This document shows, one piece after another, positions 1 to 64,000 of a stretch of 64,000 bases of DNA. The notes under the pieces are model-generated. The model was given only the letters and a program-made list of their open reading frames with translations, was not told the origin of the DNA and made no database searches. The stretch's first letter is position 1; every line of letters begins with the position of its first letter. A program made the position numbers and the translations under genes. Source of the stretch: Chloroflexota bacterium (GTDB taxonomy: Bacteria > Chloroflexota > Anaerolineae > UBA4142 > SHND01); assembly GCA_029778615.1 (NCBI GenBank), contig JAKOPZ010000316.1:1-64000 (forward strand), read 5' to 3'.

Positions 1-119
1 CTAGGAACATGGGGCGAATGGAATTCGCGCCAACCAATACGCGAACCGTCCCTGCGGACGTTGTGACGCGGCAGTCTGCGAGGCAGACTTGGCGTTCGTG
101 TTGGCGCGAGTTCAAAGCG

Positions 120-809
120 TCAGCCATATTTTGCGCCCAGTTCGCGCACCTGAAAACGAATTTGTTTTACCGCGCGCCCCAAGTGATTTTCCAGTTCCTC
201 TGCGGGGATGGCGACGACGCGAAAATCAGGCGTGGAGGGCACACCGACCTTTGTTGGTCCAATCGAGACCGCCACGCGCCCACGCGCGCAATAAATCAAA
301 AAATCCACCCGATAGCGGCTCCTGCCTTCGCGCACCAAAACTTGGCGCTCCACATCCAGATGTTCGGCTTGGAGCGATTCCCACAATTTGTCTTGCGCCG
401 CGCCTTTGTGAAAGAGGTCGTTCAGTTCTTGCGCGGCAGAAAATTTTTCCCACGTTGTCCAGAGAAACAAGATGCGCCGCCCGCGTTTCGAGATGATGGG
501 CGGGACGCGTGATTCAATTTCGCCGAGCTGCATTTTGTAATAGAGCGCGTTCGCGCGCGGATGTTCGGGTTCTTCGGGAATCAGGTCGCGCCGCCGCGCA
601 AGTTCATGCCCGCGCACCTGAGCAAATTTTGAAATCTGCCATTTGTCCTCCCCGAAGGCGCGGCTGAAATAGAACGCCAAATACTGCGCGCCGGAAAAAT
701 GTTTTGGCGCGTGCTGCGCGGGAATGCGATACCAATGCTCGCGCTGCACCAAGTCCCAGTCGCGCGCGTGATTGAGTAACGCCACCAATACTACATCGTC
801 CGGATTCAT
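120..809 (-). CDS. Uncharacterised protein, last gene of the RiPP-like block
   Basis: I do not recognise the family. The product is soluble, about 229 residues, with no signal peptide or membrane segment. The C-terminal third (RYRVDFLIYC, then a V-S-I-G strand) faintly resembles a restriction-endonuclease-like fold, but the expected acidic and lysine residues are not evident, so I assign no function. I chose the ATG at 809 because it overlaps the stop of the upstream SDR gene by one base (TGATG), the usual sign of coupling here. The ATG at 845 would add 12 residues and overlap the SDR by 37 bp. A short hairpin (AGTCTGC / GCAGACT, about 75-93) lies beyond the stop but has no T-run. Nothing else is seen in bases 1-119. 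Confidence 0.6.
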   Translation of the reverse strand: MNPDDVVLVALLNHARDWDLVQREHWYRIPAQHAPKHFSGAQYLAFYFSRAFGEDKWQISKFAQVRGHELARRRDLIPEEPEHPRANALYYKMQLGEIESRVPPIISKRGRRILFLWTTWEKFSAAQELNDLFHKGAAQDKLWESLQAEHLDVERQVLVREGRSRYRVDFLIYCARGRVAVSIGPTKVGVPSTPDFRVVAIPAEELENHLGRAVKQIRFQVRELGAKYG

Positions 810-1642
810 CAGGTCGTCCGCGTAAGCTGTTCGCAAATGCGCCACAGTTTTTCTTCGGCGGCGCGATTGCGAAATTCACATGCTACTTGTTTTCGGTCCA
901 CAAAAAATTTATTGGTCACGCCTTCCAGCTCGGCGCTGCTCGCCATCCAAATCGCCGTGTCCGCGCCATCCGCCAGCGTGCGGTCGCTGTAGGTCCGCAG
1001 TCGCGCGACCAATCCGGGCGGAGAATGACGATACAGTCCGGTGTCCACCACCAGTCCCGGCGTCATGGCGTTTACCCCCACACCGCTGCCCTTGAGTCTG
1101 CGCGCCATCGCCCATGTCAAAAGCCGGTCGCACGCTTTGGACTGCGCGTATGCTTTTGCCCCAACAAACGGACGCCGCTCAAATTGGAGGTCATCCAAAT
1201 CCAAATCGCTTGCAAACTCTGACGCGACATTAATAATCCGTGACGGCGCGCTCGCCGTCAGCGCATCAAGCAAAAGTTGGGTCAACAAGAAATAACCGAG
1301 GACATTCGTCGCAAACGTCAATTCAATTCCCTCTGCGTTCGTCGCGCGCGGGAGTGCGCCGCGATTCATGGCAGCATTGTTAATGAGCACGTCGAGACGC
1401 CGAAACTGTTTCCGAAATTGTTTGGCAAATTCGCGAATGGATTTTTGGCTTGCCGCATCCAGATGAAGCACGACAATGTTTTTCGCGCGTGTGCGTTCCT
1501 GAATTTCACGCGCGGTCTTCTCGCCCTGCGCCACATCACGACACGCGAGAACCAAATTCGCACCCTGCGCGCCCAACCCCAGCGCGATTTCCTTGCCAAT
1601 CCCCGACGTTGCGCCGGTAATCACGACCCGCTTATTTTTCAT
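809..1642 (-). CDS. Short-chain dehydrogenase/reductase (SDR)
   Basis: NAD(P)-dependent oxidoreductase of the classical SDR superfamily, closest in layout to retinol-dehydrogenase-like members. Visible motifs: the cofactor loop TGATSGIG at residues 9-16, NNA at 88-90, catalytic Ser141 (NVAS), and the Tyr165-x-x-x-Lys169 pair (YAQSK). At 277 residues it has normal length and is complete. The ATG overlaps the asparagine-synthetase stop by four bases (ATGA), and its own stop overlaps the next gene by one base, so it is in the same operon. The substrate cannot be read from sequence. Its place after asnB in a RiPP-like locus suggests a tailoring oxidoreductase, but it could be a passenger. Confidence 0.85.
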   Translation of the reverse strand: MKNKRVVITGATSGIGKEIALGLGAQGANLVLACRDVAQGEKTAREIQERTRAKNIVVLHLDAASQKSIREFAKQFRKQFRRLDVLINNAAMNRGALPRATNAEGIELTFATNVLGYFLLTQLLLDALTASAPSRIINVASEFASDLDLDDLQFERRPFVGAKAYAQSKACDRLLTWAMARRLKGSGVGVNAMTPGLVVDTGLYRHSPPGLVARLRTYSDRTLADGADTAIWMASSAELEGVTNKFFVDRKQVACEFRNRAAEEKLWRICEQLTRTT

Positions 1643-3555
1643 GGCACCCTTTCCAAAATCGGTCCGCTCGGCATCACATCAGCCGTGTCCGTACTCTTGT
1701 TTACCTGAAACAAATCATGCCACAACTGCGTGGTCAGAATGCCCATCAAAATTCGACTGTGGTCCGCGTGACCCGAAACATGCTCGGCGCGGAGGCGCGC
1801 AACGTGCGCGGGCACAAAGTAATCCGCCCTGACCAGCGCGTCGCGCGTCAAACGCGCTTCTGCCCAATCCGGCAAGCGTTCGCGTTTCCACCACAGCCGA
1901 TGCGGCGCGCCAAGTCCTTGCTTGCGTCGCTGCGTGATAATTTTCGGCAGCAAATCGCCCACTGCCGCGCGCAATAAACTTTTTTCCAACCCACCGCGTG
2001 TTTTCATTTCCGTCGGCAATGATGCGCAAAACTCCCACAGCCGATAATCGAGGAAAGGCGCGCGCGCCTCGATGGAATGCGCCATGCTCAAACGGTCAAC
2101 TTCCATGTTGATAAAATCAATCAGGCGCGTGTGGCTTTCAATGTACTGCATTTGATGGAACGGCGGCGCATCGTCAAGCGGTGAGCCAAACGCGTTTTGC
2201 CAGACGCCCGTAACAGCACCCCCGTTGTGCGAATGAACGTTCAAAAATTCCGCGCGTTGTTGCGGCGATGCGACCATCTGCCACACGGCGTACCGCTCCG
2301 CCATGTTGTGTGGAGCCGCTCGCAGCACACGGCGCGCGGGCGCAGACATTTTGAGCGGCGACGCGGCAAGCCACGAACGCAGAGGCGCGGGCAAACGCAG
2401 CAGCGCGCGCGCTTGCGCGTCCCCGCGATACCAATGATAGCCGCCGAGCATTTCATCCGAACCTTCGCCTGTCAACACCACCGTCAAACCCACTGCGCGA
2501 CATTTTTCGTACAACAAATAAATGGGCAAGGACGTGGCAGAGCACTGCGGCTGCTCCAAATGCTCTATCACTTGCGGCAAACGCTCGAAATCTTGAAGCG
2601 TGAACGTGAACGTGTGATGTTGTGTGCCGAGATGTTCTGAAGCCGCGCGCGCATAGGCAGACTCGTCATAGCCATCCGCTTCAAAACCAATCGAAATGGT
2701 GTGGAGCGGTTCTGCCGCGCGGGCTTGCAGCAACGCAACTACCGCCGACGAATCAATTCCGCCACTCAACAGCGCGCCGAGCGGCACTTCACTCATCCGT
2801 CGAATTTCCACCGCCCGACTTAACCGTGCGCGAAATTCTGCGACGGCATCAACCCAAGAGAGGGAACTTGATTTTGCGCGCGTAAAATCAATATCCCAAT
2901 ATTTTTCGAATTTGATTTCGCCGCGTTCATAGAGCAAACAATGCGCGGCGGGGACATTGTAGATGCCCTCAAACATGGTGAGCGGCGATGGAATGAATCC
3001 AACGGCGAACAGCGCTTCGAGCGCGTGCAGATTCGCGCGCGGGGTGAGACTGCCTTCTGCCAAAAGCGCGCGCGCGGTAGAGCCAAACACGAGGCGTCCG
3101 TCGGCAAACGCATACACCAACGGTTTGACGCCGAAACGGTCACGCGCGAGCATCAAGCGCGCGCGCGGCGCGTCCCATAACGCGATGGCAAACATCCCGC
3201 GCAATCGTTCCACCATACGCGTGCCCCATTCTTCGTAACCGTGCAAAATCACTTCTGTGTCGCTGTGCGTGCGAAACGTGTGCCCGCGCGATTCCAACTC
3301 GCGTTTCAATTCCAAATAATTGTAAATTTCGCCGTTATAGACGACCCATACCGTTTCTTGTTCGTTCGCTTGCGGCTGCGCGCCGCCCGCGACATCAATG
3401 ATGCTCAAACGCCGCATCGCGAGTCCGACGCCGGGCGCGCGATAATAACCCGCGTCGTCCGGACCGCGATGAATTTGGCGGTCGTTCATCGCCACCAACG
3501 TCTCGTGCGCGGGCAGCGCGTGATTGGCTTTAACAATGCCGCAAATGCCACACAT
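1639..3555 (-). CDS. asnB: Asparagine synthase (glutamine-hydrolysing), lasso-cyclase-like
   Basis: Two-domain amidotransferase of 638 residues, normal for the family. The glutaminase domain begins with the nucleophile Cys2 (MCGICGIV) and fills about residues 2-210. The synthetase domain carries the ATP-pyrophosphatase loop SGGIDSS at 264-270. AsnB makes asparagine from aspartate and glutamine. Close homologues act as lasso-peptide cyclases (C protein), activating an Asp/Glu side chain by adenylation to form a macrolactam. Immediate neighbours are a B2-type peptidase (2 nt upstream) and a PqqD-type protein, the classic lasso B2/B1 pair, so a RiPP role is favoured. A general asparagine synthetase, or the amidotransferase of an exopolysaccharide system, remains possible. 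The sequence is intact. Confidence 0.88.
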   Translation of the reverse strand: MCGICGIVKANHALPAHETLVAMNDRQIHRGPDDAGYYRAPGVGLAMRRLSIIDVAGGAQPQANEQETVWVVYNGEIYNYLELKRELESRGHTFRTHSDTEVILHGYEEWGTRMVERLRGMFAIALWDAPRARLMLARDRFGVKPLVYAFADGRLVFGSTARALLAEGSLTPRANLHALEALFAVGFIPSPLTMFEGIYNVPAAHCLLYERGEIKFEKYWDIDFTRAKSSSLSWVDAVAEFRARLSRAVEIRRMSEVPLGALLSGGIDSSAVVALLQARAAEPLHTISIGFEADGYDESAYARAASEHLGTQHHTFTFTLQDFERLPQVIEHLEQPQCSATSLPIYLLYEKCRAVGLTVVLTGEGSDEMLGGYHWYRGDAQARALLRLPAPLRSWLAASPLKMSAPARRVLRAAPHNMAERYAVWQMVASPQQRAEFLNVHSHNGGAVTGVWQNAFGSPLDDAPPFHQMQYIESHTRLIDFINMEVDRLSMAHSIEARAPFLDYRLWEFCASLPTEMKTRGGLEKSLLRAAVGDLLPKIITQRRKQGLGAPHRLWWKRERLPDWAEARLTRDALVRADYFVPAHVARLRAEHVSGHADHSRILMGILTTQLWHDLFQVNKSTDTADVMPSGPILERVP

Positions 3556-3557
3556 TT

Positions 3558-4001
3558 TTACGGATAACTATACATCACTGCGAACCCCAAATAATTTTCA
3601 CTCTCTTCGTGAAATGGCGCATCATCGTGCATCAACCACGCGTGTCCGCCAATGTCGCGCGATTCTTTGAGCCGCGCGCCAAAACGAATGGTCACGGGCA
3701 AACCGGCGCGCCGCAAAAAATGATAGCGCAGCAGCGAACGCCGCAAACAAATACCCAGCGGTGAACGCACATCGAGCGCTGCCACCGCGTCCGCCAGTTC
3801 GCGCACAGTGGAAGGGTCCAATGCAATATCGCGCGCGCGGGGTGTCAACTCTGCCATCAAATCAGGCAGCGGCAGATTGTTCAGCCGCGCGGGCAGCGTG
3901 CGCTCGAAACGCCACATTTCCGCGCCGAGACGCGGCGCGAGAAAAATTCCCTTGAACATCCACCACAGCGCGTCCGCCGCGCGCCGAAATTTCTGCGCCA
4001 A
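3558..4001 (-). CDS. Lasso-peptide biosynthesis B2-type peptidase
   Basis: A 147-residue transglutaminase-like cysteine peptidase of the lasso B2 family (Transglut_core3). Cys85 in GICLRRSLL and His120 in GGHAWL are the recognisable catalytic residues, and an Asp follows shortly after the His. In lasso systems B2 removes the leader once the precursor is delivered by the PqqD-like B1 protein. The N-terminal region (about residues 1-55) matches the helical extension of stand-alone B2 proteins. The start is TTG directly after the PqqD stop (TAATTG), implying coupled B1-B2 translation. The stop is 2 nt from asnB. The order B1-B2-C is typical, and it is the strongest evidence that the locus is RiPP-related. 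Confidence 0.85.
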   Translation of the reverse strand: MAQKFRRAADALWWMFKGIFLAPRLGAEMWRFERTLPARLNNLPLPDLMAELTPRARDIALDPSTVRELADAVAALDVRSPLGICLRRSLLRYHFLRRAGLPVTIRFGARLKESRDIGGHAWLMHDDAPFHEESENYLGFAVMYSYP

Positions 4002-4277
4002 TTATTTGACCACCTCTGCCAGTCCCTCACGCACCAAATCGTCTGCCACTTCGGTTAAATCCGATAGAATCATTTCAAGAGGCGCGTCATACTCTTTTGC
4101 CAGCAGCGCGGCGCAATCGGCTACCGAGCGCGTGCCATCCAACATTTCCCAAAAGGATGTCCCCACTTGATTGAGCGAATAGTACACGCCCGATTTGATG
4201 TGAATCAGAATCGCTTCGTCGGCGACGACTTGATAGGTGGCGTTGGCGGAATGTTTCAAACGAGTTTGCGTATCCAC
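4002..4277 (-). CDS. PqqD-family RiPP recognition element (lasso B1-like)
   Basis: Small PqqD-fold protein that binds leader peptides and presents them to the peptidase. The diagnostic stretch ADEAILIHIKSGVYYSLNQ is followed by G-x-x-F/W and a helical C-terminal half ending VREGLAEVVK. I chose the GTG at 4277 (91 residues, the usual family size) because AAAGGAG lies 8 nt upstream on this strand. The alternative ATG at 4343 would overlap the divergent kinase gene and its promoter. The gene is coupled directly to the B2 gene. A PqqD protein of the HPr-rel-A exopolysaccharide type is an alternative, because an HPr-kinase-like gene is divergent from it. Confidence 0.85.
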   Translation of the reverse strand: MDTQTRLKHSANATYQVVADEAILIHIKSGVYYSLNQVGTSFWEMLDGTRSVADCAALLAKEYDAPLEMILSDLTEVADDLVREGLAEVVK

Positions 4278-4290
4278 AAGCACAGCTCCT

Positions 4291-4319
4291 TTGCGAGCAA
4301 TCTGTTTTTTGTCTATACT
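4291..4319 (+). promoter_or_regulatory. Promoter of the kinase gene, apparently leaderless
   Basis: TTGCGA (4291-4296), 17-bp spacer, TATACT (4314-4319), then only 6 nt to the ATG at 4326, so transcription should begin at or next to the start codon. The -35 box overlaps the ribosome site of the divergent pqqD gene, and the -10 core TATA can also be read on the minus strand (TATAGA). The two transcripts probably share or compete for this site. Confidence 0.6.
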
Positions 4320-4325
4320 GGCGCA

Positions 4326-5267
4326 ATGCGTTTCGACCTGCACGGAATCGAAATCGAATTGAATTCAAACGACGCGCTGCTTGGCGCGCGCACGCGTGAA
4401 ACGTTTGCGTCCCATCGCGCGCTGGCGCAGCACAAAAGCCGTCCCGACATTTTTTTTCAACTTGACTTGACCGAATCCATTCCCGCGCCGCCATCCGGTG
4501 AACCCGCGTACGCCGAGCGCGACTTGATTCACTATTACGTTACACCGCCGCGCGTCGTCGCGCATTTTCCGCGTTATGGACAATTACAAATTGATTTGGC
4601 ACACGCGCGGATTGAGGGCGAGATTATTGCGGCAGCGCTGACGACGTATGGCGTATTTGAAGATTTGGTCGCGATTGGACTTGCGCCCCTTTTGCGGCGG
4701 CGCGGAAAATTTTTGGTTCACGCGTTCGCGGCAGAACGCAACGGACGCGGCGCGCTACTCGTCGGCAGCATCGGCGCGGGAAAAACAACAACCGGCATCG
4801 CACTGTTGCGCGCCGGTTGGCGATTGCTCTCGAATGATTCCCCGTTGATTGATGCCGTAACCTCAAACATTTTAAGTTACCCCGGTCTGCTGAGCGCGTA
4901 CCCTGAAACGCTGCGCCGTTTCCCCGAATTGCATCCGCTAGTAACGGACGCCTACGCGCGGCGCAAAATTTCATTCGCCGCCGAGTCCGTTTATCGCGAC
5001 GTGTGGAGCGGAGCCGCCGCGCCCGGTGTCATTCTTTTTCCAACGGTTGAAAAAATTTCAGAACATCGCGCGGTGCGCTTGACCGCGCCGGAAACCCTGC
5101 GCTTGCTCCTGCCGCATGCGGTGGAACGTTGGGATACCGAAATGATTCCACAGCATCTTGCGCTGCTCAACCGCGTCGCCGCGCAAACTCCCGCATACCA
5201 ATTGTTGCTTGCGCCCGATACCGAAACCGTTCCACAGCTGCTTGGCAAATTGTTGGTGAGTCGCTAA
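4326..5267 (+). CDS. HPr kinase-like (HprK-related) kinase
   Basis: Protein of 313 residues with a C-terminal HPr-kinase/phosphorylase-like nucleotide-binding domain. The P-loop GSIGAGKTT lies at about 147-155, and LSNDS at about 168-172 gives the acidic residue after the loop. The N-terminal 110 residues are a divergent domain without known motifs. HprK homologues in lasso clusters (paeninodin type) phosphorylate a C-terminal Ser of the precursor; another subfamily (HprK-related kinase A) occurs in exopolysaccharide systems. The gene is divergent from pqqD and convergent with the radical SAM gene (2 nt between stops). The start at 4326 was chosen because a promoter lies directly before it and the protein begins cleanly there; 4167 would run deep into pqqD. 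Confidence 0.8.
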   Translation: MRFDLHGIEIELNSNDALLGARTRETFASHRALAQHKSRPDIFFQLDLTESIPAPPSGEPAYAERDLIHYYVTPPRVVAHFPRYGQLQIDLAHARIEGEIIAAALTTYGVFEDLVAIGLAPLLRRRGKFLVHAFAAERNGRGALLVGSIGAGKTTTGIALLRAGWRLLSNDSPLIDAVTSNILSYPGLLSAYPETLRRFPELHPLVTDAYARRKISFAAESVYRDVWSGAAAPGVILFPTVEKISEHRAVRLTAPETLRLLLPHAVERWDTEMIPQHLALLNRVAAQTPAYQLLLAPDTETVPQLLGKLLVSR

Positions 5268-5269
5268 CC

Positions 5270-6796
5270 TCAAATACTTTCCATCGCCGGTCCCTTGTGG
5301 GTTTGCGTATTGTTGTACGGCACGAGCCAACGATGAATCCGTTTCAAAATTCCGCCGCGCGCGGCAACATCTTCAAACGCGTGTTTGAGTTTCCCCTCAA
5401 AGTAATATTTGAAATACATGTTGCGCCAACGCCAACGCAATAACGCGTAATACGGCGCGAGCAGCGCGTTACCGCGACTGCGCCCCACAAACAGAATATC
5501 ATTGATTTCGCTCAACACCTGTGATTCCGCATCACTCACCCACGGCGTGTTCCCGCGATTCAAATCAAAATCGCACCAGCCCTCTTGATGCGTGGGCGGA
5601 ATAAAGCCGCGCGCCAACGCGTCCTCCCACAACGGCGTTCCGGGATACGGCATGTATACGCAAACGGAACAGCGCGCCTTTTCGTTAAGGTCACACAATT
5701 TTTCAATCAGGTCAAAGGTCACTTGACGTTCAACGATATTTTCTTCCGGCAACCCGACGATGAACGAAAGATTCGCTTCGATATTTGGCGCGTACGTTGT
5801 GAGATTCCGCACCGCCATTTCGATGTGTTCCGCTTTTTGGTCTTTGTGCATACTGTCGAGCACGCGTTGACTGCCCGATTCCGCGCCAATGTTCACCCAT
5901 TGGCAATTTGTGTCGCGCATCCATTTTACAAAATCCGGTTTCAAAAGATGCACACGCACTTGTCCCGACCACGGCAGCCCCACTTTTTCGACGAGCCGCT
6001 TCATCGGCGTCACGCGTCCAAACAAATAATCGTCCGCGTAATCCACCGCGTTGATGCGATAATTTTTTTCCAGCCAACGAATTTGCTGCACCACATATTC
6101 GTCCGAATGCTGTCGCCATGTGCGCTTCATCACCACTTCGTTGTAACAGAAACCGCAGCGAAACGGACAGCCGCGCGAAATGTAAACGGGCAGCGCGCGG
6201 TCATACGCGCCGCTCTGAATCAAATAGCGCTCGACCGGTATCAAGTCCCACGTCGGCGTGTACTGGTCGAGGTCGGCGATGAACGGACGCTCGCCGACAA
6301 ATTGAATTGTGCCGCCGCGTTTGTGCGCCAAGCCAAAAATTTTCTGAAAGGTTTCCGCCGCCGCGTCGTCGCGCAACGCGTGCGCGAGTTCGACAACGGT
6401 TTCTTCGCCTTCATTCACCACAACGTAATCAATATATTCTTCGCGCAAACAATCTTCGGGCATGATGGTTGCGTGCACGCCGCCCCATACAACGGGAATG
6501 CCGAGTGCATGCACCGCGCGTGACGCGTCAATCGTCGGTTTGAGCTGGGGACCGGTGACGGTGCTAAAACCGACAAACAATGGTTTCGCCGCGCGGACGC
6601 GTTCGACAAATTCTTGAAGAAAATCTTCCGTCTCGTGATAAATGCTTGGCTCGTAGCCCGCCTGCCGCAGCGCGTCGGCAACATACATCAAACCGAACGG
6701 CGGATACATGTCGCGATGATTGCGAAAGTTGATGAGGATTATTTGATTGCTCATGCGTGTCAGTCGCTTTCCTTGACATTCGATTCGGGAATTCAT
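5270..6796 (-). CDS. B12-binding-domain radical SAM protein
   Basis: About 508 residues. The N-terminal Rossmann-like cobalamin-binding domain (about 18-145, opening IILINFRNHRDMYPPFGLMYVADALR) is followed by the radical SAM core with Cys210-x3-Cys214-x2-Cys217 (RGCPFRCGFCYN). The C-terminal third is an unassigned extension. This class methylates unactivated carbons or rearranges carbon skeletons; some members tailor RiPPs. The ATG at 6796 overlaps the methyltransferase stop (ATGA); the internal ATG at 6754 (MSNQIILINF) begins closer to the domain and may be the real start. In this context it may modify the peptide or a lipid/glycan partner. The substrate is not deducible. Confidence 0.85.
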   Translation of the reverse strand: MNSRIECQGKRLTRMSNQIILINFRNHRDMYPPFGLMYVADALRQAGYEPSIYHETEDFLQEFVERVRAAKPLFVGFSTVTGPQLKPTIDASRAVHALGIPVVWGGVHATIMPEDCLREEYIDYVVVNEGEETVVELAHALRDDAAAETFQKIFGLAHKRGGTIQFVGERPFIADLDQYTPTWDLIPVERYLIQSGAYDRALPVYISRGCPFRCGFCYNEVVMKRTWRQHSDEYVVQQIRWLEKNYRINAVDYADDYLFGRVTPMKRLVEKVGLPWSGQVRVHLLKPDFVKWMRDTNCQWVNIGAESGSQRVLDSMHKDQKAEHIEMAVRNLTTYAPNIEANLSFIVGLPEENIVERQVTFDLIEKLCDLNEKARCSVCVYMPYPGTPLWEDALARGFIPPTHQEGWCDFDLNRGNTPWVSDAESQVLSEINDILFVGRSRGNALLAPYYALLRWRWRNMYFKYYFEGKLKHAFEDVAARGGILKRIHRWLVPYNNTQTHKGPAMESI

Positions 6797-7692
6797 GCTC
6801 CCGTTTTTTGAAACGCGTACAACACTTGTTTGTCCAATTGGCGCACGCGCGGCGAGAACGTTTTTGCTTCACTCAATTCGCGACCCGAATGATAGCCGCG
6901 CAATTCCAGTCCGCCCGCGCGCGCGTCACTTATGAGCTCAGTGTGACGATACAGATGATAATACACACGTCCCGGCGTCGGCGTCAAACTCACCTGCTCG
7001 ATTGCCGTATCACCCAATTCGCCGCGCAGCATGTGCGCGCGACGCGCGGTATCCAGCCAACCGTTCAACGTGCGCCAACGCAATGTGCGAAGAATTCCGC
7101 GCGTGTGCCAAAGCCACGCGGCGGTATTTCCGCGATTCGATTCCAAAAGAGCATCCGCGCGCGCGTGTGCTTTTTCGCTCGCACCGTTACTTGCAAGTCG
7201 GCGCGCAGAGGTCAACTTGTGCCAGCCCCACCACGCGTAGCATGTGAGCGCAGGCGCAAGATTATCAAGCGCCAGCACCAAGACGCCGTACGGTCTCAAC
7301 ACGCGCGCAATGTCCGCGAACGCCTCGCGCCGCGCCGCGCGCGTTGGGACATGCTGGAGCGCCGCAATCAAAATCAACACAACGTCAAAACTTTTTTCCG
7401 CGTGCGGAATTTGTCGCAGGTCCGCCTGCACCAGACGCGCGTCACGCGACAATTCGCGCGCGGCGGCAAGCATATTCCACGCAAGGTCAAGCCCCGTTAC
7501 CGCGTATCCGCGCGGAGTGAGCGCGATTCCTGCGCGCCCACTCCCGCAGCCCAAATCCAAAATGCGCGCGGGCGGCGGCGGCGCATAGCGCGCGAGCATT
7601 TCTTGTTCACAAACTTGTAAACCTTGCCGCGCAAATTCTTGCCAAAATTGCACGACGGCGGACTGCGCGTACTTGTCAACCGTGCTAATCAC
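6793..7692 (-). CDS. Class I SAM-dependent methyltransferase
   Basis: Rossmann-fold methyltransferase of 299 residues. Motif I RILDLGCGSGRAGIAL lies near residue 45, followed by motif II TGLDLAWNML and a motif-III-like DVVLILIAALQHV. The GTG at 7692 was chosen: AAGGG lies 6 nt upstream, it begins just after the stop of the SUMF1-like gene (7704), and it gives a normal N-terminus (ISTVDKYAQ). The open frame back to 7776 would overlap that gene by 70 bp. The stop overlaps the radical SAM gene by four bases. As an ordinary SAM methyltransferase beside a B12 radical SAM enzyme, it could add a conventional N- or O-methyl group in the same pathway. The target is unknown. Confidence 0.82.
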   Translation of the reverse strand: MISTVDKYAQSAVVQFWQEFARQGLQVCEQEMLARYAPPPPARILDLGCGSGRAGIALTPRGYAVTGLDLAWNMLAAARELSRDARLVQADLRQIPHAEKSFDVVLILIAALQHVPTRAARREAFADIARVLRPYGVLVLALDNLAPALTCYAWWGWHKLTSARRLASNGASEKAHARADALLESNRGNTAAWLWHTRGILRTLRWRTLNGWLDTARRAHMLRGELGDTAIEQVSLTPTPGRVYYHLYRHTELISDARAGGLELRGYHSGRELSEAKTFSPRVRQLDKQVLYAFQKTGA

Positions 7693-7703
7693 AAATCCCT
7701 TGC

Positions 7704-8516
7704 TCAATTTGAAATGACAACGCGGAATCCCGTTCCCTGCGCGCGATAGTCCGCGCTCGGCGTCGTGATACTGCATGCGCTTTTCACAAACAGTTTTGTG
7801 TGATGAACGCTATAGCCCCACGAACCGCCTTTGACCACATGAAAGCCCGCGAGATTCGGATTATACAAACTGGTCGTCCATTCCCAGATGTTGCCTGCCA
7901 TGTCCAAGCAGCCGTACGGCGAAACATTTTCGCGAATCGCGCCAACGGGCAAAGGGGTCCCGTTGCGCCAATACCAACCGCAGCGCGCCAATTCACGACG
8001 CGGTTTTACAAACAAGCTATAGAGATACGTTTCCGGACCGACCGGAAATTTTTTTTGCCAGCGCAATTCAGGGCGCGGGTGTTGCTCGCCCCACGGATAC
8101 GTTCGCCCATCCGTCCCGCGCGCGGCTTTTTCCCATTGTTCTTGAGTGGGCAGCGTACACGCGCGTCCGATTTTTTTCGCGAACCATTCACAATACGTGA
8201 ACGCATCGCCTTGGCTCACATCCACAATCGGATACTGCGCCAGCTCGCGCGGATATTCGTTCACAATTCTATACCGCCGCCGCCAATCACCGCCGGTTGC
8301 CCACCAGTTTCCGCGCCACGCGAATTTTGTTTCGTCGAGAAAATGTTTCCACTGCTGATATGTGACGGGCGCGATGGCGATGAGAAATTCATCCAGCTCA
8401 ATCGTCTGGCGCGGTTTTGGCGGCGGACATTTTTCCAGACGCTCGTACGTTTCTTCGGGACCGTAAACAAAGGGACCGGCGGACACGCGGACAAATCCGC
8501 TTGGCACATTCGTCAT
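7704..8516 (-). CDS. SUMF1/FGE-fold protein without the copper cysteines
   Basis: A 270-residue formylglycine-generating-enzyme-like domain over the whole length. It starts PSGFVRVSAGPFVYG and contains ITIAPVTYQQWKHFL-like segments, DMAGNIWEWT, KGGSWG and the terminal GTGFRVV strand. True FGE proteins have two copper-binding cysteines in the segment after GGSW (around human C336/C341); here that segment reads GYSVHHTKLFV with no cysteine, so sulfatase activation is unlikely. Relatives (EgtB, PvdO-like, binding-only domains) act in peptide or small-molecule tailoring or as ligand-binding folds. The ATG overlaps the DUF5693-like stop by four bases. It is an operon member of the RiPP-like locus; its role is unknown. 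Confidence 0.75.
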   Translation of the reverse strand: MTNVPSGFVRVSAGPFVYGPEETYERLEKCPPPKPRQTIELDEFLIAIAPVTYQQWKHFLDETKFAWRGNWWATGGDWRRRYRIVNEYPRELAQYPIVDVSQGDAFTYCEWFAKKIGRACTLPTQEQWEKAARGTDGRTYPWGEQHPRPELRWQKKFPVGPETYLYSLFVKPRRELARCGWYWRNGTPLPVGAIRENVSPYGCLDMAGNIWEWTTSLYNPNLAGFHVVKGGSWGYSVHHTKLFVKSACSITTPSADYRAQGTGFRVVISN

Positions 8517-10366
8517 TCGTTATCTGTGATTTGTTGGACGAGCGGGAGCGCCAATGCAATTGCCGTGCCTGCCGCGTAACCGGGCACGGTGGTGCGCGCA
8601 GTCAATTCGATGGCGCGTTCGGGTTTGCGAAAACCGACGAGGAGCATTTCGCGCGCCAAGATGCTCGCGCCCACTGCAAGCGCCGCCGCGTTTTCCTTTT
8701 TGCGCGTGTGCAAGAATTTTGCCAATGCAATGCCTGCGGGCGCGAGCCATGCCCATTTGCGCGCGGGACGCGGACCGAGTTTCAATTTCAAATCGCCGAA
8801 GAGACGCGCGCTCGTAGAAAGGTGATGCGTGTGCCCCGAAGCGTGGTCGCGGTCGAATGGTTCCAACACGTCGCGGTTGCGCGTCGCAAGCCAACCGGCA
8901 ATACACGCGCCGAGCGCCAGTGTACGCACACGCGCGTCGCGCAGCCCGAACGCAATCCCAAGAAACGGCAGCCAAACATCAAGCCCATAGCCGCGATATT
9001 CTTCGACGCGCATTTGGTAATCCGCGCCGGTCGTCAATGCCCCGAGCGATGCGGCGGCAGCCACATCCACCATATCTGAAGCAGCAACCCCAAACCAATC
9101 ACCATTTGCTGCCAGACGCGTTGCCGCCAACGGCGCGGACACTGCCGTGGTCAGAGCCAAGATTTTGGTCAAGTACGAAGGCGCATACGCTTCTTCCAAC
9201 GCGTTGCGCGGTTTATCCAACCGCTGCATTGCGAACGGCGCCACGGCACCCGCGACAGTAATTGCCGAAGCAAACGGTTCGGGAACGCGCAAGGTTTCGT
9301 TCAACGCCAGCGCGGTCATTCCTGCACTCATCAAACCGGTCTGCGCGGTTTCTGTGGACGAAATTGTGAACGACTCCAAGCGCGTTGGTTCTGCACTCAC
9401 TTGAAAACCATCATGCTCGAGCGCTTTTACAATGTGCTCGATGTAATGCAAACATTCCAGCGGTTCGGCGGCGTGCACCACGCGGAAAAAATTGACGTAC
9501 ACCAAACGAATCCCGCGCTCGCGCACGAGCATCGCCCAGCGATGCGATGCGGAATGAAAATCTTCGGGAATCATCTGCGCGGACGTCATGCGGTCGGCGA
9601 GAATGACATGCGGCATCCGTGATTTGGCAATGAACCAATCGCCGCGTTGATGACGCGATTCGGCAAAGTAGGCGTACGTCAAATTATTTTGCGCGAGGGC
9701 GGCGACAGTTTCTTTTAAATACATCTCGTGTCCGAGAATCAAATCGCCGTCGAACGCGACAATGCCGTCGCCGTTTTGAGCCGCTTGCGCAAGTGTGCGT
9801 TCAATCAACGGGCGGTTTGCCCACGCGTAACTGATGGGACGCGGCACCACGCCCAAACCCGCCGCGTGAATTTCGTCCGCGCGCGCGCGTTCAAACCCCA
9901 AACCGATTTCACCAATTGTTTCCAAATCACCCGCGTACGCCAACGCGCGCGCATCATGTGGGTCGCGTTCGGCTTGGAGAAACGGCACGCGCGCTTGCAG
10001 TTCGCGCAGAATCGTTTCCACCAATGTCGGTTCCGCGCTCGCCAAATACACCCACTGCCCTACCGGCGGCACGCCCGTGCGCGGCGTGTGCGGCAGAATT
10101 GGCATGACGCGTCCGGCGTCAAGCAAACGCCGGATTGAGAGCTCGGGCAGCGAGATGTGCGTTGCGCCGTGTTCGCGCAACTGCTCATACAACTCGGCGC
10201 GTGAAGTGCCCGCGCGCAGCGCCGCCGCGCGCGCGTCGTCATAGTCCACGACAAGATGCACGCGCTTGTTTTCCTTTTCCCAACGCGTACGACGAACGAG
10301 AGTGCGCGTTGCGGCTTGCGCGCCTGCGGCGACCAGCGCCCAAGCCAAGAGACGACTCGGTTTCAT
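8513..10366 (-). CDS. DUF5693-like multi-pass membrane protein
   Basis: 617 residues. A short N-terminal hydrophobic segment (LLAWALVAAGAQAA) is followed by a soluble domain of about 300 residues (NKRVHLVVDYDDARAAALRAG, then a LREHGATHISLPELSI stretch) and a C-terminal half rich in hydrophobic segments (about 340-610). The arrangement and the 'Arg-Val-x-Leu-Val-Val-Asp' opening resemble the DUF5693 family as I remember it, whose function is not established. No transporter motif is seen. It lies 4 nt from the nucleotidyltransferase and overlaps the SUMF1-like gene. As the only large membrane protein in a RiPP-like locus without an ABC exporter, it might help export or envelope attachment; this is inference only. 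Confidence 0.55.
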   Translation of the reverse strand: MKPSRLLAWALVAAGAQAATRTLVRRTRWEKENKRVHLVVDYDDARAAALRAGTSRAELYEQLREHGATHISLPELSIRRLLDAGRVMPILPHTPRTGVPPVGQWVYLASAEPTLVETILRELQARVPFLQAERDPHDARALAYAGDLETIGEIGLGFERARADEIHAAGLGVVPRPISYAWANRPLIERTLAQAAQNGDGIVAFDGDLILGHEMYLKETVAALAQNNLTYAYFAESRHQRGDWFIAKSRMPHVILADRMTSAQMIPEDFHSASHRWAMLVRERGIRLVYVNFFRVVHAAEPLECLHYIEHIVKALEHDGFQVSAEPTRLESFTISSTETAQTGLMSAGMTALALNETLRVPEPFASAITVAGAVAPFAMQRLDKPRNALEEAYAPSYLTKILALTTAVSAPLAATRLAANGDWFGVAASDMVDVAAAASLGALTTGADYQMRVEEYRGYGLDVWLPFLGIAFGLRDARVRTLALGACIAGWLATRNRDVLEPFDRDHASGHTHHLSTSARLFGDLKLKLGPRPARKWAWLAPAGIALAKFLHTRKKENAAALAVGASILAREMLLVGFRKPERAIELTARTTVPGYAAGTAIALALPLVQQITDNE

Positions 10367-10370
10367 GAAT

Positions 10371-11570
10371 TCAATGTGAATGAGAACCTGCGGAGGATTT
10401 TTTCGGCTGAAGACGAAGCAAAGCGGCGCGGGTGCGCTGCATAATCAATTCGCCCGTGTCCGTGTTCAAAATGTCGAGCATCGTCCGCCATACGCGCCAC
10501 TGCTCCAGCGGCGAAGATGCCCAGCGCGCGACCTCAACGCGGTCTTGCCAACCGCGTTGGACGCGCTGCCCAAAAGTGGATACGGGTGCGCGTTGACTGC
10601 GCGCGACGATGTGCGCGAGCGACAAGGTTCGCACATAGCGGCGCACGCGCGCCGAGCACGCGCCGTCGAGTTTTTCCAAAACAAAAAAAGGAATCGGCGC
10701 GTCCAGCGTTTTTTGCGCCAGCGCCAGCGCGGCATAGACATACGGCGCGGTGTGCTGCGCGTTAGCGCGCGCAACGACAACGTTCCAATCAATTTCTGAA
10801 TCCAAACGTGAGGTCACAAACACCAAGTCCAATAGTTGCACCATCGAAGGATAACCCATGATGAGATGAAAGGTGAGATGCACCGCGAGATGCAAAACGA
10901 GGTCATCCGCGCACAACGCGCGCGCAGAGTGCGAATGCACTTGGAAGGGAATGCTGCGCGCCCAGACGCCCGGTGTTATATCCGCGCGCAGTCCGTACCA
11001 CGACTCTTCCAGCAACGTGTGCGGCTCAATCGTGCGACCCACAGCCGAGCTGAGATACGGATTCGGCGTTGCGTCATCGGCGCGCGGGGGGCGGAAGGTT
11101 GAAGTGTGTTTGGTGACGCCCGCGCCGCGTGTGGACGATTTATAGCTGCCGACATAACCCAACGCGGTGAGCGCGTTTTCCGTCGCGGTGAGGTCGTCCG
11201 GTTGAACGAGAATATCAATGTCGTTCATTTGCCGCAGGTGAGGTTCGGGATAAACGCTTGCGGCAAGATAACTGCCTTTGAGCAAGAGGGGGTGGATGCG
11301 GCGCGCGGCGAGAGCAGAGAGAATGGTTTCGAGTTGAGCGTCGAGGGCAGCGCGTTGCTGCCGAGCCGTTTCGCGTGCGGCGGCAAGCTTTGCCATGGCG
11401 CGCGGTTCGAGTGAGAGATTCCATTCCCCCAATCGCCAATGGAGCAGCGGCGCGAGTCCGAGCACAATTGCAGAAATGGCAAGCGCATCCTGGTCAATAG
11501 ACCCCAGCTGCGCTTGCCATTCCGTTCGCGTTTGGGTTGATTGAAACGCGCTCGCTAAAAGTTCAAACAC
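10371..11570 (-). CDS. Nucleotidyltransferase-fold protein (NTP_transf_5 type)
   Basis: 399-residue member of the uncharacterised nucleotidyltransferase family often found in lasso and HPr-rel-A gene clusters. The signature LLLKGSYLAASVYPEPHLR is followed by QMNDIDILV, with the two Asp residues expected of the minimal nucleotidyltransferase fold. The C-terminal half is helical with no known motif. The start is GTG at 11570. No good ribosome site is visible, because a MITE-like element ends only 25 nt upstream. It is the first enzyme gene after the leader-peptide gene, on the same strand. Family members probably transfer a nucleotide to a peptide, sugar or protein. The exact reaction is unknown. 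Confidence 0.8.
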   Translation of the reverse strand: MFELLASAFQSTQTRTEWQAQLGSIDQDALAISAIVLGLAPLLHWRLGEWNLSLEPRAMAKLAAARETARQQRAALDAQLETILSALAARRIHPLLLKGSYLAASVYPEPHLRQMNDIDILVQPDDLTATENALTALGYVGSYKSSTRGAGVTKHTSTFRPPRADDATPNPYLSSAVGRTIEPHTLLEESWYGLRADITPGVWARSIPFQVHSHSARALCADDLVLHLAVHLTFHLIMGYPSMVQLLDLVFVTSRLDSEIDWNVVVARANAQHTAPYVYAALALAQKTLDAPIPFFVLEKLDGACSARVRRYVRTLSLAHIVARSQRAPVSTFGQRVQRGWQDRVEVARWASSPLEQWRVWRTMLDILNTDTGELIMQRTRAALLRLQPKKSSAGSHSH

Positions 11571-11594
11571 ATGAAACCGATTGGCGCAAGTGAC

Positions 11595-11699
11595 CTAGTG
11601 CAGCATTAAACAAGCTCTTTTGCGCAAGTGCAAGAACTCGTTTAGAAATCGGTCTTGCCTCAACGCGCACTCACAACAAGTTGGTTAATGATGCACTAG
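11595..11699. mobile_element. MITE-like element, copy 1 (105 bp)
   Basis: Non-coding element, about 90% identical to 21996-22101. The ends are inverted: CTAGTGCAGCATTAA at the left, and the right end read on the other strand is CTAGTGCATCATTAACC. A second internal inverted repeat (GCAAGA...TCTTGC) would let the single strand fold into a cruciform or hairpin. There is no open frame. CTAG stands at both tips and may be target or terminus. It sits just upstream of the nucleotidyltransferase GTG, directly after the right arm of the 22-bp inverted repeat. Confidence 0.7.
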
Positions 11700-11702
11700 A
11701 AA

Positions 11703-11724
11703 TTATCCCGAGGAGGCGCGCTAT
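11703..11724. repeat. 22-bp inverted repeat, right arm (relative to the transcript)
   Basis: Perfect reverse complement of 12047-12068 (core CCCGAGGAGGCGCGC). The two arms enclose 322 bp holding the leader-peptide gene. It abuts the MITE-like element (3 bp gap). Confidence 0.85.
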
Positions 11725-11730
11725 TCAAGA

Positions 11731-11758
11731 AAAGAGCCGGAGCATGTTCCTGCTCTTT
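11731..11758 (-). terminator. Possible weak terminator or processing hairpin after the leader-peptide gene
   Basis: On the minus strand AAAGAGC and GCTCTTT form a 7-bp outer stem with an inner GGA/TCC pairing around ACATGC, followed by TTCTTG. The T-run is short, so termination may be partial. That would fit high precursor and lower enzyme expression. Low confidence. Confidence 0.35.
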
Positions 11759-11928
11759 CAAACCGGTCTGATTTACAAAATCCTGAAAACATCTTGCGGG
11801 ACGTACAGTTTGGTTGGACAACCGGAAAAGTGAGCGATTCTGCGCGAGTGGTGCTTGCGGCTGCGCGGGCTGCCCGGCGCGCAGCAACAGAGCGTGTATC
11901 GAGGTAAGGCAAAATCGCGAATCAGCGC

Positions 11929-12000
11929 CTAGTGGCTGCTGAAGGTGACCTGTTTGAGCGTCGCGTGTTTTTTCAGCGCGGGCTTTGTGTATGTTTTCAC
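11929..12000 (-). CDS. Lasso-type leader peptide, 23 residues, apparently lacking a core
   Basis: GTG start with AGGAGG 5 nt upstream, the best ribosome site in the region. The peptide begins MKTYTKPALKKH and ends LKQVTFSSH. It fits the leader pattern recognised by B1/PqqD proteins: Tyr4-x-x-Pro7-x-Leu9, with Thr19 at the usual -2 position before a cleavage site. After Thr-Phe only Ser-Ser-His remain before TAG. Either the gene is truncated, the stop is read through (an Asp would be at core position 9), or a short peptide really is the substrate; Ser is what lasso kinases phosphorylate. A consensus promoter lies about 100 nt upstream. It is too short for ordinary gene finders. The frame after the stop is open for about 47 codons but rich in Arg and Cys. 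Confidence 0.65.
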   Translation of the reverse strand: MKTYTKPALKKHATLKQVTFSSH

Positions 12001-12024
12001 TTGGTCCTCCTGATGGGATGCTGG

Positions 12025-12048
12025 CTAGCCAGTGCGACCGGTGTTCAT
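12025..12048 (-). CDS. Possible 7-codon upstream ORF (M-N-T-G-R-T-G)
   Basis: ATG at 12048, preceded by AGGAGG with a 6-nt spacer and ending TAG at 12025, between the promoter and the leader-peptide gene. The ribosome site lies inside the 22-bp inverted repeat, so pairing of the two arms in one transcript would hide it. It may be chance; an attenuation role is only a suggestion. The palindrome CTGGCTAGCCAG (12021-12032) overlaps its end. Confidence 0.3.
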   Translation of the reverse strand: MNTGRTG

Positions 12049-12068
12049 AGCGCGCCTCCTCGGGATAA
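12047..12068. repeat. 22-bp inverted repeat, left arm (relative to the transcript)
   Basis: Perfect reverse complement of 11703-11724. It is in the presumed 5' untranslated region of the leader-peptide transcript, about 35 nt after the expected start site. Confidence 0.85.
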
Positions 12069-12105
12069 CATTGCCGGAACACACGGTAAAGAATGAGTGC
12101 GGGCG

Positions 12106-12134
12106 AGTATACCATCCAGCAAACGGACTGTCAA
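12106..12134 (-). promoter_or_regulatory. Consensus sigma-70 promoter of the leader-peptide transcript
   Basis: TTGACA (12134-12129), 17-bp spacer, TATACT (12111-12106) on the minus strand: 11 of 12 consensus bases with ideal spacing. Transcription should start near 12099, giving an untranslated leader of about 100 nt containing the upstream ORF and one arm of the inverted repeat. It is the strongest promoter match I found in the window. Confidence 0.75.
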
Positions 12135-12202
12135 TCAATTTTGTAGGAAATGACCGCGCGTGTGCGCGCTGGATTCAAAGAATATACGTATACGATGTGA
12201 AC

Positions 12203-13015
12203 TCAGATTTCGCGCATCGCATCATTCGGCGCGTCTTGCAAATCAAAACGCGCGACCAGCGGAAAATGGTCTGACGCGCGCACGGCAGGCGCTGCTGTTA
12301 CGCATTCGCAAAAACGCAAGCGCGCCGCGAAAGACGGGTCGGCAAAAATATAGTCGAGCCGCGCGCTTGCGTGTGTGGTCATCCATGTCATCCCGGATTC
12401 GTTCGGATGCAGTGCGCGAAACGCGTCCGTGTACCGGGCGCGCACAAGCGGAGTGAGCGCAAAGTGAAATGTGTGATTGAACTGTAAACGCAAGCGCCGG
12501 TGAATACGCGGAGGAAAAATCGAGAGGTCGGCGCGCTCACCGCGCAGGACGGCATTGAAATCACCCATAACAAGGTGCGGCGTGCTGCGGTTGCGCTTTA
12601 TCACCTGCAAAATTGCCGATACCGTGCGCCACCGCGCGAGTTCGTACTGCAGCAGCATAAAGTACGGCAAGAGATGAACGCCATAAATGCGTACTGTCTG
12701 TTTGCCAATCTGCAATTCCGCTTCGAGCAGGGCTTGGGTTATGGGACGCCGATTGTAGATTCGCCAATTTAGAATCGGCAGACGCGACAAAAGCGCGATA
12801 TGTTTGGTGCCGCTGCCGTGCGCCCAAATGGACTGCATTCCAAGTTCACGCGCCAATTGGTCAAGCGTCGCCGGATGGTCCGCTTCGTTGAGGAGAACGA
12901 CATCCGCGCCGGTCATCGCAATCACCTCGCGGATGAGTTCGACGCGCTCGCTGCCGCCATCGCAAATGTTGTACGTGAGAACGGTAAAGAGGTTGTGCGT
13001 GGTCAATACGTCCAA
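12203..13015 (-). CDS. Endonuclease/exonuclease/phosphatase (EEP) family protein
   Basis: 270-residue metal-dependent phosphodiesterase fold. Motifs in order: LTYNICDGG (the Asn that binds metal), LLNEAD (catalytic Glu), YGVHLLP, MGDFNAV (Asp and Asn) and the terminal ASDHFPLVARF (Asp-His). There is no signal peptide. The family includes DNA repair nucleases, sphingomyelinase-like enzymes and phosphatases; the substrate cannot be assigned. The start is probably TTG at 13015, 13 nt after the stop of the M20 peptidase gene, so it ends the sucC-M20-EEP operon. The 187-bp gap between its stop and the RiPP promoter holds only that promoter. Confidence 0.82.
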   Translation of the reverse strand: MDVLTTHNLFTVLTYNICDGGSERVELIREVIAMTGADVVLLNEADHPATLDQLARELGMQSIWAHGSGTKHIALLSRLPILNWRIYNRRPITQALLEAELQIGKQTVRIYGVHLLPYFMLLQYELARWRTVSAILQVIKRNRSTPHLVMGDFNAVLRGERADLSIFPPRIHRRLRLQFNHTFHFALTPLVRARYTDAFRALHPNESGMTWMTTHASARLDYIFADPSFAARLRFCECVTAAPAVRASDHFPLVARFDLQDAPNDAMREI

Positions 13016-13028
13016 CTATAAAATCGCG

Positions 13029-14360
13029 TCAGACGCGCTGCGCGAAATCGCTCACCACTTGATACAACACGCGCGCGCCCATCCCCACGTTCGCAACCGA
13101 AACGCGTTCGTCGTCTGCGTGCACGCGTTCCATTTCGCTCGCGTTATCAAACATGGGACAAAAGCCATAGACTTTGGTGCCGAGTTTGGTGACATGGCGC
13201 GCGTCTGTCGCGCCGACAACCAAATCGGGCAGCACAATCGCGTCGCGGTCATATTGCTGGAGCGCGTGAACCATCGCATCATAGAGCGGCGATTGCGGGT
13301 CCGCTTCAATGCCGGTCATGGTGGGTTGATGAAATTCGATTTCGTACGAATCATCGAGCACGCTCCGCAGCTCGCGCAAAAAAGTTTCGGGCGTTTCGCC
13401 GGGGATGAGCCGCGCGTCCACTTGCGCTTCGGCAACAGAGGGAATGACGTTGATTTTGGAACCCGCGTTCAATTTCGTCGGCGTCGCGGTATTGTGCAGC
13501 ATGGCGTACAACATGCCGCGCATGCCTTCATCCAATGGTAAATTGTCAAAAGCACGCGTGTTGTTTTTATTATCCAACACCGCGCGAATGGCGCTGCCTG
13601 CGCTGCTGCCAACCGCTTTGGACAATCCTTGCACATAGTTGCGTGTGGTGTTTGTGATGTGCATGGGGAAAACAGCGTTCCCCAAAATGTCCAAGCCGCG
13701 CGCGAGTTTCAACACGGCGTTCTCGCGCTGCGGCACCGATGCGTGCCCCGGTCTGCCATGTGCGCGCATGGTAAACCGCGCCGTGCCCTTTTCGCCAGTT
13801 TGAATGCCGTAGATGTGTTTGCCCAAAATCGTACTGCCAAAACCGCCGCCTTCGTTGATAGCATATTCCGCGCGAATCAAATCGGGATGATGCTCGACCA
13901 TCCATTTCGCGCCGAGATGCCCGCCGGCTTCTTCGTCCGCGTTCGCCATGAAAATGACATCGCGCGCGAGCGGAACATGGTTGCGCTTGAGCCACACCAA
14001 AACGGCGAGTTCCATTGCCGCGAGTTCTTTGGTGTCCAACGCGCCGCGTCCGTACACAAAACCGTTTTCAATTTCCCCACCGAACGGGTCGTGCGTCCAA
14101 CGTTTTGGCTCCACCGTTACTACGTCAACATGCACCATCAGCAAGAGCGGTGCGGCGCGTCCATCGCCTTTGAGACGCGCGACCAAATTGCCGCGCGAGG
14201 GTGCGGGTTGCAAAATGGTGGATTCAATTTGATTCTGCGCGAGAATTTTGGCGAGGTACTCGCACGCGATGATTTCGTTGCCGGGAGGATTGACGGTGTT
14301 GAGGCGGAGCAGTTCCTGCAAATACCCTACTGCTTCATCGCGGAGGGTGTCCCAGTCCAT
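13029..14360 (-). CDS. M20-family metallopeptidase / amidohydrolase
   Basis: 443 residues. Two-zinc peptidase: LMVHVDVV holds the metal His/Asp, YGRGALDTK the bridging Asp, ANADEEAGG the catalytic and metal Glu, ATDARH another Asp, and HADDER near the C-terminus the last metal His. The lid (dimerisation) domain lies at about 190-320. Members cleave dipeptides or N-acyl amino acids, or act in Arg/Lys biosynthesis (DapE/ArgE). There is no DapE-specific context, so a carboxypeptidase-like role is only likely. The ATG overlaps the sucC stop by one base (TGATG), indicating coupled expression. The gene is intact. Confidence 0.88.
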   Translation of the reverse strand: MDWDTLRDEAVGYLQELLRLNTVNPPGNEIIACEYLAKILAQNQIESTILQPAPSRGNLVARLKGDGRAAPLLLMVHVDVVTVEPKRWTHDPFGGEIENGFVYGRGALDTKELAAMELAVLVWLKRNHVPLARDVIFMANADEEAGGHLGAKWMVEHHPDLIRAEYAINEGGGFGSTILGKHIYGIQTGEKGTARFTMRAHGRPGHASVPQRENAVLKLARGLDILGNAVFPMHITNTTRNYVQGLSKAVGSSAGSAIRAVLDNKNNTRAFDNLPLDEGMRGMLYAMLHNTATPTKLNAGSKINVIPSVAEAQVDARLIPGETPETFLRELRSVLDDSYEIEFHQPTMTGIEADPQSPLYDAMVHALQQYDRDAIVLPDLVVGATDARHVTKLGTKVYGFCPMFDNASEMERVHADDERVSVANVGMGARVLYQVVSDFAQRV

Positions 14361-15499
14361 CAGTTTGAACCTTTCGCAATTTCAACTGCCATGCGTGCGC
14401 CCTCTTCCAGCGACGACGCGGTCTGCATGTTGGCGTTCGCAAGAATTTTGCGTCCTTCTTCGGCATTGGTGCCGACGATGCGCGCGACCATTGGCACATC
14501 CGTTTTCACTTGGTTCAACGCTTCCACAATGCCGCGCGCCACTTCATCGCCGCGCGTGATGCCGCCAAAAATATTCAACAGCACCGCTTTAACATTCGTG
14601 TCGGCGAGAATGAGACGCAGCGCTGCCGCGACTTTGTCCGCCTTGGCGCCGCCGCCAATATCGAGAAAATTCGCGGGTTCGCCGCCGTAAAATTTAATAA
14701 CATCCATCGTCGCCATCGCCAGACCTGCGCCGTTGACCATGCAGCCGATGTTGCCGTCTAACTTGACAAAGGAAAGTCCGGCGCGGCGCGCTTCGCGTTC
14801 CGCATCCTGTTCTTCGTCGGGGTCGCGCAGCATTTCCAAATCGTGATGCCGGTCCAACGCGCTGTCGTCCAAAACCAATTTGCCGTCGGCGGCGACGAGC
14901 GAATCTTCGGCGGTAATGAACAGCGGATTGATTTCGACGAGTGAGGCGTCCGTATCGGCAAACACGCGCGCCAATGCCATCGCAATCTTTGCAAATTCGG
15001 GGACCAGTTTTTTATCGAGCCCGATGCGGTAGCCGAGCGCGCGCGCTTGATACGCTTGCAAACCGAGAACGGGGTCAATCGTTTCGCGTTTGATTTTTTC
15101 GGGCGAGACGCGCGCCACCTCTTCAATTTCCATGCCGCCCGCAGATGATGCCATCATCACGGGCGCGCCCTGCGCGCGGTCCACCACAATGCCCAAATAG
15201 ATTTCTGCCTTGTTTGGCACTGCCGGGTCAATCAACACTTTTCGTACGGGCAATCCTTTGATGGTCATGCCCAAAATATTTTCCGCGTGTTGTTCGGTTT
15301 CATCCGGCGTCTTGGCGAGCTTGACCCCGCCCGCCTTGCCGCGTCCGCCAACCAACACCTGCGCCTTGACGACGACGGGCTTGCCAATTTCTTTGGCGAT
15401 TTCGCGCGCCGATTCCGCATCGTACGCCACTTTGCCTTTCGGCGTTGGGATGCCATAGCGCGCAAAGATTTCTTTGGATTGATGTTCGTGTAATTTCAC
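14360..15499 (-). CDS. sucC: Succinyl-CoA ligase (ADP-forming) subunit beta
   Basis: ATP-grasp subunit that, with SucD, converts succinyl-CoA, ADP and phosphate to succinate, CoA and ATP in the TCA cycle. It begins [41 protein letters not shown] is the ATP-grasp glycine-rich stretch, and [11 protein letters not shown] and [15 protein letters not shown] are CoA-ligase hallmarks. I chose GTG at 15499 (379 residues, family length), with GGAG 8 nt upstream; the frame back to 15514 adds only MWSTA. No sucD is seen next to it; an M20 gene follows instead, which is unusual. It is divergent from citrate synthase. Confidence 0.92.
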
Positions 15500-15532
15500 A
15501 GCTGTGCTCCACAAAAAAATAATTTCGGCAAG

Positions 15533-15561
15533 ATTATACCCGACCTGTCAGAGGGGCACAA
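15533..15561 (-). promoter_or_regulatory. Promoter of the sucC operon
   Basis: TTGTGC (15561-15556), 17-bp spacer, perfect TATAAT (15538-15533) on the minus strand, about 30 nt before the GTG. For the divergent citrate synthase a weaker TAAAAT (15574-15579) is visible without a good -35 box. Confidence 0.6.
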
Positions 15562-15680
15562 GGTCGTTTGTGTTAAAATCAATCACAATCGACGCGCTCC
15601 GGTGCAACGCACCCGCGCACCAAGCGCAAGTCTGGTGTGACAAATTTGCAAGCTGTCATACATTTTCCAGAGAGGACACC

Positions 15681-16781
15681 ATGGTCACAAAGGGTTTGCA
15701 AAATATCGTCATTGGCACGACGAATTTGAGTTTGGTCGAAGGCGAAAAAGGACAGCTCGTTTTTCGCGGCTATGAAATTCAAGACCTCGCTCGACACGCA
15801 ACGTTTGAACAAGTCGCGTATCTACTTTGGCACGGCAAACAACCGTCGGACGCGGAAACGCGCGCTTTGCGCCAAGATATGGCACGCCACCGCGCGTTGC
15901 CCGCTGATGCGTTGAATGTTTTGCGCGCGCTCCCCGCGAACACCGAACCGATGGACGCACTGCGTACCGGCGTTTCCGCCATCGGCGCGGCAACGCCCGG
16001 CACAAACATTGATTTGGAACACGCGCTCGCGCTCACCGCACAAGTCGCCACGGTGATTGCGGCGTTTCATCGCCTGCGGCAAAATTTGGAACTTGTTCCG
16101 CCGCGCGCCGACCTCGACCATGGCAGTAATTATTTGTTCATGATTTCGGGCAAAGAGCCGACGGCAGCACAACGCAAAATGATTAACGCGTATCTCGTCC
16201 TGCTCGCCGACCACGGGATGAACGCCTCCACCTTTACGGCACGCGTGATTACTTCGACAGGGAGCGATTTGTATTCGGCAATTACCGGCGCGGTGGGCGC
16301 GCTAAAAGGTCCGCTGCACGGCGGCGCGCCGAGCAAAGTCTTGGACATGCTCGACGCAATCGGCACGCCGGAAAACGCGGAAACGTGGATTCGCAGCGCG
16401 CTCGCGCGCAAAGAACGCTTGATGGGCTTTGGGCATCGCGTGTACAAAACGACTGACCCGCGCGCGGAAATTTTGCGCGAGATTGCGCGCGAGTACAGTG
16501 ACCCCGCCATTTTCCGCCTCGCGCAAACGGTCGAAGACACGGGGCTGGAACTTTTGCATCAAGCAAAACCCGACCAACGTTTGTACACCAACGTAGAATT
16601 TTATTCGGCGGCGGTGATGCACGCGGTGGGCTTGCCGCGCGATTTGTTTACGGCGACGTTCGCGGCGAGTCGCACGGCAGGTTGGAGCGCGCACGTATTG
16701 GAGCAGGCGGCAGACAATCGCCTGATTCGCCCCGATGTCGAATATGTGGGACCGATGGGTTTGACGTGGAACGCGGCTTGA
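15681..16781 (+). CDS. Citrate synthase (citrate/2-methylcitrate synthase type)
   Basis: 366 residues, the size of bacterial type-I/dimeric citrate synthases. It catalyses oxaloacetate plus acetyl-CoA to citrate. Visible: PLHGGAPSKVLDML (first active-site His), MGFGHRVYKTTDPRAEIL (second active-site His with RVY) and NVEFYSAAV, where the usual catalytic Asp is Glu, a conservative change that I believe occurs in some bacterial groups. The C-terminal RTAGWSAHVLEQ is the CoA/citrate Arg region. The ATG at 15681 is preceded by GAGAGGA; upstream codons in frame are junk-like. Next to sucC, it forms a small TCA-cycle island. Confidence 0.9.
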   Translation: MVTKGLQNIVIGTTNLSLVEGEKGQLVFRGYEIQDLARHATFEQVAYLLWHGKQPSDAETRALRQDMARHRALPADALNVLRALPANTEPMDALRTGVSAIGAATPGTNIDLEHALALTAQVATVIAAFHRLRQNLELVPPRADLDHGSNYLFMISGKEPTAAQRKMINAYLVLLADHGMNASTFTARVITSTGSDLYSAITGAVGALKGPLHGGAPSKVLDMLDAIGTPENAETWIRSALARKERLMGFGHRVYKTTDPRAEILREIAREYSDPAIFRLAQTVEDTGLELLHQAKPDQRLYTNVEFYSAAVMHAVGLPRDLFTATFAASRTAGWSAHVLEQAADNRLIRPDVEYVGPMGLTWNAA

Positions 16782-17479
16782 AAATTTTTTTCGGCGTGGT
16801 GTGTTTCGGCGCGTTACTGTTTCTCGCCGCGTGCGGTGGGAATGAAACCGCCACGCCGACGCCCCCACCGGCTGCCACCCTCGCGCCGACGCGTCGTCCG
16901 GTCGTTGTGCCCACGCTCCCCACGAATTGGAAAGCGTATCGCAGTTCCACATTCCAAATCGCGCTGCCGCCGAATTGGCAGACCATCCAATTGGGCGAGA
17001 GCGAAATCAAAACAGCTATCGCGTCCGCGCAAGAGAATAATCCCCCGCTCGCAGAGCAACTGCGCGTTTTACTCGAGTCGGGACAATACCGCGCCTTTGT
17101 GTTTTACGCGGTGGACACAAGCGCACCGAACGCGCCGAGCGTTTCGATTGCGCGTCTCGGACTCGAAGGCACAAATGATTTGCAAGCGTATGCAAAATCG
17201 TACGCCGAGACACTGCCGAACGTGGTGCGCGGTTCAAAGGTGATAGAGGTTCAATCGAGCGTGCGCGTGAATGGAATGGATGCGGCGTCGTTTGTGTACG
17301 ACGTTTCGCTTGTAAATACGGACGGGGAATTGACCACGCTGCGCGGGGTGCAATTTTTATATGTACTCGAATCCGGCGACGCGTATCTCGTGACGGTCAC
17401 CGGCAGTGCAAGCCAAGCGGACGCATTCATGCCGCGCGCGCGCCAAATCGCCACTTCGTTCGTCGTCATCGCGCCTTGA
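16778..17479 (+). CDS. Uncharacterised lipoprotein
   Basis: 233-residue exported lipoprotein of unknown function. The start is TTG overlapping the citrate synthase stop (TTGA), so translation is coupled. The signal runs KIFFGVVCFGALLFLAAC with lipobox LAAC; a low-complexity Pro/Thr/Ala linker follows, then a compact domain (NWKAYRSSTFQIALPPNWQTI...FMPRARQIATSF). The plan resembles proteins with a PsbP/DcrB-like fold that bind to the outer face of the membrane, but this is weak. It is convergent with the flippase-like gene (2 nt between stops). The open frame back to 16682 is not real, because it lies inside citrate synthase. Confidence 0.75.
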   Translation: MKIFFGVVCFGALLFLAACGGNETATPTPPPAATLAPTRRPVVVPTLPTNWKAYRSSTFQIALPPNWQTIQLGESEIKTAIASAQENNPPLAEQLRVLLESGQYRAFVFYAVDTSAPNAPSVSIARLGLEGTNDLQAYAKSYAETLPNVVRGSKVIEVQSSVRVNGMDAASFVYDVSLVNTDGELTTLRGVQFLYVLESGDAYLVTVTGSASQADAFMPRARQIATSFVVIAP

Positions 17480-17481
17480 AC

Positions 17482-18498
17482 TCACGCTTCCGCCGCGCGC
17501 TCCGCCTCCACCGCTTGCGCCGCTTGCGTTAGATGAATGCCCGCGCGCACCATCAAGACCACACCCAAGCCCGTAATCAACGCATACTGCATCATGTGAG
17601 CAACGAGCACCGCCGGCAGCGCGGCGTCGTTGCTCACACCGAACGCGCTCAATGCCAACATGCCCGCGTATTCAAACGGACCGATGCCTCCCGGCGCGGC
17701 GGGAATGGAAATGCTGAGATTTGCAATCACCATGACAAAGAGCGCGGCAAGAATTCTTTCCGGTACGGATGGCAGCAACCCAAACGCGGTGATGCCCAGA
17801 AAATAGGATGCCGCTTCGCACAACCAGATGGCAAACGAATACGCGAGAATCGCCAGAATATCGCGCGCGGAACGCAGGGAATGCAGACCCATCACGAACG
17901 AAGCAAACATGTTGGCGATGCGATGCGCGAGGTTTGGCGGCATGATATGGATGACGCGATGAAGCAGATGGGTCATCCATTTTTCGCGCCACAACATCAA
18001 AATCAAAAACAACAACCCCGCGCCAAAAATCAAAAACGAAATCGTTTCCACCTGCTCGCCCCATCCCGGTAAATCAATAAACAGCGCGAGTGCGGCGAGA
18101 ATGGCAATGAGCGTCAAGCCATCGGCAACGCGTTCGAGCACCACTGTCGCGATGCCCAACGTCTTGGACAATTTTTCGCGCTGCCCCAACAGAATGCCGC
18201 GCGCAAATTCACCCGGTCGTCCCGGCAAGACATTGTTCAATGCGAACCCGATGACCAAAATCGGGAACAAGCGCGCGGTGGGAATGGCGCGCTGGGGCAG
18301 GAGCAATCTCCGCCAACGCAGTGAACGCAACACATAGCTCACCAAGGTAAAGACGGCGGAAATGAGAATCAACCGGTAGTCCGCGCGCGCGAGCGCCTGA
18401 AACACTTCGGGCAAATTAACGCGATACAGCGCGAGGAACAGAAAAAGAATAGAGATGGCAAAACCGAAAAGGGTGCCAAGCGTCCGTCGTTTGTTCAT
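17482..18498 (-). CDS. Flippase-like membrane protein (LPG_synthase_TM / UPF0104)
   Basis: 338-residue protein with about eight membrane segments. Family hallmarks: YVLRSLRWRRLL, NNVLPGRPGEFARG, VLERVADGLTLIAIL and PAAPGGIGPFEYAG. Relatives are the membrane domain of lysyl-phosphatidylglycerol synthase and archaeal AglD-type proteins; many stand-alone members lie beside glycosyltransferases and are thought to move or modify lipid-linked compounds. It is a paralogue of the gene at 38823-39818, sharing the same motif order. The ATG lies 7 nt after a strong terminator for the upstream Agl23 gene; a TG-n-TATAAT extended -10 (18552-18560) precedes the terminator. No ribosome site is visible. Confidence 0.82.
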   Translation of the reverse strand: MNKRRTLGTLFGFAISILFLFLALYRVNLPEVFQALARADYRLILISAVFTLVSYVLRSLRWRRLLLPQRAIPTARLFPILVIGFALNNVLPGRPGEFARGILLGQREKLSKTLGIATVVLERVADGLTLIAILAALALFIDLPGWGEQVETISFLIFGAGLLFLILMLWREKWMTHLLHRVIHIMPPNLAHRIANMFASFVMGLHSLRSARDILAILAYSFAIWLCEAASYFLGITAFGLLPSVPERILAALFVMVIANLSISIPAAPGGIGPFEYAGMLALSAFGVSNDAALPAVLVAHMMQYALITGLGVVLMVRAGIHLTQAAQAVEAERAAEA

Positions 18499-18504
18499 GG
18501 ATGC

Positions 18505-18543
18505 AAAAAAAAGAGAAAGAGACGCAATTGCTCTTTCTCTTTT
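18505..18543 (-). terminator. Rho-independent terminator after the Agl23-NHL gene
   Basis: A 13-bp perfect stem (AAAAGAGAAAGAG / CTCTTTCTCTTTT), 9-nt loop, then a T-run on the minus strand. It follows the stop at 18569 and precedes the next start at 18498. The AT-rich stem is unusual for this GC-rich DNA. Confidence 0.8.
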
Positions 18544-18568
18544 CAGGACTCATTATAACATGCTGTGA

Positions 18569-21500
18569 TTATTTCACGGGGTCAAAAATCAGCACGCGGT
18601 TATTGCCCGCGTCGGCAACGAAAATTTCGTTTTCGGAATCGAGCACGATACCCGTCGGCAAATTCATTCCCTTGAGGTCACTGCCGGGAATGCCCCACAC
18701 CGCTTTCACTTTGCCCCCCGCGCCAAACTCGATAATGCGCGAACCTTCGGGGTCGGTGACAAAAATGTTGCCGTTCACGTCCACCGCGATATAGGGTTTG
18801 TTGACAACGGACTGCGAATCCCACGCGTCAATATCAATTTGCTGCACGGGCTCAAAGTTTGCGTCAAATTTTTGAATGCGGCGGTTCCACGTATCGGCGA
18901 CATAGAAATTACCATCCTTGTCAATCGTGATGCCGACCGGTTCCAAAAATTGTCCAATCTCGCCACCTGTGCCGCCGTACGACGCCAACGGTTCGCCGTT
19001 CGGGCTAAACTCCAACACGCGTTCGTTGCCCGTATCCGTCACCCACAAGTTGCCTTGCTTGTCAACAGCAATGTCGCGCGGTCCGTACATTTGCAGCAAG
19101 TTCGATTCGTAATCCGTGCCCACATCGCCGAACGTGCCCCACTGCGCGAGGAAATTGCCGTCCTTGTCGAATTTTTCAATGCGGTGATTCCACGTGTCCG
19201 CCACATACACGGTGCCATCCGGCGCGACGGCGATGCCCCACGGCTCGTTGAATTGTCCGGGGTCACTGCCTTGACGGCCCCACTCGCGCACAAATTTGCG
19301 CGTCGCATCGAACTGTTGGACGCGATGGTGATTTGTGTCGAGCACATACATTGAGCCATCGGGCGCGAGCGCGAGATTTTTCGGTCCGTCCAGTGGCGAC
19401 GCGGACGAATTCAGTACCGCTTTCGCTTGAACGTCCGGCACATATTTTTCCAAATACGGGTCAGGTTCGTTCGTCGTCGCGACAGGCGCGATGCCCGCGT
19501 ATTCCCACAATTGCCCTGCGATGTCTTTGCGGACATAGAGCGAAAAACGATGCACAAAGGGCCAATCGCTCAAACTGTGGTCGTACTTGTGAAAGAACCA
19601 ATTGTCGCGCAGAATCTTTTTGAAATTCTCCGGCTGGAACGCGCCTTGCACCTCATTCCCGTTTTCGTCCGTTCCGCCAAACAACTTGGACCAATTCAAA
19701 TCTTTGTACGATTCGTCGGGCCACCACACGAGGCGCATTTGGCGTTTGAAATAACGGTTGCCGAGAAACGGTTTCACCGCCGCTTCGTTCGCGTCGCCGA
19801 CGATGACCACTTCGGCATCAAACGGACCGCCGGGCGTTTTGCCATAAAACTGCGCGTTTTTGTAATCGCGCAAGTACCACACAAAGGGCCACGACGAATC
19901 ATCATCATACGCGACCTTGATGGTGCCATTGTCGCAATTCAATTTGAGTTTCGGGTCATTGTTTTGTTGCGCGCACAAACGCCGCGACAATTCTTCGATT
20001 TCGCGCATCGTGTTCGGAACATCGGGACTGCCTTGTGCGTACACAATCGTTTCGGTCGCCATGTCTTTGTTGTAATACGCCGCGCTCGCCATGGTGCGAA
20101 TGGTGAACAGCGCGAGTATGACAAAAAAGGTCACTGCCAACACGCGCAGAGAATTTTTCAAGCCGAGCGAGAGACCGAAATACACTGCGACGCCCGCGCA
20201 CGCGCCGACAATCACAATCGCGACAATGGTGCTGGCGCGCTGTGCCAATTCATCGAGCGGCGTTCCCGACAGCGGCGCGGGTCCGAAAAAGAATTGGAAC
20301 GCGAGAACGAGCAAGCCGAGCGTCACCACGAGCGCCATGAGCAGCGCGCCGTGTTTGAACAACGCGCGCCAATCTACGTTCAACACATCGTCCATGAAAT
20401 ACCCCGCGACGAACGCGAGCGGAATCGAGAGGTGCATGTTGAGCCACGGCATTTTTTCGCCTGCCCATGAAAAGAGGACGAGCACGCCGAGCGTCCACAC
20501 GCCGAGCAGCGTTGGAAAGCGCGTGGATTCATCATCCGGGTTGTACGCCAGTCCGAAAAAGAGCGGAATCAACACGGCGAGCATCAGCACGGTGTAATTC
20601 GCCGCTTGCAAATTGTCTTTGCCGCGAAACAAAAAGATGTTTTGAATTAACCACTCGATGACGCCGGGGGTGAACCAAATATAAAACTCGATTGCCAACA
20701 GCGCGAGCAGCGCCGCGCCAAAAATTCCCGCGCGCTTCCAACTGCGCCGCACGAGAATATAAAAGACGCCAAGCATGCCGAACAGGTAGGGCAGATATTC
20801 GTACAACGGCATCGTCACGAGCAAATAATAATATTGCGGTTGACTGCCGCGCTGCACTGCTTGCTGTGAAATCCAATAACCGAGCGAGCCGATAAAGCCC
20901 GAACCGATACCCGCCGGATTGGTGAACACGGTCGTGAAAAACACAAGCATGATGGGATAGAACAATGCTGCGCAAATTGCCCACTTGCGCCAATTCCACA
21001 AGAGACCGATGGCGGCGGAAAAGAGCAAAAAAATCACCAGCGTCGCGGCGCTCCCGGAAATGGAAAGGACGGACGCGTAATCGGTTGGGTCGCGCTGCAA
21101 CACATATTTGATAAACAGCGGCGTCGCGCCGAGCGGAACGATAAAGGTGCCAAACACGAGGAGCAAATCAAACGTGGGCATATCGAAACGCTTTTTCGTC
21201 TGCGGTGCGTCGGCGTTTTCCACCACAGGGCGTCCGCCGGAAAATTTGTCAATGAAATAGAGAACGATGGCGGCAGCGGTGAACGGCAAACCGAGAACGG
21301 CGGCAAGCAGCGCGTTGGTCAATGTCGCCTTGGGCGTGCGTTGATGCAAATAATCGTACGTAAAAATCGCGGCGAGGAAATAACCGAACAACGCCATAAA
21401 GATGAACGTCGTCTCCATCGCGGTAAATGAAAACGCGAGCATCGCGGACGCAAAGTACAACCAGTTTGCGCGGCGTGTGGTGAGATATTTCATAATCGCC

Positions 21501-21982
21501 AGCGCAATCAACACCACACACACTTCGACATAAATGTCGTGGCGGTCTACGCGGCTGTACGCGGCAATGACGGGCGAAATCAAAAACATCACACTCGTCA
21601 ACACCCAGCCGCGCTGCCCCAACCATTGGCGAAACAAAAACGGCGCGGCAATCAACACCAAACCAAAGAGTACGGGCATTGCGCGCGCGGAGAAATCATT
21701 GTCGCCCAAAAGGAAAAACGCGAGCGCGGTCATGTGGTACAACAACGGACCATGATAAATCGGATTGTGAATGTATCCTTTGCCCGTGTATAAATCGTTT
21801 GACCACGAAGTATGAATCGCTTCGTCATGGCTCCACGCCGCACTGCCCAAATCGTAAAAGCGCGTGACAATCGCGACCAACAAAATCGCGACCAGAATCA
21901 CCACGTCCCAATTCACGGCGAATAATTTTGTGAGCGGTGTATCCCAAAGAGATTGTTTTTGTTCTTGAACTTGAATTGACAT
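18569..21982 (-). CDS. Agl23-type GT-C membrane protein fused to an NHL beta-propeller
   Basis: 1137 residues in two parts. Residues 1 to about 640 are a GT-C polytopic domain; its first loop carries the acidic motif Ser-His-Asp-Glu-Ala (HDE 52-54) expected to bind a lipid-phosphate sugar, as in the 'flippase activity-associated protein Agl23' family. Residues about 860-1137 hold six NHL blades (repeats such as YVADTWNHRIEKFD and FYVADTWNRRIQKFD), probably outside the membrane. About 640-860 is a soluble linker. It may attach sugars to lipid or protein, with the propeller binding glycan or protein. The ATG lies 14 nt downstream of the second MITE-like element, and no ribosome site is evident, so the element probably lies in the 5' leader. 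It ends at a strong terminator. Confidence 0.85.
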   Translation of the reverse strand: MSIQVQEQKQSLWDTPLTKLFAVNWDVVILVAILLVAIVTRFYDLGSAAWSHDEAIHTSWSNDLYTGKGYIHNPIYHGPLLYHMTALAFFLLGDNDFSARAMPVLFGLVLIAAPFLFRQWLGQRGWVLTSVMFLISPVIAAYSRVDRHDIYVEVCVVLIALAIMKYLTTRRANWLYFASAMLAFSFTAMETTFIFMALFGYFLAAIFTYDYLHQRTPKATLTNALLAAVLGLPFTAAAIVLYFIDKFSGGRPVVENADAPQTKKRFDMPTFDLLLVFGTFIVPLGATPLFIKYVLQRDPTDYASVLSISGSAATLVIFLLFSAAIGLLWNWRKWAICAALFYPIMLVFFTTVFTNPAGIGSGFIGSLGYWISQQAVQRGSQPQYYYLLVTMPLYEYLPYLFGMLGVFYILVRRSWKRAGIFGAALLALLAIEFYIWFTPGVIEWLIQNIFLFRGKDNLQAANYTVLMLAVLIPLFFGLAYNPDDESTRFPTLLGVWTLGVLVLFSWAGEKMPWLNMHLSIPLAFVAGYFMDDVLNVDWRALFKHGALLMALVVTLGLLVLAFQFFFGPAPLSGTPLDELAQRASTIVAIVIVGACAGVAVYFGLSLGLKNSLRVLAVTFFVILALFTIRTMASAAYYNKDMATETIVYAQGSPDVPNTMREIEELSRRLCAQQNNDPKLKLNCDNGTIKVAYDDDSSWPFVWYLRDYKNAQFYGKTPGGPFDAEVVIVGDANEAAVKPFLGNRYFKRQMRLVWWPDESYKDLNWSKLFGGTDENGNEVQGAFQPENFKKILRDNWFFHKYDHSLSDWPFVHRFSLYVRKDIAGQLWEYAGIAPVATTNEPDPYLEKYVPDVQAKAVLNSSASPLDGPKNLALAPDGSMYVLDTNHHRVQQFDATRKFVREWGRQGSDPGQFNEPWGIAVAPDGTVYVADTWNHRIEKFDKDGNFLAQWGTFGDVGTDYESNLLQMYGPRDIAVDKQGNLWVTDTGNERVLEFSPNGEPLASYGGTGGEIGQFLEPVGITIDKDGNFYVADTWNRRIQKFDANFEPVQQIDIDAWDSQSVVNKPYIAVDVNGNIFVTDPEGSRIIEFGAGGKVKAVWGIPGSDLKGMNLPTGIVLDSENEIFVADAGNNRVLIFDPVK

Positions 21983-21995
21983 TTGTGATGAGCGA

Positions 21996-22101
21996 CTAGT
22001 GCATCATTAAACAAGCTCTTTTACGTCAAGCGCAAGAACACGTTTAGAAATCGGTCTTGCCCTAACACGCACTTGCAACAAGTTGGTTAAGGATGCACTA
22101 G
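21996..22101. mobile_element. MITE-like element, copy 2 (106 bp)
   Basis: Same element as 11595-11699, with a handful of substitutions and one indel. Left tip CTAGTGCATCATTAA; right tip, read on the other strand, CTAGTGCATCCTTAACC. Both copies lie in the same orientation just upstream of a minus-strand start codon (14 and 25 nt), as if they donate a promoter or leader. Confidence 0.7.
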
Positions 22102-22106
22102 AGACG

Positions 22107-22148
22107 GGAGACCGGAAATTTTTTTCCAACGCTATCGTTCCGGTCTCC
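22107..22148. repeat. Inverted repeat in the intergenic space after the 664-residue GT-C gene
   Basis: GGAGACCGGAA and TTCCGGTCTCC form an 11-bp stem with a 20-nt loop. The arms are made of heptamers like those of the dispersed TCTCCAA repeat family. No T-run, so probably not a terminator. Confidence 0.6.
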
Positions 22149-22154
22149 GGTCGC

Positions 22155-24149
22155 TTATTGTTGTTCTGTCGGCAGCCACACCATAGTCGTTTGCCATGTG
22201 TCGCTGCCACCTTGACGCAAAATGTACCAGCGCCACAGCGCGAGCCCGTCCAAATTTCCCGGCTCCCAATTTACGCGCACGTGATACCGCTGTCCCATCC
22301 AATTACCCGGCGGCGGCGTTGTCGCGGGCGTAACAATTGCTTCGGCGTTTTGGAGCGCCGCCGGTTGATTTGACCAGCTAATGTTTGGAAATACGCGCAA
22401 ATACCACTGCGCCACCGGACCGAGCTGCGGGTCGGCAACAACACGCAGGATATGCGAATCACGCGCGCGCGCTTGCGAAACAAATTCCAAATCATGCACC
22501 AAATCGCGCGCCTGAAGCGGCGTTTGCGCGGGCGCAAGCAATTCGCGCAGCGGCTCTTGCGTCGAAAAATTCAAGAGCCACGTGGCGCGCAGCATGCCCA
22601 ACGCCAACAAAATCAAAATCGCAAACGCGAGCAGTGTAGTCGTGCGCGCCACACCGACGAGCAAGACGCTGAGACCGATGAATACGCCCAACAGCAGCAG
22701 CGAAACCATTGCGAGCGTAATAGCGGCGGCGGGCAAAGAAGGTTCTGCCGTGTTCCCCGTCAGCACTTGATACAACGCGTTGAGCGCGGGCGAAAACTGC
22801 GTCTGCTGCAAAAAAGTAACGCTTTGCAAATAGACCAACGCGGCGAGCACCATGAGCATCACAAAAACCGGAATCTCTCCCGAAAGCATCGAACTCGTTC
22901 CGCCCGTTGCCGCAATGTCATCCCGCGCGCGTTCAAGCATATTTCCGACGAACCACCCGGCAAGGAGCGCGAGCGGAATCGTAACCGCAATCACCACAGC
23001 GGGCGTTTTGTTTCCCGCAAAGGTATAAAACACAAACGCAGTGACCGCAGTAAAGCCGACGAGCCGCAATAGACCAATGGCTGCGCTTGATTCGCCGCGC
23101 GTGCTCACAAAAAGTGCGAGTGCCGCCAAACCAAAAATCAACGCGAGCGGTTCGTACACCACCAACCAATTCAACGGCGAAACAAAATCGCCCACGCTCG
23201 AAAACGCGTTCAGCCACTCGCCAAACAGATTGAAAGCAATCCCCAAACCATCGCGGTTCAACAAAAAGGTTGTGGCGATGAGAACGTACATCGCGGCAAA
23301 AACGAGCGCGGCGCGCACGAACGGTTTCTGTAATGCAGCCAACGCGGAATTTTCTTCTGCCGCGTTTTCTTTGCGCTCGCGTTCACTCGTCGTGCGTTGA
23401 TTCATCGCCCAAAGAATCGCGAGAAAAATTCCGCCCGCGCCGAGAATGGTGAACGCAGTCGCATCCGCCGTGAACGCAATTGCGGCGAGCGCTGCGCCCC
23501 AGCGGAGCCAACGCGTGTCGCCTGATTGACGATAGCCGTAAAAAATGACCAACGCGCCGAGTGCCGCGCCCACCGCCAAATCCGCGCCGGTCAGCGTGCG
23601 CGCGAAAAAAATTGCCGCCGGCGAAAACGCGAGCAACAGCGCGGCGATGAACGCGCCCGTCTTGCCCAATGCACTGCGCGCCAGCAACGGCACCAGAACA
23701 ATGCCCGTACCAAGAATGGCAGGAATCATGCGCGCAGTTAAATCGAACGCGCCAAATAAAAGGAATGACACCCAATCCAGTGTGAACAACAACGGGCTTG
23801 TATACGCGCCAACGCTGCTGCCGTTTAGGAATGCCCATGCTGCGGCGGCAGTCTGCGCTTCGGCGGGTGCGAGCGGGTGCGCGTCGAGATTCACCACGCG
23901 CAAGAGCAGCGCGACGATAAAGAGAATTACGTATGCTGCGCTTTCGAGAGTTACTGCGTGCGTGAGCGAGCGCAGTGTGGGCGCGTTTCCGTTCGGGGCA
24001 ACAACGCGTTCCGTCACACGCGGCGCGGGTTCAACCAGAACGAGTTCCCCGTTTACGGGCGCGGCGATGGATTCCTCGACGACCGGGATATTCGGACCCA
24101 GCGCGACGTTGGAAATTTTTGTTTGCTTACGACGACGACTTTTTGGCAT
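22155..24149 (-). CDS. GT-C-type membrane glycosyltransferase (Agl23-related)
   Basis: 664 residues: a basic cytoplasmic N-terminus (MPKSRRRKQTK), then about twelve hydrophobic segments with little soluble domain except the last 120 residues. After the first membrane segment comes LRVVNLDAHPLAPAEAQTAAAAWAFLNG, the position of the acidic loop in GT-C enzymes, here with a single Glu. TAGALPATLGTG- and AFSPAAIFFARTLTGAD-like segments resemble Agl23/GT39 proteins. Probably an envelope glycosyltransferase or a partner of the neighbouring DUF2298 proteins. The ATG at 24149 was preferred over the GTG five codons upstream. It lies 23 nt after the DUF2298 stop, same strand. Confidence 0.7.
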   Translation of the reverse strand: MPKSRRRKQTKISNVALGPNIPVVEESIAAPVNGELVLVEPAPRVTERVVAPNGNAPTLRSLTHAVTLESAAYVILFIVALLLRVVNLDAHPLAPAEAQTAAAAWAFLNGSSVGAYTSPLLFTLDWVSFLLFGAFDLTARMIPAILGTGIVLVPLLARSALGKTGAFIAALLLAFSPAAIFFARTLTGADLAVGAALGALVIFYGYRQSGDTRWLRWGAALAAIAFTADATAFTILGAGGIFLAILWAMNQRTTSERERKENAAEENSALAALQKPFVRAALVFAAMYVLIATTFLLNRDGLGIAFNLFGEWLNAFSSVGDFVSPLNWLVVYEPLALIFGLAALALFVSTRGESSAAIGLLRLVGFTAVTAFVFYTFAGNKTPAVVIAVTIPLALLAGWFVGNMLERARDDIAATGGTSSMLSGEIPVFVMLMVLAALVYLQSVTFLQQTQFSPALNALYQVLTGNTAEPSLPAAAITLAMVSLLLLGVFIGLSVLLVGVARTTTLLAFAILILLALGMLRATWLLNFSTQEPLRELLAPAQTPLQARDLVHDLEFVSQARARDSHILRVVADPQLGPVAQWYLRVFPNISWSNQPAALQNAEAIVTPATTPPPGNWMGQRYHVRVNWEPGNLDGLALWRWYILRQGGSDTWQTTMVWLPTEQQ

Positions 24150-24172
24150 GAGCGATACGCACACAAAAAAGA

Positions 24173-26638
24173 TCAGGGCACACGCAAAGAGACGTTGGCT
24201 TGTCCAACGCGATAAATACGCGTTTGTCCCTGTTCAAAAACCATTTCGCCTATTTTTCCAAATTTGTCAGCCAGCGCGGCGTTCAATTGATACTTGTTGC
24301 GTTCACTGCCGCCGACAATCACATAGTCCACGTGATACTTGGCCAGCAGTTGACGCGTCTCATCCAAATTGCGCGAGCGATAAATTTGTTGAATATCATT
24401 TTCGCGCGGACCCGCCTGGTCATAATTGCCGCGCCACTGCAATTCATGTCCACCCCAACCCAGCACGGTTGGAATGCCTGTCGCGACCGAAACGCGATTG
24501 TCAAACGAATATTGACTGCCTGCCGCTTCCAAAATCACCGCGCTGCGCGGCACGTTCGCGCGCACCCATTCAATCGCCGCGTAATCATCCGGGTACGCCC
24601 GCGCGACCCATGCCCAACCGTCAAGTGTTGGCGGCGTTTCCTGAGCATTGAAAAAATTTGCTTTGCTTGGAAAGGCAAGCGCGGGATAAATGAGGCTCAA
24701 CGCCAACAAAACAAGAAATGCGGCGCCCCAGACCCCGCGCCCAAGCGCACGCGAGTTGCTCCAAATATAATATGCGGCAAACGCGCTCGCCATCGCGAGC
24801 AGCACCCACGCCTGATAATACAATTTGAAAACGGTGTTCATACGGTAGCCGAACGTATCGCGAATAAACAGAAATTCCGTTCCGAACGTGAGGGTGAAAC
24901 CAATCAACGCGAGCAACAACGCAAACACAATCATCGTGCGCGCATTGGAATTTCCCGTCTCTTCAAGTTCCAGACGCCCCAACGCGGCGATGCCCGCAAT
25001 CAACACGACCAATAACACAAAGACCCACGGTTGCGCGCGCAGCGCGCCAAAATAGACACTCGCCGCGCTGGCGATGGGATTTTGCGCGTCAAGCTGCAAG
25101 AGCGAAATAATTTGTTCGCCCACATTCGGCAGGAGCACGAGCGCCAACATTCCGCCCAACGCAATCACAATCGGCACGGCAATGAGCGGCACCGCAAATT
25201 CCAACGCGCTGACCAAAACGCGCCGCTTGTCATTTTGCCGCAGGAACAAGAACACGACAAGACTTGCCATGACAAAAACAAACAATCCGAACATGATGAG
25301 ATATTGATGCAAAGGCGTTTTGGTCAATTGCGGCAGAATGCCTTGCGCTTGCGAAGCAAAGCCAAGATAAAAGGGCAGAAACAAAATATAACCACCCACA
25401 TATATCGCGAGCAAAAAGCCAAGCGCAGTCGCAAGCATCCAGCGCGACAAATTTTGTGCGACGCGATTTTGGGCAATGGCGAACGCGGCGGCAATCACAA
25501 ATCCGTAGGTGACAATGTCCCACGTGTTCAACATGCCGAGTGCGCCGACGATGAGCGCAACCAAGAGAACGCGCGGTGTGAGCAAAACGGACTGGAGCGA
25601 TTGGAGACCGGTGATTGGAACGTGCGGCGTGAGCAAAAGGTTCAATGCCACCGCCAGCGCGAGAACACCGAACGGCAGCGCCAACACGTGCGGATGCAAA
25701 TCGCCCAAAAGAAAACTGAACGCGGGAAACTCATCAATCACTTCGAGGTGTCCGCCATCTGTCGGATTGATGTCGTTCAAAACACGCGAGGCGCGCCACC
25801 ACCACCAATTGTCTTCAGGAATCCCGGTGCCTGACGGCTGAATCTCTTCCAGCCCGTGCAAATTCAAACTCGCGTAAAAATCGCGCGGACCGATTTCGGC
25901 GTTGTACGCGACTTCAAAGACCGCCTGCAAATTTCCAATGACGAGCAGTAGAAAAACTGCCAACACACCAAACGCAAAAGGCGAACGTTTCGCGGCGCGC
26001 GGAGAATCATTTTGCTGCGCGTACGTCACCGCGTTGAAAACAAGACCGAACGCGCCGACTGCCGCCATCGCGAACGTCATAATCAGTCCGAGATTGAACG
26101 CATACCCCGACGGAATGTTTCCCAATTTCGCCAGCGCGGCGACAATCACGTAACCGAGATAATAGTAACTGATGGCATAACCGGCAAGCCACGCGTCGCG
26201 CGGAGGAAACGTGTCGCTCTGCAAGATGGAATTGAGGAACATGAATTCCATCGGTTTTTCCGTCGCGGAAATTTCAGGATTGAACGCGCGGAAATATGCG
26301 AACGCGAGGAACGCGACCCCAAACACAATTTCCACAACCAGCGCATATTTCCAATTTTCACGCAGCCACGCGAGCACCGAATCCTTGCCTTTGCCGCGCA
26401 GCAAACCCCAACTCAACACCACGACGAGCACGAGCAAAACCGCGAGCGCGCCCATTGTATTGTGAATGAACCCGAACACTGCGAGCAGCCAAAACGGATA
26501 CACCCATAACAACAACGCGAGCGGTTTCGCAAACGCATACCCGCGGTCCGGCAGGAAACGCAAAAAACGCATTGTCACAGGCAATGCGGCAAAGGAAACG
26601 AGTATGAGGAGAAACCACCAGAGGAAAAGGTAAATCAT
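24173..26638 (-). CDS. DUF2298 (Chlor_Arch_YYY) polytopic membrane protein
   Basis: 821 residues with many membrane spans. The family-defining triple tyrosine is visible in GYAISYYYLGYVIVAALAKLG, followed by a Leu/Phe-rich core, and NWWWWRASRVLNDI and ISEFPAFSFLLGDLHPHVLALPFG, a conserved His-rich loop. The family is known mainly from Chloroflexi and Archaea and is believed to belong to the GT-C fold; the donor and acceptor are unknown. The C-terminal 150 residues form a soluble domain. The ATG overlaps the small upstream gene (26635-26892) by four bases. A copy of the heptamer repeat (25592-25620) is translated in frame (TGLQSLQS). Confidence 0.85.
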   Translation of the reverse strand: MIYLFLWWFLLILVSFAALPVTMRFLRFLPDRGYAFAKPLALLLWVYPFWLLAVFGFIHNTMGALAVLLVLVVVLSWGLLRGKGKDSVLAWLRENWKYALVVEIVFGVAFLAFAYFRAFNPEISATEKPMEFMFLNSILQSDTFPPRDAWLAGYAISYYYLGYVIVAALAKLGNIPSGYAFNLGLIMTFAMAAVGAFGLVFNAVTYAQQNDSPRAAKRSPFAFGVLAVFLLLVIGNLQAVFEVAYNAEIGPRDFYASLNLHGLEEIQPSGTGIPEDNWWWWRASRVLNDINPTDGGHLEVIDEFPAFSFLLGDLHPHVLALPFGVLALAVALNLLLTPHVPITGLQSLQSVLLTPRVLLVALIVGALGMLNTWDIVTYGFVIAAAFAIAQNRVAQNLSRWMLATALGFLLAIYVGGYILFLPFYLGFASQAQGILPQLTKTPLHQYLIMFGLFVFVMASLVVFLFLRQNDKRRVLVSALEFAVPLIAVPIVIALGGMLALVLLPNVGEQIISLLQLDAQNPIASAASVYFGALRAQPWVFVLLVVLIAGIAALGRLELEETGNSNARTMIVFALLLALIGFTLTFGTEFLFIRDTFGYRMNTVFKLYYQAWVLLAMASAFAAYYIWSNSRALGRGVWGAAFLVLLALSLIYPALAFPSKANFFNAQETPPTLDGWAWVARAYPDDYAAIEWVRANVPRSAVILEAAGSQYSFDNRVSVATGIPTVLGWGGHELQWRGNYDQAGPRENDIQQIYRSRNLDETRQLLAKYHVDYVIVGGSERNKYQLNAALADKFGKIGEMVFEQGQTRIYRVGQANVSLRVP
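25592..25620. repeat. Heptamer repeat copy inside the DUF2298 gene
   Basis: CTGGAGCGATTGGAGA then CCGGTGATTGGAA, units of the YTGGAGA type. It is read in frame as part of an apparently normal membrane protein. Confidence 0.45.
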
Positions 26639-26892
26639 TTTTTCCTTTTTAACCTTTTCACCTGCTGATATTGAGATTCAAAGCGCGCAAGCAAATCTCG
26701 CATGGACTCGTAATCATAGTTCGGCACAAGGACCTTGAAACCCACATCCATCGTTGCGCGACCGGCACCCCATTGTGACAACGCGATGCCACCCACAATT
26801 GCATAGCGTACCTTATTTTTTTCGAGGACGCGGACGACGCGCCGAAGTGGTTTTTCGAGTTGGACCGGAATTCGCATGGCGTCTTTGCTCAA
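26635..26892 (-). CDS. Truncated nucleotidyltransferase-like protein
   Basis: 85 residues at most (ATG MSKDAM; a second ATG 15 nt later is equally likely). NKVRYAIVGGIALSQWGAGRATMDVGFKVLVP matches the start of a minimal nucleotidyltransferase, with GGxAL and WGxxRxTxDVD, but the second catalytic Asp is Gly (MDVG), and the protein stops about 35 residues later in a Lys/Arg-rich tail (KRLKRKK). It is therefore probably a decayed remnant or a non-catalytic protein. Its stop overlaps the DUF2298 ATG by four bases, so it may still serve as a translational coupler. It is the only such small gene in the glycan operon. Confidence 0.55.
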   Translation of the reverse strand: MSKDAMRIPVQLEKPLRRVVRVLEKNKVRYAIVGGIALSQWGAGRATMDVGFKVLVPNYDYESMRDLLARFESQYQQVKRLKRKK

Positions 26893-26967
26893 AGCTTTTC
26901 ATACGCTCAAGATATCGTTATCGCACATTTCTTAACAGCGTGTGAACTTGACGTTAACAGAATCGCG

Positions 26968-29900
26968 CTATTTGACCACCTGCGCTACTTTATCCGTCAG
27001 CGCGTAAATTTGCACGCCGTCCGCGTCATAGATTTTTCGCAGCGTGCCTTCACTCACCATTTTGTCGAATTTGTTGAAATTTCGGTCACTGTACACCGCG
27101 TGCTCCATCGGACCGACGTAGAGGAGCGACACGCCGTAATGATGTAACAAATCCAACGTCTCGGTTGTGTCCGCCGATTCGTACATTGTTCGCACATCTT
27201 GCAGGCGATTGTCCACAATGTTGCCGGGCAAGAGCGAATACTGCTGTTTGGTGTGCCAGTCCCAACCGATAACCGTCGGCAGTCCCGTATTGATGGATAC
27301 GCGATTGCCCCAATGATACAGCCCCGCGTTCCCTTCGACGATAACGGGCGAGCCAAGAATATTTTCGCGCAGCCATTGAATCGCTTGGTAATCGGGCGCA
27401 AGCGCAAACTCGTGATTGTTTTCGTTGTACGACGCTTGCTTCATGTAATCGAGCCCGTTCAGTCCCGGCGGCATTTCTTTGACGAAACGGTCGTTCACTT
27501 TTGCCCAACCGGCGAACGCGGGATACAGCGCGCCTGCGAGAATCAAAAGCACGGCAATCCCCCACCACGCGGCTTTGAGTGTTTGCATTGCGCCGGCATC
27601 GCCGCCAACTTTTTGTCCGGTGGTCGCGTCCGTTTGCGGGTCACGGAACCAGAGTGAATGAAATACGATCGCAAGTCCCGCCGCGCTCACCATCGCGAAA
27701 AATACCCACGCTTGCAGATAGAATTTGAAAACGGTGTTCATGCGTCCGATGTCGCCTTTGAGCGTGACCACTTCCACCATCAACGTCAACAACAACGCGG
27801 CGGCGAGTATCAATGTCAAAAAGCGATGCAGCGGCGCGGTATCGCGCTGCAAGAGAATCCACGCGGCGGCGGCAACCAGCGGCACTACCACCGCGAACAC
27901 TTGGAGTGACAAAAACAACAATCCAAATTCGAGCACGAGCAGCGCGGGCAGCAAATAAATTGTCCAACCTTCGAGCAGCGAACGCGCGGGCGTTACATCA
28001 TTCGACGCGTTCAGGGTGCGCGCGGAACGATTCGCGAGCAGTATCACCAAATATGTCGCGATGAGGAAAAGGAAGATGCCATGCACGACCAGGTAATCGC
28101 TCAACACCGTGCGCGCGTCTTTCCAAATTTCGACGCTCGTGTACGCCGTGCCGTAATGGGCAATATAGGGCCAGTAAAACGCAACGCCCAACACAATCAG
28201 CGCAATCATGCGCCAACCCAATGCCCAACCAATACGGCGCGGGTCAAACGAAAAACCGACGGTGACAATGCCGAGCACAAGCGCAAACAAAATGACCAGC
28301 ACATAAATCGCCATGTCAAAGGTGATGCGAAATCCTGCCGCGTTAATCGGAATGACCGCGAGCGAAATTTGCACAAACACCAAAACGACAAAGAGCAAAT
28401 AACGTTGAATGAATTCGCTCCAGTCGAACGGTGCGCCGTCCGGATTCGACGAACGATAGTCAACAAAAAATCCAATCGCCATCGCACCGCCAATGACCGC
28501 GAGATACGTCGGATAGTCCCATGTGTTAATTGCGCGCAGCGCGCCCAGCACGAGCGCGGCGAGTCCCAAATCGTACCACTGTAATTTCGCGCGATTGAAA
28601 ACGGCGTGCGCGGCAACACCTAAACCGAGCAGCGCGAACGGCAGCGCCATCAAATGCGCGTGCAGGTCGGCATAGACAAAAGTGAAAAATGGAATTTCGT
28701 TAATTGTATCGGGAATGATGCGCGTCGCCGTCCAATACCAATTTCCAATCGCCACCGGAATCTCTTTGCCATCCACCAGCCACGCAAACAGTCCGACCAA
28801 AAACGAAGTGACGCCGCCCGACGCGCCGTTCGATTGTCCCAAGTCGCTCAACCCTTTGAACAGTACGCCCACCTGCCCGAGGTTGCCGATAATGAGAACG
28901 AGGAACGCGGCAACGATGCCCGCGAGGAATGCGCGAAAAGAAATTGGAGACTGGAGATTGGAGACTGGACGCGAGTCTTCGGTCTCTGTTTTTCGGATTT
29001 GGCTGACCAGATTATATGTAACGCCAAACGCGCCGACAGCGGTCATGCCGAAAAACATCGGCAACAACAAGTTGTATGCGACTTCGGGAACGATGCCCGT
29101 GAATTTCACCAGTGTCGCGCTGATGACTTGACCAAAATAGTAATAGTTGATGAATCCGCCTTCGAACCACGGATTGTACGCCGGAAAATACGTTGACTTG
29201 ATGACCGCGTTTAGGTACGCAAAGTCCATCGGCTTTTCGCCGCCGAACCATGGATGCCACAAATCGGGATTGCCGTACCGAATGGCGAGGTCGAGCGCAA
29301 AAAATGCGAGAAACACAATTTCGATGCCGACGAGCAGCTTCCAGCGTGCGCGCAAAAAATTTAACATTTCCGCGCGTTGACGCCACACCACATACAGCGC
29401 GCCGACGAGCAGCAGCGCCAACACCAACAGCATCGTCGTGCGTTCGAACGGCAGGGCTTGGTAACTCGCGAGCGTCCACGTCAACCACGCAAACGCAAGC
29501 ACGCCGACCATTTTCGTCAGCGCGTATCCGCGGTCTGCAAATTTGCGAAACGCGACGAACGAATACGGAAACGCGAGCACGCCCAGTCCCCAAATGGTGA
29601 GAATCCAAATGATGACGGGAATCGCATTGACAAAATCGTTCGGATTGAAAATCTGAGACCATGTGCCGCCTGCATAGTTCGCGGCTTGGAGTTCGGGCGA
29701 CATGCGAAAACCATTTTTGGACGCGACGGCGTCAATCGGTTTCAGTTTTTCCAGTTCCGAAAGGTCAACGCTGTTTAGCAGTTTCGCGGTATTTTCCGAC
29801 GAATAGCGGTCAGTCTTTTTGAAAATCAAGACCTTGGGATGGTCGTATACAGTGAACGCTTCGTCCGATGAATCGTCGTTGATGACAATCCCGAACAATT

Positions 29901-31815
29901 GCGGGTACGATGTGAATTCTTGAATCTTGTCGAATCCGAGTTGTCCGTTAAACAACCATTCGTAATATTTTGTCGTGAGCGGATAACGCCAAGGCAAGCG
30001 CGGGATGGATTGATACAAACGATTGCTCGAAAGGACAATGTAATCCGCTTCGTCCAACCAATTCTGCAAGTCATCGCGTTTGCTCGGGTCGTCCTCGCCA
30101 TAATTCTGCATCATGCCGTCACTGCTTGAAGACAGCCCTTTGAACATGCCGCCGAACGGGTCGAGCCCTTCCACGCGCATCGGGAGCGGGTCATCCCAAT
30201 GTTCGTTCGCAATTACGGAACCGGGCGGGATATTGTGCACAATCCATTTTGATGCGGCGATGCGCGTAACGGGACGCGTATAAATCGTGGTGAACGCGGC
30301 TGCCCAGAAAACGGTATAGCCCGCAATGACGAGAACGACGGCGGCGAATGCGAACCGCGCAATCGTCTTCCAGGGGAGTGCGAGTTTCACAACTTGCTCC
30401 CACAACCAGAAAACAAAAAAGCCCGCATAGATAGCAAAGAACGGATACAGCGGCAAGTAATATCGCACGACCAAAACAAACTGCTGACCGAGATACAAAA
30501 AGAATCCGCCAATCCACAGCAAGAGCAGCAAGTGGTTCCATTTGCGCTCTCGCAAAACTTGATAAATGCCGACAAAGAATCCTGCCCACGCGGCGAACGC
30601 GAACGGAATGCCCATACCGAACATGGACATGTTGTAAAGCGGAAACAGATACGCCGCGCGTCCCGTCCATTGATGGCTCGGCGGATAATCAATTTCACCG
30701 CTGATGAGTTGACTGATAAATTTCATGTCGTCAACCCATTTCGGATTCAGTCCGAACAGTCCTTCAAACGCATACGGCTGTCCGATGCGAAACACCAGCA
30801 GCGCGGCAATCGCGGAAATCACCAAACCCGCGCCGACATAAAAGAGCGCATTCCAAAATTCCGTCGTCGCAGCTTGAGGCGCAACCGTTTCGCGCGCCGT
30901 GAAGGTGCGCGGGCGCGTTTCAATTTCAATCATCAACGGACCAATCGTAATCGTCCGCGTGCTCGTGTCCGCAGCGTTGGCGCTTGCTTGAGTTCCTAAC
31001 GCGTCATCGCCCACAACCGCGCCGGCATCCATTGCCAAAGTGCGCGTTGGCGCGGGCTCGCGCGCCAAGCCGATGCGTTTCACCGGACCGAGCAGCGTCA
31101 CCAAACGCAAGAGCGCCGCCATCACAATAATCGCGGCGAACGTGAGGAAATTGATGCGCGACGCCACCGCCAGCCCGAGCGCCGCGCCCGCGAGCGCGTA
31201 CGCGAGCCAGCCGCGTTTGCCCTGCATGATGTCGAGCGTGAACCAAAACGCGAGCACAATCGGCACATTGCCGAACGCATCCACCGTAAAGAAATGCGAT
31301 TCCTGAATCGGCAGCACCGCGCACGCATACAAGAACGCGGCGAACAAACCAACGCCCGCGTTGAACAAGCGGCGCCCAATCGCAAACACCATCGCGCATG
31401 TGAACAAATCAAATAGCGCCGACAACACGCGTCCGACAATATAAATGTTCCAGTACTCGGCTTGATTTACCAACTGCGCGGCGACGCGCACAATGAACAA
31501 TGGCGCCGTGCCGTACACAAACGAACCGAAATTGTTGTTGTACGGATTCATCGGCGATTTGTCGGTATCAAAATATTCGCCAATCGAATCGGGCAAACGA
31601 ATCGCCGTCGAAACCATCGTCAGGAAACGTTCGTCAGGATGGAGATGTTGTTCTTCGTCCCAGTTGACGCCGGTAAATCGAAAGACGCCGCCCAAAATCA
31701 AAATGAGCGCGAGGAGAAGATAGACGCCATAACGTCCCGCCAAACGCGGCAGGCGCGCACTCGAGTCAACAGGGTGAGGTTGGATTAGAGATGCTTGGTC
31801 GGATTGCGATTCCAT
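26968..31815 (-). CDS. 1615-residue fusion: GT39-like glycosyltransferase plus DUF2298
   Basis: Two GT-C type halves in one chain. The N-terminal half (about 1-640) has HPDERF at 59-64 after the first membrane segment, the acidic loop of ArnT/PMT-like enzymes, and a soluble segment rich in aromatic residues. The C-terminal half (about 700-1615) is DUF2298, with GGFINYYYFGQVISATLVKF and the His-containing loop (FVYADLHAHLMALPFALLG). A protein with the same HPDER motif stands alone at 44227-46071. Fusion suggests the two activities work on one lipid-linked intermediate. A heptamer repeat copy (28944-28969) is read through in a loop (SNLQSPISFRA). It starts 83 nt downstream of the 792-residue GT39 gene; it is not overlapping. 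Confidence 0.85.
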   Translation of the reverse strand: MESQSDQASLIQPHPVDSSARLPRLAGRYGVYLLLALILILGGVFRFTGVNWDEEQHLHPDERFLTMVSTAIRLPDSIGEYFDTDKSPMNPYNNNFGSFVYGTAPLFIVRVAAQLVNQAEYWNIYIVGRVLSALFDLFTCAMVFAIGRRLFNAGVGLFAAFLYACAVLPIQESHFFTVDAFGNVPIVLAFWFTLDIMQGKRGWLAYALAGAALGLAVASRINFLTFAAIIVMAALLRLVTLLGPVKRIGLAREPAPTRTLAMDAGAVVGDDALGTQASANAADTSTRTITIGPLMIEIETRPRTFTARETVAPQAATTEFWNALFYVGAGLVISAIAALLVFRIGQPYAFEGLFGLNPKWVDDMKFISQLISGEIDYPPSHQWTGRAAYLFPLYNMSMFGMGIPFAFAAWAGFFVGIYQVLRERKWNHLLLLLWIGGFFLYLGQQFVLVVRYYLPLYPFFAIYAGFFVFWLWEQVVKLALPWKTIARFAFAAVVLVIAGYTVFWAAAFTTIYTRPVTRIAASKWIVHNIPPGSVIANEHWDDPLPMRVEGLDPFGGMFKGLSSSSDGMMQNYGEDDPSKRDDLQNWLDEADYIVLSSNRLYQSIPRLPWRYPLTTKYYEWLFNGQLGFDKIQEFTSYPQLFGIVINDDSSDEAFTVYDHPKVLIFKKTDRYSSENTAKLLNSVDLSELEKLKPIDAVASKNGFRMSPELQAANYAGGTWSQIFNPNDFVNAIPVIIWILTIWGLGVLAFPYSFVAFRKFADRGYALTKMVGVLAFAWLTWTLASYQALPFERTTMLLVLALLLVGALYVVWRQRAEMLNFLRARWKLLVGIEIVFLAFFALDLAIRYGNPDLWHPWFGGEKPMDFAYLNAVIKSTYFPAYNPWFEGGFINYYYFGQVISATLVKFTGIVPEVAYNLLLPMFFGMTAVGAFGVTYNLVSQIRKTETEDSRPVSNLQSPISFRAFLAGIVAAFLVLIIGNLGQVGVLFKGLSDLGQSNGASGGVTSFLVGLFAWLVDGKEIPVAIGNWYWTATRIIPDTINEIPFFTFVYADLHAHLMALPFALLGLGVAAHAVFNRAKLQWYDLGLAALVLGALRAINTWDYPTYLAVIGGAMAIGFFVDYRSSNPDGAPFDWSEFIQRYLLFVVLVFVQISLAVIPINAAGFRITFDMAIYVLVILFALVLGIVTVGFSFDPRRIGWALGWRMIALIVLGVAFYWPYIAHYGTAYTSVEIWKDARTVLSDYLVVHGIFLFLIATYLVILLANRSARTLNASNDVTPARSLLEGWTIYLLPALLVLEFGLLFLSLQVFAVVVPLVAAAAWILLQRDTAPLHRFLTLILAAALLLTLMVEVVTLKGDIGRMNTVFKFYLQAWVFFAMVSAAGLAIVFHSLWFRDPQTDATTGQKVGGDAGAMQTLKAAWWGIAVLLILAGALYPAFAGWAKVNDRFVKEMPPGLNGLDYMKQASYNENNHEFALAPDYQAIQWLRENILGSPVIVEGNAGLYHWGNRVSINTGLPTVIGWDWHTKQQYSLLPGNIVDNRLQDVRTMYESADTTETLDLLHHYGVSLLYVGPMEHAVYSDRNFNKFDKMVSEGTLRKIYDADGVQIYALTDKVAQVVK
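28944..28969. repeat. Heptamer repeat copy inside the 1615-residue gene
   Basis: TTGGAGA, CTGGAGA, TTGGAGA, CTGGA in tandem. Read on the coding strand it encodes NLQSPIS in a loop between membrane segments of the DUF2298 half. Confidence 0.7.
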
Positions 31816-31898
31816 AAGTCTAATTTTGCAGGAATGCGGAGGCGGTTAATGAATATAAGACAAAAATGCTTAACGAACAAATGAGTTTCTCCCTGCGG

Positions 31899-34277
31899 TT
31901 AGTCTAGAGTGACGGTATACCGCAAATACAGCATTTCTCCGGGATTCGTAACACGCCAAATCTCCTGATAATCGCCCCCCGGATATTTATCGCGAATGCG
32001 CTGCATCAAACGTTTATGGTCCGGCGTTGCAGCAAAAATTGCGGGGCGCCCTCTTTTCACAAGCTCGTCCAGTTCATTCACGTCCGTAAAGTCGAACCCT
32101 TTTAGATTGTGCGAGAGATACGGGATGGATGGAAAGCCAATGAACATGCGCGGTTGCCCCGCAAAATACACAATGGAATTGCGCGGCGCCTCACCCATGT
32201 ACAGCCCCAAGTCGAGCGCGACTTCGTCATTTGCAGAGGTGAAATAATACTTGGGCGTATATTCCCAAAAATAAAAACTCAGACTGAGAAATGCCAACAC
32301 TGTCACGGCAACGGCAATTGCCCCCGCGCGAACCAGAGGTTTCCAATTTAGCAAGTCACCACAGAACGCGGCGAGCTTCCACAATGCCAACGCGACAAAT
32401 ACAGCGACGGCGGGTAACAGAATGACCATCCGCTCGGCAGCAGGCGGAGGAATAATCAACGCACCGCCGAAAAAAACCACCGACCAAAACCACATTTGCA
32501 GCAAAAGGTGTCGTCCTTGGCGCACCGCAAACATAGAAAGCGCGAGACCAATTGCGAGCAAAAACGCCCACATCCCATCAAAGAGTGGCTGGGGAGAATT
32601 GTAGAACCCATGAATCGCGGGAATCGAAACAAACATCAGCAAGGTGCGAACCATGTTGCGAAACACAATCAGTGGGATTGGTTCACCGGTCGCTTCGACT
32701 TCGCGCTCCACCCAACCTGTCTGAAACGCGCCCATCTGGTTCATTCTGGAGAAACCAATATCCAAGTGCATCGCAAAATAATACGCAATCGGCAGCACCA
32801 CCAATGTCGCACACACCACAAACAGCGCGTATTTGTGCCACTCTTGCCACCTCTTTTTGTCAAAGACGAATTGAATCAAAAGCCAGGCGCCCGCGAGCAA
32901 TAACACCAGACGACTGCCCGCATAAGAATAGACACTCAAGCCCGCAACAATTCCGCCTGCCGCAAACCAATACAATTTGCGCGTTTGCACTGCGCGATAA
33001 ATTATGCCAAACGAAAGCGCGGCGAACAGCGGCGCTTCAACATTGTTCAAAACTTGGCGGCTAAAGTGAATATGTAGCGCCATCACCGCGAGCGCCGTTG
33101 CAGTGAGCAACGCGATGGGCTTGTTGAACATCGCGCGCGCCATGAGATAGCTCGTAGGAATCGTGAGCGTCCCAAAGATGACAGCGAGAATACGGATTCC
33201 AAATATAGAGTCCCCAAAAATCCGTACCGATACTGCCCACACGAGAAATGACAAGGACGCCTCAGACGACCAGCCCGAACGGAACATGTTACTCACTTCG
33301 CCGTTGAGAATCCGAATCGCTTCTTGACCAATTGAACCTTCATCGCCTCCGAATGGAAAAGGAATGTTAACAATATCATACGCGCGCAACGCAAACGCGA
33401 GCAGTGTAAGCACGCCCACTATTAATATCGTGGCGCGCGACCTCCACAATCGCGCGCGCAGCCCTTTCCAACTCCCCCATGCCGGAATCAGCACAAACGC
33501 AATCGTTAAAGCAGCGATTGCCGCGAGCCAAGCATAGAACGTGACCCAATAATTATCATCCGGGCGCGGTCCCTGTGAGGCAAAGGTGCAAAAGATAATT
33601 GCGGCTACAGCCGCGAGCGCCAACCCAATTTGCCCAAGCGTTGTCCGCGTGAGACGCAGAGTTCCAAGTCGCGCATCGAATCTCCCCGCCGTTGTGCGTG
33701 ACGCGGCGCGCAGCGCCGCAAAGATAAGCACGTAGGCGGCGCCAACAACTACAAGTCCCCAATTCGCCGAGTGCTCGTCAACGGACAAAATTATCTGTCC
33801 AATCAGCGCAAGTCCCAAGCCGAAAATAAAAAGCATTGCTGCCGTCGGCGGCATCTTGCGGTCCTCGTCGCCGAGCACCACAAGATTCTCTTGGCTTTCC
33901 TGCTGAGCCCGTCTGGACCGATTCCACGCGGCAAAGCGTTGCGCGACGCGCCGAATGGGGTTGGGGGGCACAGTTAAACTTGGCACGAGAGCGGAGGCGG
34001 ACTGTATTCCGATAATATCAGAGACAAGCTCTCCCGAATCGAGTCGCGTCGCGTTCAACGGCGCATTGGCTCCCGCGCGCGCGCCGAGCAAAATACCAAC
34101 CAAGAGAACCAGCGCGAACGCGATGGTCACAAGCACGAGCAGCGCAAGGATTGACATGGCGTCACGCGTCAGCCCCGGCGCAATCATGCGGTCAATGAAT
34201 ATGCCAACCGCAACGCCGAGCGCAACGAGCGCGACGCGTATCATCATCCGCACGATATTGATAGAGCGCTTTTGCAT
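31899..34277 (-). CDS. GT39-family membrane glycosyltransferase
   Basis: 792 residues. A long N-terminal region has several hydrophobic segments; then FPFGGDEGSIGQEAIRI (Asp-Glu loop after a membrane span) marks the dolichyl-phosphate-mannose-mannosyltransferase-like fold (GT39/ArnT). LMARAMFNKPIALLTATALAVMALHIHFSRQ is the usual second loop. It would transfer a sugar from a polyprenyl-phosphate donor outside the membrane. A soluble C-terminal part follows, as in many family members. It lies 21 nt downstream of the next GT gene on the same strand. Start ATG at 34277; no clear ribosome site. Confidence 0.8.
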   Translation of the reverse strand: MQKRSINIVRMMIRVALVALGVAVGIFIDRMIAPGLTRDAMSILALLVLVTIAFALVLLVGILLGARAGANAPLNATRLDSGELVSDIIGIQSASALVPSLTVPPNPIRRVAQRFAAWNRSRRAQQESQENLVVLGDEDRKMPPTAAMLFIFGLGLALIGQIILSVDEHSANWGLVVVGAAYVLIFAALRAASRTTAGRFDARLGTLRLTRTTLGQIGLALAAVAAIIFCTFASQGPRPDDNYWVTFYAWLAAIAALTIAFVLIPAWGSWKGLRARLWRSRATILIVGVLTLLAFALRAYDIVNIPFPFGGDEGSIGQEAIRILNGEVSNMFRSGWSSEASLSFLVWAVSVRIFGDSIFGIRILAVIFGTLTIPTSYLMARAMFNKPIALLTATALAVMALHIHFSRQVLNNVEAPLFAALSFGIIYRAVQTRKLYWFAAGGIVAGLSVYSYAGSRLVLLLAGAWLLIQFVFDKKRWQEWHKYALFVVCATLVVLPIAYYFAMHLDIGFSRMNQMGAFQTGWVEREVEATGEPIPLIVFRNMVRTLLMFVSIPAIHGFYNSPQPLFDGMWAFLLAIGLALSMFAVRQGRHLLLQMWFWSVVFFGGALIIPPPAAERMVILLPAVAVFVALALWKLAAFCGDLLNWKPLVRAGAIAVAVTVLAFLSLSFYFWEYTPKYYFTSANDEVALDLGLYMGEAPRNSIVYFAGQPRMFIGFPSIPYLSHNLKGFDFTDVNELDELVKRGRPAIFAATPDHKRLMQRIRDKYPGGDYQEIWRVTNPGEMLYLRYTVTLD

Positions 34278-34298
34278 GAGAAGGTAATGACGCGGGAA

Positions 34299-36806
34299 TT
34301 ATTTGAACTCAAGTTCGCGAACGTGGATATGCACTTCGTCTGGGGGATGCAGCATTGTGATTTCAAGCCGCACGCGCCGCACCTGCGCGGGACCTTTGTC
34401 AAATTGCATATCGAGACGCGGGTCGGGCGGCAATTTCTCAAATGTTTGCTCGTACACCACAGGTTCGCCTTGAGGGTCATCGTACAACAAAACGCGCAAC
34501 ATGTATTCGCCGTTGGTGAGGTTCACACCCAAACCGGACATGGCGCGCGATTTGGGAAACTCGATGTCAAGGACGAGCGGATTGTCTTGCGCACCCCGCG
34601 CTAAAAATTCCTGATTGTGGTCAAACAAATCATTCACGCGTCCGGAATCAAAACGCGAATGTGAAATCTGAATTGTTTCACCGTCGAGGTCGAAATTTTC
34701 TTTGACCAACTGTTCGGCGGCGGGTGCGGGCGTCGGCACGGGTGATTGTGGTTGTGTCGCAACGTCATTGCGTGCAGTGCCGGGCGCAAAGAACGTAACA
34801 AAATTTCGGTCGGGCGTTTTGGATTTCACCAGACGCTGCACACCGTTGGGATATAATGCGCGCAACAGGGCAAGGTCAGGCGAATCTTCGGGGCGCAGCG
34901 CATACAATTTCGCGGCGGGGTCGGCTGCTTGTTGGCGCAGTGTGTCCTGATTCTGAACCAAATGGTCGTCCCAATTCATCTCGCCCAAATGAATCCCAAT
35001 CGCGCGATGGTCAACCCAATGCGGATACAACACAACGTAAATATGTTTTTTGTCGCCTTGCGTTTCGGCAAAGTTTCCCAACACGGCGGCAACTTCGGTG
35101 GTGTTCCATGCGGCGCGGCGATATTGGTCATCATACGCGATAAAATATAAATCGGAATTGATTTTGGCGCACCAGAGGAGCAAAGGAACCACCAAGACAA
35201 GTCCCAACCCGCGCGACCCCAACGCGCGAAATTGACGCTGCCAAAGCGTGAGCGGAAGCGCCGCCAAAATCATCACCAACGGAATCGCGCCGCCTGCGCG
35301 CACCACGCTCGGATTTTCCAATGGGAACGCCAACGCGAGGGTCGAAGGCAAGAGCAAAATAAAAATTCCGACAAATAAAATCAGATAGGTCAATTCGCGA
35401 TGGCGCAGCAGACGATACGCCGCGTACACCGCGCCAAGCGCCAAGAGTGCGCCGATGATGTAATCCACAATCGGATGATTTGGCAGTGTATTCACCCATA
35501 CTACATCCCCGGTGATATTAAACATTTGCAGCGCGCGCCAAACATTATCAACAAAAATCAAAATCGGATTGCCTTCGATGGGCGTTTCGGTCGAAGAGAG
35601 ACGCGTGAGCGCGCGATACCAGAAATTTTCCGGATGTTCGAGCGTGTAGCGAAAGAGCGGCAAGAAAACTAAAAACGTCGCGCCAAACATCAAGCCCGCG
35701 TTCATCAAAAAGTGTGACCACTGCGCGCGCAGTTCGCCGCGATGCGTGAACGCCCACAGCGCGAGCACAAAGAGCGTTAAAAGAATTTCCGCGCGAAACG
35801 GACTGTAACCGTTCAGCCCGAGCCCCATCATCAAGCCCGCGAGCAAAAAATCATTCCGCGTGCCGCGCCGCAGACCGCGCACGAGAAAAAACAACGCGTA
35901 CGCGACAAACAACGGCGCAAGGGGATAACGCAGTCCGACGCGCGCAATGCCGACGGACCATAAACTAACCGCCGTAAAAAACGCGGCGTACAAGCCCGTC
36001 TCGCTGTCGAACCATTCGCGCGCGAGCAAAAACACGCCGGGAATGGTCAGCAGTCCCGCTAACGCCGTCACAATTTTCAGCGCAATGTGGTCGAGCGGTG
36101 CAATGCCCAGCGCGACGACGGTGGCATTCGCGTAAAATTGCAAAGGTTCGCGTCCCGTATTGCGCTCAAAGAAGATGGAATGCTTGCCTTGCAAAATGTC
36201 GTACGTATCGTAAATTTTTTCTGCGTGGTCGCTGGTCATTTCGGCAGGAATCGCATCGAGCCGATAGAAATAAAAATACGCGCCGAGCAGCAGGATGCCG
36301 AGCAGCAACACATTCGCCCACGAAAAACGCGCGACGATTGCGTCCAAACTCGCCCACGCCGCGACCCGCGCGCGCGTACGATTCCAAATTTCCAAAAAAT
36401 TTCCATCCCAAAACGAAACGACAAAAAGAATTAAACTCGAAAGCCACGCGGTGGTGCCGAGCGGAGTAAACTCATTGTTCACGAGCGTCGCAAACGCAAT
36501 CACCGCAAACAACGCGGCGGGCAGCGCGAGCATTTGACGCGTCCGCGAACGTTCCGCCAATGGCTTGGGCGTTTCCTCTGCGCGCAGGGGCAGCGCGAGG
36601 GACGCGTCGCCGCGCAGCCAGCCCGCGACCAGCGCGATGAACGCGATTGCGTACAAGACCACGCCGTCGGTCCAGCGCTCGGTGTTGTAGATGGCGCGCT
36701 GTGCGTACAATGCCAACAGCAAGCCGAACGTTGTCAAGCCGAGATTCACCCACGCGCGGCGGTGCACCTCGACCAAACGGACTCGCACATTTACGATAGT
36801 GGACAT
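34299..36806 (-). CDS. GT39-like membrane glycosyltransferase with C-terminal soluble domain
   Basis: 835 residues: about twelve membrane segments and a first-loop acidic motif TSDHAEKIYD, then VFFERNTGREPLQFY, as in ArnT-like enzymes. The last 150 residues are a beta-rich soluble domain (LDGETIQISHSRFDSGRVNDLFD...VRRVRLEITML) resembling a carbohydrate-binding or discoidin-like module, which would be outside. This could anchor or recognise glycan. ATG at 36806, 15 nt after the methyltransferase stop. It is one of five GT-C type proteins in this operon-like array; substrates cannot be named. Confidence 0.78.
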   Translation of the reverse strand: MSTIVNVRVRLVEVHRRAWVNLGLTTFGLLLALYAQRAIYNTERWTDGVVLYAIAFIALVAGWLRGDASLALPLRAEETPKPLAERSRTRQMLALPAALFAVIAFATLVNNEFTPLGTTAWLSSLILFVVSFWDGNFLEIWNRTRARVAAWASLDAIVARFSWANVLLLGILLLGAYFYFYRLDAIPAEMTSDHAEKIYDTYDILQGKHSIFFERNTGREPLQFYANATVVALGIAPLDHIALKIVTALAGLLTIPGVFLLAREWFDSETGLYAAFFTAVSLWSVGIARVGLRYPLAPLFVAYALFFLVRGLRRGTRNDFLLAGLMMGLGLNGYSPFRAEILLTLFVLALWAFTHRGELRAQWSHFLMNAGLMFGATFLVFLPLFRYTLEHPENFWYRALTRLSSTETPIEGNPILIFVDNVWRALQMFNITGDVVWVNTLPNHPIVDYIIGALLALGAVYAAYRLLRHRELTYLILFVGIFILLLPSTLALAFPLENPSVVRAGGAIPLVMILAALPLTLWQRQFRALGSRGLGLVLVVPLLLWCAKINSDLYFIAYDDQYRRAAWNTTEVAAVLGNFAETQGDKKHIYVVLYPHWVDHRAIGIHLGEMNWDDHLVQNQDTLRQQAADPAAKLYALRPEDSPDLALLRALYPNGVQRLVKSKTPDRNFVTFFAPGTARNDVATQPQSPVPTPAPAAEQLVKENFDLDGETIQISHSRFDSGRVNDLFDHNQEFLARGAQDNPLVLDIEFPKSRAMSGLGVNLTNGEYMLRVLLYDDPQGEPVVYEQTFEKLPPDPRLDMQFDKGPAQVRRVRLEITMLHPPDEVHIHVRELEFK

Positions 36807-36821
36807 TTTTTTGTTGTGAGT

Positions 36822-37664
36822 TTAAGGTTTCCGCAGGACAAGCGCGTTAATCATGAATGAATTCTTTTCGTCCAAATTATCATTGAACTGGTCAATCCAA
36901 TTAAAGAGATTTAATCCGAGCCGCACCGGATTCAATGCGCTCGTCGGCGCTTGCTCCCCGCCAAAACGGTCCGCCGCTGCGCGCATGTTTTGCGGCAGCA
37001 TTCCTTTTTCAAATAATGGTTTACCGAGACCATAAACCAAATTGTGCGCGAACGGAAAACAGTAATGGAGAATCGGAAAAAACGCGCGAATTTCAAAACC
37101 CGCGCGCGTGACGAGCGCTTTGATTTCGTCGGGGTAATACAAACGCTCGTGATTCGCCCAAATTCCTGCAAACGTTCCGTTTTGAATGTGGGTGTGAAAA
37201 ACAGCTTCGAGCGTTTTATTGATAGGGTCCCACCAAAAGGGATAATTGTGATTCGGTACGGTGAGAAAAATCAAGCCGCCGGGTTTGAGCACGCGCTTTA
37301 ATTCCAACAAGCCGCCCCAGTCATCGGGTAAATGTTCCAGCACTTCGCTAAAAATAATCTTGTCGAAGGTCGCGTCAGCGAACGGTAACGGGTCAATAAA
37401 ACTCTGCGCGACGCTTGCACCGCGCGCGCGATTTTGCGCGAGAGCAATTTCGAGATGCTCAAAATCCAAATCCACACCGGTCAATTTGCACGGGGCGAGT
37501 TCGGTCACATATTTCATAAAAAAGCCGCGCCCACAGCCCGCATCCAACACGCGGTCCGTCGGTTGCAGATTCAACGCATCGAACATCAAACGAACGCGAC
37601 GTTTGAACGCCATGTCCGCTTCATTTTGTACAAGGCGCGCGAGCCGCGCTTGGTCAACACTCAC
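36822..37664 (-). CDS. Class I SAM-dependent methyltransferase
   Basis: 280 residues. Motif I DRVLDAGCGRGFFMKYV with Asp-Ala-Gly-Cys-Gly, then LTGVDLDFEHLEIA (motif II) and FDKIIFSEVLEHLPDDW (UbiE-like). The start is GTG at 37664, which overlaps the GT4 stop by four bases (GTGA). It probably methylates a sugar, lipid or small molecule in the glycan pathway. It is paralogous in fold, not in sequence, to the methyltransferases at 6793 and 58411. Convergent or regulatory features are absent. Confidence 0.82.
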   Translation of the reverse strand: MSVDQARLARLVQNEADMAFKRRVRLMFDALNLQPTDRVLDAGCGRGFFMKYVTELAPCKLTGVDLDFEHLEIALAQNRARGASVAQSFIDPLPFADATFDKIIFSEVLEHLPDDWGGLLELKRVLKPGGLIFLTVPNHNYPFWWDPINKTLEAVFHTHIQNGTFAGIWANHERLYYPDEIKALVTRAGFEIRAFFPILHYCFPFAHNLVYGLGKPLFEKGMLPQNMRAAADRFGGEQAPTSALNPVRLGLNLFNWIDQFNDNLDEKNSFMINALVLRKP

Positions 37665-38803
37665 GATTGATTCACCAACGATGCAAACAATGCTTCGTAC
37701 TCGTCCAACGTTTTCTCGGTATCGAATACGGCGCGAATTTCCGCGCGCGGTTTCACATACGCGTCGCGGTGGTTCAAGACCTCGACCAATCCGTCAGCGA
37801 GCGCGCGCGGGTCGCGCGGCGTCACCAATTTGCCCATTCCCGTCACGCGCACCACTTGCCGCGCGCCGGGGATGTTTGTGGATACAAGCGGCGTTCCCGA
37901 CAAGAGCGCTTCGATTTGCACACTCGGAAAACAATCGGTGCGGCTGGGCAGTGCAAAGACATCGCACATGGCATAAAAATTCGCGAGCTGCTGCGGGTCC
38001 CGAATCAAGCCGAGTGTGACAATGCTTTCGCGCTCCTGGTCAACCAAATGTTTCCACTTGTCAAAAAAGTGTTCGTACACAACATTGATTTCGCCCGCAT
38101 ACACAAATTTCACATTGGGAATTTGCGCGCGCACCAGCGGAATCGCTTGCAGCAAATAATCAAAGCCCTTTTCTTCAACAAAACGTCCGGCAAAACCGAC
38201 CAACTTGTTTTGCGTCAACCCCAACTCCGCGCGCCAGCTTGCGACAGCTTGCAAATTCGGTTCGGGAATTTCGACAGGCGGATAAATACATTCGACTTTG
38301 GAGCGAAACGGAGAAAGGAATTTGCTATTGTCGGCATAATCGCACGAGTGAACGGTAATGCGTGCCGCTTCGCGTTCGCCCTGCATCATCAATGCTGTTG
38401 TTACGCGTTCGATGAATTGGTCACGCGGATTATTTGGCATCACCAAATCGCCATGATGAGTGATGACCGTTGGTTTATGATGAAGCAAGCCGATGCGCGT
38501 GACGAGATTCGTTTCCAGCATCGGCGTGTGCACTTGGAGTACATCGTGCTCTTGGGCGAGCCGATTCAGCGCGCCGACAAAACCCGGCATGAGCACGCCG
38601 CGACTCAGATGCGTCAACACAGGCAAGCGCACAATGCGAACGCCATGATAGCTTTCCTCGCGTTTCAACTCGGGCTCAAATTGTGAAGTGAGAACGGTGA
38701 TGTGATGTCCGCGCTGCGCCAGCCCTTCCGCCAAGCGTTTCGCATACGCCGTCAACCCAGTCCAATGCGGATAATAATAAGTGAGGGTGACTAGAATGTT
38801 CAA
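37661..38803 (-). CDS. GT4-family glycosyltransferase
   Basis: 380-residue GT-B enzyme. N-terminal acceptor domain starts YYPHWTGLTAYAKRLAEGL; the donor-binding half has VGFAGRFVEEKGFDYLLQAI and FALPSRTDCFPSVQIEALLSGTPLV, the E-x7-E signature of retaining GT4 enzymes. It acts in the cytoplasm, transferring a sugar from a nucleotide donor, likely to a lipid carrier that the GT-C proteins later use. The start is TTG at 38803 with GGAG seven bases upstream. The stop overlaps the methyltransferase start. It lies 19 nt downstream of the flippase-like gene. Confidence 0.88.
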   Translation of the reverse strand: MNILVTLTYYYPHWTGLTAYAKRLAEGLAQRGHHITVLTSQFEPELKREESYHGVRIVRLPVLTHLSRGVLMPGFVGALNRLAQEHDVLQVHTPMLETNLVTRIGLLHHKPTVITHHGDLVMPNNPRDQFIERVTTALMMQGEREAARITVHSCDYADNSKFLSPFRSKVECIYPPVEIPEPNLQAVASWRAELGLTQNKLVGFAGRFVEEKGFDYLLQAIPLVRAQIPNVKFVYAGEINVVYEHFFDKWKHLVDQERESIVTLGLIRDPQQLANFYAMCDVFALPSRTDCFPSVQIEALLSGTPLVSTNIPGARQVVRVTGMGKLVTPRDPRALADGLVEVLNHRDAYVKPRAEIRAVFDTEKTLDEYEALFASLVNQS

Positions 38804-38822
38804 GCTATACTCCGCCAGAGCG

Positions 38823-39818
38823 TTATGCTGACGCGCGATTCTGCGCGCTCAAGTCTTGAATTTTCGCCAAATCAAATCCTTCGCGCCACGCCGAACCGAT
38901 GCCGAGCAGCATCAACATGATGTAGGTGATGCCGTGCAGCACGAACGCGTACGCCAACGCTTGATTTGGGTCCACGCCGTACAATTTCAACACGCTCACC
39001 GCAATCAAGTGGAACACGCCCAACTGACCCGGCGAAGGCGCGACCGTGACCGCCAATGCCGCCGCGACTTGAATTAACACACCTGCCGCAAAGGGCAAAT
39101 GAATGTCCAATGAAAACATGGTGAGCCACGCCAACAGCGACGCGACGAGCCACACTTCGAGTGACCAAAAACTTGCAAGGAACAAAGGGCGCGGCGCGCG
39201 AATAACGGCAAACCCATCAATCAAATTTTCAACAAAACGCCACAACCCCTCGCGATTCAAAAATTTGAACGGCGACGCGAGTTTCCGCAAAAATGCCACG
39301 CCGCGTTCGCGCTGGAGCGAAATTATCCCGAGCGCAATGAGAAGCGCAATGCCAACACCGCCCAAAATCACTCCACTGCTGACCCATTCGGGCGGCATGT
39401 TGGGAATAAACGGCAGGAGCGCCAGCAACAATACGACAACGGTCAGACCGTCCAACGCGCGTTCGACGACGACAGTGGAAAGCGCGCGCGCCACCGGAAT
39501 TTTTTCAATCGTTCCCAGCAGATACGCGCGCGCGAAATCGCCGAGCCGCGCGGGCGTAATGTTGCTTAGAAAATAGCCGACGTTCAACGCCGCAAAGACT
39601 TGCAGCCAACGCGGTTTGAACGGTTCGAACAAGACTTGCCAACGAAATGCGCGCCCGATATAACTGACCAAAAATGTCACAAGCAAAACCGGCAGCCAAA
39701 GCCAATTGAATTTACCAAACGATTCCGCCAGCTTGTCCAATTGAATGCCTTGAAAAGCCAACGCAAGCGAAATAACCGTAATGACCAGACCGACCCAAAA
39801 GCGTTTTGATTTTAACAA
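38823..39818 (-). CDS. Flippase-like membrane protein (LPG_synthase_TM), second copy
   Basis: 331 residues, about eight membrane segments. Hallmarks: SYIGRAFRWQVLF, NITPARLGDFARAYLLG, VVVERALDGLTVVVLL, and VAPSPGQLGVFHLIAV, in the same order as the paralogue at 17482-18498. Probably the first gene of the glycan operon: TTG start at 39818 preceded by a GGAGGGGG stretch, and a TATAAT (39922-39927 on this strand) lies about 105 nt upstream. It may move a lipid-linked intermediate. The 279 bp up to glnA contain only these two promoter regions (glnA: TATAAT 40019-40024, GAGGAG before the ATG). Confidence 0.82.
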   Translation of the reverse strand: MLKSKRFWVGLVITVISLALAFQGIQLDKLAESFGKFNWLWLPVLLVTFLVSYIGRAFRWQVLFEPFKPRWLQVFAALNVGYFLSNITPARLGDFARAYLLGTIEKIPVARALSTVVVERALDGLTVVVLLLALLPFIPNMPPEWVSSGVILGGVGIALLIALGIISLQRERGVAFLRKLASPFKFLNREGLWRFVENLIDGFAVIRAPRPLFLASFWSLEVWLVASLLAWLTMFSLDIHLPFAAGVLIQVAAALAVTVAPSPGQLGVFHLIAVSVLKLYGVDPNQALAYAFVLHGITYIMLMLLGIGSAWREGFDLAKIQDLSAQNRASA

Positions 39819-40097
39819 TGTGTAACCATCCCCCTCCGCGAACCGGCTCGGATGCGCGCGTCATGTTCCCTGTTTCCAAGATGCCTGCCACTTGGATGGG
39901 CGACATCCGCGCAACGTCGCCATTATAATAGCGATGGCGTCAAGGAAAAAACTCGCGCGCCGCATATAAAAATCCATCGCACGCGGGCCCGCTGATTTCT
40001 TTTTTTGCCAGCTCTGCATATAATTGCACTGCCCCACCGCGATGTGAAAACTTTTTGCGCGTCGACGCAGACCCGCCCACATTGAGGAGTTTTCCAC

Positions 40098-41534
40098 ATG
40101 TCCAGCACTGAACTGCGCGATTTCCTCGAAATCCCGTACGCGCAACTCGAGGAAATGAATACTGCCGCCAAAGCGCAGCGCCTTGAACGCGTTCCTGCCG
40201 ATGTCGTCGCCGAGGAACGCATGAAATACCTCACAGACGAAACGCGCATCAAAGCCGTTACCGTTTGTTTCACCGACCTCGAAGGTCGCCTCCACATGCT
40301 CGATTACGACAAAAAGTTTTTGTTGAAATCGGCAGACAATCTCACGTTCGACGGTTCGTCCGTGCGCGGCTTTTCGCGTCAAGCCGAATCGGACCTCCGG
40401 CTCGGCATTGATTGGCACGCGTTCTATTGGCTCCCCGCCGACATTTTTGGTCCCGGCAAAGTATTGGTCTTTGGGGATGTCTTGGAACGCGATGGTTCGC
40501 CCTATTCGGCGGACATGCGCGCGATGCTGAAACAATTTTCGCAAGCGTTGTATGAAAAAGACGGCACCTCATGCAATGCCGCAAATGAAATTGAAGGATT
40601 CATTTTCAAAGGGCGCGATGCCGAACGCCGTTACTATGAAACGGGACAATTCGAGTTTGTAAGCACGGGCGGGTATTACCATTCGCTCCCCGGCGACCCC
40701 CTGCGCCTCTTTATTGACACCGCCGCCGAAGTGCAGCGCGCGATGGGTTTCGCCAACGAAAAAGACCATCCCGAAGTCGCGCCGGCACAATTTGAAATGA
40801 ATTACGGGCACACCGAAGCGTCCATCGCCGCCGACCAGGTGCAATTGTACAAATTGATTTGCCGCCAAGTGGCGAGTCGCTTTGACATGAGCGCGTCATT
40901 TTTGCCCAAACCCGTAACGGGCGTGAACGGAAACGGCATGCACACCAATCTTTCCGTTTCGCGCAAAGGCAAAAATTTGTTTTGGGACGCGAACGGCGAA
41001 GAGAACCTCTCGAAATTCGCGTGGAACTTTGTAGACCGCATTCTCACCAGCGGCGAACAAATTTGTCTCGTGCTGAATTCGAGCGTCAATTCCTATCGCC
41101 GTCTCGACCCGCACTTTGAAGCGCCGAACCAAATCAAAGTGTCGCCGATTGACCGCGGCGCAATGATTCGCATTCCGTTGGCGAACGAAAAATCCGCGCG
41201 CATCGAAGTCCGTTCCATCGCGCCCGACGCGAATCCATACATGGCAATTTATGCGATTCTCAAAACGGGACTCGAGGGTCCGCTCGCGAAAAATGCCGGT
41301 GAATTGCGCAGCCAGAAACGGTATCTTTCGGATAATATCTATGACGCCATCGCGCATTTCAAAGAAAGCAAATTCTTGCGCAGCGCATTGGGCGACCAAG
41401 TGTGCGAAAAATTTGCCGAATTGAAGCTCGCTTCCGCCGAACGCTGTCCCAAAGCATTGGGCACGCGCATCAAACGCGCCGAAGTGATGTTCCATCACGA
41501 AGTCCAGAATCAATATCTGTGGAGCCAATTCTAA
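40098..41534 (+). CDS. glnA: Glutamine synthetase
   Basis: 478 residues. Makes glutamine from glutamate, ammonia and ATP. The beta-grasp N-terminal domain carries FDGSSVRGF (normally DGSSIxGF); the catalytic domain carries EFEFVSTGG-like strands, APAQFEMNYGH with metal-binding Glu, and VNGNGMHTNLSVS (consensus NGSGMHxHxS, with two changes). SIAPDANPYMAIYAIL replaces the usual RxPDxxANPYL. The adenylylation Tyr site is not obvious. It looks like a diverged GlnA-type (glutamate-ammonia ligase family), so a related gamma-glutamyl ligase activity is possible. ATG with GAGGAG 8 nt upstream; a strong terminator follows. Confidence 0.85.
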   Translation: MSSTELRDFLEIPYAQLEEMNTAAKAQRLERVPADVVAEERMKYLTDETRIKAVTVCFTDLEGRLHMLDYDKKFLLKSADNLTFDGSSVRGFSRQAESDLRLGIDWHAFYWLPADIFGPGKVLVFGDVLERDGSPYSADMRAMLKQFSQALYEKDGTSCNAANEIEGFIFKGRDAERRYYETGQFEFVSTGGYYHSLPGDPLRLFIDTAAEVQRAMGFANEKDHPEVAPAQFEMNYGHTEASIAADQVQLYKLICRQVASRFDMSASFLPKPVTGVNGNGMHTNLSVSRKGKNLFWDANGEENLSKFAWNFVDRILTSGEQICLVLNSSVNSYRRLDPHFEAPNQIKVSPIDRGAMIRIPLANEKSARIEVRSIAPDANPYMAIYAILKTGLEGPLAKNAGELRSQKRYLSDNIYDAIAHFKESKFLRSALGDQVCEKFAELKLASAERCPKALGTRIKRAEVMFHHEVQNQYLWSQF

Positions 41535-41540
41535 ATCCAA

Positions 41541-41580
41541 AAAACCTTCGAGGTTTTGCAAAACCTCGAAGGTTTTTTTT
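41541..41580 (+). terminator. Strong rho-independent terminator after glnA
   Basis: Nearly perfect 17-bp arms (AAAACCTTCGAGGTTTT and its complement) around GC, ending in eight T. The minus strand also ends in T, so it may stop transcription both ways. Confidence 0.9.
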
Positions 41581-41584
41581 GTCC

Positions 41585-41611
41585 TGTCGAAAAATCAATT
41601 TCTCCTTCGTC
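41585..41611 (+). promoter_or_regulatory. Promoter matching the ECF42 motif
   Basis: TGTCGA at 41585-41590, 17-bp spacer, CGTC at 41608-41611, upstream of the DGPF gene. As I recall, ECF42 sigma factors use TGTCGA in the -35 and CG(A/T)C in the -10 region. The sigma gene lies just downstream, so the pair probably forms a self-contained regulon. Confidence 0.55.
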
Positions 41612-41672
41612 GTATTCTTGAATGGGAAAAATTCTCAAACCCTTTCTGAATCAAACCAAAGGAGCAGCCCGA

Positions 41673-42035
41673 ATGAAATACGCGATTTTGATTTACAGCC
41701 AAGAGGTCCCTGCCGAACAGGTCTCGCCGGAAGAATGGGGACAGGTCATGGCAGAATACAACGCCTACACCAAATTGCTCAACGATGCAGGCGTCAACAC
41801 CGATGGCGGCGAAGCGCTGCACGAGACCAATACCGCAAAATCGGTGCGCGTGCGTGATGGAAAAATCCAGGTCACCGATGGACCTTTTGCGGAAACCAAA
41901 GAAGCGCTGGGGGGGTTCTACATCCTTGACTGCAAGGATATGGACCAAGCCGTCGCGTACGGAGCAAAATGTCCGGGCGCCAAAACCGGCACCATCGAAG
42001 TGCGTCCCGTGATTGATTTCAGCCAAATGCCATAA
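41673..42035 (+). CDS. YciI/DGPF-family protein
   Basis: 120-residue protein of the YCII-related DGPF family. KYAILIYSQE opens the ferredoxin-like fold; VTDGPFAETKEALGGFYILDC is the name-giving DGPF motif. Such proteins are the usual partners of ECF42 sigma factors; their biochemical role is unclear. The ATG at 41673 has AAAGGAG 8 nt before it; the open frame back to 41622 (MGKILKPF) lacks a site. A stem (AAGGGCGGCG / CGTCGCCCTT, 42080-42109) follows and overlaps the -35 of the next gene. Confidence 0.9.
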   Translation: MKYAILIYSQEVPAEQVSPEEWGQVMAEYNAYTKLLNDAGVNTDGGEALHETNTAKSVRVRDGKIQVTDGPFAETKEALGGFYILDCKDMDQAVAYGAKCPGAKTGTIEVRPVIDFSQMP

Positions 42036-42090
42036 CACACGGCCCAATAAATTCTCATGCCTGCGTACGATTAAATAGCAAGGGCGGCGT

Positions 42091-42119
42091 TTGAAAAAGC
42101 GTCGCCCTTGTGTTATCTT
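42091..42119 (+). promoter_or_regulatory. Leaderless promoter of the sigma factor gene
   Basis: TTGAAA (42091-42096), 17-bp spacer, TATCTT (42114-42119), then 6 nt to the ATG at 42126. Same layout as before the kinase gene, so the transcript probably begins at the start codon. Confidence 0.6.
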
Positions 42120-42125
42120 GCGCGC

Positions 42126-43388
42126 ATGAGCGAAATCGCGCGCGCCGTCGAACAAACCTTTCGCGCCGAGCACGGCAAAGTCGTCGGCGCGCTCGTGTCA
42201 CAACTTGGCGACCTCGCCTTGGCGGAAGATGTTTTACAGGACGCGTTGGTTACGGCGTTGGAAACATGGACGCGCGATGGCATACCAAAAAATCCCGCCG
42301 CATGGATGACCACGGTCGCGCGCCGCAAAGCGATTGACCGTTTGCGTCGCGACAAGACATTTTCGGAAAAGCAGCAAGAGTTGCAATTTCGAGCCGAACT
42401 CGAACAACCGAACGAAATTGATTTTGACGAGCGCCCCATTCCTGACGAACGCTTGAAATTGATGTTCACGTGCTGCCATCCCGCGCTCGCGCTCGACGCG
42501 CAGATTGCGCTCACGCTTCGCACGCTCGGCAGTCTCGCGACCAACGAAATCGCGCGCGCGTTTCTGGTCCCTGTGCCGACAATGAATCAGCGGATTACGC
42601 GCGCGAAAAACAAAATCAAACAGGCGCGCATTCCTTTCGAAATTCCGCGTGCGGACCGGATTTCCGAACGCCTTGACGCGGTCCTGCATGTCCTCTACCT
42701 GATTTTTAACGAAGGATATTCTGCCACCGCAGGCGAGGATTTGATTCGTCACGATTTGTGTGCCGAAGCGATTCGTCTCACCGAGATTTTGGTCGAACTG
42801 ATTGACCAAGAACCAAGTTTGACGCCCCATGCCGAAGCGTTGGGTCTGCTCGCGCTCATGCTCTTGCACGACGCGCGCCGCGCGGCGCGCACCGATGCCA
42901 AAAACGAAATCGTCTTGTTGCAAGACCAAGACCGTTCACTGTGGGAGCAGGCGGAAATTCAAAAAGGCATTGCGTTGTTGGAACGCGCGCTCGCGCTTGC
43001 ATCGCCGGGTCCATATCAAATTCAAGCTGCCATCAGCGCGCTGCACGCGCAAGCGCCAAGTTTTGCCGAGACGGATTGGACACAAATCGCGGTCTTGTAT
43101 GGACAACTCGCATTAATGCAGGAAACGCCGGTGGTGACTTTGAATTACGCGGTGGCGCTCGGCATGGCGCGCGGTCCGCTCATCGGCTTGATGGTCATGG
43201 AAAATTTGCAGTTGGGCGCGCAGTTGCAAGATTACCATTTGTACCACGCCGCGCGTGCGGATTTACTGCGCCGCGCCGGAAAATTGGACGCTGCGCGCGC
43301 GGCGTACGAACGCGCGTTGAACCTCGCCCAAACACGCGCGGAGCGCGCTTTCCTCCTACGGCGAATTCAAGAATTGGGCGCGGGCTAA
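42126..43388 (+). CDS. ECF42-group RNA polymerase sigma factor with C-terminal TPR extension
   Basis: 420 residues. Region 2 (AEDVLQDALVTALETWTRDGIPKNPAAWMTTVARRKAIDRLRRD) and region 4 (ALTLRTLGSLATNEIARAFLVPVPTMNQRITRAKNKIK) make an ECF sigma factor. The rest, about 230 residues (DUF6596), has helical pairs ending in ARAAYERALNLAQTRAERAFLLRRIQELG, TPR-like, as typical for ECF42. The partner DGPF gene lies directly upstream and has a matching promoter. No anti-sigma factor is near; control is thought to lie in the extension. ATG at 42126 follows directly on the promoter. Confidence 0.9.
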   Translation: MSEIARAVEQTFRAEHGKVVGALVSQLGDLALAEDVLQDALVTALETWTRDGIPKNPAAWMTTVARRKAIDRLRRDKTFSEKQQELQFRAELEQPNEIDFDERPIPDERLKLMFTCCHPALALDAQIALTLRTLGSLATNEIARAFLVPVPTMNQRITRAKNKIKQARIPFEIPRADRISERLDAVLHVLYLIFNEGYSATAGEDLIRHDLCAEAIRLTEILVELIDQEPSLTPHAEALGLLALMLLHDARRAARTDAKNEIVLLQDQDRSLWEQAEIQKGIALLERALALASPGPYQIQAAISALHAQAPSFAETDWTQIAVLYGQLALMQETPVVTLNYAVALGMARGPLIGLMVMENLQLGAQLQDYHLYHAARADLLRRAGKLDAARAAYERALNLAQTRAERAFLLRRIQELGAG

Positions 43389-43420
43389 CTTGATGCCTTG
43401 GCAACTTGCGTATAATCCAT

Positions 43421-43450
43421 GCGCGGACTCGGATGTCCGCGCATTTTTTT
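43421..43450 (+). terminator. Rho-independent terminator (sigma gene end or leader attenuator)
   Basis: GCGCGGAC / GTCCGCGC, 6-nt loop, then A and seven T. A perfect TATAAT (43411-43416) ends only 4 nt before it and the next ATG is at 43473, so it might act in the leader of the next gene. Confidence 0.8.
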
Positions 43451-43472
43451 ATTTCACTGAACCGAGACGAAA

Positions 43473-44225
43473 ATGATTCTTGTACTGAAATTGATCATGA
43501 CGCCCATTTTGATGTTGTCGCTCACTTTGGCGGGGCGCAAATGGGGACACACCGTCAGCGGACTGTTTGCGGGTCTGCCGCTGAATTCGGGACCGATTTC
43601 ATTTTTGTTTGCGCTCGAATACGGAACCCCGTTTGCGGCGCAAGCTGCTGTCGGCTCGATGGGCGGGATGATTGCGGTCGCGTCGTTTGCATTTGTGTAT
43701 GCGAGTTTGGCGCGCCGCTTTGCATGGCATATTTGTATTGTGTGCGCCGAGCTCGCTTACTTTAGTATCGTCGTCGTACTGAACACTCTGGCGCTCGCGT
43801 TATTGCCGACCATTCTCATTACCACATTGGCATTGCTCGCGCTCTTGTGGCGAATGCCGCCGCACAATGCCGGCGATGCCAACATTCGACTGGGGCGTTG
43901 GGATTTGCCCGCGCGGATTATTGTCGCCACAGGATTTGTGGTGGGCATGACGGCGTTGGGGGAAATTTTGGGACCGCAGCTCGGCGGACTCGCTTCGACG
44001 TTTCCCATTTTTGCAACCGTGCTCTCGGTCTTTGCGCATCGGTTTCAAGGCGCGGATGCAGTGATTGAATGGCTGCGCGGCGCCATTGTGGGAATGTTTG
44101 CGACGGTCGCGTTTTATATCGTCATTGGTTTTGGCGTGACCGCGCTGCCGATTCCTATTACGTACGCGTTCGCCATCGCGGCGGCGCTGGGCGTAAACGG
44201 TATCGGCTTGCGCGTGACGCGTTGA
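43473..44225 (+). CDS. Integral membrane protein, possibly duplicated GlpM-like
   Basis: 250 residues with about eight hydrophobic segments. Two similar halves: GHTVSGLFAGLPLNSGPISFLFALEYG and GPQLGGLASTFPIFATVLSVFAHRFQG, each with a small-residue-rich 'G-L-x-x-x-P' loop, suggest internal duplication as in GlpM-like proteins. Function unknown. ATG at 43473 has only a weak GAG upstream. It is convergent with the 614-residue GT gene (1 nt gap). Not part of an operon with sigma because a terminator intervenes. Confidence 0.65.
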   Translation: MILVLKLIMTPILMLSLTLAGRKWGHTVSGLFAGLPLNSGPISFLFALEYGTPFAAQAAVGSMGGMIAVASFAFVYASLARRFAWHICIVCAELAYFSIVVVLNTLALALLPTILITTLALLALLWRMPPHNAGDANIRLGRWDLPARIIVATGFVVGMTALGEILGPQLGGLASTFPIFATVLSVFAHRFQGADAVIEWLRGAIVGMFATVAFYIVIGFGVTALPIPITYAFAIAAALGVNGIGLRVTR

Positions 44226-44226
44226 A

Positions 44227-46071
44227 TTATTCGCGCAAGAGTGCATCCATTTCGTCCGCACTCAGTGCGCGAGCTTTTTCAAATACAATCGGTTGGGGAT
44301 GGTCGTATACGGAAAAACTTTCATCGGCAAAACCAAAATCTACAGACGCGGCGCGCGGCAGCAGTGCGTTCACACGCGAAACGTCGAACGACAAACTGGC
44401 AAACGGGTCATCGCGAATCGTCACACCAACTAGTTGCGGGTCATTGCGCGCGGTGAATATCGGCTCGAACCCTAATTCGCCATCAAACAATTTTTTATAA
44501 TAACGATTCATTAAAGGATAGCGTGCGGGTGACTTGCCGATACCGGCGTAACCGCGTTGACTCGCGAGAATCACAACATCCGCGCGTTCCAACGCGCGTA
44601 CGAGGTCGGCGCGTTTCGCGTCCGTGTCGTCGTCAAAAATCGGAAACTGAATCTGCGTGTAATCGGACGCGCGGCGTTCGTTCTGTCCGAATCGAATCAG
44701 CGTCGGCAGCGCGTCGTCCCACTCTTCCACCAACAGCGTTTTTCCAACCGCCACATTTTCGTACAGCCAACGCGATGCCGTGAGCCAAGGGTGTTCGTGC
44801 GCGTAGATTTGCGAGAACGCCAGCGCGTAGAGAAACGAACATGCGAGAACACTGCTTGTGACAATGAAAAGCAGAACGCGCTGTTTTGCCAACACGCGCA
44901 TCCACGCGCACGCCGCCATGATGTAGAGGAACGGCAGGAGCGGCAAAAGATAGCGCAAGTATTTTGTATATTGCAGTCCGATGAGGATGAAATATAACAA
45001 CGCAAAGGACAACAAGAATGCGTCGCGCCACGCGCGCGTTTTCCACCACTGCGCGACAAAGAGCGCGCCCCCGCCCCACGCGAACAGTCCGAGCGGCAAG
45101 CCCATGCCCCAAATCGCACCTTGCGTAACTTGGTACACGAACGGCAGCGTGCCCGCGAATTGGCGCGTGTACGGATAGTCCAACCAGCCGCGCGCAACAA
45201 ACGCCTCGCGAAGTACATCGCGCCCAAACGCATACCAATCGAGCAGCGCGTAGGGTTGTGTGAGAACAAATATTGCGAGCGCGCCGACGCAGATTTGCAG
45301 GAGCGGCGCGCGCACGGCGCGCCAAATTTCCAAAATTCGCGCGCGCGAAAATTTCCAAGGCGGCGCGTTCGCCGCGTGCATCAACGCATACAAAATTGGA
45401 AACACCAGCGGGAGCGCGGTAATTTTTGTTGCGAGGGCGAGTCCAAAAGAAATGCCGCAGAGAATTTTCCAAATGCGTGTTGTTTGTCTGTTGTCAGAGG
45501 CAATAGTCTTTTGCGCTATGCGAAAGGCGCTATACATTGTCGCCACCGTAAAAAATGTGAGCAGCGTATCCACCGCGTAAAAATGCGAGAGCTGAATGTG
45601 CAGTACGGTGACAGCAACACAAGCCGCCGCAATCAACGCCGTCCGCGTCTCGAACATTTTGCGCGCTAGCGCGTACGTCAGCGCAATGGTCCCCAAATCA
45701 AACAGTCCGGAAAGCGAGCGTCCGAAAATCACCCAGCGCGCGAGTTCGTCGTCCGCCCAGGGTCCAATCACATTCGTCGGTGGCGCAAACGGCGCGAGCG
45801 CGCGCAGTAAATAAATCGGAAATGAGCCGTAAGCAAAAAATTTGGGGTTGAGCGGACTGAGGGGGGAAAAAAATTCAGAGAGCGAGGCAGGGAACCCGAG
45901 CGCAGAAACGACGAGAATAATTTGGCGTTCGTCCGGATGAAACAAATAACCGTCATCCCACGCCAAACCATTCCAGCGAAAATACGCGGCGACAAGCAAG
46001 AGGATGCCGAGACAGAAAAATTCGGCAAGGCGCGTCCGCAACATCACGCTGCCGATTCTATGCCAGTTCAT
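44227..46071 (-). CDS. GT39-family membrane glycosyltransferase
   Basis: 614 residues, about ten membrane segments. The acidic loop FHPDERQ (45-50) after the first span and the C-terminal soluble region (SVDFGFADESFSVYDHPQPIVFEKARAL) closely match the N-terminal half of the 1615-residue fusion (its HPDERF and EAFTVYDHPKVLIFKK). So it is a stand-alone paralogue. ArnT/PMT-like enzymes move a sugar from a polyprenyl-phosphate donor. No partner gene is on the same transcript; a terminator stands immediately upstream for the enoyl-CoA hydratase gene, and a TAGAAA lies 5 nt before the ATG, again hinting at a leaderless start. Confidence 0.82.
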   Translation of the reverse strand: MNWHRIGSVMLRTRLAEFFCLGILLLVAAYFRWNGLAWDDGYLFHPDERQIILVVSALGFPASLSEFFSPLSPLNPKFFAYGSFPIYLLRALAPFAPPTNVIGPWADDELARWVIFGRSLSGLFDLGTIALTYALARKMFETRTALIAAACVAVTVLHIQLSHFYAVDTLLTFFTVATMYSAFRIAQKTIASDNRQTTRIWKILCGISFGLALATKITALPLVFPILYALMHAANAPPWKFSRARILEIWRAVRAPLLQICVGALAIFVLTQPYALLDWYAFGRDVLREAFVARGWLDYPYTRQFAGTLPFVYQVTQGAIWGMGLPLGLFAWGGGALFVAQWWKTRAWRDAFLLSFALLYFILIGLQYTKYLRYLLPLLPFLYIMAACAWMRVLAKQRVLLFIVTSSVLACSFLYALAFSQIYAHEHPWLTASRWLYENVAVGKTLLVEEWDDALPTLIRFGQNERRASDYTQIQFPIFDDDTDAKRADLVRALERADVVILASQRGYAGIGKSPARYPLMNRYYKKLFDGELGFEPIFTARNDPQLVGVTIRDDPFASLSFDVSRVNALLPRAASVDFGFADESFSVYDHPQPIVFEKARALSADEMDALLRE

Positions 46072-46103
46072 TGCATTTTCTAAAAACGCGGGGGTGCGGC
46101 AAT

Positions 46104-46135
46104 AAAAAACCGCATAGCGGGTGACGCCTATGCGG
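46104..46135 (-). terminator. Rho-independent terminator overlapping the stop codon
   Basis: CCGCATAG and CTATGCGG form the stem, followed by six T on the minus strand. The TAG of the upstream gene is inside the 5' arm, so translation to the end must reach into the hairpin. Confidence 0.85.
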
Positions 46136-46940
46136 GTTCTTGAAGCGGGGCATTCGTTTCAGGCGGCGCGTGTTCGGCTTTAAGCGCCGCCATCGCCGCG
46201 CGAAAATCGTCGGACGCAATCAATTGCAGCTGCGCGTATCCGGCGGCTTGAAGGGCTTGGGGCAACTGTGTATCAAAACTCGTATTGATGAGTCGCTTGG
46301 CGTGTGACAATGCTTTGAAGGGCAAGTGTGAAAATTGTTGAGCCCAATTGCGCGCAATCCCGGGCATGTCGCCCGGGTCGGCGACGCGATTCAACAATCC
46401 AATTCGCAATGCCTCTAACGCGCTGACGTTGCGCCCGCGCAAAATTATTTCTTTTGCCCACGCGGGACCGACAATGCGCGTGAGCCGCGTGATGCCGCCC
46501 AAATCCGGAATGATGCCGAATTTGATTTCGGGCAATGCGAGACTGGCGCGCGACGAAGAGATGCGAAAATCACACGCGAGAATCATTTCCAAACCGGCGC
46601 CGAGACAAACGCCGTTCACCGCCGCGATGGTAATTTGCGGGAGCGCCTCAATGCGGTTGAACGTTTCTTGCCACTGCTGAATCACGACGCGCAATTCTTC
46701 GGGCGTCCAACGCGCCGCACCCTGCACAAAAACTTCCAAATCCAAACCCGAGCTGAAACCTTTGCCTGCGCCCGTGAAAATGACAACGCGCATTTGCGCG
46801 TTGTCCGCGAGCTCTTGACAGAGCGCCGAGAGGTCGTCGAACAATTCCGGCGAAAACGCGTTCAACTTGTGCGGACGATTGAGCGAAACGGTAAGAATTT
46901 CTTGGTCGAGCTGTAGCTTGAGGTTTTTGTATTCGTTCAT
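46128..46940 (-). CDS. Enoyl-CoA hydratase/isomerase family protein
   Basis: 270-residue crotonase fold. Oxyanion-hole segments FSSGLDLEVF and NGVCLGAGLEMILACD, plus LPEIKFGIIPDLGGITRL; both catalytic Glu positions (GLEM and LPEI) are acidic. It would hydrate a 2-enoyl-CoA or act on another CoA thioester; chain length is unknown. The ATG at 46940 overlaps the DUF4058 stop (ATGA). The 281-residue frame from 46973 would begin inside DUF4058 and is less likely. The C-terminus (PLQEPA) overlaps a terminator. No other fatty-acid genes are near. Confidence 0.88.
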   Translation of the reverse strand: MNEYKNLKLQLDQEILTVSLNRPHKLNAFSPELFDDLSALCQELADNAQMRVVIFTGAGKGFSSGLDLEVFVQGAARWTPEELRVVIQQWQETFNRIEALPQITIAAVNGVCLGAGLEMILACDFRISSSRASLALPEIKFGIIPDLGGITRLTRIVGPAWAKEIILRGRNVSALEALRIGLLNRVADPGDMPGIARNWAQQFSHLPFKALSHAKRLINTSFDTQLPQALQAAGYAQLQLIASDDFRAAMAALKAEHAPPETNAPLQEPA

Positions 46941-47728
46941 TGACGATTCTGGTCCACTAATGTGGCTGCCCACTCTGCTTCAAATTCTTCGAGTGGATAT
47001 TCGGCGGGTTGATGATAGTCAATACTCAGATGGTAGCGTGCGCGGTCGTACACGGTGGTCAATGCCAATTGCAAATTGAGCGGCACATCGGCATCCGGCG
47101 GACGCAGGGGAACCGGCACCGTCGGCAAAGGGTCACGTAATGAGATGGGCCAGATTTCGACTTGGGTGCGATGGCGCGCGCGCGTGAGAAAAACATAATA
47201 CGGACGCAGCGGCGCAGGTCCGAGCGGCACAGGTCTCCGTCCGCGTCGCAACAAATCAATTTCGAGCAAGTGCGCTTCGGGTTCGAGAACGCGCGTGCGC
47301 TTGATATGATACTCGTTCCAGCCCTGCCCGGTCTTGTTCGTCGGCGACATGATTTCAATGCTTGCAACGAGTACGCCGCCCTTTACCGTACGAATCTCCA
47401 CCGAAGGAATTTCCACCTCATATTCCCAATGCTGCGGCGCAATAATCGGCGCGGGCGCGATGGGCGCATCCACCACCGCTACGCTTTCGCGCGTGGGCGT
47501 CGCGCGCGTTTCGGGTCCGCGAAAAATTTCCACATCGGGCAAGACAACGCCGATGGATTCCCCCATATCCCAAGTTTCCATCACCGTGCGCAACACAATG
47601 CGCGCGACATAGTTGGGTTCGAGCCCGGGTGCGAGTTGGTCGCTAATCTGTGTCGCCAAACGATGATGTACATCGGGCCAAAGATACCCTTCGAGATAGG
47701 GGTCCATTCCGGGAAATGGGGATGGCAT
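46937..47728 (-). CDS. DUF4058 family protein
   Basis: 263 residues. The opening PSPFPGMDPYLEGYLWPDVHHRLATQISDQLAP is the DUF4058 signature; a central VEIRTVKGGVLVASIEIMSPTNK has the look of a nuclease-like or binding beta-core (Glu, then Lys). It is common in cyanobacteria and Chloroflexi, function unknown. Start ATG at 47728 with AAAGGAG about 7 nt upstream. It is 29 nt after lepA, same strand, and coupled to the enoyl-CoA hydratase gene. Confidence 0.88.
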   Translation of the reverse strand: MPSPFPGMDPYLEGYLWPDVHHRLATQISDQLAPGLEPNYVARIVLRTVMETWDMGESIGVVLPDVEIFRGPETRATPTRESVAVVDAPIAPAPIIAPQHWEYEVEIPSVEIRTVKGGVLVASIEIMSPTNKTGQGWNEYHIKRTRVLEPEAHLLEIDLLRRGRRPVPLGPAPLRPYYVFLTRARHRTQVEIWPISLRDPLPTVPVPLRPPDADVPLNLQLALTTVYDRARYHLSIDYHQPAEYPLEEFEAEWAATLVDQNRQ

Positions 47729-47756
47729 ACGTGACTCCTTTCTCCAAACCCAACCG

Positions 47757-49559
47757 CTATTCTTCGCCCAATTTCAAGACTGCCATGAACGCCTCTTGCG
47801 GCAGTTCCACCGTGCCCAATTGCTTCATGCGTTTCTTGCCCTTTTTCTGCGCCTCGAGCAATTTTTTCTTGCGCGTAATATCGCCGCCGTAACATTTTGC
47901 CAAAACATCTTTTCGCAATGCGCGAATCGTTTCGCGCGCGACGATGCGTCCGCCAATCGCCGCTTGAATCGGCACGGGGAACATTTGCGAGGGAATCACT
48001 TCTTTTAATTTTTTCGCGAGCGCCGCGCCGCGCGAGTACGCGTAGTCTTTGTGCACAATCATCGCGAGCGCGTCCACCGGTTCTTCATTCAACATCAAGG
48101 TCAGTTTTTGAAGCGGCGCGCCGCGATATGTATCGAACTGGTAATCCATCGAAGCGTAACCGCGCGTGCGCGATTTCAGTTGGTCATAAAAATCAATGAT
48201 GAGTTCCGAAAGCGGCAAGAGAAAATCCATTCGCACGCGTTCGGGGTCGAGATATTCGATTTTGCTTTGTTCGCCGCGCCGCGAGCGCGCCAAATCCATC
48301 ACCGTGCCAATATATTGCGCGGGGGTAAACACTGAAACTTTCATCCACGGCTCTTCGATTTCTTCGATGCGGTCCGGCTCGGGAAGCGCGGCGGGATTGT
48401 CTACGGTAATGATTTCGCCGTCCGTTTTCAAAACGTGATATTCCACGCTCGGCGCGGTGGCAATCAAATCCAAATCATATTCGCGTTCGAGCCGTTCTTG
48501 AATAATTTCCATGTGAAGCAAACCGAGAAAGCCGATGCGAAAACCGAAACCGAGCGCGGCAGATGTTTCCGGTTCGTACGTCAACGCGGCATCGTTCAAT
48601 TTCAATTTGTCGAGCGCGTCGCGCAAGAGCGGATAATCATTCGTCGCGACCGGATAAAATCCTGCAAACACCATCGGTTTGGCGGGACGAAATCCTGCCA
48701 GCGGATGCTGCGCGGGACGATTTGCCTGCGTGAGTGTATCGCCCACTTGCACTTCGCGCACACTCTTTAACCCCGTCGCCACATAACCGACTTCGCCCGC
48801 ACCCAGCGAATCGGTCGCGATGAGTTTGGGTCGAAAGATTCCGACTTCGAGCGCGTCCAACTCGCGATTATTGGACATCATGCGGAGTTTGTCGCCTTTG
48901 CCGAGTTCGCCATCCACTACGCGCACATAGGCGACCACGCCTTTGTATGCGTCATAGTGCGAATCGAAAACGAGGGCGCGCGCGGGCGCGTCGGGGTCTC
49001 CGCGCGGCGAGGGAACTTTGGCGACCACCGCCTCCAAAATATCTGCGACGCCCGTTCCATCTTTGGCAGACGCGCGGATAATTTCCTCTGCAGGAATCGT
49101 CAGCAAATTTTCCAAGTCCTGCGCGATTTCGTCGGGGCGCGCCGCGGGCAAATCAATTTTGTTGATGACGGGGATAATGACGAGATTGTTTTCGAGGGCG
49201 AGATACAGATTGGCGAGCGTTTGCGCTTCGACGCCTTGCGAAGCGTCCACGACTAGCACGGCGCCTTCACACGCTTGCAGCGCGCGCGAAACCTCGTACG
49301 TAAAATCTACGTGCCCAGGGGTGTCAATTAAATTCAGTTCGTATTCGTTGCCATCGCGCGCGGTGTACAACATGCGAACGGCTTTGGCTTTGATGGTGAT
49401 GCCCTTTTCGCGTTCAAGGTCCATTTGGTCCATCACTTGCTCGACCATATCGCGTTTGGAAACGGTGCCGGTCAATTCGAGCAAGCGGTCCGTCAATGTG
49501 GACTTGCCATGGTCAACATGCGCGACAATAGAGAAATTGCGTATCAGTTTTTCAAGCAT
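47757..49559 (-). CDS. lepA: Elongation factor 4 (LepA GTPase)
   Basis: 600 residues, full length. The ribosome-dependent GTPase that can back-translocate tRNAs. G1 AHVDHGKST (14-22 region), G3 DTPGHVDF, G4 NKIDLP and G5 SAKDGTG are all present, followed by EF-G-like domains II and V and the LepA C-terminal domain ([19 protein letters not shown]). I place the start at ATG 49559 (MLEKLIRNF), because the extra 53 residues of the longest frame are unrelated to LepA and lie within the HIT gene. It is 8 nt after the HIT stop. Confidence 0.95.
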
Positions 49560-49567
49560 GGGTAATA

Positions 49568-49903
49568 CTATCCGGGGGGCCAACTCATTTTTCGGCCTGC
49601 CAATAAATGCAAGTGTAAATGGAAAACGGATTGTCCCGCGTCCGCGCCAATGTTGGTCACAATCCGATAGCTGCTCAAGCCCGCCTGTTGCGCGATTTCG
49701 CGCGCGGCGCGTAAACATTCGCCCGCGACCAATGCGGAGGCGTCGTCAACAATGTCGTTCACCGATTCAAGATGTTGATTCGGGATGACGAGAATATGCG
49801 TCGGCGCTTGCGGATTGAGGTCCTTGAACGCGGTGACGTGTTCGTTTTTGTAAACGATGTTGGCGGGGATCTCGCCCGCGGCGATTTTGCAAAAGATACA
49901 CAT
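49568..49903 (-). CDS. HIT-family (HINT-like) nucleotide-binding protein
   Basis: 111 residues. [21 protein letters not shown] opens the HINT-type fold and [15 protein letters not shown] contains the histidine triad (His95, His97, His99). It hydrolyses nucleoside phosphoramidates or binds nucleotides. ATG at 49903 is preferred, with the upstream bases (49905-49930) made of heptamer repeats that also hold the end of mtaB; no ribosome site is visible. Same operon as mtaB and lepA. Confidence 0.92.
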
Positions 49904-49904
49904 A

Positions 49905-49930
49905 GATCGGAGACTAGAGATTGGAGATTG
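49905..49930. repeat. Heptamer repeat copy between mtaB and the HIT gene
   Basis: CGGAGA, CTAGAGA, TTGGAGA, TTG units. On the coding strand the repeat supplies the last codons of mtaB (TISNL) and its TAG stop. Confidence 0.65.
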
Positions 49931-51212
49931 TGCCGCGCACGCCGTCGTCAACGCATTCTGCGAGCCGCGTTGGCACGATTTGGTTGCTCAAATTTTCGCG
50001 GCTGCGCGTGACGACGCGGATGTAATTGTCCGTATAGCCGCAGAAAATCCCTGCGTCACTCGTTTGTTCTTCGTACAAAACGTTAAACGTGCGCCCAATG
50101 TTTTGTTGTGCAAATTTTTGTTGGCTCGCATCTGCGACACGCTGCATCGCTTTGGTGCGCGCATCTCTGACGAAATCAGAAACGTGCAGTGGAAATTTCG
50201 CGGCGATGGTTCCTTCGCGCGCCGAATACGGAAACACGTGCACGCGCGCAAAATTCATGCGTTCCACAAATTCGATGGATTCTTGAAACTCGACATCGGC
50301 TTCGCCCGGAAAACCGACGATGACATCCGTTGTAATCGCGACATCGGGAATTGCTGCGCGTGCCATTTCTACCGCGTCCGCAAATTGTTCCGCCGTGTAC
50401 GGGCGTCTCATGCGGCGCAAAACGGTTGTGCTACCGCTTTGCAATGACAAATGCAAATGGCGACACAGACGCGCATCGGAAAACATGTCGAGCAATTCTG
50501 TGTCCAAATCCCACGGCGCAATCGAAGTGAGACGCAAACGCGGCAAATTGGTTTCGCGCAAAATTGCGCCAACCAAATCGCACAAGCCGCGCAAACGTCC
50601 GCTGCCGTTTTCTCTTTCTTCCAAGCGATAGTCCGAAATTTGCACGCCGGTCAAAATCACTTCTTGATAACCGGCGTCAACGAGCGATTTGATTTGGTCA
50701 ACGATTTCGTTTTGCGAACGACTGCGCGCCCTGCCCCGCGCGAGCGGAATGATGCAATACGTACAAGACATGTTGCAGCCGTCTTCAATTTTCACAAACG
50801 CGCGGGTACGCAGCCCCATTTCCTTGCCCGGCATTTTTTCCGCGTCCGCAAAATGTTGCGTGTACGGAAAATCGCCCAGCCGTTCGCGCGTCAAATTCAC
50901 CAATGCGTCTTTGTCCGCGTTCGGAACCACGAGCGCGACGTTCGGCAAATTGCGCGCCTGTTCAGGCGACATGGCAGCATAGCAGCCCGTGAGCACAATT
51001 TGCGCGTTCGCGTTTTCGCGCGCAAGGTGACGCGAGAGGTTCCGCGATTTGCGCGCGGCTTGCGCGGTGACAGTGCAAGTATTCAAGACAATCGTGTCTG
51101 CCGCGCGCGGGTCGTTGACAATCTCGTCGCCGCGCGCGGTGAAATCGCGCGCCCAACTTTCGAGTTCGCTTTCGTTTAGTTTACAGCCGAGCGTTTGCAA
51201 ATAAACTTTCAT
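49914..51212 (-). CDS. mtaB: tRNA t6A37 methylthiotransferase MtaB
   Basis: 432 residues. Adds a methylthio group to N6-threonylcarbamoyladenosine at position 37 of tRNA. UPF0004 domain Cys10, Cys46 and Cys77 bind the auxiliary cluster; the radical SAM motif Cys146-x3-Cys150-x2-Cys153 is in EDGCNMSCTYCIIP; a TRAM-like C-terminal domain follows. The start LQTLGCKLNESE is typical of MtaB rather than MiaB. A promoter (51231-51259) precedes it. The last codons derive from a repeat element, a sign of insertion at the gene end. Confidence 0.9.
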   Translation of the reverse strand: MKVYLQTLGCKLNESELESWARDFTARGDEIVNDPRAADTIVLNTCTVTAQAARKSRNLSRHLARENANAQIVLTGCYAAMSPEQARNLPNVALVVPNADKDALVNLTRERLGDFPYTQHFADAEKMPGKEMGLRTRAFVKIEDGCNMSCTYCIIPLARGRARSRSQNEIVDQIKSLVDAGYQEVILTGVQISDYRLEERENGSGRLRGLCDLVGAILRETNLPRLRLTSIAPWDLDTELLDMFSDARLCRHLHLSLQSGSTTVLRRMRRPYTAEQFADAVEMARAAIPDVAITTDVIVGFPGEADVEFQESIEFVERMNFARVHVFPYSAREGTIAAKFPLHVSDFVRDARTKAMQRVADASQQKFAQQNIGRTFNVLYEEQTSDAGIFCGYTDNYIRVVTRSRENLSNQIVPTRLAECVDDGVRGTISNL

Positions 51213-51230
51213 GGTTCAAACGACTGAAGG

Positions 51231-51259
51231 ATTATAGATACGATAACGCATTGCGTCAA
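51231..51259 (-). promoter_or_regulatory. Promoter of the mtaB-HIT-lepA operon
   Basis: TTGACG (51259-51254), 17-bp spacer, TATAAT (51236-51231) on the minus strand, 18 nt before the ATG. Confidence 0.65.
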
Positions 51260-51284
51260 AAGAATTGCGCAAGGTAAAAATAAA

Positions 51285-51317
51285 AAAGGGGCGTATCGTG
51301 CCGGACGATACACCCCT
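51285..51317 (-). terminator. Rho-independent terminator after the DUF11 protein gene
   Basis: GGGG(T)GTATCGT / ACGATAC(G)CCCC with loop CCGGC, then TTTTTTATTTTT on the minus strand. Confidence 0.85.
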
Positions 51318-51335
51318 CTCCCCCGATGAGAATGT

Positions 51336-53810
51336 CTAGTTTGGCTTTTTTACGCGCACCGCAAGTTCATCACTCCATGTAGATTCGCCGATGGCGTTCA
51401 CGATTTCGATTTTGTATATGTATTTCTTGCCTGTTTTTACGGCTTTGTCCTTGTAGATATAGTTGCCGCCATTCACCGTTCCAATGTTTGTGGCGGGGAT
51501 CAAATCAGCATTCAGCTGATGCCATTCTGTGTCTTTGCCTTTTCTGCGCCAAATGTTAAAGCCCACCATGTTCATTTCCGTCCCGGTGCTCCAACGCACT
51601 TGAACTTGTTTCGCACGCGCCTTGAGCGAAAAGTTGGTCAATTCGGCTGACGTAGGAGTCGAAACGCGGGTATTGGCAGTTGTCGAAGCCGTACCCGCGT
51701 TATAGACGACCTGGGCGTAATTCACATACGGTGTGCTTGAGGCGGTAACAGACGCGCCCACTGTCACATTGAATGTGATAGTGAAACTCGCGTTCACCGC
51801 GAGCGTTTGTCCCGTAAAAGTCCAAACGACTTGGTCGCGATTCAATCCAGTAAAGCCCGCAAGCGTCGGCGCACAGGTCACGACGGGCGTGACTCCTGTA
51901 ATACTTCCGCCAAACGTGCTGCTGCCGGAAATAAATTTAAAGCGCGTGGCGTCCGTGCAAGGAGAATTCCCGATGCCGGGCAAAATGTCGGTGACAACCA
52001 TATTGCTGGCGGTGGCGGTTCCGTTGTTCTTGATAGTGAGTGTATAAGCGACTGTGCCGCCGGGGGCAACACTCGAAGGTGTCCCTGATTTCGAAATCGT
52101 CAGGTTCGATTGCGATGCGGACGATGTGACCGCATTCGAGTTGGCACACGTTGTCGTCTGGGTGCTGCAAATTTTCGCCGAGTTGGTTATCGGGTCGCCG
52201 GTGATATTGTCTGTGCGCGGCATTTGCACTGTGATGTCAATCTCGCCGCCTTCGCCCGGCTGAAGAGTGACCCCGCTCGAAGGAATAAATGTAATTGTTC
52301 TTGGCGAATTGCAAGGGTTACTTGTTGGCGTATAGCGAAAGCCCCCCGAGAGTGTCCCGATGGGTCCGCTGTTGACCGTCACGGCAGTAATACAACTTCC
52401 GGTTGTTTGCGACGGCAATGTATCCGTAAGCACGACATTCGTTTGTGTAACCGTCGAGGTATTCGCATACGTAATTCGGTAGGTAACGGTCGGTCCCGGA
52501 TTGGTCGCCGGGATGATAGCGCCGTCCGAAGCCGTGCCATTGACTGCCACAATCTTTTTGAGAATATAGAGATTCGAGTTTGTGGTACAAACGGACGGCA
52601 CATGATAGCGCCACGGATTGTCCTTGGCGTTCTTGTTCGAATAGGTCGCCGTATCGCCACCAAACACTTCGCAGTTGTTGATGAGTCCGGATGCAGGTGG
52701 GTCTGCCGTCAATTGGAGACTGAGCTTGACGTAGCGAACCTGTCCTACTGAAAGACCTCCAACTGCCCAGCGAACAGCGTTGGTATTGGAAGGCAATGGA
52801 TTCGAGGTCGAGAGCGTATAGCCCGCACTCGTATAGGATCCAACGATTGAACCCACACCTGCGCCATTTTGGCTGGACGCGGGAGAACCCGGATTCGAAC
52901 CAATGCGTGAGCCGGGATAGGAAATACGATTCCAGGGTCCGGTACTGCCGGTGTAATCGAGTTTGTAACCCGAATCGGGTCCGGCAACGGCAGAACCCGC
53001 GTTAAAGGGAGTTGCACCGGTACCGGTGCTAATAATGATTCCTTGAGATGAGACAGGACGCCCGCCGCTTGGACCTGGGAGGCCTGAAGTCCCGAACGCA
53101 TTCGTGCTGCTGGCATCCCACAGATTGTGCGTAGTCGCATTCGTCTGTCCAATAATGGGATTCAATTGTCCGGCAGCCGTCGGATTGATGTTATAGCCAT
53201 TGGTCGCTTGCCGAATGATGCCGTCCGTATCGGGAGTAACGACCAGCGCCGTGCGCGAATCCGTCGAATAAAAGATTCCCGTGTCGGCATAAATTTCTGC
53301 GATTCTGCCGTTACAATTGTTGGTGTAGGTGGGCGAACAACCGGTGGTGTACGAACCTACGTTGAACGGCGCGGCATACGTCCTCTGGTTGCGACTCCCC
53401 CAGCCGTCCGGAGCTGCGCCCGGTAAGTCCGGTGCAATATCCACAAATCCTCCGCTGCCATCGGGTTGGACAATGGAAGCGCCGACTACCAGAGTGTTGG
53501 CGGGAATATAATCGGTAACATACCCCATTGCGCCATTAACACTGGTGTTTGCAATCGGCGTGAACTCGATGATATACGATACGATGTCGCCGCTGCGCAG
53601 TCCCGGGGACCCGCTGCCAGCGCGGCTCTGGATGAGCGCAACCGTTTCCGGCGCAAAATACTTGGTGGTCATAATTTGACCAACGCTGTCTGCGCGCGCA
53701 ATAGCCGGCAGAACAAGTGCAACCAACAGCGCACCGAACACGCCAACAGTGCGCGCCCACCCGAGCAGGAGCTTGCGCGTAGATTGAGGAATTGTTCGAC
53801 TTTCACTCAT
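51336..53810 (-). CDS. Exported DUF11-domain surface protein
   Basis: 824 residues. Signal peptide LLLGWARTVGVFGALLVALV with likely cleavage after ARA. A long extracellular region rich in Thr, Ser, Gly and Asn follows; at about 410-530 and 555-700 are two DUF11-type repeats (NPGPTVTYRITYANTSTVTQ; PGGTVAYTLTIKNNGTATAS). The C-terminal 100 residues (FSLKARAKQVQVRWSTGTEMNMVGFNIWRR) look like a fibronectin-type-III module. No sortase motif or membrane anchor. Probable adhesin, S-layer or sheath component. It is preceded by two riboswitch-like units with terminators, implying c-di-GMP control. Its coding DNA has far fewer GCGCGC runs than neighbours, hinting at different origin. Confidence 0.82.
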   Translation of the reverse strand: MSESRTIPQSTRKLLLGWARTVGVFGALLVALVLPAIARADSVGQIMTTKYFAPETVALIQSRAGSGSPGLRSGDIVSYIIEFTPIANTSVNGAMGYVTDYIPANTLVVGASIVQPDGSGGFVDIAPDLPGAAPDGWGSRNQRTYAAPFNVGSYTTGCSPTYTNNCNGRIAEIYADTGIFYSTDSRTALVVTPDTDGIIRQATNGYNINPTAAGQLNPIIGQTNATTHNLWDASSTNAFGTSGLPGPSGGRPVSSQGIIISTGTGATPFNAGSAVAGPDSGYKLDYTGSTGPWNRISYPGSRIGSNPGSPASSQNGAGVGSIVGSYTSAGYTLSTSNPLPSNTNAVRWAVGGLSVGQVRYVKLSLQLTADPPASGLINNCEVFGGDTATYSNKNAKDNPWRYHVPSVCTTNSNLYILKKIVAVNGTASDGAIIPATNPGPTVTYRITYANTSTVTQTNVVLTDTLPSQTTGSCITAVTVNSGPIGTLSGGFRYTPTSNPCNSPRTITFIPSSGVTLQPGEGGEIDITVQMPRTDNITGDPITNSAKICSTQTTTCANSNAVTSSASQSNLTISKSGTPSSVAPGGTVAYTLTIKNNGTATASNMVVTDILPGIGNSPCTDATRFKFISGSSTFGGSITGVTPVVTCAPTLAGFTGLNRDQVVWTFTGQTLAVNASFTITFNVTVGASVTASSTPYVNYAQVVYNAGTASTTANTRVSTPTSAELTNFSLKARAKQVQVRWSTGTEMNMVGFNIWRRKGKDTEWHQLNADLIPATNIGTVNGGNYIYKDKAVKTGKKYIYKIEIVNAIGESTWSDELAVRVKKPN

Positions 53811-53845
53811 GACTATAAACTCCTAGTTGAATTGACTGGGTGAAT

Positions 53846-53883
53846 AAAAAAAACCGCGCGTGCGTTTTCGGCACGTCGCGGTC
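53846..53883 (-). terminator. Terminator of riboswitch unit B (expression platform)
   Basis: CCGCG-A-CGTGC pairs with GCACG-CGCGG, followed by eight T on the minus strand. It starts inside the last conserved bases of aptamer B, so ligand binding could compete with it. Confidence 0.8.
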
Positions 53884-53949
53884 GGTTACGCCACTCGCTC
53901 CATTCTGCCTAGGCGTCCAATTGACTGCGGCAGAATTTCATTGCGTCCG
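53880..53949 (-). promoter_or_regulatory. Probable c-di-GMP-II riboswitch, proximal unit B
   Basis: On the minus strand: CGGACGCAATGAAA, an 8-bp stem (ATTCTGCC / GGCAGAAT), TTGGACGCC, then AGTGGCGTAACCGACC. The 3' segment resembles the c-di-GMP-II consensus (...AGU-x-GUGCAACCGACC), with ACGCC/GGCGT giving the equivalent helix before the AACC[C/G]ACC core. It lies about 70 nt from the DUF11 gene start and runs into a terminator. Class assignment is from memory of the consensus. Confidence 0.65.
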
Positions 53950-53967
53950 TTGAATAGGGTGCCTTGG

Positions 53968-54006
53968 AAAAAAAACCGCGGGCTGTGCATCTGTCATGCG
54001 CCGCTC
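53968..54006 (-). terminator. Terminator of riboswitch unit A
   Basis: GCGGCGCAT / ATGCACAGCCCGC hairpin (with a small bulge) followed by eight T on the minus strand, directly after aptamer A. Confidence 0.7.
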
Positions 54007-54008
54007 AT

Positions 54009-54153
54009 GGTGGGTTACGCCACTAGCTCCTGACGCATCATCACAGACAATGCGCCCGGTGAGCAACATGTGTGATGTTGCATCACCACTCTACCCATAG
54101 CGTCCAAAACACGAGCGGGTCCGGCGCCGTGCAGTAGAGTTTCATCGCTTCCG
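54009..54153 (-). promoter_or_regulatory. Probable c-di-GMP-II riboswitch, distal unit A
   Basis: Same order as unit B: CGGAAGCGATGAAA, a 7-bp stem (ACTCTAC / GTAGAGT), TTGGACGC, then AGTGGCGTAACCCACC. It is longer because two extra hairpins are inserted (GGTGATGCAACAT with its complement, and GCGCAT/ATGCGT). A TAGAAT -10-like box (54174-54179) is upstream. Two copies in series suggest a steeper or two-step response. Confidence 0.6.
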
Positions 54154-54256
54154 TCTATTCGCTTGGTGAGCAGATTCTACCAGTCAAACATTAAGGAGAA
54201 GATTAGCTTGGCATACGGGGGGGGAAATTTGATGCGGGGCATTCCAAATTCGCAAC

Positions 54257-55300
54257 CTATGGCGCCGTCTGGATCCATTTTTCAGTCGCGTCGTCGTATC
54301 TAAACACATAATCGGTGCGGCGGTCTTCGCTCGTCGCGGAAAGGGTAAAATTGAAATCAATCCCGCGCACGAGCATCTGCTCGCGCGCGTCAAAATCAAT
54401 GCGGCGCGGTTTGTTGAACGTTCCATTCAACGTCGCTTCGAGGCGCGGCTCACCCCAAAAATTTCCATTCGCATCCAACGCAATGGAATAAATTTCCGGT
54501 GTGCGCGCGGAACCGAAAAACAAACGCTTGCCTGTGGACAAGTTAAAAGCCGCAACGCCGAACGCGTCCACATCATCATATTGATTGACCACACTGCCCG
54601 TCCTGACATCAATTTGATAAATGCGTCCCACCTGTTGCGTCCGCGTCGAACCCATCACACTCGTCACGTACAAACTGTTCGTATCGCAATCGTATGCCAG
54701 CGCGAGAATGCCATACGCGTTTTCCGGTGACGGCGGCGCAGCGGACGGCAAATTGATAAACTCACTCATCACGCCGGTATTGGTATCCACGCGATAGAGG
54801 ATGTTTGCTTTTTCGGGCGGATTATCGAGCAAGCTGATGCGCGGGCTGGGTGCGACATAGACATTTCCTTCGCGGTCCACCACAAAAACACCAAGATACC
54901 CGCCAATCGTCCACGAAGGGTCCTGATATTTTTTTCCGTTTGCCAAATCGCCGTTCGGTCCGGGTTCAATCAATTCCAGACCTTTGTTCAAGCGTTCCGA
55001 AGTACTAAACACCACCGCGCGCGAAAAGCCCAATTTTTCAGTTGGGAATTTTGGCGCGCCGCGACACGAATTGGTCGGACCCGGAACCCAGTTCGCCGCG
55101 AGCTTGGGCTCGGTTTGCGCGGTCTGGTTATTCAGCCAAACGAAAATTCCACCAATGCCCAGCACGGCGACAATGCCAAGCACCGCGACCATCAAGCCGA
55201 GACGATTCGCGGGCGCGGCATCTGACGCGCGCATTTCCGTCGCGGCGCGCGTGGGGGGGGGTGAGGGGGGGGGGATGAACGAGCGTTTTTTCTTGGGCAT
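54257..55300 (-). CDS. Membrane-anchored protein with beta-propeller-like domain
   Basis: 347 residues, function unknown. A proline-rich N-terminus (IPPPSPPP) coded by two long homopolymer tracts (nine and ten C in the coding strand) precedes a single membrane span (LGLMVAVLGIVAVLGIGGIFVWL). The outside region has repeated 'x-G-x-V-Y-V-A' strands (GNVYVAPSPRISLLD; NSLYVTSVMG) typical of a beta-propeller or SMP-30-like fold. ATG directly follows the upstream stop (TAAATG). It ends 104 bp before the riboswitch region. A poly-G tract (54217-54224) lies after the stop. Confidence 0.65.
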   Translation of the reverse strand: MPKKKRSFIPPPSPPPTRAATEMRASDAAPANRLGLMVAVLGIVAVLGIGGIFVWLNNQTAQTEPKLAANWVPGPTNSCRGAPKFPTEKLGFSRAVVFSTSERLNKGLELIEPGPNGDLANGKKYQDPSWTIGGYLGVFVVDREGNVYVAPSPRISLLDNPPEKANILYRVDTNTGVMSEFINLPSAAPPSPENAYGILALAYDCDTNSLYVTSVMGSTRTQQVGRIYQIDVRTGSVVNQYDDVDAFGVAAFNLSTGKRLFFGSARTPEIYSIALDANGNFWGEPRLEATLNGTFNKPRRIDFDAREQMLVRGIDFNFTLSATSEDRRTDYVFRYDDATEKWIQTAP

Positions 55301-57043
55301 TTATTTTGTCTGCGCTATTGGCACAAAGTACGGACCGCTGTAGCAAGGATACGCGCGCGGATTGTACATTCCGTTTTGCAACACCACATCCGCCCAACAA
55401 TACTCTTTGCCCGGTGTGTTATCATTCTTTAATTGCGCGACGTACCACAAGACCAAATTCGTGTCCGTGATAGATTCGTCATTCAAATATTTTTCCGGAC
55501 CCTGACGAAAATCGGTGTTACAGCATGGACCAATGGTCGGCAAATCGGACGCGCCCTCATCACGCTGCGCGTCCGCGCGCGTCACATACACAAACGGATT
55601 GTCGCCGCGTTCATAAGGCGAAAATTGTGCGCGTCCGGTCTCCATGTAGTATCCCGCACCTTGCGCGTTGGCGATTCGAAACGAATACCCCGCGTCGTTC
55701 GGAGAAACTTGGTTCGCGAGTTTCCATTGCTCGGTCGTCCACGTCGTCCAATTTCCATTTGACCATTCGGCGAACGAAAACGGCTGTGCCCACTCGATAC
55801 GCGTGACCGGACGATACGTGCCTTCCGTCCCACAACCGCGTCCGAGATTCGCCGCAATGATGCGAAAACTTCCGTCATCGTGAAATTGAAAGCGCTGTTG
55901 GTAATAATAATTGCACGGCAGGGGCCAGAACTCGCTGAAAAAATCTTGAACAATTTCAAACCCGATGCGTTGATTGTCTTGCATCAAATCCAAAACCTGC
56001 GGTCCGCCAAATGCGACGACAGCCGCTTGCGAAAAAACGGGACAGCCAATCGCGTCGCTATAGCCAAAGCCCTCGCCGACGGAATAACTCACGTGCCAGT
56101 CCACCACTTTGGCGCTCGTCAAAACGTTTTGGTCTTGATAGGTGACATTGCTCACGCGCAAGCCATCCGAGCTCGTGAGAATGTAATCCATTTTCCACGC
56201 GCCATTCGTCAACGCCGTTTCCTTGTCGCAAAAATTCGCGGCGACGACATCATTTTGCAAAGAACGTTCGGTGACAGGCGGACCATTGAGCGAACCGAGA
56301 TTTGTCCAGCGCGTGCCAACCAAAACATTGTCGGTCAAATCCACAATCGCCCACAACGCGCGGTCGCCCACTCTAAAAGTGGGCGCGAGGCAATAATGCA
56401 GAGAGCGTTCGCATTGAGATGCTTTCAATGACGTTTTTGTATTCGCCATCATCGCCTGCACGCTTTCGGGTGTATAGCCCAGAGCTTGCTGGACCTGCGG
56501 CGAATTTTTGGCAATGTCAATTGCCAAATTTACCAGCTCCTGCGGCGGGTCGGGTTGCGTATTCTCATATTGATTGATAGCCAGCACGCGTTGGTTATCC
56601 ACATCTACGATTGCGGTCGTCATCAAATTGAGCGCGTAATTGTACATTTCGACGCGATAGCATTTCGTCGCTCGGCACACCGCCGTCTCACCCACGTAAT
56701 CGCTCGCGCGCAGCGGGACAACGCCAAAAATTTCCGCGCGCAGTGGTTTCCCGTCCGGTGCGCGCGTCGTTTCCAAAAAGCGCGGGTCACGCAGAGCCAA
56801 CTGCTGTGCGAAATCGCGTTCCGCATCCAGACCGCGCAGCGCCAACACACTGCCCGTGCGCAGCGCGTTCGCCACCTCCACTTGGCGCGTCGCTACCGCC
56901 GGAATCGGCTGTTGCGGTGTCGCGCGCGGCACAAGCACACCGGCTTCGATGGTTGGCGTCGGCGGCACGCGCGTTGGTCGCGCCGGACCACAGGCGGCAA
57001 GGAACAAGAAAAGGCACAAAAGCGTAATCCGCGTGTTGAGCAT
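55301..57043 (-). CDS. Uncharacterised lipoprotein
   Basis: 580 residues. Lipoprotein signal LNTRITLLCLFLFLAAC, lipobox LAAC, then a Pro/Thr-rich linker. No catalytic motif is recognised; aromatic-rich segments (SNGNWTTWTTEQWKLANQVSP, FWPLPCNYYYQQRF) suggest a beta-sandwich surface protein. The N-terminal domain (VATRQVEVANALRTGSVLALRG) resembles the 'PepSY-like' layout only faintly. ATG 57043 was chosen over the TTG at 57055. Immediately coupled to the next gene, so the two exported proteins probably work together. Upstream TATAAT on this strand at 57080-57085. Confidence 0.65.
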   Translation of the reverse strand: MLNTRITLLCLFLFLAACGPARPTRVPPTPTIEAGVLVPRATPQQPIPAVATRQVEVANALRTGSVLALRGLDAERDFAQQLALRDPRFLETTRAPDGKPLRAEIFGVVPLRASDYVGETAVCRATKCYRVEMYNYALNLMTTAIVDVDNQRVLAINQYENTQPDPPQELVNLAIDIAKNSPQVQQALGYTPESVQAMMANTKTSLKASQCERSLHYCLAPTFRVGDRALWAIVDLTDNVLVGTRWTNLGSLNGPPVTERSLQNDVVAANFCDKETALTNGAWKMDYILTSSDGLRVSNVTYQDQNVLTSAKVVDWHVSYSVGEGFGYSDAIGCPVFSQAAVVAFGGPQVLDLMQDNQRIGFEIVQDFFSEFWPLPCNYYYQQRFQFHDDGSFRIIAANLGRGCGTEGTYRPVTRIEWAQPFSFAEWSNGNWTTWTTEQWKLANQVSPNDAGYSFRIANAQGAGYYMETGRAQFSPYERGDNPFVYVTRADAQRDEGASDLPTIGPCCNTDFRQGPEKYLNDESITDTNLVLWYVAQLKNDNTPGKEYCWADVVLQNGMYNPRAYPCYSGPYFVPIAQTK

Positions 57044-57202
57044 GTTCGATTCCAAGAACGAGGATGGGACAACCTGCGTATTATAATCGGTTGCAGAATT
57101 AGGTTAAACTACAGTCACATCCGCTTACACAGGGGATTGACTCGCAAGTCAGGTCTCGCTCCAAAATTGCAAATAGATAGAGCAAAGGATATTGTAACCA
57201 AT

Positions 57203-58363
57203 ATGCGAATTATTTTATACACAGGCAAGGGCGGCGTAGGCAAAACGTCCGTCGCCGCCGCGACGGCGCTGCGCTGCGCGGAACTGGGTTATCGTACGAT
57301 TGTATTGTCAACGGACGCGGCGCACTCGCTGGCGGATTCGTTCGATTTGAAAATTGGACAAGAGCCGGTTGCCATCGCGCCGCGATTGCACGCGCAAGAA
57401 GTGGACGTATTGTACCAGATGGAAAAGTACTGGGGCAAGGTCCAAGAATATTTTCGTTCGCTCCTGCAATGGCGCGGGGTGGATGAGTTGATTGCGGACG
57501 AAGTGAGTATCCTGCCCGGGATGGATGAGCTGGCATCGCTCTTGCAAATCGTCTATCTCGCGGAATCCAACAAGTACGATGTCATTATTGTGGATTGTGC
57601 GCCAACGGGCGAAACGCTAAAACTTCTTTCGCTCCCCGAAGTGGCGCGCTGGTATCTCACCCACATTTTTCCCGTCGAACGCATGGCGGCGCGGTTTGCC
57701 TCGCCCATCATGCGCGCCATGACCGATATTCCCATGCCCGATGACCAATTGTTCGAGACCATCAAAGAACTGATTCAGCAGTTGAACCGCATGGCAGCGC
57801 TCTTGAGCGATACGCAAAAATCTTCGGTGCGCGTGGTGCTGAATCCTGAAAAGATGGTGATAAAGGAGGCACAACGCACTTTCACGTATATCAATCTGTA
57901 CGGTTTTGCCTGTGACCTGATTGTCTCCAATCGCGTACTGCCCGATGCGATTACCGATTCGTACTTTGACGTGCTCAAGGAATCGCAATCCCGTTACGGC
58001 AAAATGATTGAAGAATCCTTTGCGCCGGTGCCAATTTTCAAGGTCCCATTTTTTGCCCAAGAGGTTGTTGGCGTGGAAATGCTCAAGCACATGGCAGATG
58101 TGTTGTATGGCAAGGCGGACCCCGCTCAAGTCTTTTATGAAGGCAGCCCGCAAGAAATCGTCAAAAATGGCAAGGGCTATCTGCTAAAGATGAAACTCCC
58201 GTTCGCCGCGAAAAGCGATGTGCATCTCACGCGCGCGGGCGACGAACTCGCCATCAGCGTCGGAAATTTTCGCCGCAATGCAATTCTGCCGCGCGCGCTC
58301 GCCGCGCTCGAAGTGAAAAAGGCGCGAATGGAAGAAGGCAAACTGGTGGTGAGTTTTGCGTAG
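57203..58363 (+). CDS. ArsA/Get3-family ATPase
   Basis: 386 residues. RIILYTGKGGVGKTSVAAAT contains the deviant Walker A (Lys10-Gly-Gly...GKT, signature of ArsA/Get3), LSTDAAHSLADSF is the switch I region and VDCAPTGETLKLLSLP the Walker B/A-loop. The C-terminal domain resembles an alpha-crystallin-like domain found in many bacterial ArsA proteins (VHLTRAGDELAISVGNF). With no arsenic genes nearby, a membrane-protein targeting or redox role is likelier than arsenite export. The ATG at 57203 is used; the long frame from 56486 is antisense to the lipoprotein gene. Confidence 0.85.
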   Translation: MRIILYTGKGGVGKTSVAAATALRCAELGYRTIVLSTDAAHSLADSFDLKIGQEPVAIAPRLHAQEVDVLYQMEKYWGKVQEYFRSLLQWRGVDELIADEVSILPGMDELASLLQIVYLAESNKYDVIIVDCAPTGETLKLLSLPEVARWYLTHIFPVERMAARFASPIMRAMTDIPMPDDQLFETIKELIQQLNRMAALLSDTQKSSVRVVLNPEKMVIKEAQRTFTYINLYGFACDLIVSNRVLPDAITDSYFDVLKESQSRYGKMIEESFAPVPIFKVPFFAQEVVGVEMLKHMADVLYGKADPAQVFYEGSPQEIVKNGKGYLLKMKLPFAAKSDVHLTRAGDELAISVGNFRRNAILPRALAALEVKKARMEEGKLVVSFA

Positions 58364-58375
58364 GGGGCGAGATTT

Positions 58376-58403
58376 TCGACAAATCCCGCGTTGCGCGTAT
58401 AGT
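58376..58403 (+). promoter_or_regulatory. Leaderless-type promoter of the methyltransferase gene
   Basis: TCGACA (58376-58381), 16-bp spacer, TATAGT (58398-58403), 7 nt to the ATG at 58411. Third example of a -10 box next to the start codon. Confidence 0.5.
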
Positions 58404-58410
58404 TATTTCC

Positions 58411-59274
58411 ATGTCTGCAAAACCGCATCTCGAACCACTGCCGCCTGAGCGCTGGCGAAAAAATCTAACCGATTATAACGAAGGACTCGGGCTCGTCTAT
58501 GAACGTTTGATGTTGAATGATTTTTTGCAAGCGCTGCAAAAAAAACACGGCATCCAAACTGTCATCGAAGCGCCGATTTATGGGATGGCAGGCGTGAGCG
58601 GCATCAATTCCGTCATCCTCGCGCGCAACGGCGCAACCGTCACGCTCGTTGATGACAACGCGGAACGTCTCGAACACATTCAACGCATCTGGGGTGAATT
58701 GAATCTACCCGCAAATTTCAATCTCCAGTCTCCAATCTCCAGTCTTCCTTTTCCGAACAAAGCGTTTGACCTTGCTTGGAACTGGGCGGCGTTGTGGTAT
58801 CTGCCCGATGCAGAGAAACTCATCGGCGAACTCGTGCGCGTTTCGCGCAACTTGATTTTTATCGCGATGCCCAATCGCGCGCAGGTGGGATACTTGATGC
58901 GAAAATATGTTTTGGAAAAAGATTTCGTGAATTATGTAGATGAAGCGTGGGCGAACATCAACCGCGTGAAAAATATTTTGCGCGATTGGGACTGCGAAAT
59001 TATTGACGAAGGTGTTCTCGATGTACCGCCGTGGCCCGATACGGTGATGCCTGCAACGGAAGTGTTGAAGCGACTTGGGATTCAATCGAAAGAGATGCAA
59101 TCGCGGTTTGAAGGCGAAGGTTGGAATTGGAGTTCGATGGATTATTATTTGGGCAAGAAACCGGAATTGAAAGGGCAGATGGATCGTTACGCGTTTTTGG
59201 AACGCGCGCCGCTGCCATGGCAAATCAAAAGCATTTGGGCGCATCATCGGTATTGTGTTGCGCGCGTGAGGTGA
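58411..59274 (+). CDS. SAM-methyltransferase-like protein
   Basis: 287 residues. A degenerate Rossmann fold: VIEAPIYGMAGVSGINSVILARNGATVTLVDDN corresponds to motifs I-II with the glycine loop altered to APIYGMAG, and FDLAWNWAALWYLPDAEKLIGELVRVSRNLIFIAMPN to motifs IV-V. So it may be a divergent methyltransferase or non-catalytic. A heptamer repeat (58720-58747) is translated as NLQSPISSL inside the fold. It heads a plus-strand operon with Uma2, GT2 and radical SAM genes; the start lies 7 nt downstream of a -10 box. Confidence 0.6.
   Translation: MSAKPHLEPLPPERWRKNLTDYNEGLGLVYERLMLNDFLQALQKKHGIQTVIEAPIYGMAGVSGINSVILARNGATVTLVDDNAERLEHIQRIWGELNLPANFNLQSPISSLPFPNKAFDLAWNWAALWYLPDAEKLIGELVRVSRNLIFIAMPNRAQVGYLMRKYVLEKDFVNYVDEAWANINRVKNILRDWDCEIIDEGVLDVPPWPDTVMPATEVLKRLGIQSKEMQSRFEGEGWNWSSMDYYLGKKPELKGQMDRYAFLERAPLPWQIKSIWAHHRYCVARVR
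58720..58747. repeat. Heptamer repeat copy inside the methyltransferase-like gene
   Basis: TCTCCAG, TCTCCAA, TCTCCAG in tandem, in frame, giving NLQSPISS in the protein. Confidence 0.7.
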
Positions 59275-59277
59275 ACT

Positions 59278-60027
59278 ATGACAATTGTTCCGTTTCCACC
59301 ACAAACTCAAGTTCATTATCCTGAATCGGATGGCAAACCTATGGCAGAAACGATGAAGCATATTCTTGTCATCACCTATCTTTTGGATGTGTTGATGGCT
59401 TGGTTCAAAGACCGCGCGGATATGTACGTCGGCGGAAACAATATGATTTATTACGCCGAAGGTTTTCCCAAGTTGTCGTTCGCGCCCGATGTCTATCTCA
59501 TTCCCGGGCTGGACAAAACACCGCGTCGGATTATCAAGCTGTGGGAAGAGAAAAGCGCGCCTTCCGTCATTTTTGAAATCACTTCGCGCGCAACTTGGGA
59601 AGTTGATTTGGGAGACAAGATGGAACTGTATGCACAAATCGGCGTACGTGAATATTTTGTTTATGATGTCGAGCATGAAGAACTTGACCCGCCGCTGCGT
59701 GGTTTTCGTTTGGTGGGCAACAAGTATGAACGTTTGCACTCGAACGAGGATGGAGAGCTTTATAGTGAAGAAATGCAACTTGCCCTTCAAGAAGTTGATG
59801 GGACACTGCGGCTCATCAATCCACAAACGCGAGAAATTCTGAAAAATTACATCGAGAGTGATGAGGCAATGCGCGCCGCAGAAGAGGAAGCGCGCGCCGC
59901 AGAAGAGGAAGCGCGTCATGCCGAGCTGCGCGCCGAACAAGAACGCCAAGCACGACTGCAAGCCGAAGCCGAAAACGCGCGTCTGCGCGCCGAACTCGAA
60001 AAATTGCGCGGCAAGCAGGATAGATGA
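59278..60027 (+). CDS. Uma2-family (DUF820) endonuclease-like protein with coiled coil
   Basis: 249 residues. Uma2 core: SFAPDVYLIPG (Asp), VIFEITSRATWEVDLGDKMELYAQIGVREYFVYD (Glu-x-x-Ser..., Lys and the GVxEYxxxD end), a PD-(D/E)xK-like nuclease fold of unknown target. After residue 195 a charged coiled coil of repeats (EEEARAAEEEARHAELRAEQE) reaches the C-terminus. AGGTGA precedes the ATG. The stop overlaps the GT2 start (ATGA), which is odd for a nuclease-like protein; perhaps it was inserted into an existing operon. Confidence 0.8.
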   Translation: MTIVPFPPQTQVHYPESDGKPMAETMKHILVITYLLDVLMAWFKDRADMYVGGNNMIYYAEGFPKLSFAPDVYLIPGLDKTPRRIIKLWEEKSAPSVIFEITSRATWEVDLGDKMELYAQIGVREYFVYDVEHEELDPPLRGFRLVGNKYERLHSNEDGELYSEEMQLALQEVDGTLRLINPQTREILKNYIESDEAMRAAEEEARAAEEEARHAELRAEQERQARLQAEAENARLRAELEKLRGKQDR

Positions 60028-60896
60028 ACGCGAACGTTTCCATCATTATTCCCGCGTTTAATGAAGAAAAGGGATTGCCCGACGTTTTGAAAAATTTGCG
60101 CGCGTGGCATGAATGCAGCGCGGAAATTATCGTCGTGGACGATGGTTCGACAGATGAGACCGCGCGCGTCGCTTCGGAATATGGCGCGCGTGTCATTCGC
60201 CATCGCAACAACAAAGGATACGGCGCGGCGTTGAAAGCGGGGATACGCGCAGCAGAACGCGAAATGGTTGTGACGTTCGACGCGGATGGACAATTTGACG
60301 CGAATGACATTGAGAAACTAGTGAACGCGTTGAACGATTGCGATATGGCAGTGGGCGTAAGACCGCAAGGCGCCGGTTCACCAACCCTTCGTAAACCGGG
60401 GAAATGGCTGTTGGGAAAAACTGCAAACTATTTAGCACAAACTGAAATTCCCGATTTGAATTGCGGCTTTCGCACGCTGCGCGTGGACACCGCGAAACGT
60501 TTTTTGAACTTGCTACCGAACGGTTTTTCTTTTACGACAACTTTAACACTCGCCATGTTCAAAGACGGGTATAATGTGGCGTATCTGCCGATAACGGTTC
60601 ATCCGCGCAACACAGGCACAAGCAGCGTGCGCGTCGCGGACGGTTTCAATACGCTGCTGCTCATCATCCGTATCATTGCGTTGTTCGACCCATTAAAAGT
60701 TTTTTTGCCCGCGAGCGCATTGTTATTTTTCATCGGCATGGTCTATCTCATTCTCGACAGCATCGCGTTAGGACGCGCGAATGTCGCGTCGGGTGCAGTG
60801 ATTCTTTTAGTGTCTGCAATCATGGTGTTCATGTTTGGCATTCTCGCCGACCAAGTGAGCGCGATTCGCAGACAGCAAATAGAGACTAGAGACTAG
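60024..60896 (+). CDS. GT2-family glycosyltransferase (dolichol-phosphate-mannose synthase-like)
   Basis: 290 residues. SIIIPAFNEEKGL starts the GT-A fold, VVDDGSTDETARVA and TFDADGQFDANDI give the donor and DxD metal sites. Two membrane segments end the protein (VFLPASALLFFIGMVYLIL; VILLVSAIMVFMFGIL), placing it with enzymes that load polyprenyl-phosphate. It could feed sugar donors to the GT-C enzymes of this genome. The last codons (ETRD, TAG) are formed by the heptamer repeat. Confidence 0.88.
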   Translation: MNANVSIIIPAFNEEKGLPDVLKNLRAWHECSAEIIVVDDGSTDETARVASEYGARVIRHRNNKGYGAALKAGIRAAEREMVVTFDADGQFDANDIEKLVNALNDCDMAVGVRPQGAGSPTLRKPGKWLLGKTANYLAQTEIPDLNCGFRTLRVDTAKRFLNLLPNGFSFTTTLTLAMFKDGYNVAYLPITVHPRNTGTSSVRVADGFNTLLLIIRIIALFDPLKVFLPASALLFFIGMVYLILDSIALGRANVASGAVILLVSAIMVFMFGILADQVSAIRRQQIETRD

Positions 60897-60949
60897 AGAC
60901 TGGGATGCGCCCAATCTCTAGTCTCCAATCTCCAATCTCCAATCTCCAA
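60880..60949. repeat. Tandem heptamer repeat with inverted arms
   Basis: Three AGAGACT units end the GT2 gene; after GGGATGCGC the reverse-complement type follows (CCCAATCTCTAGTCTCC and three more TCTCCAA units). The two arms can fold into a stem of about 16 bp with one mismatch and a 5-nt loop. The next ATG (60952) follows 2 nt later. Confidence 0.8.
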
Positions 60950-60951
60950 AA

Positions 60952-62112
60952 ATGGCTTTATCCACCTATACCAACATTGCAAAATCCGTCGTCAACAATC
61001 AACTCGGACGCGTTGACCTTCCCAGCATGGTCACGTTCATCGTTACGTGGCGCTGCAACTTGCGTTGTTTCATGTGCGATGTTTGGAAAAAAACCGACCA
61101 CGATGACATGACGCCCGAAGAAGCGGGCAAGATTTTTCAACAATTTCCAAAACTCGACACACTGCGTCTCACCGGCGGCGAACCATTTTTGCGTCGCGAT
61201 TTCGACCAACTCGTCGGCAGCATTTTGGAAAATGTTGACCCCACAGTAATTCATCTCACGACGGCGGGCGTGATGTACGAACGCATTGTCGAATTTGCCA
61301 AAACGTTCGGCTCGAAAAAATTGCACATCAAAATGTCCATTGACGGCGTGGGCGACCGCCATGATGAAATTCGCGGCTATCGCGGGTTGTACAACAAATC
61401 GCTTCGCACGTTACGCACACTCGCAGAATTGCGCGAGCAGTACGGTTTTTATCTCGGTGTCAATCAAACGATTTCGGACCGCAATTGGGACCAAATCGAA
61501 CCGCTGCGCGAAGCGATGGCGGAATTGAACATTCCCGTGCATTACGCGATTGCGACGGACCATTACACGCTCTATCGCATGAACACGACCAAAGAAAACG
61601 AAACGCCCGATATGCGTTCCGTTTCGATGAGCGATTACACGCCCGAACAATTGCAATACATTTTTGACCAACTCGACCGCCGCGATGCAATTCACGACAT
61701 TCCCGAATGGATTGTGCAGAGATATTATTTGCACGGCTTGAAAAATCGTTTGCTGCACGGCATCGAGTCGCCGAAACCATCGTGCATCGAATTGCACAAT
61801 CACATGCGCCTCATGCCGAACGGCGATGTAATGACGTGCGTGTATTATCCGAACGTCGTCGGCAATTTGCGAACGCAATCGTTACGCGATGTGTGGTACG
61901 GCGATGCCATCAAGCCGCAGCGCGAAATTGTAAAAAAATGCGTCGGCTGCTGGGCGGGCTGTGAAGTGAAACCTAACGCGATTTATACGGGCGATATTGT
62001 GAAAACATTGTGGATGGGTCCGGTCAGTGACCGCTCGAAAGACGCGCCAATGCCGCAAATGAAAAATGATCAAGTGCGAACGCCGAATGTGAGTTTTGTG
62101 GATGTGGTGTGA
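60952..62112 (+). CDS. Radical SAM protein with SPASM-like C-terminal cysteines
   Basis: 386 residues. Radical SAM motif Cys35-x3-Cys39-x2-Cys42 (WRCNLRCFMC), LTGGEPFLR, then a C-terminal region with a CIELH element and KKCVGCWAGCEV, reminiscent of a SPASM/twitch auxiliary cluster. Related proteins modify peptides, oxidise alcohols or tailor lipid-linked compounds; the substrate is unknown. It lies in an operon with GT2 and just before an asparaginase. No ribosome site is visible because the upstream bases are the heptamer repeat. Confidence 0.85.
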   Translation: MALSTYTNIAKSVVNNQLGRVDLPSMVTFIVTWRCNLRCFMCDVWKKTDHDDMTPEEAGKIFQQFPKLDTLRLTGGEPFLRRDFDQLVGSILENVDPTVIHLTTAGVMYERIVEFAKTFGSKKLHIKMSIDGVGDRHDEIRGYRGLYNKSLRTLRTLAELREQYGFYLGVNQTISDRNWDQIEPLREAMAELNIPVHYAIATDHYTLYRMNTTKENETPDMRSVSMSDYTPEQLQYIFDQLDRRDAIHDIPEWIVQRYYLHGLKNRLLHGIESPKPSCIELHNHMRLMPNGDVMTCVYYPNVVGNLRTQSLRDVWYGDAIKPQREIVKKCVGCWAGCEVKPNAIYTGDIVKTLWMGPVSDRSKDAPMPQMKNDQVRTPNVSFVDVV

Positions 62113-62121
62113 GGTGAACAC

Positions 62122-62406
62122 ATGTTGACCTACAAAGCAATGTACAAATTTCTAGAAGATGGCGTGCATGGACAAGTGTTGGATTTTCCCGGCGTCATTA
62201 CATGTGGCGAAAATTTGGAACAAGCGCGCCGACTGTTAGCAAGCGCCTTGACAGATATGGCAGAAACAAATCTGATGCTTGGCGAAGCGATTCCTCAACC
62301 TAATCCGAACGCGACAGATGCCGACGCGGACTTGGAAGAGCCTATTCATCTCTTGCTCACAGCAACAAACCGCGTTACCATCCTCCCCCAAAACACTCTC
62401 GCATGA
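62122..62406 (+). CDS. hicB: HicB-family antitoxin
   Basis: 94 residues. YKFLEDGVHGQVLDFPGVITCGENLEQARRLLASALTDMAE is the HicB partial RNase-H fold (normally E-x-G-x-x-A-x-x-P-x-x-x-G...). AGGTGA precedes the ATG. It lacks an obvious DNA-binding C-terminal helix; the C-terminus is Asp/Asn-rich. Normally HicB inhibits HicA. The stop overlaps the hicA remnant (ATGA). Confidence 0.82.
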   Translation: MLTYKAMYKFLEDGVHGQVLDFPGVITCGENLEQARRLLASALTDMAETNLMLGEAIPQPNPNATDADADLEEPIHLLLTATNRVTILPQNTLA

Positions 62407-62591
62407 AAAGGCGCGATTAACTGCGACACCTGCAACAGCATGGCTGTCGCTTGTTGCGCGAAGGTGCCGAACATTCGATTTGGGAAAATCCCGCGAACGG
62501 ACGACGTGCTTCGATTCCTCGCCATCGCGAAATCAATGACTTTACTGCGAAACGTATTTGTCAACAGTTGGACGTTCCGCTGCCGCGTTAA
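62403..62591 (+). pseudogene. hicA: hicA toxin gene interrupted by one in-frame stop
   Basis: Starts ATG with MKRRD, then TAA at codon 6, then continues in the same frame: LRHLQQHGCRLLREGAEH..., with SIWENPANGRRASIPRHREI, to TAA at 62591 (63 codons, normal HicA size). The fold and its catalytic His (in GAEHSIW) are intact after the stop. A single T-to-A change in a Leu codon (TTA to TAA) would explain it. So the toxin is probably dead, unless the stop is read through or it is a sequencing error. Confidence 0.8.
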
Positions 62592-62599
62592 TTGCCCAA

Positions 62600-63613
62600 A
62601 TGCCTAAACGCGTTTACATCGCCTACACCGGCGGCACGATTGGAATGATTGACGCGGGCGAAGGATACGCGCCCGCGCCGGGATTTCTCGAACAGCGTTT
62701 GCGCGAAATGCCCGAACTGCGCGACGCGGCGATGCCCGAAATTATTTTGCACGAATACAATCCCCTGCTCGATTCCTCAAACATGACCCCGCGCGAATGG
62801 CTCAACATCGCGCGGGATATTTTTGAAAATTACAATTCGTTCGACGGCTTTGTCGTTTTGCACGGCACGGATACGATGGCGTACACCGCGTCCGCGCTGC
62901 CGTTTCTTTTGCAAGGATTGAATAAACCTGTCATTCTCACAGGGTCACAGATTCCCCTCGTCGAATTGCGGAACGACGCACGCGAAAATCTCATCACCGC
63001 GCTCTTGCTCGCGGCGAATTGTGCGATTCCCGAAGTGTGTTTGTACTTTGGCGCGAAATTATTTCGCGGCTGCCGCACGGTCAAAGTGAACGCGTTGGGA
63101 TTTGACGCGTTCGATTCGCCCAATTATCCGCCGCTTGCGAATGTTGGCGTGGATATTCAAGTGCAGTGGAATTTGATTCGCACAGCATCCGAAAAAAATT
63201 TGTCCGCGCCGCCGAACGAATTGAACGCGACAGTTGCATCACTGCGCTTGTTCCCCGGTATCTCGGCAGAATTTTTACGCAATGTTTTGAAACCACCGTT
63301 GCAAGGTTTGGTGTTGGAAGCGTATGGCACAGGCAACGCACCAAATCACGATAAAGAATTTCTGAACGCGCTGCAAGAAGCGAGTGCGCGCGGTATTGTG
63401 ATTGTGGATTGTACGCAATGTTTGCGCGGCGCGGTAAAAATCAACGCGTATGCGACGGGTGCGGCATTGCTCGATGTTGGCGTCGTGAGCGGCGCAGACA
63501 TGACGCCGATTGCGGCATTAACAAAGTTAAACTATCTCATCAGCACAGGACATTCATTTCAGGAAACACGCGAATTGATGCAACAAGATTTGTGCGGGGA
63601 AATTTCGGTTTGA
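62600..63613 (+). CDS. ansA: L-asparaginase, type I
   Basis: 337 residues, cytoplasmic. TGGTIGM at 10-16 with the catalytic Thr, and HGTDTM at 88-93 with Thr-Asp pair, are the two family motifs. It hydrolyses asparagine to aspartate and ammonia. ATG at 62600, 8 nt after the hicA end; the longer frame from 62558 lies inside hicA. Interesting beside an AsnB-type enzyme elsewhere in the window, but not co-transcribed with it. Confidence 0.9.
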   Translation: MPKRVYIAYTGGTIGMIDAGEGYAPAPGFLEQRLREMPELRDAAMPEIILHEYNPLLDSSNMTPREWLNIARDIFENYNSFDGFVVLHGTDTMAYTASALPFLLQGLNKPVILTGSQIPLVELRNDARENLITALLLAANCAIPEVCLYFGAKLFRGCRTVKVNALGFDAFDSPNYPPLANVGVDIQVQWNLIRTASEKNLSAPPNELNATVASLRLFPGISAEFLRNVLKPPLQGLVLEAYGTGNAPNHDKEFLNALQEASARGIVIVDCTQCLRGAVKINAYATGAALLDVGVVSGADMTPIAALTKLNYLISTGHSFQETRELMQQDLCGEISV

Positions 63614-63627
63614 TGTAGAATAAACAC

Positions 63628-64000
63628 ATGAGCAAAGTATTCGTCATCGGTCTCGACGGCGCAACGTTCGACCTCATTCATCCATTCATCCAACAGGGCT
63701 ATCTCCCCAATCTCCAGTCTCTAGTCTCCTGTGGTTCCTCCGCCGAACTCTCTTCCACTATCCCGCCTGTCACCGCGTCCGCGTGGACGAGTTTTATGAC
63801 GGGCAAAAATCCCGGCAAACATGGGCTCTTTGATTTCATGCAGCGCCGCGAAAACTCGTACGACCTCGCGCCGGTTTCGAGTTTCCATCGCGACGGCAAA
63901 GCGGTTTGGGAAATTGCAGGCGAGCATGGAAAAAAATGTATCGTGCTCGGCGTGCCTGTGACGTATCCGCCCACGCCGTTGAATGGATTGATGGTGACGG
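63628..64000 (+). CDS. Alkaline phosphatase family protein (type I phosphodiesterase), partial
   Basis: Cut by the window end after about 124 residues. VFVIGLDGATFDLI is the metal-binding Asp strand; STIPPVTASAWTSFMTGKNPGKHGLFDF holds the nucleophile Thr. These enzymes cleave phosphodiester or nucleotide pyrophosphate bonds; relatives in Chloroflexi are often near glycan genes. TAGAAT lies 6 nt before the ATG, again close to the start. A heptamer repeat (63707-63730) is translated as NLQSLVSC. Confidence 0.82.
   Translation, partial: MSKVFVIGLDGATFDLIHPFIQQGYLPNLQSLVSCGSSAELSSTIPPVTASAWTSFMTGKNPGKHGLFDFMQRRENSYDLAPVSSFHRDGKAVWEIAGEHGKKCIVLGVPVTYPPTPLNGLMVT
63707..63730. repeat. Heptamer repeat copy inside the phosphatase-family gene
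   Basis: TCTCCAG, TCTCTAG, TCTCCTG in frame near the N-terminus. Confidence 0.65.

Follow-up and report, generated by a model that had tools for sequence, protein, structure and literature searches.

Three described systems are among the closest points of comparison for the locus reported here. In the Bsf lasso pathway, the kinase BsfK phosphorylates a core Ser with the help of B1, and the cluster also carries a nucleotidyltransferase (PMC10368454); it supplies a precedent for a kinase step acting on a precursor held by a recognition protein. Linear polyphosphorylated peptides (LPP), described in 2026, derive from precursors of 35–200 residues with variable cores (45 residues in LppA) and rely on an SpI-type peptidase and an MsbA-like exporter (PMC13381572). 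The mycofactocin precursor MftA, 31 residues long in M. smegmatis, is bound by a chaperone, and a peptidase releases its core of just Val-Tyr, a precedent for a tiny core (PMC7491314). The locus described here looks like a further RiPP system of the RRE/HprK/nucleotidyltransferase kind; by analogy it most resembles the paeninodin-like/Bsf and LPP systems, and it recalls mycofactocin in having a core made of the last residues.

The window (the whole stretch of DNA that was analysed, 64,000 nucleotides) contains a minus-strand ORF at 12000–11929 that begins with GTG and encodes a 23-residue product, MKTYTKPALKKHATLKQVTFSSH, a candidate leader-only precursor or scaffold peptide. Its codons, read as the reverse complement of 12000..11929, are GTG AAA ACA TAC ACA AAG CCC GCG CTG AAA AAA CAC GCG ACG CTC AAA CAG GTC ACC TTC AGC AGC CAC TAG. 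With the core counted from Ser21, as in the lasso-leader numbering used for BsfA (PMC10368454), Tyr4, Pro7, Leu9 and Thr19 fall at positions −17, −14, −12 and −2, so the peptide carries the lasso-leader pattern Y(−17)xxP(−14)xL(−12) with T(−2), and Ser-Ser-His alone is left as the “core”. A preliminary description of this DNA had proposed a B1-binding pattern formed by these four residues, an AGGAGG 5 nt before the GTG and a stop after Thr-Phe-Ser-Ser-His. The residues lie exactly where it placed them, with lasso-leader spacing; the Shine-Dalgarno sequence occupies 12006..12011 on the minus strand, and the TAG directly follows CAC. Homologues likewise have strong Shine-Dalgarno sequences. Further upstream lies a candidate sigma-70-type promoter, TTGACA-17-TATACT with a TG (12106..12134, minus strand; 11/12 matches). 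It is the single promoter-like match found upstream of the ORF, against 0.5 expected in shuffled sequence, and a same-genus relative, L055, has a match of the same form at the same position. The strict leader motif matches only once in the 64-kb window, at the peptide ORF. No second copy of the peptide occurs in the whole 6.0-Mb genome at E ≤ 10, and neither the genome search nor the strict motif in the window revealed a second precursor with a normal core.

As transcribed, the peptide is followed by genes for a nucleotidyltransferase (PF14907, NTP_transf_5; 10371..11570, minus strand; 158.7 bits), the first enzyme gene past the peptide; a DUF5693 protein (PF18949; 8513..10366, minus strand), conserved in the clusters; an FGE-sulfatase-fold protein (7704..8516, minus strand); a SAM-dependent methyltransferase (6793..7776, minus strand), absent from some clusters; and a B12-binding, BchE/HpnJ-like radical SAM enzyme (5270..6796, minus strand), the diagnostic marker of the system. 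Beyond it lie a convergent gene for an HprK-like kinase (4167..5267, plus strand; P-loop GSIGAGKT), whose listed start is probably too far upstream, and then B1, a PqqD-type RiPP recognition element (RRE; 4002..4343, minus strand; PqqD 59.5 bits), B2, a lasso-type leader peptidase (Transglut_core3; 3558..4001, minus strand; lasso_biosyn_B2 44.2 bits, cut-off 33), an AsnB-type amidotransferase (1639..3555, minus strand) and an SDR. The kinase and B1 genes are divergent and their starts overlap (window 4167–4343), and they may share a regulatory region. The source genome also holds a second B1-like and Transglut_core3 (B2-like) pair (G000 contig C60, 23148–25787). In loci with the nucleotidyltransferase or radical SAM gene on the same contig, the peptide lies just upstream of one or the other. 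A conserved gene for an Exo_endo_phos-family protein (12203..13015, minus strand) recurs next to the peptide or to AsnB in several of the clusters. Because glycosyltransferase and flippase genes surround several clusters, some neighbours may serve polysaccharide synthesis; in some clusters a flavin oxidase lies near or between the genes.

Cys85 and His120 of B2 are invariant. The AsnB-type enzyme retains the glutaminase residues C2, R49, N74, G75, E76 and D99 in 15/15 homologous sequences, and its nearest solved chain in the PDB is a hydroxyamidotransferase; with the glutaminase set intact and such a relative, amide formation with ammonia is plausible. Sequence and fold relatives of the FGE-fold protein include SUMF2, ToxD, CalU17, FGE, PvdO and EgtB/OvsA, and any link to histidine chemistry is no more than a suggestion. 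Formylglycine-generating activity is unlikely, as the copper-binding Cys pair of FGE is unconserved and the fold search confirms the superfamily only. The structural model, built from 11 sequences, is only moderately reliable (mean pLDDT 73.9), and the stretch around the former Cys site is among its low-confidence segments.

Homologous peptides were collected by searching with the B12-radical SAM enzyme of the cluster and then with a leader profile. This yielded 29 distinct ORFs; the one in G167 runs off the end of its contig and was left out, leaving 28 complete ORFs in 23 genomes, nearly all Chloroflexota. Every complete ORF ends in Thr-Phe-Ser-[Ser/Ala/Met]-His-stop (variable residue Ser in 25, Ala in two and Met in one), with TAA as the stop codon in 20, TAG in six and TGA in two, and the conserved stop position spans several bacterial families. 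Residues Y, K, P, K, L, T, F, S and H are invariant, H12 is kept in 27/28, and codons vary silently. The L055 locus (CALMZO010000051.1, genome G237), from an uncultured Chloroflexi bacterium, is a same-genus orthologous cluster whose main enzymes share 66–87% protein identity with those of the window. Its peptide, MKTYTKPALKKHETLKQVTFSSH, keeps 22/23 residues and the stop; ten codons differ silently between the two ORFs against a single amino-acid change, and Phe-Ser-Ser-His-stop is identical. Past the stop, similarity fades, and in L055 the TAG is directly followed by an in-frame TAA. The sequences indicate that the peptide ORF is conserved well past what chance would give, under strong purifying selection, and strongly support a leader-only peptide that is complete as it stands, not truncated. 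Aligning homologous loci for conservation of the stop was one check proposed in the preliminary description, and the stop is kept in 28/28; a contrary outcome it named, a full core at a homologous locus, was absent among the orthologous clusters when all fetched loci were scanned without regard to the tail.

Only in a more remote system, which combines B1 and HprK with another B12-radical SAM enzyme (as in L068), does a comparable leader precede a longer core. Leaders of this related type, YQTPTLTKHQRLQKVT among them, run into longer cores, for example LGTVSNGPNWLLPGN, in L063, L064, L068, L071, L072 and L073, where they adjoin B1 and, in most, also the HprK-like kinase and the different B12-radical SAM gene. 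These longer-core peptides are not lasso precursors, because no acidic residue lies at core positions 7–9.

The leader-only family is patchily distributed, since in a phylum-wide sample of 400 genomes only the source genome has the peptide. It is present in 16/396 genomes sampled from the class, in 18/21 genomes searched because they hold the radical SAM enzyme of the cluster, and in 8/9 genomes whose B1 relatives are the closest (E ≤ 1e-19). A plasmid collection gave no DNA match and no peptide match, and one weak nucleotidyltransferase match, in Crinalium.

With paeninodin-like/Bsf lasso systems the cluster has in common the leader (Y−17, P−14, L−12, T−2), a stand-alone PqqD-type B1 together with B2, an AsnB homologue, an HprK-like kinase and a nucleotidyltransferase. 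It differs in its three-residue core, S-[S/A/M]-H in 28/28 ORFs, which holds no Asp or Glu and therefore permits no macrolactam ring, where lasso precursors have an Asp or Glu at core 7–9. In place of a lasso cyclase (C protein) it has an AsnB homologue that scores 227 bits against the lasso-cyclase model, below the cut-off of 525, and keeps the full glutaminase set, and it adds the B12-radical SAM enzyme, the FGE-fold protein and DUF5693. LPP systems (PMC13381572) share a [Y/W]xxP leader in which a His follows the Tyr by eight residues, a discrete RRE, an HprK kinase, an NTP transferase, location in polysaccharide loci and the lack of a lasso ring. The new system, however, has a three-residue S-x-H tail ending in His instead of a long variable core with a phosphorylated Ser3, and adds AsnB, B12-radical SAM and FGE-fold proteins; among the cluster proteins included in a general scan, none matched an SpI-type peptidase or MsbA-like exporter, and B2 is present instead. 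With mycofactocin it shares a short precursor, a radical SAM enzyme and a core of last residues only. It departs from that pathway in having Ser-x-His rather than Val-Tyr, a B12-binding BchE/HpnJ-like rather than MftC-type radical SAM enzyme, and a lasso-type B2, kinase, nucleotidyltransferase and AsnB in place of MftC/D/E. Because a defining feature of each is missing, the system is not a member of the lasso, LPP or mycofactocin families.

The peptide ORF is enclosed by a long-range stem, with a 5′ arm at 12047..12069 (GTTATCCCGAGGAGGCGCGCTAT) and a 3′ arm at 11702..11724 (ATAGCGCGCCTCCTCGGGATAAT), both on the minus strand. In the window the arms contain a perfect 22-bp inverted repeat (11703–11724 and 12047–12068), 322 bp apart. 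Arms were sought by local complementarity search, as RNAduplex with full-length flanks was uninformative. An enclosing stem scores above all 25 shuffles for 23/28 ORFs; the five exceptions are L095 and four downstream copies in tandem loci, in which one stem encloses both copies of the ORF. In an alignment of the 15-pair stem core, hand-anchored on the stem and thereby favouring the percentage paired, 96% of cells pair, and in 14/15 pairs both partners vary. Covariation scores 0.655, compared with 0.245 ± 0.026 for shuffles (0/500), which ignore relatedness; the score also collapses when the alignment is slid, a safer control. For every element, the predicted minimum-energy structure includes most of the closing stem. 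No Rfam family matches the stem/peptide region, and nearby Rfam matches are tRNAs in some genomes. The most economical reading of the stem is an mRNA processing or stability element.

Three further features of these loci were observed. Tandem duplicate leader-only ORFs, about 128 nt start to start within a single enclosing stem, occur in L151, L152, L153 and L154, and in L115, L116, L117 and L118 the leader-only ORF is closely preceded by tRNA genes. Between the 3′ arm and the nucleotidyltransferase gene, the window holds a MITE-like repeat of about 105 bp (11594–11701; CTAGTGCAGCATTAA...TTAATGATGCACTAG), with some 18 further copies in the genome at 75–97% identity.

Taken together, these results suggest that a RiPP-type pathway probably uses this ORF as its complete precursor, with Ser-x-His as a minimal core. 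From the gene content we infer the following scheme. Residues 1–20 would serve as a lasso-type leader, bound through YxKPxL by the stand-alone RRE (B1), and the last three residues, Ser-x-His, would form the core. B1 would present the peptide to the HprK-like kinase and the nucleotidyltransferase, which may act on the invariant Ser21, while the B12-radical SAM and FGE-fold proteins would act on the Ser-x-His tail, with His23 the likeliest target. The AsnB-type enzyme, its glutaminase residues intact, may amidate or otherwise condense the free C-terminal carboxylate. B2 could then cut past Thr-Phe and release a modified tripeptide, much as MftE does with the two-residue mycofactocin core. The long-range stem would allow production of the peptide mRNA to be uncoupled from that of the enzymes and to exceed it. 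Several observations count against this minimal-core pathway: a tripeptide left by B2 cleavage would be a very small RiPP core; in some genomes (for example, G304 and G324) B1, B2 and AsnB lie 70–140 kb away from the peptide; the glycosyltransferase and flippase genes around several clusters mean that some neighbours may serve polysaccharide synthesis; and the FGE-fold model is of limited reliability.

The main rival to the minimal-core RiPP is a carrier or scaffold role, in which the C-terminal His carboxylate or side chain would anchor the assembly of a small molecule or amino acid that is later released, so that the peptide itself is not the product. Such a role would liken the peptide to PEARL scaffolds or LysW-type carriers. 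PEARLs are LanB-like peptide aminoacyl-tRNA ligases, and their scaffold peptides (TglA, AmmA) provide known examples of C-terminal extension, in which a leader-like peptide likewise hosts chemistry at its C-terminus. The invariant terminal His with its free carboxylate fits this role, as does an AsnB-type enzyme with both its glutaminase and its synthetase domain intact, which could build an amide at that His. The tail of the new peptide, however, has a conserved Ser as well as the His: Ser21 is as invariant as His23, and a pure C-terminal anchor would not need it. PF04738, the PEARL-type domain, was not found in 12 peptide-bearing genomes, a weak test as control genomes gave no match either. 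We regard a carrier role as possible but unlikely. The preliminary description had offered, as one of three readings, a leader-only scaffold modified at its C-terminal Ser or His. That the peptide is leader-only and complete finds strong support in the shared end point of 28 ORFs and in the genes linked to it for a kinase, a nucleotidyltransferase and an amidotransferase; modification at the Ser or His is a prediction.

Next in line is a regulatory role, which we judge improbable. Here the peptide would not be a substrate; its translation within the stem would control the downstream genes by attenuation, or the free peptide would gate the RRE as a B1 decoy. The position of the ORF, inside a covarying long-range stem just 5′ of the first enzyme gene, is what such an element would show. 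Attenuation peptides, however, typically abound in a single regulatory amino acid, whereas this peptide is conserved at the amino-acid level, including the RRE motif and a specific C-terminus. Tandem ORF copies within one stem also fit a need for more peptide better than they fit a regulator.

That the inverted repeat is instead a DNA-level invertible switch or the ends of a MITE or other transposon is highly improbable. A perfect 22-bp repeat with arms 322 bp apart has the size typical of an invertible segment, but it occurs nowhere else in the genome, the ORF faces its downstream genes in all loci inspected with no inverted orientation among homologues, and a single stem spans both copies in tandem loci. 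The arms covary from lineage to lineage and hold more G-U pairs than C-A mismatches (18 versus 8), which favours RNA. Finally, a truncated (pseudogenised) lasso precursor, or one completed by stop readthrough, both raised in the preliminary description and in keeping with the lasso-spaced leader, has practically no prospect of being correct: truncation, readthrough and recoding are excluded because the end is conserved in 28/28 ORFs across families, under strong purifying selection and with no longer-core orthologous locus, while the stop codon varies among TAA, TAG and TGA, and the Asp noted at core position 9 past the TAG, although in frame, is a coincidental “ring” residue because the downstream sequence is unconserved and L055 has TAG-TAA.

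Precursor finders expect a leader followed by a recognisable core, and a precursor ending three residues past its leader would for that reason be discarded as broken. No report of this leader-only peptide family was found in the open-access literature searched. A conserved precursor with a near-invariant tail points to a substrate for the otherwise unassigned B12-radical SAM, FGE-fold, DUF5693, HprK-like kinase and nucleotidyltransferase proteins. The covarying stem that encloses the ORF forms a second element in its own right and belongs to no Rfam family. More tentatively, the system may represent an undescribed class of ribosomal small molecule, found mostly in one phylum, whose product would derive wholly from Ser-x-His, possibly as a metal ligand or a modified-histidine cofactor; its precursor mRNA would lie within a covarying long-range stem of its own that sets the peptide-to-enzyme stoichiometry.
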